Assembly: GCA_027318645.1 (NCBI GenBank)
Contig: DAHVOV010000236.1
Location: forward strand, 1 to 33,865
DNA length: 33,865 nucleotides
Reading direction: 5' to 3'
Source: Candidatus Aminicenantota bacterium
Lineage (GTDB): Bacteria > Acidobacteriota > Aminicenantia > UBA2199
Within the stretch, counting starts at the first letter, position 1. Every line of letters begins with the position of its first letter. Below are positions 1 through 33,865 of this stretch, in pieces. The notes below the pieces were generated by a model. It had not been told where the DNA came from. It ran no database searches and saw only the letters and a list, made by a program, of their open reading frames with translations. The translations under genes and the position numbers were made by a program.

Positions 1-198
1 CAGGTGGGCGTCGATGGCGAAGGGGAAGCGCTCCTTGACGGCGCGCGCCAGGGAAGGGCCGAAGGAGATCTGGTCGACGAAGTGGCCATCCATGACGTCC
101 AGGTGGATGAAGTCGATGCCGCCGGCGGCGAAGGCGGCCAGCTTGGCCTCGAGGTCGAAGAAGCGGGTGGAGAGGATGGACGGGAAGATCGGGTTCAT
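1..198 (-). CDS. rpe: Ribulose-phosphate 3-epimerase, 5' part only (runs off window)
   Basis: Interconverts ribulose-5-phosphate and xylulose-5-phosphate in the cytosolic pentose phosphate pathway. Only the first 66 codons lie in the window. They begin MNPIFPSILS and contain the family's metal-binding/active-site strand (IHLDVMDGHFV), followed by a substrate-loop segment (ISFGPSLA). The ATG at 198 overlaps the TGA of the upstream PASTA gene (ATGA), so translation is probably coupled. Nothing odd is visible in the retained part; the rest of the barrel is outside the window. Confidence 0.93.
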   Translation of the reverse strand, partial: MNPIFPSILSTRFFDLEAKLAAFAAGGIDFIHLDVMDGHFVDQISFGPSLARAVKERFPFAIDAHL

Positions 199-917
199 TT
201 GCTGACCTGGATGCCGATCAGGTTGCGGGCGCCGATCTCGAAGCCCGGCGACGGGAACTGCTTGAGGATGATCCCGGGCTTCAGCCCGAAGTACGGCACT
301 TCCTCGATCCGGGAGATCTTCAGGCCACGGCTCTCGAAGAACACCAGCACCTTGGCCGCCTCCTTGCCGATCAGGTCGGGCATGACGTAGGAGACGCCCT
401 CGCTGCCCTTGGAGAGGAGCAGGTCGATGGCCGCTCCCGCGGCCACGCGGCTGCCGGCGGGAAGCGACTGGCTGATGACGGTGTCGGGCGTGACGTCGGC
501 GACGGCGACGAAGGCGGTATGCCCCTTCTTCAGGCCGCTCTTCTTGAGCAGCAGCTCGCTGTCCTTCTGGCTCAGCTGCACCAGCTGGGGCACGACCGCC
601 TGCCCCACCTCCGAGGCGACGAAGACCTTGATGACCGCCTTCTCCTTGACGCTGGTGCCCGGGGCCGGGAACTGGCTGACCACGCTGTTGGCCGGGTAGG
701 CGCCGCCGAAGTCGCCGACCACCTTCTTGAGGTAGACGCCCTTGCGGGCGGCGACGGCGTAGGCCTGCTGCAGGGGCAAGCCGGTCAGGTCGGGGGCGCT
801 GACCTCGCCGCCCTTGACCAGCAGGGTGACGGTGAGGAAGACGGACGCGACCAGCACCAGCATGTAGCCGGCGGCGATCGCGGCCGCCTTGCCGGCCAGC
901 ACCACATTCTTGTTCAT
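195..917 (-). CDS. Membrane-anchored PASTA-domain protein (three PASTA repeats)
   Basis: About 240 residues: a short cytoplasmic N-terminus, one membrane helix (residues roughly 10-34), then three successive PASTA-like repeats to the C-terminus. Each has the pattern of a P-D/Q-L segment, a hydrophobic helix, and a V-x-x-Q-x-P-x-x-G turn (SQFPAPG, SQSLPAG, KQFPSPG). PASTA domains bind muropeptide or beta-lactam-like ligands in kinases and PBPs, but here there is no kinase or transpeptidase domain, so the partner is unknown. The frame is open to a GTG at 935, but that codon lies inside the 17-bp spacer of a good promoter (-35 at 949-954, -10 at 926-931). The ATG at 917 is therefore preferred and would be nearly leaderless. 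Its stop overlaps the rpe start. Confidence 0.85.
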   Translation of the reverse strand: MNKNVVLAGKAAAIAAGYMLVLVASVFLTVTLLVKGGEVSAPDLTGLPLQQAYAVAARKGVYLKKVVGDFGGAYPANSVVSQFPAPGTSVKEKAVIKVFVASEVGQAVVPQLVQLSQKDSELLLKKSGLKKGHTAFVAVADVTPDTVISQSLPAGSRVAAGAAIDLLLSKGSEGVSYVMPDLIGKEAAKVLVFFESRGLKISRIEEVPYFGLKPGIILKQFPSPGFEIGARNLIGIQVSK

Positions 918-925
918 CGGCGCTA

Positions 926-954
926 ACTGTACCACAGAGCCCCCCTGATTGCAA
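926..954 (-). promoter_or_regulatory. Promoter of the PASTA-rpe operon, near-leaderless
   Basis: On the minus strand, TTGCAA (949-954), 17-bp spacer, TACAGT (926-931), then 8 nt to the ATG at 917. The predicted start point falls at or within about 2 nt of the ATG, and no Shine-Dalgarno can fit. This site decides the start choice for the PASTA gene. Confidence 0.6.
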
Positions 955-1023
955 ACCGCCGCGGGCCGGAAACCCGGCGCCCAGCGCCGTTTCCGCGGCC
1001 TGGCCGGCCGGCGCCGCGGGCGC

Positions 1024-1052
1024 TTGTCCCGCAGCGGCGCCGGGTGTAGAAT
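1024..1052 (+). promoter_or_regulatory. Promoter of the small membrane protein gene at 1074
   Basis: TTGTCC (1024-1029), 17-bp spacer, TAGAAT (1047-1052), followed by a GGAGG ribosome site at 1065-1069 and the ATG at 1074. It lies in the 156-bp divergent region shared with the PASTA promoter; the rest of that region is GC-rich with no further gene. Confidence 0.5.
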
Positions 1053-1073
1053 GGCCCTTCAACCGGAGGCACG

Positions 1074-1547
1074 ATGAAAACGATCAGGTTCTTCCACGCC
1101 TTGAGCCACGTCCGCTGGGTCTTCTTCGCCTGGTCGATCTACCTGATGGTCCAGGCGTTCCGCCACCCCGCCCGCTATGCCCTGGCCAACACCGGCCTGG
1201 CCGTTTTCCTCATGGGCCTGTACCTGGGATTCCTGGGCTTCAGCGACATCCAGAGGCTTTCGCGGCGGGAGTGCCGGGAGTTCGCCGACCCGCGCGGCAT
1301 GAGGATCACCTCGGTCCTGCTCCTGTCCGTGGCCGCGTTCACCTTCCTCATGGGCGTCTATTTCATGAACATCGGCCTGCTGCGGCCGGGGCTGAAGGAA
1401 GCCGTCACGCTGGAGCTGAAGACCGTCGGCTATCACTGCTTCGCCCTGGGCTTCGGGTTCCTCTGCTACCTGAAGCTCGTCTACGACAAGTACATGCATT
1501 TCCTGTCGCGGCAGGACGGGGAAAAGGCCGCCGCTGGCGGGCGGTGA
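1074..1547 (+). CDS. Small integral membrane protein of unknown function
   Basis: 157 residues with about four predicted membrane helices (roughly residues 12-27, 41-57, 78-100 and 115-138). The N-terminus and the helix-2/3 loop are rich in Arg and Lys. No catalytic motif is recognised. The ATG at 1074 is set by a GGAGG ribosome site 4 nt upstream and a plausible promoter. It is transcribed alone and converges on queH. It may be an inner-membrane protein of a lineage-specific family; I do not recognise it and assign no role. Confidence 0.75.
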   Translation: MKTIRFFHALSHVRWVFFAWSIYLMVQAFRHPARYALANTGLAVFLMGLYLGFLGFSDIQRLSRRECREFADPRGMRITSVLLLSVAAFTFLMGVYFMNIGLLRPGLKEAVTLELKTVGYHCFALGFGFLCYLKLVYDKYMHFLSRQDGEKAAAGGR

Positions 1548-1565
1548 GCCGGGGCCCGGCCCGCC
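1536..1565. terminator. GC-rich hairpin between convergent genes (weak)
   Basis: GGCGGGC (1536-1542) can pair with GCCCGCC (1559-1565), with a second GC-rich inner palindrome, exactly between the convergent ends of the 1074 gene and queH. There is no T-tract on either strand, so intrinsic termination is uncertain. Confidence 0.3.
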
Positions 1566-1569
1566 CAGG

Positions 1570-2124
1570 TCAGCGCCGCCGGCGCAGCAGCATCTCCGCC
1601 TTGGAAAAGACGCAGCCGCAGTAGTCCTGGTGGCGGATCCCCAGCTCGGCGGCGCGCCGGCGTGCGGCGGTGAAGCCGTCCCGTCCCTTGAAGTTCTCCG
1701 CCAGGAAGGCGATCCCGTGCTCCCGGGCCAGCGCCAGCCCCTGCTCGTTGATCTGGGCGGTCGACTTGTAGGGGCTGATCGACAGCGTGGAGGCGACCGC
1801 GGCGAAGCCGTGGTCGCGGGCATGGCGGAACGCCCGCTCCAGCCGCAGGCGGAAGCAGACGGAGCAGCGCCGCCCGCGCTCGGGCTCGCGCTCCAGCCCG
1901 CGCACGGCGGCGAACCAGGCCTCCATGTCGTAGGGCGGGATGACCACGCTCCAGCCGAGGCGCGCGGCCAGGCGCTCCACCTCCAGCCGGCGGAACTCGT
2001 ACTCCCGCCGCGGCTGGATGTTGGGGTTGTAGAAGAAGCCGGTCACCTCGTGGCCGGCGCGCAGGAGATCCAGCACGTGCGGGGCGCAGGGGCCGCAGCA
2101 GACGTGGAGCAGGAGCCGGCTCAC
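1570..2124 (-). CDS. queH: Epoxyqueuosine reductase QueH (DUF208 family)
   Basis: Reduces epoxyqueuosine to queuosine in the wobble position of GUN-anticodon tRNAs; QueH is the non-cobalamin alternative to QueG. The 184-residue protein carries the family cysteines: the N-terminal HVCCGPC (Cys9, Cys10, Cys13), a mid-protein CSVC, and a C-terminal YCGC. The family uses these for an iron-sulfur/metal centre and catalysis. The start is the GTG at 2124, which overlaps the TGA of the upstream methyltransferase (GTGA) and places the CC motif where QueH proteins have it. An open frame continuing far upstream is a shadow. It is the last gene of the mre run. Confidence 0.9.
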   Translation of the reverse strand: MSRLLLHVCCGPCAPHVLDLLRAGHEVTGFFYNPNIQPRREYEFRRLEVERLAARLGWSVVIPPYDMEAWFAAVRGLEREPERGRRCSVCFRLRLERAFRHARDHGFAAVASTLSISPYKSTAQINEQGLALAREHGIAFLAENFKGRDGFTAARRRAAELGIRHQDYCGCVFSKAEMLLRRRR

Positions 2125-2879
2125 GGCCGCTGCAGCCGCCGCAGCTCGTGCATCAGGATACAGGCGCTGATCCCGACGTTGAGCGAGTCGATGCGCTCCT
2201 CCTGGTCGATGCGCACGCGCGGGAAGCGCTCCAGCAGCCGCGCATCGAGCCCCTGTCCCTCGCCGCCGAGGAGCAGCAGGCAGGGGAACTCCATGCGCTC
2301 CAACGCCAGCGTTCCTCCCCCGGGGCGCGAGCCGGTGGCGTAGACGCGGGCGCCGGCCGCCAGGGCGGCGGCGACCAGGCGGCCGGGATCGCCGAAGACC
2401 TGGAAGGGAACGTCGAGCAGGGCGGTCTGGGCGGCGCGCACGACCTTGTCGTGGTTGGGGCGCGCCCCGTCGCCGGCCAGGGCCAGCGCCGGCACCGCGA
2501 ACGCCGAGGCGCAGCGGAAGGCCGTGCCCAGGTTGCCGGGGTCCTGGACGCCGACGAGCGCGACCGTCAGCCGGCAGCGGGAGAAATCGATCCGCGTCTC
2601 GGGGATGTCCAGGACGGCGAGCAGCGTCGGCGGGCTCTGCATGCCGGCGGCCTTGGCCATGACCTCCGGGCTCACCCGCCACTCCTCCCGCACGTCGGCC
2701 CGCGGCGCCGGCAGCGCCCCCTCGAGATCGGAGCGCACCAGCAGCGTCTCCACCCGCAGGGGGCGGGCGAGGCAGTCGCGCACCAGCTTGTCGCCGGCGA
2801 AGAAGAACCGGTTCTCGCGCTCGGCCAGCAGCCGCTTCAGGCGCGGGTTGGCGCGCGAAACGACGTCAATCCTCGTCAT
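2121..2879 (-). CDS. TrmH/SpoU-family RNA 2'-O-methyltransferase (RlmB-like)
   Basis: 252 residues. An N-terminal L30e-like substrate domain (about 1-90) precedes a SPOUT methyltransferase domain with the three family motifs: motif 1 around GVQDPGNLGTAFR, motif 2 GGEGQGL, and motif 3 around DSLNVGISACILMHEL, where the S-L-N-V segment forms the knot and AdoMet site. Members methylate the 2'-OH of 23S rRNA (for example RlmB at G2251) or tRNA; the exact target cannot be read from sequence. The ATG at 2879 overlaps the preceding radical-SAM gene by 14 nt, and the stop overlaps the queH start, so translation is probably coupled. Confidence 0.88.
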   Translation of the reverse strand: MTRIDVVSRANPRLKRLLAERENRFFFAGDKLVRDCLARPLRVETLLVRSDLEGALPAPRADVREEWRVSPEVMAKAAGMQSPPTLLAVLDIPETRIDFSRCRLTVALVGVQDPGNLGTAFRCASAFAVPALALAGDGARPNHDKVVRAAQTALLDVPFQVFGDPGRLVAAALAAGARVYATGSRPGGGTLALERMEFPCLLLLGGEGQGLDARLLERFPRVRIDQEERIDSLNVGISACILMHELRRLQRP

Positions 2880-5292
2880 GGAACACCACCCCCCGGCGGC
2901 TCAGGCACGAGGTCCATTTCCGCTCCGGGTCCAGCAGCCGGTAGACGCGGGCGAAGCGCTCCTGGCCCTGATGGGCGAAATCCATCCTCAGCTCCACCCC
3001 CGCGGCGGAGAACGAGGCGGCGTCTCCCTGGGCCAGCAGCGCGAGAATGTCCTCCGCAGCCGGCCTGGCGCCGGGGCCGGCCGGCCAGGTGAAGCGGAGA
3101 TCGACGAAGCGCAGCCGCGTGTGGAACGAGGACTCGCCGCGGACGAACTCGGCGCGGGTGAAGGGAAGGTCGGCCTGGGAGCGGTTCAGGGCGGCCAGCA
3201 CCCCGGCCTCGTCGGCAGGGCCGCCGCCGCCCGCCGGCGCGGCCACGGCGACCTCGATCACCTCGTCCTCGCCCTCGGCCCCCACCGGCAGCGGCGGCAG
3301 GGCGGCCATGCGGATGCGCGGGTGGAACCCCTGGCTGAAGCGGAAGAGCAGCCCCGAGCGGCGCAGCAGGCGCTCCAGCATCTGCATCATCGCCAGGTGC
3401 GACAGGAAGCGCAGGTCGCCGCGCTTGGCGTAGTGCAGGCGCAGGCGGCGGTAGGCGACGGGCGGCGCCGCCGCCGGCCCCGCCTCGCCCGCCCAGGCGG
3501 CGCGGGGCGCCGGCGGGGTGCCGAAGGCGCAGCCGCCGCAGGCGGCGCAGTCCCGCCCACCGCAGGCGGGGCTGGGCTCGTCCCGGCGGCTGCGGCGGTA
3601 TTCCTCGGCCAGGTATTCCTTGCGGTAGCTCAGCTCCACGAAGTCCCAGGGCAGCTCCGCCTCCAGGGGCAGCTCGGACAGGAAGTCGGCGCCGCCCAGC
3701 CGCGGCAGCTCCTCCTGCCAGGCGGCGAGGTGGAAATGGGAGTCCCAGGCGCTGAAGGCCTCCCCGCGGCGGTGCATCGCCAGCAGCAGGTCGCCGACGC
3801 GGGCATCGCCGCGCGCCAGGATGGTCTCGATCATGCTCCGCCCCGGCGAGTGGAAGTCCAGGTCGAGGGACTTGTGCCGCCGCAGTCGGCCGCGCAGGAA
3901 GGCGATCTTCTCCTCCAGCTCGGCGACCGGCGCCCGCCCCGCCCATTGCAGCGGCGTGTGCGCCTTGGGGACGAACGAGGAGAAGGAGGCGTGGATGGCG
4001 ACGCGGGCGCGCCGCTGGCGGGCGACGGCCAGGATGCGCTCCAGCAGCAGGACGATGGCCTCGACGTCGGCGGCGGTCTCGCCCGGCAGGCCGATCATGA
4101 AGTACATCTTCAGCTTCTGCCAGCCGTGCGCCCAGGCCAGGTCCAGGGCGCGGAAGATCTCCTCGTCGCTGACGTCCTTGTTGATGGCGCGGCGCAGCCG
4201 CTCGCTGCCCGCCTCGGGGACGATGGTGATGCCCGTCTTGCGGAACAGGGCCAGGGTGGAGAGCAGCTCGGCGCTCAGGGTCGCCGGCCGCAGCGAGGGG
4301 ACGGAAAAGGAGATGTCGGGCTGGACGGCGCCGGGGATGCGCCTCAGCAGCTCCGGCAGGTCGGGGTAATCGCCGGAGCTCAGCGAGGCCAGGGAGAACA
4401 TCTCGTAGCCGGTGCCGCGCAGCGCCCGGCCGATGAAGTCCAGCACGGAACCGGCCTCGCGGACGCGGAAGGGGGCGTAGTAGGACTTGGCCTGGCAGAA
4501 GCGGCAGGCCTGCGGGCAGCCGCGGGCGATCTCCACGTTCAGGCGGTTGAAGACCACGTCGCAGATGGGGACGATCTCCTCCGCCTCGGGGGGGATGCGG
4601 CCTAGGTCGGGGCAGACGCGCTTGCGCACCTTCCGGCCGCCCAGGTCGGGGACCAGGAACGGCCCCTGCCGGCGCAGGGGGTGCAAGGCGGGGGCGTAGA
4701 CCCCGGGGACGCGGTCGAGCTCGCCCAGGACGGCCGCGCGGCCGGACCCCAGGCGGCGCGCCTGCCGCAGCACGGCGACCAGGTCGGGGAAGAGCGCCTC
4801 GCCGTCGCCGAAGGCGAAGAAGTCGATGAAGGCGCGCAGCGGCTCGGGGTTGGCGACGGCGATGCCGCCGGCGCCGACGAGCGGGTCGCCGGCGCCGCGC
4901 TCGGCGGCGTTCAGCTTCAGCCCGGCCAGGTCCAGGGCCAGCAGCACGTTGGTGAAGCTCAGCTCGCTCAGCAGCGAGACGCCCAGCAGGTCGAAGTCGG
5001 CCAGGGGGGTGCGCGTCTCCAGCGAGAACAGGCGCACGCCGTGCTCGCGGAACAGCGGCACGTTCTCCGGCTCGGGCAGGAAGGCCCGCTGGGCGTGGAC
5101 GCCGGGCATGGCGTTGAGCAGGTGGTAGAGGATCTTGATGCCGGCGTGGCTCATGCCGATGGCGTAGGTGTCGGGGAACAGCAGGCAGACGTTGACGTCC
5201 TCGCGGCGGAACTCGCGGCGGCAGGAGTTGATCTCGCCGCCCACGTAGGCCTGGGGGTTCTTCAGGCGCAGGATGAGCTCGGCGGCGGTCAT
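2866..5292 (-). CDS. B12-binding-like/radical SAM protein fused to DUF2344 (TIGR03960 + TIGR03936 type)
   Basis: 808 residues. An N-terminal cobalamin-binding-like fold (about 1-220) is followed by a radical SAM core with the CxxxCxxC cluster motif at Cys259, Cys263 and Cys266 (ARGCPQACRFC). A Cys-rich linker near residues 580-595 (CGGRDCAACGGC) leads to a C-terminal DUF2344 domain (about 615-808). The fusion is widespread in bacteria, often beside ribonuclease G/E, but its reaction is not established to my knowledge. No RNase G gene is present here; it sits between rodA and an RNA methyltransferase, with short overlaps at both ends. An RNA or ribosome modification role would fit the neighbours but is only inference. 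Confidence 0.87.
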   Translation of the reverse strand: MTAAELILRLKNPQAYVGGEINSCRREFRREDVNVCLLFPDTYAIGMSHAGIKILYHLLNAMPGVHAQRAFLPEPENVPLFREHGVRLFSLETRTPLADFDLLGVSLLSELSFTNVLLALDLAGLKLNAAERGAGDPLVGAGGIAVANPEPLRAFIDFFAFGDGEALFPDLVAVLRQARRLGSGRAAVLGELDRVPGVYAPALHPLRRQGPFLVPDLGGRKVRKRVCPDLGRIPPEAEEIVPICDVVFNRLNVEIARGCPQACRFCQAKSYYAPFRVREAGSVLDFIGRALRGTGYEMFSLASLSSGDYPDLPELLRRIPGAVQPDISFSVPSLRPATLSAELLSTLALFRKTGITIVPEAGSERLRRAINKDVSDEEIFRALDLAWAHGWQKLKMYFMIGLPGETAADVEAIVLLLERILAVARQRRARVAIHASFSSFVPKAHTPLQWAGRAPVAELEEKIAFLRGRLRRHKSLDLDFHSPGRSMIETILARGDARVGDLLLAMHRRGEAFSAWDSHFHLAAWQEELPRLGGADFLSELPLEAELPWDFVELSYRKEYLAEEYRRSRRDEPSPACGGRDCAACGGCAFGTPPAPRAAWAGEAGPAAAPPVAYRRLRLHYAKRGDLRFLSHLAMMQMLERLLRRSGLLFRFSQGFHPRIRMAALPPLPVGAEGEDEVIEVAVAAPAGGGGPADEAGVLAALNRSQADLPFTRAEFVRGESSFHTRLRFVDLRFTWPAGPGARPAAEDILALLAQGDAASFSAAGVELRMDFAHQGQERFARVYRLLDPERKWTSCLSRRGVVFHDED

Positions 5293-6362
5293 GTCAGGTA
5301 CTCGTTGATCTTGATGCGGAAGATGACGGCCTCGCCGATGAAGAGCGACAGCAGTGAGGAGCCGCCGTAGGACACGAAGGGCAGGGTGATGCCCAGCACC
5401 GGGAAGAGGCCGATGGCCATCGACACGTTGACCAGGAACTGGAAGAGGATCAGCCCGTTGAACAGGTAGACGAAGTAGAACTCCTCGTCGTTCTGGAAGT
5501 TGAAGCGCAGGTGGCGGTAGAAGAGCACGAAGAAGAGGAAGAAGAGCAGGGAGACGCCCAGGAAGCCGAACTCCTCGCCGATGACCGAGATGATGAAGTC
5601 GGTGTGCCGCGCCGGCAGGAACTGATAGCGCGACTGCGAGCCCTGCAGGTAGCCCTTGCCGGCCAGCCCGCCCGAGCCGATGGCGATGCGCGACTGGATG
5701 ATGTGGTAGCCGCTGGAGTCCTTGTAGCGCACCGGGTCGAGGAAGGAGACGATGCGCTCCTTCTGGTAGGGCCGGAGCAGGCCGTGCCAGGAGACGAAGG
5801 CGCCGCCGGCCAGCAGCAGCGCCAGCGCCACCAGCAGCGCCGGGCGGACCTTCTTCAGCAGCAGCACCAGCGGCACGAAGCCGCAGAGGATGAACGACAC
5901 GCCCATGTCAGGCTGCAGGACGATCAGCGCCACCGGGACGAAGATCAGGGCCAGGGTCCTCAGGAACGCCCGGGCGTCGAGGCTCTCGGCCTGGGCCAGG
6001 ACCTTGGCCAGGCAGACGGCCAGGGGCACCTTGACGAACTCCGAGAACTGCAGGCCGATGCCGCCCAGGCGGAACCAGCTCCGCGTGCGGGCCACGGTCA
6101 CTCCCATGACGATCTGCAGGGCCAGCACCGCCAGCAGAACCAGGTAGGCGGCGAGGGCGTTGCGGAAGACGAACTCGCTCTTCAGCGAGAAGACGGCGAG
6201 GAAGGCCAGCAGCGACACGCCCAGCCAGGCCATCTGCTTCAGGTAGTGCGTCTCGTGCGTGGAGTGGCCGGCGCTGTAGACGAGCAGGATGCCGGCCAGG
6301 GCCAGCAGCAGCAGCATGGCGAAGGCGCCCTTGTCGAAGAATTTAACGTAGTCCTTCTTCAT
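5289..6362 (-). CDS. rodA: Rod-shape peptidoglycan glycosyltransferase RodA (SEDS family)
   Basis: 357 residues, polytopic with about ten membrane helices. It polymerises lipid II into glycan strands in the elongasome together with PBP2. Family signatures are visible: a periplasmic loop with LPARHTDFIISVIGEEFGF and a C-terminal LGITLPFVSYGGSSLL segment. It begins inside the end of the PBP2 gene (20-nt overlap) and its TGA overlaps the ATG of the radical-SAM gene, so it is part of the same coupled message. Length is normal for RodA. Confidence 0.95.
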   Translation of the reverse strand: MKKDYVKFFDKGAFAMLLLLALAGILLVYSAGHSTHETHYLKQMAWLGVSLLAFLAVFSLKSEFVFRNALAAYLVLLAVLALQIVMGVTVARTRSWFRLGGIGLQFSEFVKVPLAVCLAKVLAQAESLDARAFLRTLALIFVPVALIVLQPDMGVSFILCGFVPLVLLLKKVRPALLVALALLLAGGAFVSWHGLLRPYQKERIVSFLDPVRYKDSSGYHIIQSRIAIGSGGLAGKGYLQGSQSRYQFLPARHTDFIISVIGEEFGFLGVSLLFFLFFVLFYRHLRFNFQNDEEFYFVYLFNGLILFQFLVNVSMAIGLFPVLGITLPFVSYGGSSLLSLFIGEAVIFRIKINEYLT

Positions 6363-8166
6363 CGCGGAAGTATCTCCGGTAGACCTGCCCGGCCAGCGGC
6401 GCGGCGATGGACCCGGCGTCGCCGCCGTTCTCCACCAGCACCACCACGGCCAGGCGCGGGTTCTCGCGGGGGGCGAAGGAGACGAACCAGGAGTGGGGCA
6501 TGAAGCGCTTCTCGCGGGTGAGCCGCTGGTACTGCGGGTTCTCCTTGGTGATGATCTGCGACGTCCCCGTCTTGCCGCAGATGTCCAGGCCGTCGACGCG
6601 CGCCGCCCGGCCGGTGCCGCCCTCGTTGACCACGCGGAACAGCCCCTCGATCACGCGCTCGAAGTTCTCCTCGGCGATGGGCACGCGGGTGAAGCGCGGC
6701 GTGAATTCGCGCACCGTCCGCCCCCGCTGCTCGATGCGCTGCAGCAGGTGCGGCTGGGGCATGCGCCCGCGCAGGGCGACGGTGGCGATCAGCTTCAGCA
6801 TCTGCGCCGGGGTCACGTTCAGCTGGCCGTGGCCGATGGCGACGGAGATGGTCTCGCCCGGGAACCAGCGCTGGCCCAGCGCCCGCAGCTTCCAGGCGCT
6901 GTCGGGCACTAGCCCCGTCTTCTCGCTGGGCAGGTCGATGCCGCTGGCCTCGCCCAGCCCGAGCAGCCGGGCGGTGCGGGCGATGGTGTCGATGTCCAGC
7001 CGCCGCCCCAGGTTGTAGAAATAGATATTGCACGAGTTCTGCAGCGCCGAGTAGAGGTTCATCGTGCCGTGGCCGCCCGGGTTCCAGCAGTGGAAGACGC
7101 GGTCGTAGAAGACCTGGCTGCCGGAGCAGAAGACGGTCGCCTCCGGGGCGAGCTGCCCCTCCTGCAGGCCGGTCAGCGCCATGACGATCTTGAACACCGA
7201 GCCGGGCGAGTAGATGCCCTGCAGGAACTTGTTCTGCAGCGGCTTGCGCGGGTCATTGCTGATGGCCAGCCATTCGTCGCGCGACAGCTCGCTTGAGAAG
7301 ACCTCGGGATCGAAGGAGGGCTTGACGACCAGGGCCAGCAGGCCGCCGCTGGCCAGGTCCATGACCCCGACCACGCCGCCCTCCTCGCCCAGCAGGTCCT
7401 CGATGTACCGCTGCAGCTTCATGTCCAGCGTCAGGACGACGGTGTCGCCGATGACCGGGTCGGCCACGCCGCTGACCTGCTGCACCTTCTCGACGCTGTT
7501 GGTGATCACGGTCTGCTGGCCCTTGACCCCGCGCAGGAAGGCCTCGTACTGGCTCTCGATGCCGCTGCGGCCGACGCGGTCGCCCAGGGCGTACGCGGAG
7601 CCGGGGGGCAGGGCGGCCAGCTCGGCCTCGCCGATCTCCGACACGTAGCCCAGGACGTGGGCGGCGCTTTCGGCGAGCGGGAAGGTGCGGCTGGGCTCCA
7701 TGTCGATCTCGAACTCCGGGAACTCGTCCTGGCGGCTCTGGATGAAGATGACCGTCCCCTGGGGCACGTTGCTCTGGATGGGGATGCGGTAGAACGAGGC
7801 GAATTTCTCGTAGCGGGCGACGGTCTCGCGCACCGCGGCGGCGCTCTTGCCGGAGAAGAAGCTCGCCCGCCGCAGCGTCTTCTCCATGTCGGTCACGTTC
7901 TCGCGCACCAGGTACAGGGTGAAGTTGATCTTGTTCTCGGCCATCACCACGCCCGAGCGGTCGACGATCAGGCCGCGCGGCGCCGGCAGGTCGATCCGCC
8001 GCGTGATGTTGCGGATGGCCAGGTCCCAGTAGGTCTGGTGGCGCACCACCTGGATGCTCCAGAAGGCCACGAAGATGACGGTGAACAGCACGACCAGCAG
8101 CACGGTGGCGACGACCGCGGCGCGCTTGACGGCCTCGGGGGTGAGCTTGCGCTTGCTAAGATACAT
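6343..8166 (-). CDS. mrdA: Penicillin-binding protein 2, elongasome transpeptidase
   Basis: 607 residues. One N-terminal membrane helix (about 15-37) is followed by the non-catalytic PBP dimerisation region and the transpeptidase domain. The three catalytic motifs are intact: SVFK with nucleophile Ser323 and Lys326, SCN at Ser378-Asn380, and KTG at Lys532. It cross-links peptidoglycan in the periplasm with RodA under MreBCD control. The start ATG lies inside the end of mreD (11-nt overlap). The stop is TAA, one of several genes here that use TAA as an ordinary stop. Confidence 0.95.
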   Translation of the reverse strand: MYLSKRKLTPEAVKRAAVVATVLLVVLFTVIFVAFWSIQVVRHQTYWDLAIRNITRRIDLPAPRGLIVDRSGVVMAENKINFTLYLVRENVTDMEKTLRRASFFSGKSAAAVRETVARYEKFASFYRIPIQSNVPQGTVIFIQSRQDEFPEFEIDMEPSRTFPLAESAAHVLGYVSEIGEAELAALPPGSAYALGDRVGRSGIESQYEAFLRGVKGQQTVITNSVEKVQQVSGVADPVIGDTVVLTLDMKLQRYIEDLLGEEGGVVGVMDLASGGLLALVVKPSFDPEVFSSELSRDEWLAISNDPRKPLQNKFLQGIYSPGSVFKIVMALTGLQEGQLAPEATVFCSGSQVFYDRVFHCWNPGGHGTMNLYSALQNSCNIYFYNLGRRLDIDTIARTARLLGLGEASGIDLPSEKTGLVPDSAWKLRALGQRWFPGETISVAIGHGQLNVTPAQMLKLIATVALRGRMPQPHLLQRIEQRGRTVREFTPRFTRVPIAEENFERVIEGLFRVVNEGGTGRAARVDGLDICGKTGTSQIITKENPQYQRLTREKRFMPHSWFVSFAPRENPRLAVVVLVENGGDAGSIAAPLAGQVYRRYFRDEEGLR

Positions 8167-8629
8167 CCAGCAGCGCCTTCACCTTCCGGGAGCCGACGAT
8201 GAGCGTCCCGGCCAGGGCGGTGGCCAGGGGCTGGAACACCAGCAGGGAGGCCGTGATGCGGTAGCGGAAGATGAGCACCAGGAACAGGAAGGCCACCAGG
8301 TTCGAGAGGAACAGCGAGACCTGGATGAGCAGGAAGACGAAGATGTTCTTCTTCAGGTCCAGGTAGCGCGCCAGCGAGTTCAGCAGGAAGGCGGCCAGGG
8401 TGCGCGCGAAGGAGAAGACGCCCATCACCCCGCCGGAGACCACGTCGCCGGCGAAGCCGATGAGGGCGGCGCTGAGGACGGACGGCAGGTAGCGGGAGCG
8501 GATGGCGATGAAGAAGACGATCAGGTACAGCAGGTCGACGGAGAAGCGCCACTGGTAATAATAGCGGCAGACGGCGACCTGGCCCACGGCCAGCAGGGCG
8601 AAGAGCACGGCGCGGAAGCGGCTATTCAT
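8156..8629 (-). CDS. mreD: Rod-shape-determining membrane protein MreD
   Basis: 157 residues, almost wholly hydrophobic with about five to six membrane helices, the usual size and composition for MreD. Sequence conservation in this family is low, so the assignment rests on topology together with its place between mreC and mrdA, with overlaps of 8 and 11 nt. Charged residues in helix 3 (AGDVVSGG) match the conserved GLxxD-type segment of MreD. It acts in the inner membrane as part of the elongasome. Confidence 0.9.
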   Translation of the reverse strand: MNSRFRAVLFALLAVGQVAVCRYYYQWRFSVDLLYLIVFFIAIRSRYLPSVLSAALIGFAGDVVSGGVMGVFSFARTLAAFLLNSLARYLDLKKNIFVFLLIQVSLFLSNLVAFLFLVLIFRYRITASLLVFQPLATALAGTLIVGSRKVKALLDVS

Positions 8630-9423
8630 GGACCAGGACCACCAGCCGGTTGATCGGCTTGTCCACGAAGTACGGGCGCACGGTGATCCGCTGGGTCAGG
8701 TAGTCCTGGCCGATGGCGGTCACCCGGCCGACGGGCAGGAAGCTGGGATAGATCAGGTCGGTCCCCGAGGTGATCACGCGGTCGCCCACCCGCACCGGCT
8801 TGTTGGCCAGCAGGTACTCGAAGCGGCACTCCGGGCCGTTGCGCCCCTTGAGCAGACCCTCCAGCATGTTGGACTCGATGGCGGCACCGGTGCCGCCCAC
8901 CGGGCTGGTGAGCAGGCGCACCTGCGCCGAGAACGGCGTCAGCGGCTTGGCGATGCGGCCGACCAGGTCGGCGTCGGTGTTCAGCACCACGTCGTTCTCC
9001 ACCAGCCCGGCGTTCGTCCCCTTGTCGATGGTCAGCTCGGCGTAGGGGAAGTTGATGTCGACGGAGATCACCGCGGCCAGCAGGAAGCGCGGGAACTTGC
9101 CGCGCACGCCGGCCAGCGTGCGCAGGTCGCGCAGCTGCCGGCGCAGGGCGACGTTCTCGACGCGCAGGCCGACGTACTTCTGCTTCAGCTGCTGGTGGCG
9201 GCGGTAGACGCCGCGCAGGAAGACGTAGCGCTGCAGCTCGCTGCCGACGAAGTCGGTGGCCTTGCGGAAGGTGATCTGCAGCGGCATGACCATGTTGGCC
9301 ACGGCCGCCTGCAGCAGCGACTGCTGGTTCTTCAGCATGATCTGCGACGAGATCAGGATCAGGTCGACGAACAGGATCAGGACCAGGACGGCCGACTTCC
9401 GCTCCGGGCTGAGCCCGCCGGGA

Positions 9424-9434
<11 letters not shown>
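8622..9434 (-). CDS. mreC: Rod-shape-determining protein MreC
   Basis: 270 residues: a short cytoplasmic tail, one membrane helix (about 14-32), a coiled-coil stretch (about 70-105), then the two beta-barrel periplasmic domains. The conserved segment NAGLVENDVVLNTDADLVGR and the later GDRVITSG segment are typical. MreC links MreB to PBP2/RodA in the periplasm. The ATG at 9434 lies 11 nt inside mreB. Confidence 0.95.
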
Positions 9435-10455
<1,021 letters not shown>

Positions 10456-10493
10456 GTCATGCTCCTTCGGATGATTCCCGCCGCGGCCGGCCT

Positions 10494-11654
10494 TTATTCC
10501 TCAAAGATGGTCACCTGCCTTTTCAGGATCGCCTCCAGCCCGGAGGGGGCCAGGGCGCGGAAGACGATCTCCTTCACGCCGATGCTCCTGTAGGAGATGG
10601 TGTGGATGAAGCGTCCCTCGCCGTCGAGCTCGACGCGGGTGCCGTCGATGAACAGCTGGGCGTGGGGATCGGCGCTGCCCTTGATGAGCACCATCTCGCC
10701 GCTGACCGAGAGCGAGTCGACCTCGATGCGCGGCGGCTGGGGCAGCAGCCCCTTCTTCAGCAGCGAGCTGCTGATGGTGATCACGCCCATGCGCGCCGGC
10801 GCCGACTCGACCCGCCGCGCGGCGTCGTAGGCGGCCACCTCCCAGTGCAGCGCGCTGTACTCGATGAAGGGCATGATGTCCAGGGTGACGGCGTTCTCGC
10901 TGACCACCTTGCTCAGCAGCAGATTGTCGCGCAGCGCCGACGGGTAGAGCTTGAGGATGTACTGGCGCGCTCCCTGCACGTTCTTCCACTTGAACTGCAC
11001 GATGGTGTCGCTGGGCTCGCTGAGCGCCAGGGTCTCGGCCTCGGGCGAGATGAACGGCGGCGGCGGGAACAGCGGCAGCGGGGCCGGGCGGCCGCCGCCG
11101 CGGCTGTCCAGGTACTGCAGCGGCCCGACGTGGAAGAGCGTCCCGTTCAGGTCGAAGTCCAGCGCCCCGGCGAAGTTCCAGACCTCGAGCGCGCCGCTGC
11201 CCAGGCGCAGGCGGCCGGCGCCGGAGAGCCGGAAGATGTTGCCGCCCCGGAGGAGGGAGATCTCGACGGGGCGGCTGCCCGCCTGGCGCTCCCAGTAGTA
11301 TTCGCCCTTCTCCAGCAGCAGCTCGCGGGTCTGCGGCGTGTAGACCAGGACGCTGCCCGGCAGGGCCGTGAACAGGAAGCCCTCGAAGAAGAACTCCCAG
11401 GCGGTCTGGGCGTCCGAGTGCAGCCGGGTCTCGGAGACGAAGTTCAGCGTGCGGATATCGGCCGGCTGCGTCTCCTCGCTGTCCAGCCAGAGGTTGCCCC
11501 TTTCCGAGATGCCGATGACCTGGAAGCCCGTCACGCCGGTCCCAGGGCTGTCGGTCCGCGTCGCCGGCATCGCCCCGGGCCGCTGCAGCAGCAGGAAGCC
11601 GGCGGCGGCGGCGAGAAGGGCGGCGGCCAGGAAGAACACCCGGGACTTGCTCAT
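10494..11654 (-). CDS. Secreted FecR-like / Ig-like multidomain protein leading the mre operon
   Basis: 386 residues. The N-terminus has a Sec-type signal or membrane anchor (MSKSRVFFL, then an Ala/Leu core to about residue 24) with no lipobox cysteine. Residues roughly 45-190 show the alternating beta pattern of FecR/iron-transport-sensor-like domains. Residues about 205-300 look like a fibronectin-III-like module, and about 315-386 like a bacterial Ig-like domain ending KRQVTIFEE. I do not know a named homologue. Its position immediately upstream of mreB, with a shared leaderless promoter, suggests an envelope or surface function linked to elongation; that is inference. No enzymatic motif is seen. 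Confidence 0.75.
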   Translation of the reverse strand: MSKSRVFFLAAALLAAAAGFLLLQRPGAMPATRTDSPGTGVTGFQVIGISERGNLWLDSEETQPADIRTLNFVSETRLHSDAQTAWEFFFEGFLFTALPGSVLVYTPQTRELLLEKGEYYWERQAGSRPVEISLLRGGNIFRLSGAGRLRLGSGALEVWNFAGALDFDLNGTLFHVGPLQYLDSRGGGRPAPLPLFPPPPFISPEAETLALSEPSDTIVQFKWKNVQGARQYILKLYPSALRDNLLLSKVVSENAVTLDIMPFIEYSALHWEVAAYDAARRVESAPARMGVITISSSLLKKGLLPQPPRIEVDSLSVSGEMVLIKGSADPHAQLFIDGTRVELDGEGRFIHTISYRSIGVKEIVFRALAPSGLEAILKRQVTIFEE

Positions 11655-11660
11655 GGCCCT

Positions 11661-11689
11661 ATGGTAGCAAAATCGCCCGCTAAAATCAA
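11661..11689 (-). promoter_or_regulatory. Leaderless promoter of the FecR-like/mre operon
   Basis: Minus strand: TTGATT (11684-11689), 17-bp spacer ending in an extended TGC, TACCAT (11661-11666), then only 6 nt to the ATG at 11654. No Shine-Dalgarno is possible, so a leaderless mRNA is predicted. This site would drive the nine-gene run down to queH. Confidence 0.65.
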
Positions 11690-11690
11690 T

Positions 11691-11728
11691 TGCGGAACGG
11701 TCCGCGGCGGGCGGCGGCTCAGCCGCCG
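11691..11728 (-). terminator. Tandem hairpins after the rfaE operon (weak terminator)
   Basis: A 7-bp stem with a 3-nt loop (CGGCGGC at 11712-11718, GCCGCCG at 11722-11728) straddles the stop codon of the methyltransferase-like gene. A second 5-bp stem follows (GCGGA at 11692-11696, TCCGC at 11701-11705), leading into an AT-rich stretch that also holds the next promoter's -35 box. There is no clean T-tract. Confidence 0.35.
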
Positions 11729-12273
11729 ATGAAGCCGATGCGCTTGAGGAACTTGATCACCAGCACCACGATGACGAACAGCGAGTAGAACAGCACCCGG
11801 TACTCGCGGTTCTTCATGTACAGGGCGATGTTGAAGCCCGCCGTGTCGACGCGCTTGAGGCGCGGGAAAAAGAGGTTGGCGCCCTTGGCCCATTCGTCGT
11901 AGCGGGCGCCGAAGCGCGCCCGCATGCGCCGGCGCTCGACGGCGATGAGAAAGGTGAAGAAAAAGACGTAGTAGGCGACGCAGATCAGGGCGGTGAGCCA
12001 GCGGTTGCTGGCCACGGCGACGCCGCCGGCGATGAGGAGGTTGCCGAAATAGAGCGGGTTGCGGGTGAGGGCGTAGGGGCCCTGGGTGGCCAGCTCGCGG
12101 TCCTTGTCGATGTATCCCGACGACCAGGCGCGGAAGAACATGCCCAGCATCATCAGGAAGAAGCCGACGACGATCGAGCGCACGTCGGGCGCGGCCAGGG
12201 CCAGGACCACCACCAGGGCGATGATCCCAACCAGCGAGCGGTACTTGATGAGCGTTTCAGTCGCGTTGCGCAT
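11719..12273 (-). CDS. Isoprenylcysteine carboxyl methyltransferase-family membrane protein
   Basis: 184 residues with four to five membrane helices. The ICMT/phospholipid-methyltransferase signature is clear: GPYALTRNPLYFGN at about residues 65-78, and a following helix with an ERRRMRARFG segment that supplies the family's AdoMet/membrane motif. A C-terminal extra helix (VLFYSLFVIVVLVIKFL) follows the core. Bacterial members methylate small isoprenoid, lipid or unknown substrates; the target is not known here. It begins 17 nt inside the heptosyltransferase gene, so a lipid or LPS-related substrate is plausible but unproven. Confidence 0.82.
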   Translation of the reverse strand: MRNATETLIKYRSLVGIIALVVVLALAAPDVRSIVVGFFLMMLGMFFRAWSSGYIDKDRELATQGPYALTRNPLYFGNLLIAGGVAVASNRWLTALICVAYYVFFFTFLIAVERRRMRARFGARYDEWAKGANLFFPRLKRVDTAGFNIALYMKNREYRVLFYSLFVIVVLVIKFLKRIGFIGG

Positions 12274-13273
12274 CGATGCTTCGCGCCGCCGCGACGATGT
12301 CCGCGGCGGCGATGCCCTTCAGGCAGTCCATTGTATCACAGCGGCGGCGATAGCAGAAGCCGCACTCCAGGCGGCGGCAGACGACGCGGCTGGCCGGTAG
12401 CAGCGGGCCGTTGCGCTCCGGCGAACTGGGCCCGAACACTCCGACGGCCGGCGTGCGCGTCAGGTCGGCCAGGTGCAGGGCCAGCGTGTCGCCGGAGATG
12501 ACCAGCCGGGCGCGGGCAATGACCCAGATCAGGTCGGGGAACTCGAGGAAGGGCGCCAGGCGGGCCTGGCCGCCGCCGGCGACCTCCTCGGCCTCCGCGC
12601 GCTCGGCGTCGTTGCCCCACAGCAGCAGCAGCTCGTGCGCCGGGGCCAGGCCGGCGGCCACCTGCCGCCACTGGGCGGCGCTCAGCCGCTTGCTGGGCCA
12701 GTTGCCGCCGACGTTGAGCACGATCCAGCCGCCGTCTCCCAGCCCCTGCTGCCGCAGCCAGGCGGCCAGCCCCGGCGAGGGCTGCCCGCCGTCGCGGCGC
12801 GGGTATTCCACCTCGGCGGCGGCGATGCCCAGCAGGGACAGCAGGTGCAGGTTCTTGCGGATCACGTGCCGCTCCTCGGGGAAGGCCGGGGCGCGGCGCG
12901 AGTAGAGGAGCGCCGCCAGCGGCTCGCGGGCGTTGGCGCGGCCGAAGCCGATGCGCCGGCCGCCCAGCAGCAGGGCGAGCACGGCCGACTTGAGCAGCCC
13001 CTGGAAATCGATGACCAGGTCGAAGCGCCCGCGCCAGCGGCGCACGAAGCGGGCCAGGTACGCCAGCCGCGCCGCCGCCCCGCGCCGCCCCTTGAGCGCG
13101 AAGGGGACGATCTCGTCGATGCCCGGGAAATTGGCCAGCAGCGCCGCCCCGGCCGGCTCGGCGATCCAGCTGATGCGCGCCTGCGGCCGCGCCCGGCGCA
13201 ACGCCTGGAAGGCGGGCAGGGCGTGGACGATGTCGCCCAGGGACGAGAGGCGGACGATGGCGATGCGTTCCAA
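12257..13273 (-). CDS. Glycosyltransferase family 9, ADP-heptose:LPS heptosyltransferase-like
   Basis: 338 residues with a two-domain GT-B fold. The N-terminal acceptor domain begins IAIVRLSSLGDIVHALPAF. The C-terminal nucleotide-sugar domain holds NVGGNWPSKRL, SGDTLALHLA and GVFGPSSPERNGP, the GT9 signatures. A cysteine cluster near the end (CGFCYRRRCDTMDC) is common in the family. It would add heptose from an ADP-heptose donor to lipid A-core at the inner membrane. The start is a TTG at 13273, one base after the TAA of rfaE2 (TAAaTTG); no ATG fits the conserved N-terminus. WaaC, WaaF or WaaQ type cannot be decided. Confidence 0.88.
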   Translation of the reverse strand: MERIAIVRLSSLGDIVHALPAFQALRRARPQARISWIAEPAGAALLANFPGIDEIVPFALKGRRGAAARLAYLARFVRRWRGRFDLVIDFQGLLKSAVLALLLGGRRIGFGRANAREPLAALLYSRRAPAFPEERHVIRKNLHLLSLLGIAAAEVEYPRRDGGQPSPGLAAWLRQQGLGDGGWIVLNVGGNWPSKRLSAAQWRQVAAGLAPAHELLLLWGNDAERAEAEEVAGGGQARLAPFLEFPDLIWVIARARLVISGDTLALHLADLTRTPAVGVFGPSSPERNGPLLPASRVVCRRLECGFCYRRRCDTMDCLKGIAAADIVAAARSIDAQRD

Positions 13274-13274
13274 T

Positions 13275-13757
13275 TTAGCCGTACAGTTCCTTGATGCGCC
13301 GGATCACCTGCGAGGTCGAGCGCACCTTGGCGCCGCCGGCGATGGCCAGGCGGCCGCCGTAGCCGAGCACCACCTCGCGCTCGGGGATGGAGTCGGGGGT
13401 GTAGTCGGCGCCCTTGCAGTGGACGTCGGGGGTGAGGGCGCGCAGCACGCCGGTCACCGTGGGCGCGGAGAAGAGGGTCACGTAGTCGACGCAGGCCAGG
13501 GCGGCGATGATGCGCGCGCGGCCCTCCTCGTCGATGAGGGCGCGGCCGGCGCCCTTGAGGCCGCGCAGCGAGGCGTCGGAGTTCAGCGCCACCACCAGCA
13601 CGTCGCCCAGCGCCTTGGCCCCCTGCAGGTAGCGGACGTGGCCGACGTGGATGAGGTCGAAGCCGCCGTTGGCCAGCACGACGGTGTGGCCGGCGCTCCT
13701 TTCGGCGGCGACGGCCGCGGCCAGGGGCTCCAGGGACAGGCGCTTAGCGCAGGGCAT
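13275..13757 (-). CDS. rfaE2: D-glycero-beta-D-manno-heptose 1-phosphate adenylyltransferase
   Basis: 160 residues, the stand-alone adenylyltransferase half of HldE. It transfers AMP to heptose-1-phosphate, giving ADP-heptose. The nucleotidyltransferase motif GGFDLIHVGHVRYL (HxGH) and the C-terminal RSTSQVIRRI segment are intact. The ATG at 13757 overlaps the end of rfaE1 by 14 nt and gives a normal family length. A longer reading in this frame lies over rfaE1 and is a shadow. Kinase and adenylyltransferase are separate genes here rather than the fused HldE of enterobacteria. Confidence 0.93.
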   Translation of the reverse strand: MPCAKRLSLEPLAAAVAAERSAGHTVVLANGGFDLIHVGHVRYLQGAKALGDVLVVALNSDASLRGLKGAGRALIDEEGRARIIAALACVDYVTLFSAPTVTGVLRALTPDVHCKGADYTPDSIPEREVVLGYGGRLAIAGGAKVRSTSQVIRRIKELYG

Positions 13758-14727
13758 CCTGGAGCTCGCGGCGGCGCACCGGGTAGGCGCCCTCGTGCAT
13801 GACCACGATGCCGCCGGCGACGTTGGCCAGCCGCGCCGCCTCGAGCAGCGGGGCGCCGCCGGCCAGCCCCAGGGCGGCCACGGCCAGCACGGTGTCGCCG
13901 GCGCCGGTGACGTCGACGATCTGCGCGGTGCCGTGGATGTCGAGCGCCGCCGGCCGGCGGCCGCGCTCGAAGACCAGCATGCCGCGATGGCCGCGCTTGA
14001 GGATGACGCCGCGAGCGCCCAGCCGCTCCAGCAGCTCGCCGCCGGCGGCCAGGAAGTCGTCGTCATCGGCGAAGCGCCTTCCCGGGAACAGCTCCTTGAC
14101 CTCGGGCTCGTTGGGGGTGGCCACGACGGCGCCGGGGAACTCCAGCAGGCGGCGGCGCGAATCCACGACGCTCAGCGCGCCGGGGAACTCGCGGCGCAGC
14201 GACTGGAAGAGCGCCGGGGCCACGGCCTGGCCCAGGTAGTCGGAGACCACCAGCGCGTCGCTCGACTCCAGGGCGGCGCGCAGCGCCCGCGCCAGGCGCC
14301 GCCGCGCCCGCTCCTCGACCGGGGCGCGGGCCAGGGTGTCGATGCGCAGGATCTGCTGCTTGCGGGTGTTGTCGCCGCCGGCCAGGATGCGGCTCTTCAG
14401 GGGGGTGGCGTAGCCGTCGGCCGCCACCAGGTGGTCCGCGGCGATGCCCTGCTCGCGCAGCAGCCCGCGCAGCACCTCGCCCGAGGCGTCCCGGCCCACG
14501 AAGCCCACCGGCAGCGGCGTCGCGCCCAGGGTGCGCAGGTTCATCACCACGTTGCCGGCGCCGCCCAGCCGGTACTCGTGGCGCTCGAGCTCGGTGACCA
14601 GCACCGGCGCCTCGCGCGAGACGCGGCCGGCCGACGTGAAGACGTATTGGTCGAGGATCAGGTCGCCCCAAACGGCCACCCGGCGGAGGCGGAAGCGGGA
14701 GACGATGGAAGCCAGCGAGGTGCGCAT
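13744..14727 (-). CDS. rfaE1: D-glycero-beta-D-manno-heptose-7-phosphate kinase
   Basis: 327 residues, PfkB/ribokinase family, the kinase half of HldE. It phosphorylates heptose-7-phosphate at C1. The N-terminal substrate loop (LGGAGNVVMNLRTLG) and the C-terminal catalytic/anion-hole motif (DVTGAGDTVLAVAALGLAGG) are intact, with the DTV-preceding GAGD carrying the base. The ATG at 14727 has no ribosome site and lies 6 nt after a strong -10, so a leaderless message is expected. First gene of a four-gene overlapping operon (rfaE1, rfaE2, GT9, ICMT-like). GmhA, GmhB and HldD are not in the window. Confidence 0.93.
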   Translation of the reverse strand: MRTSLASIVSRFRLRRVAVWGDLILDQYVFTSAGRVSREAPVLVTELERHEYRLGGAGNVVMNLRTLGATPLPVGFVGRDASGEVLRGLLREQGIAADHLVAADGYATPLKSRILAGGDNTRKQQILRIDTLARAPVEERARRRLARALRAALESSDALVVSDYLGQAVAPALFQSLRREFPGALSVVDSRRRLLEFPGAVVATPNEPEVKELFPGRRFADDDDFLAAGGELLERLGARGVILKRGHRGMLVFERGRRPAALDIHGTAQIVDVTGAGDTVLAVAALGLAGGAPLLEAARLANVAGGIVVMHEGAYPVRRRELQDALR

Positions 14728-14733
14728 TGGGAA

Positions 14734-14762
14734 ATGGTAGCAAATCGCCGGAAGGCAGTCAA
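14734..14762 (-). promoter_or_regulatory. Leaderless promoter of the rfaE operon
   Basis: Minus strand: TTGACT (14757-14762), 17-bp spacer with extended TGC, TACCAT (14734-14739), then 6 nt to the ATG at 14727. It is nearly the same from GCGATTT through TGCTACCAT as the promoter before the FecR-like gene at 11654. Confidence 0.7.
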
Positions 14763-14770
14763 GAAAGTGA

Positions 14771-14797
14771 TAGTGTTAGTGTTAGTGTTAGTGTTAG
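14771..14797. repeat. Hexanucleotide tandem repeat (TAGTGT)4
   Basis: Four perfect copies of TAGTGT plus TAG. It lies about 8 bp upstream of the rfaE1 -35 box. Between it and the tRNA (14798-14930) is a 130-bp AT-richer stretch in which I see no gene. Confidence 0.85.
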
Positions 14798-14930
14798 GAA
14801 CAGCACAAACAGGGATCCTTTATTCATTCTGGCCATTTGGCCGTTGGAATGTGATGCTTCGGTCCCGCCGGATCTCACGCCTGAAAACTCGAACTCGGCA
14901 CGAATTTGGGAGAGGAGTAAGAAAAGAAAG

Positions 14931-15003
14931 TGCCGGGACGCGGAATCGAACCACGGACGCGCAGATTTTCAGTCTACCGCTCTACCTGCTGAGCTATCCC
15001 GGC
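14931..15003 (-). tRNA. tRNA-Phe (anticodon GAA)
   Basis: 73 nt on the minus strand. The 7-bp acceptor stem GCCGGGA/TCCCGGC, D stem GCTC/GAGC, anticodon stem GTAGA/TCTGC around the loop CTGAAAA with anticodon GAA, and T arm with TTCGATT all fold as a standard cloverleaf. The discriminator base is A and the 3' CCA is not encoded. A good promoter stands about 10 nt upstream. Confidence 0.95.
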
Positions 15004-15013
15004 ATCGCCCGCC

Positions 15014-15042
15014 ATGATAGCGCAAAAAAAGCGGCGAGTCAA
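15014..15042 (-). promoter_or_regulatory. Promoter of tRNA-Phe
   Basis: Minus strand: TTGACT (15037-15042), exactly 17 bp, TATCAT (15014-15019), 10 nt before the mature tRNA end. It is divergent from the dnaK-like promoter, whose -35 begins 29 bp away at 15071. Confidence 0.7.
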
Positions 15043-15070
15043 GCGGCGGCCGCGGCGGCGCAATCCCCGA

Positions 15071-15099
15071 TTGACAATTGAAAAACCTTATGCTACAGA
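15071..15099 (+). promoter_or_regulatory. Promoter of the dnaK-like gene, probably leaderless
   Basis: A consensus TTGACA (15071-15076), 17-bp spacer ending TGC, TACAGA (15094-15099), or alternatively CAGAAT at 15096-15101 with a 19-bp spacer. The ATG at 15109 follows after 7-9 nt and no Shine-Dalgarno sequence is present. No CIRCE-type inverted repeat is seen. Confidence 0.55.
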
Positions 15100-15108
15100 A
15101 TTTTTGCC

Positions 15109-17004
15109 ATGGGAAAGATACTGGGAATCGACCTGGGGACCACCAAATCGGCCATCGCCTACCTGGAGGGCTCCACCCCGGAGATCATCCTCACCCCGGA
15201 GGGGCACCGCCTGCTGCCCTCGATCGTCGCCTTCACCTCCACCGGCGAGCGCCTGGTCGGCCAGCCGGCCAAGAGCCAGATGATCACCAATCCCCTCAAC
15301 ACCATCTCCTCGGTGAAGACGCTGATGGGCAAGAAGTACTCCGAGGTGGAGCCCTACCTGCACGAGTTCCCCTTCCACATCATCCGCCACGGCGAGGACC
15401 TGCTGCGCATCGAGGTCAACAACCAGGTCTACTCCCCCGAGGAGATCTCGGCCATGATCCTGCTCAAGCTCAAGGACGCGGCCGATCGTTACCTCAGCGA
15501 CCCCATCGACAGCGTGATCATCACCGTGCCCGCCTATTTCAACGACTCGCAGCGCCAGGCCACCAAGGACGCCGGCAGCATCGCCGGGCTCAACGTCAAG
15601 CGCATCATCAACGAGCCCACGGCCGCCTCGCTGGCCTACTCCATCGACCTGAAGAAGAAGGCCAAGATCATCGTCTACGACTTCGGCGGCGGCACCATCG
15701 ACATCTCGGTGCTGGACGTGCAGAACGGCATCATCAAGGTGCTGGCCACCGCCGGCAACACCCACCTGGGCGGCAACAACTTCGACATCGCCCTGACCCA
15801 GAAGCTGACCAAGGAGTTCGCCGACGAGCACCGCATCGACCTCTCGCGCGACAAGGCGGCGCTGCAGCGCATCCGCGAGGCGGCGGAGAACGCCAAGATC
15901 GAGCTGTCGGCGGTCGACGAGTGCGAGATCAACCTGCCCTTCATCGCCGAGTCCGAGGACGGGCCGGTGCACCTCATCAAGTACCTGCGCCGCAGCGAGT
16001 TCGAGAACCTGGTCAAGAAGGACATCGAGTCGACCCTGGAGATCTGCGCCCGGGCGCTGCAGAACGCCAGCCTGCGCAAGGAGGACGTCGACGAGTTCCT
16101 GCTGGTCGGCGGCTCGACGCGCATCCCCTTCGTGCAGCAGATGGTCAAGGAGTTCTTCAAGCGCCCGCCCAACCGCAAGGTCAACCCCGACGAGATCGTC
16201 GCCATGGGCGCCGCCATGCAGGGCTCGATCATCAAGGGCGACAGCAAGGACATCCTGCTGCTCGACGTCACGCCGCTGTCGCTGGGCGTCAAGACCTTCG
16301 GCGGCGCCTTCACCCGCATCATCAACGCCAACACCACCATCCCCACCAGCCGCAGCCTGGTCTTCTCCACCGTGGAGGACAACCAGACCGAGGTCGACAT
16401 CGAGATCTACCAGGGCGAGCGCGAGATCGCCGAGGAGAACAAGCTGCTGGGCAAGTTCACGCTGCTGGACATCAAGCGCGCCCCCCGCGGCGTGCCGCGC
16501 ATCGAGGTCGCCTTCAGCATCAACATCAACGGCATCATGAACGTCACGGCCATGGACCTCTCCACCAAGAACAAGAAGGAGGTCCTCATCTCGCAGTCGG
16601 GCCTGCTGAGCAAGGAAGAGGTCGACCGCCTGCGCGAGGAGGCCAAGAAGTTGTCGGACGTCGACCTGAAGAAGCGCGAGGCCATCCACAAGAAGAACAA
16701 GGTCATCAACCAGATCTACTCGCTCAACCAGCTGAGCCACGGCAGCAGCCTGCCCTCGGCGATGAAGGCCGAGATCGCCGCCCTGGTGCGCGAGGCCGAG
16801 CGCGAGGTCGAGAAGGAGAACATCCCGGCCATGGAGGCCCTGGAGAAGCGGATGAACGAGCTCTGGCAGAAGGCCAGCGCCCTCGACGCCTCCCTGGAGC
16901 CGCCGCTGGCCCGGGTCGAGGCCCCCGCCCCCCCGGCGCAGGCCGACGCCGCCCCCGAGAAGGTCAAGAAGGAAGACACCAAGCCGCTGAAGATCAGCTT
17001 CTGA
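15109..17004 (+). CDS. Hsp70-family chaperone, DnaK-like
   Basis: 631 residues. An N-terminal ATPase domain (1 to about 370) carries [25 protein letters not shown] and [11 protein letters not shown], and retains the Gram-negative-type insertion of the first lobe. The linker and substrate-binding beta domain begin at [17 protein letters not shown] and run to about 500; a helical lid follows. The C-terminus is Pro/Ala-rich and ends KPLKISF, without the acidic tail of canonical DnaK. It stands alone: no grpE, dnaJ or hrcA is adjacent. It may be the main DnaK or a paralogue, so I leave the symbol blank. The start is fixed by the conserved N-terminus; there is no ribosome site. Confidence 0.92.
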
Positions 17005-17025
17005 GGCCCCGGCGCCCGGCTTTTG

Positions 17026-17034
17026 TGCTATAAT
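17026..17034 (+). promoter_or_regulatory. Extended -10 promoter of metG
   Basis: TGC-TATAAT, a perfect extended -10, 33 nt before the ATG at 17068. No -35 of quality is visible 17 bp upstream. An AGGAGA ribosome site lies at 17056-17061, so this gene has a conventional leader. Confidence 0.6.
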
Positions 17035-17067
17035 CCCCTTCTTGCCGCCCGCCCCAGGAGAGCGCCG

Positions 17068-18219
17068 ATGGAGAAGTTTTACCTGACCACGCCCATCTAT
17101 TACGTCAACGACGTGCCGCACATCGGCCACGCCTACACCACCATCCTGGCCGACGTGATCAAGCGCTACAAGCAGCTGCGCGGCCTGCGGGTCATGTTCC
17201 TGACCGGCACCGACGAGCACGGCCAGAAGATCGAGCGCAGCGCGGCCAGGCAGGGGCTCACGCCCCAGCAGCTGGCCGACCGGATGGTGGCCCACTTCCA
17301 GAAGCTGTGGGCGACGCTGAACATCGAGTACGACGCCTTCATCCGCACCACCGACGCGGTCCATGTCCGGGGCGTGCAGAAGATCTTCTCCCGGGTCATG
17401 GAGCAGGGGGACATCTATCGCGGCGAGTACGCCGGCCACTACTGCATCTCCTGCGAGAACTTCATCCCCGACAGCGTCGAGGAGACCGCCGACGGCAAGC
17501 GCGCCTGCCCCGACTGCGGCCGCCTGACCGACAACCGCGTCAGCGAGACCTGCTATTTTTTCCGCCTGTCGGCCTATGGCGACCGGCTGCTGAAATTCTA
17601 CGAGGAGAACCCCGAGTTCGTCACCCCGCGCTCGCGCATGAACGAAGTGGTCTCCTTCGTCAAGATGGGGCTGCGCGACCTGAGCGTCACCCGCTCCACC
17701 GTCAAGTGGGGGATCCCGGTCCCCGGCGACCCCCAGCAGACCATCTACGTCTGGTTCGACGCCCTGTCCAACTACATCACCGCCATTGACTACCTGGGCG
17801 AGGGCGAGCGCTTCCACGGGCTCTGGCCCGCCGACCTGCACATCATGGCCAAGGACATCCTCAAGTACCACGCCGTCTACTGGCCGGCCTTCCTGATGGC
17901 CGCCGGCCTGCCCCTGCCCCGGAAGGAGCTGATCCACGGCTGGTGGCTGAAGGACGAGAAGAAGATGTCCAAGTCGAGCGGCAACGTCCTCGACCCCCAC
18001 ATCCTGCTCCGGCATTTCAGCCCCGATGCCATCCGCTACTTCCTGATGCGCGAGGCCTCCATCGGCGCCGACGGCAATTTCTCCCACGAGGGCTTCATCA
18101 GCCGCGTCAACACCGACCTGACCAACGACTGGGCCAACCTGGTGTCGCGCACCACCGGCATGATCGAGAAGTATTTCGCCGGCGAGTTCAGCGGCGCCGG
18201 GCTGTACACGGAAAGGTAA
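17068..18219 (+). CDS. metG: Methionyl-tRNA synthetase, catalytic part, ended by an in-frame TAA
   Basis: Charges tRNA-Met with methionine in the cytosol. The 383 visible residues contain the whole Rossmann catalytic domain: the HIGH signature (residues 18-21), the zinc-binding insertion with Cys126, Cys129, Cys147 and Cys150, and KMSKS (299-303). The frame then meets TAA at 18217-18219 (codon 384), just after EKYFAGEFSG, in the linker before the anticodon-binding helices. The same frame continues without any shift into the missing anticodon-binding and C-terminal domains (next feature). TAA is an ordinary stop elsewhere in this window. It could be a true split gene, a nonsense allele, readthrough, or a single-base sequence error. 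Confidence 0.9.
   Translation: MEKFYLTTPIYYVNDVPHIGHAYTTILADVIKRYKQLRGLRVMFLTGTDEHGQKIERSAARQGLTPQQLADRMVAHFQKLWATLNIEYDAFIRTTDAVHVRGVQKIFSRVMEQGDIYRGEYAGHYCISCENFIPDSVEETADGKRACPDCGRLTDNRVSETCYFFRLSAYGDRLLKFYEENPEFVTPRSRMNEVVSFVKMGLRDLSVTRSTVKWGIPVPGDPQQTIYVWFDALSNYITAIDYLGEGERFHGLWPADLHIMAKDILKYHAVYWPAFLMAAGLPLPRKELIHGWWLKDEKKMSKSSGNVLDPHILLRHFSPDAIRYFLMREASIGADGNFSHEGFISRVNTDLTNDWANLVSRTTGMIEKYFAGEFSGAGLYTER
18217..18219 (+). other. In-frame TAA interrupting metG
   Basis: Frame-preserving nonsense codon in the context GAA-AGG-TAA-AAG-GGG. One base change (for example to CAA, GAA or AAA) would restore a 681-residue MetRS. The next ATG in frame is at 18247, with a weak GCGGGA ribosome-like element about 9 nt before it. 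Confidence 0.95.
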
Positions 18220-18246
18220 AAGGGGATCGCGGCGGGATACCGCGAC

Positions 18247-19113
18247 ATGGAGAGGGCGGTGCTGGAGCTGTTCGACCAGTACCAGTTCAACCGCGGCCTG
18301 GAGCTGGTCTTCGACTACGTGAACGGCCTGAACCGCTACATCGTCGAGGCCCAGCCGTGGAACCTGGCCAAGGAGGAGACCGACCGGCCGCGCCTGGCCG
18401 GCGTGCTGAAGACCCTCTGCCGCGCCATCCTCAGCGTGAACGCGCTGCTGTCGCCCATCCTGACCGCGACCACCGCCAAGGTGCGGGAGATCTTCCGCAG
18501 CGGCGACGCCGGCCTGGGCTGGAAGGACCTGCCCGAGGAATTCGCCATCGGCCAGGGGACGCAGCTCTTCCCGCGCGTCGACCGCAATGCCTTTTTCTCG
18601 GAGGCGGAGCCCGCGCCGGCCGCCAGCCAAGGAGCAACCATGCAGGAACCCAAGACCCCCGAGACCGTTTCGCCGCCCCAGGGCCCCGTTGTCCCCCAAG
18701 CGGACGCCGCAACCAAGTTGTCGGCAGCCCCCCAAGGGGACGCCGCTGCCCAGCCGCCGGCGGCCCCGCCCTCCGCAGCAGGCGAAGGGCTGATCGAGAT
18801 CGGCGACTTCAAGAAGGTGCAGATGGTCGTGGCCAGGGTGCTGGCCGCCGAGAAGGTGGAGAAGGCCGACAAGCTGCTCAAGCTGCAGGTCGACACCGGC
18901 GACGGCACCCGCACGCTGGTGGCCGGCATCGCCCTGCACTACAAGCCCGAGGAGCTGGTGAACCGCAAGATCATCATCGTCAAGAACCTCAAGCCGGCCA
19001 AGCTGCGCGGCATCCTCTCGCAGGGCATGATCCTGGCCGCTTCCGACGCCGACAACCGCCCCTATGTACCCTTTCTCCCCGAGGAGACGCCCATAGGAGC
19101 CATTCTCAAGTAG
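18247..19113 (+). CDS. metG: Methionyl-tRNA synthetase, anticodon-binding and C-terminal tRNA-binding part
   Basis: 288 residues from the ATG at 18247, in the same frame as the catalytic part. The first ~120 residues are the MetRS anticodon-binding helix bundle (EAQPWNLAKEE is the family's anticodon-side signature). A Pro/Ala/Gln-rich linker follows (about 125-180), then an EMAPII/Trbp111-type OB-fold tRNA-binding domain (from IEIGDFKKVQMVVARV to the end, with LRGILSQGMILAA). All are normal parts of a bacterial dimeric MetRS. Whether this fragment is translated by reinitiation, made by readthrough, or artificially separated by a sequence error cannot be decided here. Confidence 0.85.
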   Translation: MERAVLELFDQYQFNRGLELVFDYVNGLNRYIVEAQPWNLAKEETDRPRLAGVLKTLCRAILSVNALLSPILTATTAKVREIFRSGDAGLGWKDLPEEFAIGQGTQLFPRVDRNAFFSEAEPAPAASQGATMQEPKTPETVSPPQGPVVPQADAATKLSAAPQGDAAAQPPAAPPSAAGEGLIEIGDFKKVQMVVARVLAAEKVEKADKLLKLQVDTGDGTRTLVAGIALHYKPEELVNRKIIIVKNLKPAKLRGILSQGMILAASDADNRPYVPFLPEETPIGAILK

Positions 19114-19139
19114 TGACGAGTGACAAGGTACGAGTGACG
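19112..19139. repeat. Degenerate heptanucleotide tandem repeat (AGTGACG-type, four units)
   Basis: Units AGTGACG, AGTGACA, AGGTACG, AGTGACG, beginning on the last two bases of the metG stop codon. This 7-bp periodic repeat is unlike the surrounding coding sequence. Confidence 0.75.
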
Positions 19140-19166
19140 AGCCGCAGCAGCTAAGGCAGAGGTTCC

Positions 19167-19194
19167 ACGCCGCCGGCCCTGCGAAGGGCGGCGT
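19167..19194. other. GC-rich hairpin downstream of metG
   Basis: ACGCCGCC (19167-19174) pairs perfectly with GGCGGCGT (19187-19194). No T-tract follows, so it is only a possible terminator or an mRNA 3'-end structure. Confidence 0.4.
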
Positions 19195-19240
19195 CCCAGT
19201 GGCGGGCACCGCATACCTTGAAAACCTGACAGTCCGTCGA

Positions 19241-19336
19241 GGTTCCACGTACCACGTACCATGTGCCACGCTGGAATCAGGCTCTTCCCTGTGCTTTTGC
19301 CTTCAACCTGGAACGTGGTACATGGAACGTGGAACC
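19241..19336. repeat. Imperfect inverted repeat built from CACGTACC/GGAACGTGG units
   Basis: Left arm 19241-19270 (begins GGTTCCACGTACCACGTACC) and right arm 19307-19336 (ends CATGGAACGTGGAACC) are imperfect reverse complements of about 30 bp each, separated by 36 bp. Each arm is itself made of roughly 7-bp sub-repeats (GTTCCAC, GTACCAC). A third GGTTCCACG copy is at 19161. The 268-bp spacer 19114-19381 holds these repeats, the hairpin and the next promoter, but no gene. Confidence 0.75.
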
Positions 19337-19346
19337 TTTAAAGCCG

Positions 19347-19375
19347 TTGCTTTCCGCTGAAGGCGGCGCTACAAT
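19347..19375 (+). promoter_or_regulatory. Leaderless promoter of the secreted Memo-family gene
   Basis: TTGCTT (19347-19352), 17-bp spacer, TACAAT (19370-19375), then 6 nt to the ATG at 19382. No ribosome site. It begins 10 bp after the right arm of the inverted repeat. Confidence 0.6.
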
Positions 19376-19381
19376 CGGGCC

Positions 19382-20431
19382 ATGAAAAAGCTCATTTTCC
19401 TTGCACTCGCCGCCTTGGCCCTCGCGGCCAGGGCCCAGGACGTCAGGCCGGCGAAGGACGACGTCGGCTTCTGCTGGCAACGACCGCAGATGGAGCGGCT
19501 CATGGCCCTGCTGGCCGCGACCGAGCCGCCGCCGCCGGGCATGGAGGGAGTGGTCGCCGGCATCTCGCCGCACGACGACTACCTCTACGCCGGCCGGGTC
19601 TATTACCCCCTGTTCAAGAACCTGCGGGCGAAGGAGGCGGTGATCTTCGGCGTCACCCACGGCACGGTGCGCAAGGAGATCGGCGACCCGAAAGGGGTCC
19701 TGATCCTCGACGAATACCCGGCGTGGACGGGCCTCGGCGGCACGGTGGCCATTTCGCCGCTGCGCGAGCGGATCCGCAGGGAGCTGCCCGCGGGCGATGT
19801 CCTCGTCAGCAACAAGGCCCATGCCCTCGAGCACTCGATCGAGGCCCTGGTGCCGTGGCTGCAGTACTTCAACCCCGGGATCCGCATCACTCCCATCATG
19901 GTCACCGCCATGCCCTACGAAAGGATGGAGGAGCTCTCGGGCCGCCTGGCCGCGATCCTCGCCGGCTACGTCGCGGAGAACCGCCTGGCGCCGGGCAGGG
20001 ACATCGTCTTCCTCGTGTCGGCCGACGCCAACCATTACGGCGGCGATTTCGCCAACGTCCCCTACGGGGAGGACGAGGCGGCCCATGCCCGCGGGATCGC
20101 CGAGGACCGGCGCATCGCCGGCAGCCTGGCCGGCGGGACGCTGGACGACGCCAAGATCCGCCAGCTGACCCGGGAGCTGTGGGGAGCCACCTACCTGGAC
20201 TACGGCGGCAGCTACTGGTGCGGCAAGTACGACATCCCCTTCGGCCTGCTGGCCATCGCCAAGGCGCTGCGCCGGGCCGGCGGGCGGGGGCTGAAGGGCG
20301 AGCTGCTGCGCTACGCCGACACCTACAGCGAGGGGGTCCTGCCCCTGAAGAAGCCCGGCTTCGGCATCACCGCGCCGTTCTCGCCGAAGCACTGGGTGGG
20401 GTTCTTCTCGGCCCGCTTCGCCCAGGAATGA
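19382..20431 (+). CDS. Secreted Memo-family protein (AmmeMemoRadiSam system protein B-like)
   Basis: 349 residues. The N-terminus is a clear Sec signal peptide (MKKLIFLALAALALAARAQD, cleavage likely after ARA). The rest matches the Memo fold, related to class III extradiol dioxygenases: SPHDDYLYAG near residue 63 (family PHxGYxYSG), ALEHSIEALVPWLQYF near 145, SADANHYGG near 220, and WCGKYDIPFG near 280. These keep the His, Asp and Cys positions of the putative metal/redox site. Most Memo-family genes I know are cytosolic and lie near AMMECR1 or radical-SAM partners; neither is here. Function is unknown. Start supported by the signal peptide and the promoter 6 nt upstream. Confidence 0.8.
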   Translation: MKKLIFLALAALALAARAQDVRPAKDDVGFCWQRPQMERLMALLAATEPPPPGMEGVVAGISPHDDYLYAGRVYYPLFKNLRAKEAVIFGVTHGTVRKEIGDPKGVLILDEYPAWTGLGGTVAISPLRERIRRELPAGDVLVSNKAHALEHSIEALVPWLQYFNPGIRITPIMVTAMPYERMEELSGRLAAILAGYVAENRLAPGRDIVFLVSADANHYGGDFANVPYGEDEAAHARGIAEDRRIAGSLAGGTLDDAKIRQLTRELWGATYLDYGGSYWCGKYDIPFGLLAIAKALRRAGGRGLKGELLRYADTYSEGVLPLKKPGFGITAPFSPKHWVGFFSARFAQE

Positions 20432-20499
20432 CGGCCGTGGACGCCGCCGGCCGGGAACTTTTTGCCCGCAATTACGTTCAATAAGCAAGGAGCGCAACC

Positions 20500-21576
20500 A
20501 TGAAGCAAGCACGCACCTTCTTCGGGCTTCTGATCATGATCTTCTTCGCCGTGCCCATCCTGTTCGGCATCATCTGGGCCGTGGGCTTCACCCAGGCGTT
20601 CGTCTCGGAGAAGACGCTGGCCACGCTTCCCGGCGAGGTCATCGCCGAGGTGCCCGGGCTGCTGGAGGGGATGATGCAGGCGGCGCGCGACGAGGGCTCG
20701 GACATGGACTATGACACCCGCGCCTGGCTGAACGCCATGGCCGCCGCCGGGACCGCTCCCAAGCAGCTGATGCGCGAGACCGGCGTCGACGAGTGGCTGG
20801 AGCGGGAGCTGACCGGCTCGCTCGCCGAGCTCGGCCGGATCATGAACGGCCGGAGCTCCGCCCGCTCGGTGTGGCTCGACATGCGCCCGCTGAAGGCGGC
20901 CCTGGCCCACCCGGCCATGACCGCCTGGCTGACGCGCGTGCTGGAGAACCTCCCCGCCTGCTCGGAAGGCGAATCGGAGGCCTGGGCGCGGGCGCTGGCC
21001 CGCGAGGAGGACTACGAGTCGCTGCCGCCCTGCCGGCCCGCCGCGGCGCCCCCCGGCGACACGACGGCGGTGGCCGCTGCCATCCGCGAGCGCATCGGCC
21101 GCGATATCCCCGACCGGGTGAACATGCTGGAGAACGCCCGCTTCCCGCGGCGGAACTTCAACGTGGCCCGCACGGTCGATTCCTTCGCCTACCTGCTCTT
21201 CCTCATCCCGGCGCTCTTCATCTTCCTGGGCGCCATCATCGGCGGCCGCGGCTGGCCGGGCTTCTTCCGCTGGAGCGGCGTCGCCACCATGACGGGCGGC
21301 GGCCTGGTCCTGGCCCTCTCCTCGCTGGCCAAGGGCATCGTGCCCTGGGCCATGCGCGTCGGCCCGATGGATACCCGCTATTCCTCGCACTGGATGCACT
21401 GGCACGAGGCGTTCGCCGAGCACGCCGGCAGCCTGGCCCAGGTGATCTCCCGCCACTTCATCTCGCCGGTGGTCACCGTGGCCGGCGGCGTCTGCATCGT
21501 GGGCCTGCTGCTGTTCGCGTTCTCCTTCACCTTCGCGCGGGCCGAGGCGGCCAAGCCGCAGGCGCCGGCGGCCTGA
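20500..21576 (+). CDS. Membrane protein of unknown function, large extracytoplasmic domain
   Basis: 358 residues: an N-terminal membrane helix (about 8-30), a predicted extracytoplasmic helical domain (about 31-228), then three C-terminal membrane helices (about 229-251, 260-282 and 322-345). No family motif is recognised. The ATG has a good AGGAG ribosome site (about 20486-20490). It follows the Memo gene by 68 bp and precedes the endonuclease Q gene by 47 bp on the same strand, so the three may be co-transcribed. No role can be inferred from that grouping alone. Confidence 0.75.
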   Translation: MKQARTFFGLLIMIFFAVPILFGIIWAVGFTQAFVSEKTLATLPGEVIAEVPGLLEGMMQAARDEGSDMDYDTRAWLNAMAAAGTAPKQLMRETGVDEWLERELTGSLAELGRIMNGRSSARSVWLDMRPLKAALAHPAMTAWLTRVLENLPACSEGESEAWARALAREEDYESLPPCRPAAAPPGDTTAVAAAIRERIGRDIPDRVNMLENARFPRRNFNVARTVDSFAYLLFLIPALFIFLGAIIGGRGWPGFFRWSGVATMTGGGLVLALSSLAKGIVPWAMRVGPMDTRYSSHWMHWHEAFAEHAGSLAQVISRHFISPVVTVAGGVCIVGLLLFAFSFTFARAEAAKPQAPAA

Positions 21577-21623
21577 CCGCGACGCCCTGACGGCGAGAGC
21601 CATTGCCGGGGCCGGGCGGTTGA

Positions 21624-22856
21624 ATGCGGTTCTACGCCGACCTGCACGTCCATTCCCGCTTCTCGCGCGGCACCTCGCCCGCCCTGGAGCTCCCCGAGCT
21701 GGAGCGCTGGGCGGCGATCAAGGGACTGGCCGTCATCGGCTGCGGCGACTTCACCCACCCCGCCTGGTTCGAGCGGCTGCGCTCCTCGCTGGCGGAAGCC
21801 GCCCCCGGCCTGTACGCGCTGAGGGAGGGGCCGGGCGCCGGGTGGCGGCCGTCCTGGGCGGGCGGGGGGCCGCGGCCGCTGTTCATGCTCAGCTCCGAGA
21901 TCTCGCTGATCTTCACCCAGGCCGGCCGGGTGCGCAAGGTGCACCTGCTGCTGCTCGCCCCTTCGCTGGAGACGGTCGGGCGCATCAACGCCGCGCTGGG
22001 CCGGCGCTTCAACCTGAACGCCGACGGCCGCCCCATCCTGGGCGCCACGGCGCGCGACATCGCCGCCGAGGTGCTGGCGATCGACGAGCGCGTGCTGGTC
22101 ATCCCCGCCCACATCTGGACCCCCTGGTTCTCGCTGCTGGGGTCGCGCTCGGGGTTCGACAGCCTCGAGGAGTGCTTCCTCGACGCGGCGCCGGCCATCC
22201 ACGCCGTGGAGACGGGCCTGTCGGCCGATCCGCCCATGCTGGCCCGCGTCTCGTCGCTGGCCCCGTACACGGTCCTCTCCAACTCCGACGCCCACTCGGC
22301 GCAGAACCTGGGGCGCGAGGCCAGCGAGTTCGACTGCCCGCTGGCCTATGACGCCATCGCCGCCGCCATCCGCGGCAACGGGGTCGTGCGCACCATCGAG
22401 TTCTTCCCCGAGGAGGGCAAGTACCATCACGACGGCCACCGCCACTGCGGCGTCTCGCTGCCGCCGCACCAGGCGCGGCGCCGCGGCAACGTCTGCCCGG
22501 CCTGCGGCCGGCCGCTCACCCTCGGCGTGCTGCACCGCGCCGAGGAGCTCGCCGACCGCGAGGATCCCGGCAGCGCCCGCTTCGCCTACCAAGTGCCGCT
22601 GCGCCAGATCCTGGCCCGCCTCCTCGGCTGCGGCGAGGGCACCCGAAAGGTGGACCGCCTCTACGTCTCGCTGATCGAGCGCCTGGGGCCGGAGTTCGCC
22701 ATCCTGCAGGAAACCCCGGCGGCGGCCATCGCCTCCGTCGAGCCCCGCCTGGCCGCCGCCGTGGCGGCCGTGCGCGCCGGCCGCGTCCGCCGCGTCGCCG
22801 GCTACGACGGCGTGTACGGCACGATCGACTTCGCCGCCGGCGACCTGGACGGTTGA
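21624..22856 (+). CDS. Endonuclease Q-like PHP-domain DNA repair nuclease
   Basis: 410 residues. The N-terminal PHP phosphoesterase domain carries the family's metal ligands: DLHVHSRFSRG, GCGDFTHPAW, SSEIS, PAHIWTPWFSLLGS, ETGLSADP and SNSDAHS. A zinc-finger-like region follows near residues 270-300 (HCGVSLPP, then CPACG), then a helical C-terminal domain ending in GYDGVYGTIDF. This is the domain order of endonuclease Q, which nicks DNA 5' of uracil, hypoxanthine, xanthine or abasic sites in Thermococcales and some bacteria. No AGGAGG-type site precedes the ATG at 21624; the N-terminal metal motif so close to the start supports it. Confidence 0.82.
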   Translation: MRFYADLHVHSRFSRGTSPALELPELERWAAIKGLAVIGCGDFTHPAWFERLRSSLAEAAPGLYALREGPGAGWRPSWAGGGPRPLFMLSSEISLIFTQAGRVRKVHLLLLAPSLETVGRINAALGRRFNLNADGRPILGATARDIAAEVLAIDERVLVIPAHIWTPWFSLLGSRSGFDSLEECFLDAAPAIHAVETGLSADPPMLARVSSLAPYTVLSNSDAHSAQNLGREASEFDCPLAYDAIAAAIRGNGVVRTIEFFPEEGKYHHDGHRHCGVSLPPHQARRRGNVCPACGRPLTLGVLHRAEELADREDPGSARFAYQVPLRQILARLLGCGEGTRKVDRLYVSLIERLGPEFAILQETPAAAIASVEPRLAAAVAAVRAGRVRRVAGYDGVYGTIDFAAGDLDG

Positions 22857-22881
22857 CTTTTGCGAACAACTATATTATTGT
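22853..22881 (+). promoter_or_regulatory. Promoter of the FadL-type porin gene
   Basis: TTGACT (22853-22858, overlapping the stop of the preceding gene), 17-bp spacer containing TATATTAT, TATTGT (22876-22881), then an unusually AT-rich leader with eight T's and a strong AGGGAGGA ribosome site before the ATG at 22922. The exact -10 is ambiguous. Confidence 0.5.
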
Positions 22882-22921
22882 TTTTTTTCAACTAATTTCC
22901 TTAGGGAGGAAATAATAACCC

Positions 22922-24172
22922 ATGAAGACCATCGCACGCTACCTGGTGACGCTCGTCCTGATCGCCTGCTGCGCCTCGACCCTGAGCGCCAACGGCCTGA
23001 ACCTCAACGGCTCGGGTTCGCGGGCCATGGGCATGGCCGGCGCGGTCATCTCCTGGACCAATGACGTCAGCCTGTTCTACTTCAACCCGGCCGGCGCCGC
23101 CTTCGCCGAGAAGTCCTGGGTCTCGCTGTTCGAGACCAACCTGCTGCCCAGCGGCACCTACGTGCTGTCGCCCTACGGCATCGACGCCAAGACCCAGAGC
23201 AAGGTCTACCCCGCCGGCGCGCTCGGCTTCGTCAAGCCGCTGTCGGACAAGCTGACCGTCGGCATCGGCGTCTACACCCCCTCGGGCACCGGCTCCGCCT
23301 GGGACGGCACGGAGCTGAAGAACCTCGCCGGCGGCCAGGTCTGCACCTGGAAGAGCTTTTTCGGCGTGTTCACCGTCTCGCCCCTGCTGGCCTACAAGGT
23401 CACGGACCAGCTCTCGCTCGGCGCCTCGATCAACCTCAACTACGGCATGCTGAAGATCGAGCGCCCGGCCCTCGGGCAGTACAAGGAGGACCTGAACGGC
23501 ATCGGTTTCGGCGCCACCGTGGGCATGCAGTACAAGCCCACCGACAAGCTCTCCTTCGGCCTCAGCTTCAAGCCTCCGGTCAAGGTCACGCTGAAGGGCG
23601 ATGCCACCATGGCCGGCGCCGCCCTGGTCGGCGCCGCCAATGCCAGCGACATCACCCGCAAGGCCACCCTGCCCATGTGGCTGGGCGCCGGCGTCAGCTT
23701 CAAGCCGCTGGACAAGCTGCGGCTGGGCCTGGACGTCAACTGGACCAACTGGAAGAAGCTGGACGAGATCCCGGTCGAGTTCTCTGACGCCTATTGGACC
23801 GTGCTCATGAAGGTGCCGGCCGCCAAGGCCGCCTTCGACCAGACCATCCCCCTCGACTGGAAGGACTGCCTGCAGGTGCGCGTCGGCGCCGAGTACATGG
23901 TCAACGAGCAGTGGTCGCTGCGCGTGGGCTACATGCGCGACCCCTCGCCCACGCCGCTGACGACGATGAGCATCCTGCTGCCGCAGATCCCCTACAACAT
24001 GTTCACCGTCGGCGCCGGCTACACCGGCGACAAGCTGAGCGTCCACGCCGCCCTGGAGATCCTGCGCGGCGAGGAGCAGACGGTGCCGCTGTCGCCCGCC
24101 AACCGCATGCCGGGCGTGCACAACATGAACATCGTGGTGCCCAGCATCACCATCGCCTACCGCTTCGACTGA
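22922..24172 (+). CDS. OmpP1/FadL-family outer-membrane protein
   Basis: 416 residues with a signal peptide (MKTIARYLVTLVLIACCAST, cleavage near LSA-N). The mature N-terminus has the FadL hatch signature GSGSRAMGMAGAVISWTND followed by FYFNPAGAAF (the conserved N-P-A). The remainder is an alternating beta-barrel pattern ending in an aromatic-basic C-terminus (ITIAYRFD) typical of BAM substrates. Family members pass long-chain fatty acids, hydrocarbons or other hydrophobic compounds across the outer membrane; the ligand is unknown. Strong ribosome site, its own promoter and a perfect terminator make it a single-gene unit. It is good evidence that the host has an outer membrane. Confidence 0.93.
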   Translation: MKTIARYLVTLVLIACCASTLSANGLNLNGSGSRAMGMAGAVISWTNDVSLFYFNPAGAAFAEKSWVSLFETNLLPSGTYVLSPYGIDAKTQSKVYPAGALGFVKPLSDKLTVGIGVYTPSGTGSAWDGTELKNLAGGQVCTWKSFFGVFTVSPLLAYKVTDQLSLGASINLNYGMLKIERPALGQYKEDLNGIGFGATVGMQYKPTDKLSFGLSFKPPVKVTLKGDATMAGAALVGAANASDITRKATLPMWLGAGVSFKPLDKLRLGLDVNWTNWKKLDEIPVEFSDAYWTVLMKVPAAKAAFDQTIPLDWKDCLQVRVGAEYMVNEQWSLRVGYMRDPSPTPLTTMSILLPQIPYNMFTVGAGYTGDKLSVHAALEILRGEEQTVPLSPANRMPGVHNMNIVVPSITIAYRFD

Positions 24173-24195
24173 GCGAGGGCGCAGGCCATTTCCCG

Positions 24196-24227
24196 GAGGG
24201 GGCGCCGCCTGGCGCCCCCTCTTTTTT
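24196..24227 (+). terminator. Strong intrinsic terminator after the FadL-type gene
   Basis: A perfect 11-bp GC-rich stem (GAGGGGGCGCC, loop GCCT, GGCGCCCCCTC) followed immediately by six T's. It is the clearest terminator in the window. Confidence 0.95.
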
Positions 24228-24269
24228 CCCGCCCCGGCGGCCGCCGTCGCCGGAGCGGGGCTCCCCGTA

Positions 24270-24298
24270 TTGAAAAGCCGGGCAAAACATAGTAAAAT
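24270..24298 (+). promoter_or_regulatory. Promoter of rplS
   Basis: TTGAAA (24270-24275), exactly 17 bp, TAAAAT (24293-24298). The ATG at 24337 follows a 38-nt leader with a GAGGAGA ribosome site. Confidence 0.75.
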
Positions 24299-24336
24299 GG
24301 TCCGTCAGCGAACTCACTGCCATCGAGGAGACCAAC

Positions 24337-24741
24337 ATGACAGACGAAAAGAAGAAGAGCAAGGAGCGCCCGGCCGACAAGCCCGAGAAGAAGAAGTCGG
24401 AAGCCGCCCATGCCGATAAGCGCGCCCGCGAGGCGCGCAGCGAGACGCCCGAGATCCGCCCCGGCGACGAGTTGAAGGTGTTCTACCGCGTCATCGAGGC
24501 CGGCAAGGAGCGGATCCAGACCTACGAGGGCACCGCCATCGCCATCAAGAACACCGGCGCCTCGCGGACCGTCACCGTGCGCAAGAGCTCCTTCGGCGTC
24601 GCCGTGGAAAGGATCTTCCCCCTGAACTCCAAGCTGGTGCAGAAGATCGAGGTCAAGAAGCACACCCGCGTCCGCCGGGCCAAGCTGTTCTACCTGCGCA
24701 ACCTGAAGGGAAAGGCGTCGCGCCTGAAAGAACTCAGGTAA
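24337..24741 (+). CDS. rplS: 50S ribosomal protein L19 with a charged N-terminal extension
   Basis: 134 residues against about 115 usually. The L19 core (from PGDELKVFYRVIEAGKERIQ to LFYLRNLKGKASRLKE) is normal. The first ~38 residues are almost only Lys, Glu, Ala, Asp and Arg, likely disordered, replacing the short N-terminal helix of most L19 proteins. There is no internal Met before the core and the ribosome site supports this start. L19 bridges 30S and 50S. It lies away from the common rpsP-rimM-trmD group and is instead coupled to rnhB (stop and start overlap, TAATG). Confidence 0.93.
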   Translation: MTDEKKKSKERPADKPEKKKSEAAHADKRAREARSETPEIRPGDELKVFYRVIEAGKERIQTYEGTAIAIKNTGASRTVTVRKSSFGVAVERIFPLNSKLVQKIEVKKHTRVRRAKLFYLRNLKGKASRLKELR

Positions 24742-25340
24742 TGGCCGACTTCGCCATCGAAGCGGCCCTGCTGCGCGACGATCGGCGGCTGATCTGCGGT
24801 TTGGACGAGGTGGGGCGGGGCTGCCTGTTCGGCCCCGTGGTCGCCGGCGCGGTCATCCTCGACCCGCGCCGCCCCGATCCCCGCTACGACGACTCGAAAA
24901 AGCTCTCCCCGCGGCGGCGCCAGATCCTGGCCCGCGACATCTACCGGACGGCGCTGGCCTACTCCATCGGCTGGAGCTGGAACAACGAGATCGATGACTG
25001 CAACATCCTCGAGGCGACCCGGCGCGCCATGCGCCAGGCGTTCCGCCGCCTGCAGCTCCGGCCCGACTTCGTCCTGATCGACGCCATCGACCCCGACTTC
25101 CTGCCGGTCCCCGGCCGGGCCATCATCGGCGGCGACGGCAAGAGCCTGTCCATCGCCGCCGCCTCGATCATCGCCAAGGTCTTCCGCGACCGCCTGCTGG
25201 AGGAGTTCGCCCCTTTCTTCCCCGAGTTTGACTTGGGGCGAAATAAGGGCTACCCTACACCGGGACACCAAAATGTGCTATCATGTCGGGGGGAAACGAT
25301 CTTCCACCGGAGGAGTTTCCGGCTGAAACATGGCGGTTGA
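24741..25340 (+). CDS. rnhB: Ribonuclease HII
   Basis: 199 residues. It cleaves the RNA strand of RNA-DNA hybrids and removes misincorporated ribonucleotides. Motifs: CGLDEVGRG with catalytic Asp22-Glu23, DSKKL, VLIDAID (third Asp region), GDGKSLSIAAASIIAKV, and KGYPTPGH. Length is usual. The start overlaps the rplS stop. Its 3' end holds the extended -10 of the next gene and overlaps that gene by 11 nt. Confidence 0.95.
   Translation: MADFAIEAALLRDDRRLICGLDEVGRGCLFGPVVAGAVILDPRRPDPRYDDSKKLSPRRRQILARDIYRTALAYSIGWSWNNEIDDCNILEATRRAMRQAFRRLQLRPDFVLIDAIDPDFLPVPGRAIIGGDGKSLSIAAASIIAKVFRDRLLEEFAPFFPEFDLGRNKGYPTPGHQNVLSCRGETIFHRRSFRLKHGG
25276..25284 (+). promoter_or_regulatory. Extended -10 promoter of the TPR gene, inside rnhB
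   Basis: TGC-TATCAT inside the 3' end of rnhB, about 45 nt before the ATG at 25330. A GGAGGAG element lies about 14 nt before that ATG, rather far for a ribosome site. No convincing -35. Confidence 0.4.
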
Positions 25341-28167
25341 AAATCGACTCAAGATCCTGCAGCAGGCCGACAAGCTGTTCAAGCAGGGCAAGATCGAGCT
25401 GGCGATCAAGGAGTACCAGAAGATCGTCGAGGTGAAGCCCGACGACCTGGAGGTGCGCCGCATCATCGGCGACCTGTACCTCAAGCTCAACAAGCTCCCC
25501 GAGGCCTTCAAGCAGTTCGAATGGATCTCCGACTTCTACCTGAAGGAGGGGTTCTTCACCAAGGCCATCGCCATGTACAAGCGCATCACGCGCCTCGACC
25601 CCCAGAACGAGTCGGTCTCCTTCAAGCTGGCCGACCTCTACTCCAAGCAGGGCCTGACCATCGAGGCCAAGCAGATCTACCTGGAGCTGGCCGAGGAATA
25701 CAAGCGCCAGAACAACCAGAAGAAGGCCCTGGGCATCTACAAGAAGATCCTGGAGCTGGACCGCGGCAACATCAAGATGCGCGTGCTGCTGGCCGACAAC
25801 TACCTGCGCGAGGGCATGAAGGAGGAGGCGGTCACCGAGTACCTCACCGCCAGCGACATCCAGATCAAGAAGCGCGAGTTCCCGCAGGCCGAGGAGCTGC
25901 TGATGCAGGCCTACGGCAAGGTCAAGCACCTGAAGATCTTCGAGAAGCTGATCTCCTGCTACATCGCCCAGGGCAACAACAACAAGGCCATCCAGATGCT
26001 GCGCAACCTGGGCGAGGAGATCTACAAGCACCTGAGCCTGCTGAAGATCCTCGGCGAGCTGTACTTCAAGAACAACCTCATCGAGGAGGCCGAGCACATC
26101 TACCGGCGCATCGCCGAGATCGACTCCAACGAGACCGAAGTGATCATGAAGCTCGGCAAGGTCTACCTGCAGCGGGAGGAGATCGACAAGGCCTTCCAGC
26201 TGTTCCTGCCGACCATCGACCGCTTCATCGAGAAGGAGAAGTACGACGAGGCCAACTCGCTGCTGCGCTTTATCATCACCTCGAACAACACCTACCTGCC
26301 GGCGCTGAACAAGCTGGCGGCGATCTTCAAGGCCACCAAGAAGACCAGCAGCCTGATCGCCCTCTACGAGTCGCTGCTGCCGATCTACGAGCAGCGCGAC
26401 ATGAAGGCGGAGCTGATCGCCGTCCTCAACGAGCTGATCGAGCTGACGGACTCGCCCTTCGCGTACCAGGAGCAGCTGGCGCGGCTGACCGGGGAGCAGG
26501 GCGGCGCCGAGGAGGAGGAGAACAAGCAGGAGCGCGAGTTCATCGCCTTCCAGCTCAACAACGCCGACCAGGCCCTGAAGGGCAACAACTTCCGCAAGGC
26601 CGCCGAGCTGCTGAAGACGGCGCAGAACGCCTTTCCCAACAACATCGAGATCCGCACCAAGCTGTTCGACGTCTTCCAGATGAGCAACGACATCGAGTCG
26701 CTGCTCAACGAGGGCATCGAGCTGATGAAGCTCTACAAGCGCGACAACCGCGACGAGGAGTACAAGCAGCTCCTGGACAAGCTCACGCGGCTCAAGCCCA
26801 ACGACGAGCGGCTGCTCGACCTCAGCGGCCACGAGCGCACCAACATCGAGATCGACTTCGACCACGCCGAGATGATCGAGCAGATCAAGGAGCTGCAGCA
26901 GCCGGGCATGGGCGAGCTGGACCTGGAGAGCTCGCGCCCGGGGGAGGAGGACGTCTTCCTGCTCAAGGGCGAGGACAGCCTGCAGCTGAAGACCGACCCC
27001 GAGAGCAAGAAGGGGCTGTCGTCGCACCTGGCCGAGCTCGACTTCTACATCAGCGAGGGCTACTTCAGCAACGCCGAAAAGGCCCTGCAGCGCCTGCGCA
27101 GCGAGTATCCCGAGAGCCGCGAGATCCAGGCGCGGCTGGAGCGGGTGCGCAAGGCCAGGGAAACGCGCCCCGACCGGACCGACTCCATCCGCGTCAAGCC
27201 CGGCGTGACCGAGAAGATCGAGATCGAGCCGTCGATCGCCCAGGAGAGCGACCTGCTGCAGAAGTTCGAGGACTCCAAGGTCGAGATGCGGCTCGACGGC
27301 CTGCTGAACCCGCCCGAGGAGAAGATCGCCTCCAGCGACTTCGCCGAGATCGACAACCTGAACTTCGAGATCGAGATGGAGGAGCCCGAGAGCAAGGAGG
27401 CGCCGGCACTGATCGAGATCGACCAGGAGGAGATCATCCAGGCCCCCTCCCCCAGCGCCAAGGCCAAGGCCGCCGCCGCGGAGCGTTCCGCCTCCGGCGC
27501 CGACTTCCTGGACATCGACAACATCTTCACCAGCGACGAGGCCGCCCCGGCCAGCGAGTCCCCCTTCCGCGACATCGACGAGAGCGACCTGGCCGAGAGC
27601 GAGGTCGACATCCTCAAGGGCGAGGGGCTGTTCCTCGAGGAGGAGGAGCTCTACGAGACCGAGAAGCTGGTCGCGGCCGAGCTCGCCGCCATCAAGTACT
27701 GGATCGAGGAGCTGCAGAAGCAGCGCACCTCGACGGTCGAGAAGAACATGATGGAGATCTTCAAGGAGTTCAAGAAGGGCGTCGACGAGAAGATCGGCCA
27801 GGAGGACTACGACACGCGCTACAACCTGGGCATCGCCTACAAGGAGATGGGCCTGATCGAGGAGGCCATCCACGAGTTCCTGATCTCCTCCAAGCACCCG
27901 CTGAAGTTCTTCGACTCGGCCGGGCTGCTGGGGATCTGCTTCCGCGAGAAGGGGATGATGGACGAGGCGATGGGCTGGTTCGAGAAGGCGCTGGCCATGC
28001 CCGGCCGCAAGGACGACGAGTACAACGCCGTCAAGTACGAGATGGTGCAGACCGCCCGCCTGAAGGAGGATTTCGCGACCGCCCGCAGGCTGGCGGCCGA
28101 GATCCTCAAGAAGGACCCCGGCTACCGCGACATCAAGGCCGTCATCGCGGAGATGCAGGGAAACTAG
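25330..28167 (+). CDS. Large TPR-repeat protein with acidic central region
   Basis: 945 residues, no signal peptide or membrane helix, so cytoplasmic. Residues 1 to about 380 are consecutive tetratricopeptide repeats, and more TPRs lie at about 395-500 and 560-605. Residues about 640-800 are acidic and probably disordered, with three spaced copies of an F-x-[DE]-I-D-[NE] motif at residues 671, 726 and 746. A C-terminal TPR block (about 805-945) contains EDYDTRYNLGIAYKEMGL, a signature I associate with large TPR proteins of Acidobacteriota and Deltaproteobacteria-type genomes. It is a protein-protein scaffold; partners are unknown. The 3' end overlaps the convergent dppC-like gene by 26 nt. 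Confidence 0.85.
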   Translation: MAVENRLKILQQADKLFKQGKIELAIKEYQKIVEVKPDDLEVRRIIGDLYLKLNKLPEAFKQFEWISDFYLKEGFFTKAIAMYKRITRLDPQNESVSFKLADLYSKQGLTIEAKQIYLELAEEYKRQNNQKKALGIYKKILELDRGNIKMRVLLADNYLREGMKEEAVTEYLTASDIQIKKREFPQAEELLMQAYGKVKHLKIFEKLISCYIAQGNNNKAIQMLRNLGEEIYKHLSLLKILGELYFKNNLIEEAEHIYRRIAEIDSNETEVIMKLGKVYLQREEIDKAFQLFLPTIDRFIEKEKYDEANSLLRFIITSNNTYLPALNKLAAIFKATKKTSSLIALYESLLPIYEQRDMKAELIAVLNELIELTDSPFAYQEQLARLTGEQGGAEEEENKQEREFIAFQLNNADQALKGNNFRKAAELLKTAQNAFPNNIEIRTKLFDVFQMSNDIESLLNEGIELMKLYKRDNRDEEYKQLLDKLTRLKPNDERLLDLSGHERTNIEIDFDHAEMIEQIKELQQPGMGELDLESSRPGEEDVFLLKGEDSLQLKTDPESKKGLSSHLAELDFYISEGYFSNAEKALQRLRSEYPESREIQARLERVRKARETRPDRTDSIRVKPGVTEKIEIEPSIAQESDLLQKFEDSKVEMRLDGLLNPPEEKIASSDFAEIDNLNFEIEMEEPESKEAPALIEIDQEEIIQAPSPSAKAKAAAAERSASGADFLDIDNIFTSDEAAPASESPFRDIDESDLAESEVDILKGEGLFLEEEELYETEKLVAAELAAIKYWIEELQKQRTSTVEKNMMEIFKEFKKGVDEKIGQEDYDTRYNLGIAYKEMGLIEEAIHEFLISSKHPLKFFDSAGLLGICFREKGMMDEAMGWFEKALAMPGRKDDEYNAVKYEMVQTARLKEDFATARRLAAEILKKDPGYRDIKAVIAEMQGN

Positions 28168-29008
28168 GCGTCCAGCCGCCTTCCCCGTCCCCGCGTTCCC
28201 CCGCGCGCGGTCCGCGCGCCGCCCCCGGCAGCCCCTCGGCCAGCTGCAGGAATCCCGCCACCAGCAGGGCCAGGCAGGCGCCCGGCAGCAGGACCAGCAG
28301 CGGCCGGTCGAACAGGTGGCCGCGGCCGGCGTCGATCATGCCGCCCAGCGTCGGCAGCCGCGGATCGAGCCCGAGCCCCAGGAAGCTCAGGCTGGACTCG
28401 GCCAGGATGACGGCGGCGGTCCCCGACGCGGCCTGGGTCAGCAGCAGGGGCAGCAGCAGCGGCACGACATGCTCGCGGGCGATGTGCCCGGCCGAGGCGC
28501 CGAAGCCCCTGGCGGCGAGGATGAAGTCCTGCTCGCGGATGCGCCGCACCTCGCCGCGCGCCAGCCGCGCATAGCCCGCCCAGCCGCCCAGGGCCAGCGC
28601 CGCGACCAGGTGGGACGCGCCCGGGCCCAAGAGGGCGAGCAGGACCAGCGCCAGCAGGATGCCGGGGAACGCCAGGGTGAAGTCGGCGGCGGCCATGATG
28701 GCGGCGCCGAGGCGGCCGCCGCGCCAGCCGGCGGCGAAGCCCGCTCCGGCGCCGACGCCGGCGGCCAGCGCCACGGCGGCCAGTGCCACCGCCGCCGAGG
28801 CGAGGGTGGCGAACGCCAGCGCCGGCAGAAGGTCCCGCCCCAGGTCGTCGGTGCCGAGCGGGTGCAGCGCCGACGGGCGCTGGAGCCGCTGCCGCAGGCA
28901 AGGCTCCAGGTCCGCCCCGCCGGCCACGGCGCCGGCCAGGAGCGCCGCCGCCAGTCCGGCCAGGACCAGGACGCCGCGGCGCAGGCGGCGCCTATCCGCT
29001 GCGCCCAC
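28142..29008 (-). CDS. Dipeptide/oligopeptide ABC transporter permease, DppC-like
   Basis: 288 residues with six membrane helices. The DppC N-terminal motif (HPLGTDDLGRDLLPAL) and the EAA loop that docks the ATPase (AARGFGASAGHIAREHVVP) are visible, as is GLGLDPRLPTLGGM of the family. The start is a GTG at 29008 overlapping the DppB-like gene by 17 nt. The last ~20 residues are basic/Gly/Pro-rich and run over the end of the convergent TPR gene. Substrates of the family range from peptides to nickel and glycans. No substrate-binding protein or ATPase gene is beside it in the window. Confidence 0.87.
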   Translation of the reverse strand: MGAADRRRLRRGVLVLAGLAAALLAGAVAGGADLEPCLRQRLQRPSALHPLGTDDLGRDLLPALAFATLASAAVALAAVALAAGVGAGAGFAAGWRGGRLGAAIMAAADFTLAFPGILLALVLLALLGPGASHLVAALALGGWAGYARLARGEVRRIREQDFILAARGFGASAGHIAREHVVPLLLPLLLTQAASGTAAVILAESSLSFLGLGLDPRLPTLGGMIDAGRGHLFDRPLLVLLPGACLALLVAGFLQLAEGLPGAARGPRAGERGDGEGGWTPSFPASPR

Positions 29009-29921
29009 GGTTGATGCGCGGGTCGAGCCGCTCGCAGCCCAGGTCGACCAGCCGGTTCGCCAGGTAGTAGGCCGCGGCCATCAGCAGCACCGCCCCCTGG
29101 ATGACGGGAAAATCGCGCTGGCGCACGGCCGTGACCAGCAGCGTGCCGATGCCGGGCCAGGAAAAGACGTTTTCGACGACGATGGCCCCGCCCAGCAGCG
29201 CTCCCGCCTGCAGCCCGGCCACGGTGACGATGGGCGGCAGGGCGTTCTTCAGGACGTGGCGGCGCAGGACCTGCCCCGGCGTCAGTCCCTTGGCCCGGGC
29301 CAGGAGCACGTACGGCCGGCCCGCTTCCAGGCGCAGCGTCACCCGCACCATGCGCACGAGCATGGCGCTGAGCGGGGCCGACAGCGTGACCGCGGGCAGC
29401 ACCAGGAACTCGGCGCCGCCGCTTCCCGAGACGGGAAGAAGGCCCAGTCCCAGCGAGAAGGCAAGAATCAGCACCAGGCCGAGCACGAAGACGGGGACCG
29501 CCAGGCCGAAGACGGCGAACGCCGCCTCCAGAATCCGCCACAGGCGGCTCCGGCCCCAGGCGGAGAGGCCTCCCAGCAGCAGCGAGAAGGGCAGGGTGAT
29601 GGCCAGGGCCGCCCCGGCCAGCAGCAGCGTGGGCGGCAGGCGGCGGAGCAGCAGCCCGCCCACCGGCCGGCGGTCGATCAGCGACTCGCCGAGGTCCAGC
29701 ACGGCCAGGCGCGCCGCGAAGCGGCCGTACTGCAAGGGCAGCGGCCGGTCGAGCCCCAGCTCCCGCCTCAGGCGCCGGATGTCCCCGGCGCGGGGACGGG
29801 GCCCGAGGGCGGCCAGGACCGGGTCGCCCGGCACCAGCCGCGCCAGCACGAAGGTGAAGCTGCCGACCGCCCAGAGAAAGAGGAGGAAGCGCGCCGTCGC
29901 CCGCAGCAGCCGCTTGATCAT
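28992..29921 (-). CDS. Dipeptide/oligopeptide ABC transporter permease, DppB-like
   Basis: 309 residues with six membrane helices. Family signatures: VPGDPVLAALG near the N-terminus, ELGLDRPLPLQYGRF, and the EAA loop LLARAKGLTPGQVLRRHVLK. It forms the inner-membrane pore with the DppC-like partner. The ATG at 29921 overlaps the TGA of the sigma-54 regulator (ATGA), so regulator and permeases are translationally linked. Much longer readings of this frame extend into the regulator gene and are shadows; the ATG at 29921 gives the family's normal start (MIKRLLRATARFLLFLW). Confidence 0.88.
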   Translation of the reverse strand: MIKRLLRATARFLLFLWAVGSFTFVLARLVPGDPVLAALGPRPRAGDIRRLRRELGLDRPLPLQYGRFAARLAVLDLGESLIDRRPVGGLLLRRLPPTLLLAGAALAITLPFSLLLGGLSAWGRSRLWRILEAAFAVFGLAVPVFVLGLVLILAFSLGLGLLPVSGSGGAEFLVLPAVTLSAPLSAMLVRMVRVTLRLEAGRPYVLLARAKGLTPGQVLRRHVLKNALPPIVTVAGLQAGALLGGAIVVENVFSWPGIGTLLVTAVRQRDFPVIQGAVLLMAAAYYLANRLVDLGCERLDPRINRGRSG

Positions 29922-32900
29922 GCGTCGATGCCGTGCTTCTTCAGCAGGTTGAACAGCGCCATGCGGCTGATGCCCAGGCGCTCGGCGGCCTGGCCGCGCC
30001 GGCCCTGCTGCTCCGCCAGCACCCGCAGCAGCAGCCCGCGCTCGAACTCCGCCCGCGCGCTCCTCCAGCTGAAAGGCGGCCGGTCGCCGCCGGGCGCCGC
30101 CTCGAGGCCCGGATCGAACGTGATCAGGTTCTTCACCCGCGACTCCAGCTCGCGCACATTGCCCGGGAAGTCGTCGCCGCGGAAGCGCGAGGCCAGCCCC
30201 TCGAGCCGGGCGGCGTCGAGGCCGGGGCGGCCGTGCTTGCGCAGGAAATGGCCGACGAGCAGCGGGATGTCCTCGCGCCGCTCGCGCAGGGGCGGGACGC
30301 GGATCACCAGGTCCTGCAGGCGGTAAAGCAGGTCGGCACGGAAGAGCTTGCCGCGCACCAGCTCCTCCAGGTCGCGATTGCTGGCGGAGACCACCCTCAC
30401 GTCGATGGACAGCGGGCGGTTCTCGCCCAGGCGGCGGATCTCCCGCTCCTGCAGCGCCCGCAGCAGCTTGGCCTGCAGCCCCAGGGGCAGGTCGGCGATC
30501 TCGTCCAGGAACAGGGTGCCGCCGTCGGCCGCCTCCAGCAGGCCGACGCGGTTCTCGTGGGCGCCGCTGAACGCGCCCCGCCGGTAGCCGAAGAGCTCCG
30601 CCTCCAGCAGGGTGTCGGGGATGGCGGCGGCATTGACCGAAACGAAGGGGCGCTGCGCCCGCGGGCCGAGCTGGTGGACGGCCCGGGCCACCAGTTCCTT
30701 GCCGCTGCCGCTCTCGCCGGCGATCAGCAGCGAGAAGTCGACCCGCGCCACGCGGGCGATCTGCCGCTTGAGCTCGAGGACCGCCTCCGACGCGCCGACG
30801 ATGAAGTCCAGCTTGCCGCCGATGCGATGCTCGTTCTCCAGGAAGTCGCGGAACAGCATGGCGAAGAAGCGGAAGGTCTCGCGGCAGCGCCCGCGGACAT
30901 CCTGGAAGCGCAGGGAGCCGTCTCGGGAGCCGATGGCCAGGCAGGCCAGGTAGCCGTCGGCCAGCGGCCAGCGCAGCAGCCGGGTGGCGGCGAAGGGGTA
31001 GAAGAGCCGTTCCGGGCTGCCGTAGAGGCGCCGCACCTCCGCCAGGTCGTGGTCCTGTTCCAGCGGCTCGGCCAGGGCCCGCTGCAGCATCTCCGCGCCG
31101 AGCTCGCGGAAGGAATCGCTGCTGGCGAAGCGGAATAGCTCGCGGCCCTGCTCGTGCACCGCGAGGGCCAGCCAGTCGACCGGGATCGTCCGCGCCAGCT
31201 CGCGGAACAGGCCGCGGAAGAAGTCGTCGGGCCGCCGCCAGTGCCGCCGCTGCTCGACCAGGCGTGCCTCGTCGAAGCGGCCCGTCTCCGTGCCGCTCGA
31301 GGCGCAGCGCCGGCGCAGTTCCTCCAGCCGTGCCGGGATCGCGCGCCGGTTGCGGGCGAAGAAATCGAGCATGGCCAGGAACTCCTCCCGGCGCCCCAGC
31401 GCCTCGCTCTCGGGGGCCAGGTCGAAGAACATGTACCAGTACTCGAAATAATAGTAATTCTTCTCCTGCGGCGAGAGCTCCCAGGCCAGCTCGCGGAAGG
31501 CCTCGAGCCATTCGCCGCGGCGATGCCGGCGCAGCAGCAGCCGCAGCGCCTCGAAGCGCAGCCGCCGCGAGGCGATGGCCTGCAGCCGCCGCCGCATCTC
31601 CCCGCTGCTGTCGTCCGTGCGCGCCGGCGCCGGCCGGCGCAGCAGGGCCAGGACGGCGCTCTGGTCGGCGCCCAGGCCGGAGCGGCAGGCGCCGGGATCG
31701 CCGCCGGCGCGAAGGCGCAGGAACGAGCACTCGCCGATCCCCTTGCGGTTGCGGGCGGCGCGGAAGGCGGCCTCGGCGCGCTCCGCCAGCTGCAGCGCCC
31801 TCTCGTCGCGCAGGCGCAGGACCTCGAGGCCGGCCCGGTTCAAAAGATCGACGCCGCTGGCGGCAGGCAGCCGCTTCTCCTCGTCCCAGGCCAGGGACTC
31901 CTCCAGCAGCCGCTCGGCCTGCAGCCAGTCGCCCTTGGCCAGCAGGACGTGGGCCAGGTTGGCGTTCACCAGCATCCGCCCGTCGGCATGGCCCGCCCGG
32001 GCATACAGCTGTTCCGCCTTGCGGTACCAGCACTCGGCCTGGAAATCGTCGTCGGCTTCGACGTACAGGTTGCCCAGGTCCACGGCGGCGGCGGCGGCGC
32101 TCGGTTCCAGCCCCTCCTCGCCGCCTTGCACATAGATGGCCTTGTACAGCGCTTCCGCCTCGGCGAAGCGCCCCTCCTCGCGCAGCAGCTTGGCCTGCTG
32201 GCTGCGGGCGGCGATCTCGGCCCGGCCGCCGCCGGCGCCGAGGAGGGCGCAGGCTTCCTGCAGCTGGGACCGGGCAACGGCGAACTCGCGGCTGTAGATG
32301 GCGCGATCGCTCTGCTGGACGAGGGCCAGGCCGCGATAGTACGGCGAAGCGATCCTGGCAGCATACGCGGCGGCGGCCGGCCGGGCCAGCTTCTCCAGGC
32401 GCATGAAGTTCAGGTACAGCCACTCGTCGCGCCACTCCTCGTCCGGCTTGGGCAGCCCGGCCAGCAGCCGCCCCAGCTCGCGGTATTCGCGGCGGCGCAG
32501 GGCCAGGTGGGCCTTTCGCAGCCGCGCCCAGGCCGGGAGCGGCGCCGCCATGCCTTCCAGGAGCCGCGCCGCCTGCTCCAGGCAGCCCCCCTGGATCAGC
32601 ACCTCGATGCCCGGCCCCAGCGCCGCTTCGTCCCCCGCGCCGCGCGCCAGCCGGCTCTCCAGCAGGTCGGCGGCGGGGCCGGGGCCGATCTTGCCCGGAT
32701 GCTCGCGGGCCATGAGGCGGAGATGCGCCGCCAGCTCCCCGGGCCGCTCCCCGGCCAGAAGGCAGCGGAGGCGGGCGTAAGGCCAGTCGCAGCGCTCGGC
32801 GATGAGCGCCAGCGCCGCCAGTGTCCTGCCGGGCGGCGGAGCGGCGCTGCCGTCCGGGAGACAGGCCACCAGGCCGCCGCGGCCACGGCTTTCGCGGACC

Positions 32901-33865
32901 AGCCGCCGCCGCCGCAGGCCCGCCAGCGGGTCCCCCTTCGCGCCCTCCGGGACCAGCAGGCGGACCGCCCCCTCGGGCACCGGCACGCAGATGGCCGCGA
33001 GGCTCTCCAGCAGATCCCGCTCGCCGGCGTCGAGCACGGCACGGCCGTCGCCAGCGCCGGCAGCGGGCGCCGGCGCCCGGGCCAGGATGTTCGGCGGGTC
33101 CTCGTTGAATTCCAGGTCGCATTCGCAGGCGCCGGCGCCGCCGAAAAGGACCGCCGTCAGGCCTGCCAGCTCCTCGGCCTCGAGCAGGAAACGGAGCAGG
33201 CTCGCGTCCTCCCCGCTGGCCTCGCCGCGGACGAGGAGGACGATGCCGCGGAACACCGAACGCTTCAGGAACAGGCGCAGGTCACGGGCCAGGGCGGAGG
33301 CGTCGCCCGGCTCGGGGCAGCGGCACAGGGCCGCCAGCCTGCGACCCAGCGGCGCGACTCCCAGGTCGACGTGCAGAAGCAGGGTCTCGGCGTCGCTCAG
33401 GTTGTGGTACAGGCTGTCGCAAACGACCTCTTCCTGCCAGGGAAAACGGGTGCGGATGCGGATCCTGGCGCGGGCGCCGCGCCCCAGGCCAATGGCGGGG
33501 GGCGCCAGCAGGCGGTGCGCGGCCAGGTCATCGCGCCGGCACAAGTGGTCGGGCCCATCGCGCGCGGGGCCGGCCTCCGCGCCGGAAGGCCCTTCCTGCG
33601 CCTGGAATCGCGAGCCCAGCTCGAACGGGGAAGGGAAGGGCTGCGGCGCAAGGCTCCAGGCGAAGCGCGGCGTCCCGTCGGCCATGACCTGGAAGCGCGA
33701 GAAGTCGATGAAATCCAGGCGGCACTCGCGGGCGGCGCGCAGGAAGGCCAGGGCGCGCCGCAGGGCGGCAGCGGCGACCTCGGCCGGAAGCCGGAGGCCG
33801 GCCCCGGGCGCGCCCTCCGCCGCGAGCGGCAGGGTCAGGACGCGGATGTGGAAGTTCCCCGGGAT
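29918..33865 (-). CDS. Large sigma-54-dependent regulator with TPR and degenerate sensory modules (5' end outside window)
   Basis: At least 1315 residues; the frame is open to the window edge, so the true start lies beyond it (an ATG at 33685 is only internal). From the visible N-terminus: a stretch like the C-lobe catalytic-loop region of Ser/Thr kinases without its HRD motif (about 33865-33640); a region like a STAND ATPase with an altered Walker B and a following winged-helix-like segment (about 33460-32800); TPR-like helices (about 32600-31500); a GAF-like region (about 31230-30840); and a sigma-54 AAA+ domain with Walker A GESGSGKE, GAFSGA in place of GAFTGA, and LFLDEI (about 30830-30130). 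The C-terminus is a Fis-type helix-turn-helix ending KKHGIDA. It would activate RpoN promoters. The last four domains are clear; the first two are inference. Confidence 0.88.
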   Translation of the reverse strand: MPGNFHIRVLTLPLAAEGAPGAGLRLPAEVAAAALRRALAFLRAARECRLDFIDFSRFQVMADGTPRFAWSLAPQPFPSPFELGSRFQAQEGPSGAEAGPARDGPDHLCRRDDLAAHRLLAPPAIGLGRGARARIRIRTRFPWQEEVVCDSLYHNLSDAETLLLHVDLGVAPLGRRLAALCRCPEPGDASALARDLRLFLKRSVFRGIVLLVRGEASGEDASLLRFLLEAEELAGLTAVLFGGAGACECDLEFNEDPPNILARAPAPAAGAGDGRAVLDAGERDLLESLAAICVPVPEGAVRLLVPEGAKGDPLAGLRRRRLVRESRGRGGLVACLPDGSAAPPPGRTLAALALIAERCDWPYARLRCLLAGERPGELAAHLRLMAREHPGKIGPGPAADLLESRLARGAGDEAALGPGIEVLIQGGCLEQAARLLEGMAAPLPAWARLRKAHLALRRREYRELGRLLAGLPKPDEEWRDEWLYLNFMRLEKLARPAAAAYAARIASPYYRGLALVQQSDRAIYSREFAVARSQLQEACALLGAGGGRAEIAARSQQAKLLREEGRFAEAEALYKAIYVQGGEEGLEPSAAAAAVDLGNLYVEADDDFQAECWYRKAEQLYARAGHADGRMLVNANLAHVLLAKGDWLQAERLLEESLAWDEEKRLPAASGVDLLNRAGLEVLRLRDERALQLAERAEAAFRAARNRKGIGECSFLRLRAGGDPGACRSGLGADQSAVLALLRRPAPARTDDSSGEMRRRLQAIASRRLRFEALRLLLRRHRRGEWLEAFRELAWELSPQEKNYYYFEYWYMFFDLAPESEALGRREEFLAMLDFFARNRRAIPARLEELRRRCASSGTETGRFDEARLVEQRRHWRRPDDFFRGLFRELARTIPVDWLALAVHEQGRELFRFASSDSFRELGAEMLQRALAEPLEQDHDLAEVRRLYGSPERLFYPFAATRLLRWPLADGYLACLAIGSRDGSLRFQDVRGRCRETFRFFAMLFRDFLENEHRIGGKLDFIVGASEAVLELKRQIARVARVDFSLLIAGESGSGKELVARAVHQLGPRAQRPFVSVNAAAIPDTLLEAELFGYRRGAFSGAHENRVGLLEAADGGTLFLDEIADLPLGLQAKLLRALQEREIRRLGENRPLSIDVRVVSASNRDLEELVRGKLFRADLLYRLQDLVIRVPPLRERREDIPLLVGHFLRKHGRPGLDAARLEGLASRFRGDDFPGNVRELESRVKNLITFDPGLEAAPGGDRPPFSWRSARAEFERGLLLRVLAEQQGRRGQAAERLGISRMALFNLLKKHGIDA

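Follow-up and report, generated by a model that had tools for sequence, protein, structure and literature searches.

We have analyzed a stretch of 33,865 nucleotides of DNA (the window in what follows) from a member of the Aminicenantia (Acidobacteriota), in which a gene that we designate X is found together with the genes coding for the elongasome. The gene order is X-mreB-mreC-mreD-mrdA-rodA, on a single strand and with X in the first place (Table 1). Between X and mreB there is an intergenic gap of 38 nt that contains the Shine-Dalgarno sequence of the latter, and, beginning with mreC, the start of each gene lies within the end of the preceding one. The position of X at the head of this run had been pointed out in a preliminary description of the window and was borne out here, since the ORF is real and each of the downstream genes was identified with Pfam. 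The radical SAM gene that overlaps the end of rodA is possibly the tail of the same operon and transcript. If being encoded in the mre/mrd operon is taken as the criterion for an elongasome gene, X meets it by gene order, the transcript itself being inferred.

Table 1. Features of the X-mreB locus, with positions in the window.
Feature	Position	Strand	Evidence
-35-like element of the X promoter (TTGATT), 17 nt upstream of the -10	11684..11689	-	TTG fixed in 30/30 family loci
Extended -10 TGCTACCAT, 6 nt before the ATG of X	11661..11669	-	TGnTAnnAT-N6-start in 30/30 family loci
X	10494..11654	-	ATG start, ORF of 386 aa
Shine-Dalgarno AAGGAG of mreB	10462..10467	-	Read from the sequence
mreB	9424..10455	-	Pfam MreB_Mbl 1.6e-145
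mreC	8622..9434	-	Pfam MreC 2e-25
mreD	8156..8629	-	Pfam MreD 2.9e-06
mrdA (PBP2)	6343..8166	-	Pfam Transpeptidase 1.3e-66 plus PBP_dimer
rodA	5289..6362	-	Pfam FTSW_RODA_SPOVE 1e-79
Radical SAM/DUF2344 protein, its gene overlapping the rodA end	2866..5292	-	Pfam and coordinates

The region preceding X was compared over 30 family loci aligned, free of gaps, on the start codon of X. A promoter-like element is found before X in every one of them, and the conservation of this element is demonstrated by the alignment. As TGnTAnnAT is located exactly 6 nt before the start, transcription would be expected to begin at the start codon of X, i.e., judging from the sequence, the transcript is apparently leaderless. 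A scan for consensus promoters between positions 10300 and 12400 listed none anywhere, the promoter of X included. The latter has 8 of the 12 consensus bases plus the TG, and its -35-like element is below the threshold of the scan. Given that it was not listed under such strict conditions, the claim of a promoter rests on conservation. The same scan detected no promoter-like and no terminator-like site in the gap between X and mreB; the terminator-like stems that it listed lie immediately ahead of the X promoter in one case and within X in the other. The idea that X and the mre genes share a promoter, also present in the preliminary description, is supported as far as no separate mreB promoter was seen, and a single transcript is inferred. 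A strong promoter of mreB's own, without co-expression, would have refuted that description. The pattern TGnTAnnAT-N6-start appears two times in the window against 0.02 expected, both at gene starts. The second case (14725-14742, minus strand, with ATG as start) is located directly before a gene of the pfkB kinase family (14727..13744), which suggests that the gene run upstream of X has a leaderless promoter of its own, distinct from that of X. Leaderless starts in Acidobacteria are already known and are not a novelty of this locus: they are reported in three of three Acidobacteria, with a mean of 13.3% of the genes (PMC3160421).

The product of X gave no match to any Pfam family at E<=0.1 or to any NCBIfam family, and a sequence-profile search of solved structures returned a single meaningless match (E 0.45). 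We obtained an AlphaFold2 model built on 30 relatives (mean pLDDT 85.8), in which residues 2-23 form an N-terminal membrane helix, followed by a disordered linker (residues 25-41) and, beyond it, by nearly all beta structure. Three domains could be delimited in the model: a FecR-type domain (residues ~69-242), a Fn3 domain (~196-297) and an Ig/Glucodextran_B-like domain (~300-386). The first of them aligned with the PDB structures 4m0h (Z 12.6, rmsd 2.8, 124 residues aligned), 4m0n (Z 12.4) and 6ovk, i.e., PupR (Z 11.7), so that X satisfies the periplasmic-type beta fold criterion of the FecR family at the level of the domain. These matches come from a second alignment, Foldseek alone having listed only generic Ig/Fn3 chains for the X model. 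With Pfam at E<=1, 11 of 34 relatives matched Glucodextran_B and two matched FecR. The three proteins of the phylum type that were scanned are all above the Pfam cut-off for FecR, whereas X falls below Pfam reporting. One of the phylum type (L133, 485 aa) was also modeled, over an alignment of 15 sequences and with a mean pLDDT of 86.9. In its model a short cytosolic stretch leads to a membrane helix that continues as a helical hairpin (residues 20-123), and the same FecR, Fn3 and Ig domains follow, the FecR domain being closer to PupR (6ovk, Z 16.0, rmsd 2.2, 130 residues aligned). The FecR-like plus Fn3/Ig-like architecture, initially recognized from the sequence alone, is therefore in agreement with structure prediction. 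Fn3 and Ig domains are common and the fold is uninformative about the ligand of X.

In the relatives of the phylum type about 20 residues precede the membrane helix, and a juxtamembrane cytosolic motif, [DEAS]W..[VIF], was found by pattern in 48 out of 60 of them (52 out of 60 when four recognized by eye are added). X had been described as secreted. Since most relatives outside the class show a clear N-terminal cytosolic segment and, after it, a membrane helix, X is better read as a single-pass, membrane-anchored envelope protein, its periplasmic location remaining an inference. Neither the W motif nor the helical hairpin is present in the relatives at the class level, X included, so a single signaling route through the motif cannot hold for all of them. 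Two long homologous ORFs (L135, 1163 aa, and L143, 805 aa) were considered as fusions and discarded, the true protein starting late, at the segment with the W motif.

Regarding the conservation of the locus, X was found in 31 of the 34 genomes of the family that were searched and, in all 31 loci with flanking sequence, it is located before mreB and on the same strand. The genes upstream of X (ICMT and GT9) are found in 15/15 loci of the same genus versus 0/15 loci of other genera. One of the genomes (L072, G029) has a second, partial copy of X comprising the N-terminal ~110 residues, on a separate contig and interrupted by the contig end. At the class level, 30 out of 99 genomes matched X (21 of family f1, four of f2 and five of f5). 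The homologue precedes mreB in the five f5 loci and in three of the four f2 loci, the stretch of the fourth showing no mreB. In the families f3, f4 and f6-f12 (33 of the 40 class loci fetched) there was no X-like gene before mreB.

To extend the comparison to the phylum we used a profile of 34 relatives, which at E<=1e-5 found a match in 142 of 395 genomes of Acidobacteriota; in 18 out of 20 distant loci fetched mreB was found downstream and on the same strand. A wider profile (A3) matched 276 of the 395 genomes at E<=1e-10, falling into a strong and a weak group, the weak matches being probably other FecR/Fn3 proteins. The many genomes without a strong match indicate that the elongasome can work without X. 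For the phylum count only the 141 strong genomes from outside the class with listed coordinates were considered (G433, without a mreB match, and G122 and G145, which were left unplaced, are all outside the count). X is located up to 2.6 kb upstream of mreB and on the same strand in 106 of these 141 genomes, representing 43 of 45 families. The distance between both genes was below 450 nt in 60 genomes, 450-1800 nt in 39 and 1.8-2.6 kb in seven. Four more genomes not included in the 141 (G155, G160, G177 and G192) also carry X at ~1-1.4 kb before mreB. The adjacency, whose restriction to a single genome would have refuted the preliminary description, is neither unique to the window nor due to chance, and recurs across the phylum. 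These distribution figures cover Acidobacteriota only, and stretches ending early at contig ends (e.g., L097, L098, L104 and L193) limit the view upstream. In the remaining 35 genomes X was not near mreB on the assembly: it was on another contig in 25, elsewhere on the same contig in five and far off on the same strand in another five. Family f30 accounts for 27 of them, i.e., this family has retained X, yet detached from mreB in most genomes. The neighbors of X in one f30 locus (L141) were PurK-like, TerC, cation efflux and lactate racemase genes, which gave no functional clue. X is a divergent protein (median 77% different), and we observe that its distances track those of MreB (Spearman 0.677, n 69, 0/999 permutations), as expected under shared descent.

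When X and mreB are separated, the space is occupied by another gene. All the separated loci among the 141 (46 loci of 21 families: L125-L128, L140, L142 and L146-L185) have an ORF with a GGDEF domain between X and mreB, on the same strand. The GGDEF motif is intact in 45 of these 46 ORFs and the RxxD I-site is present in 44 (46 and 45, respectively, of 47 when L136 is added), and Pfam detected GGDEF in the six that were scanned and GAF in five of them. Based on the intact catalytic motif the intervening gene can usually be considered a putative diguanylate cyclase, the synthesis of c-di-GMP being inferred. In L136, where X and mreB are far apart, X is still followed by a GGDEF gene. A shorter GGDEF protein is encoded at the same place in the three f2 loci with mreB (L073-L075) and in four family loci (L070/G031, L067/G021, L030/G027 and L039/G016), overlapping in L030 the stop codon of X. 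In the other 27 of the 31 family loci the gene is absent from this place, and no GGDEF gene was found nearby in the 12 loci of the adjacent type that were fetched. Among genomes without a strong X, 8/20 have a GGDEF ORF directly or nearly directly before mreB (L186, L189-L192, L198, L203 and, weakly, L187). In the genus of the window there is no cyclase between X and mreB. We looked for a cyclase moved elsewhere in the genome of the window (G000) with the GGDEF protein of L030 as query, and among its eight matches there was no sign of an orthologue; the matches listed span the GGDEF part only, the best one with 34% over residues 147-319 of 320. From these distributions, and without a tree, we infer an ancestral order X-diguanylate cyclase-mreBCD-mrdA-rodA, with repeated loss of either of the first two genes.

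The linkage of X to mreB is strong, and X is a conserved and apparently undescribed gene of the elongasome operon; no description of it or of its operon was found among the open-licence papers listed in our searches. The reading that we favor, with no more than middling confidence, is that X serves the elongasome as an envelope sensor or scaffold and was originally paired with the production of c-di-GMP. The N-terminal helix would hold the protein in the inner membrane and its FecR-type, Fn3 and Ig-like domains would face the periplasm, probably in contact with the cell wall or with the periplasmic regions of MreC and PBP2; this contact with the elongasome is inferred. If X is transcribed together with MreBCD, PBP2 and RodA, its amount would follow that of the wall elongation machine. 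In the putative ancestral form, which persists across the phylum, a putative diguanylate cyclase with GGDEF domain (usually GAF-GGDEF) is encoded between X and mreB, and X would most likely pass information on the envelope through the membrane, to the cyclase and/or to MreB. In the genus of the window, with the cyclase gone from this place, X would act directly with the elongasome. The GGDEF gene in between is an observation, whereas the sensing, the glycan binding considered in the preliminary description and any connection of X to control by c-di-GMP are inferred. A more detailed version, which we put forward only tentatively, is that Acidobacteriota have a signaling unit dedicated to linking envelope and elongasome, in which the FecR-type protein, anchored at the elongasome, senses the wall and, through the W motif, switches the co-encoded GAF-GGDEF cyclase, c-di-GMP produced at MreB filaments coupling elongation to attachment or matrix production; lineages such as the genus of the window would have dropped the cyclase and wired X straight to the elongasome.

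It is also possible, if on the unlikely side, that X is a purely structural cofactor of the elongasome that clamps MreBCD and PBP2 by means of its periplasmic beta domains and carries no signal, with the cyclase gene as a mere passenger. RodZ, which belongs to the elongation machine, crosses the membrane once and carries a beta domain in the periplasm. The plan of X, with one membrane pass, few residues in the cytosol and its beta domains in the periplasm, is RodZ-like, the analogy being one of way of working only. X besides outlives the cyclase, as seen in most family loci and in the 60 genomes where less than 450 nt leave no room for a GGDEF gene. Against this, the best matches of its FecR domain are known sensor domains, the GGDEF neighbor is kept even away from mreB in L136, and a separate RodZ exists already in the genome of the window, on another contig (L145:456-1205, with HTH_25 plus RodZ_C). 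X itself lacks HTH_25, and with that protein present in the genome a replacement of RodZ by X was ruled out.

We consider rather improbable that X is a growth-coupled surface protein, similar to adhesins, that shares the operon only for its level of expression without taking part in the elongasome or in its control. Its Fn3/Ig tandems do look like those of adhesin structures in the PDB, some relatives are weakly similar (far below the cut-off) to the leptospiral adhesin Lsa33 in NCBIfam, and its divergence would fit a surface protein. The place before mreB has been kept in nearly all the families while other upstream genes change, and the membrane anchor together with the cytosolic W motif is found in the large majority of the phylum relatives, both against such a role and in line with the sensor or scaffold that we favor. 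Finally, a FecR-family anti-sigma regulator of cell-surface signaling can hardly be upheld: the FecR domain does match the folds of PupR and BDI_1681, but no sigma-factor gene was detected among the 10 window proteins scanned with Pfam (the neighbors are GT9, PEMT/ICMT, mreB, etc.), the cytosolic N-terminus is too short for an anti-sigma domain in the class (a few residues) as well as in the phylum (~20), and with no adjoining ECF sigma-factor gene and a helix starting at residue 2 neither of these two marks of an anti-sigma protein is met by X.

MreB, MreC, MreD, PBP2, RodA and RodZ are regarded as the invariable set of elongasome proteins. An extra gene at the head of the operon, kept throughout the phylum together with a c-di-GMP gene, would represent a regulatory layer of rod growth unlike that of model bacteria, and one that can be tested in cultured acidobacteria. 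It suggests an as yet untested coupling of cell growth to the sensing of the envelope, and proteins that are recognizable by their FecR domain only gain a concrete function to look for.

Several known systems share parts of this arrangement. The FecR/PupR regulators (6ovk, 4m0h, 4m0n) have in common with X the fold of the periplasmic domain and the N-terminal membrane anchor, but X lacks the anti-sigma domain and the sigma-factor neighbor, has additional Fn3 and Ig domains and is linked to mreB. In the YfiBNR system, a periplasmic partner controls the diguanylate cyclase YfiN, which is connected with envelope stress and with the synthesis of the wall; YfiN is reported to act on division under the control of YfiR (PMC4992967), whereas in Acidobacteriota the gene for the GAF-GGDEF protein is accompanied by mreBCD and by one for a FecR-type protein. 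In the Rhizobiales, RgsP and RgsM, a protein with c-di-GMP domains and its wall-binding partner, govern peptidoglycan growth. RgsP is different in being, as reported, a 7TMR-PAS-GGDEF-EAL receptor with phosphodiesterase activity that is involved in polar growth and has no FecR domain (PMC6107284). By analogy, the unit formed by X may be likened to a FecR-type sensing joined with a coupling of c-di-GMP and wall of the YfiN or RgsP kind, which is an inference.

Escherichia coli offers a parallel that is instructive. Its csrD, a GGDEF-family gene, is located directly upstream of mreB, and the five features annotated in the csrD-mreBCD stretch include no X-like gene. CsrD is a membrane protein with GGDEF and EAL domains whose motifs are degenerate, and it acts on RNA decay; the acidobacterial GGDEF proteins are unlike it in having the motif intact.
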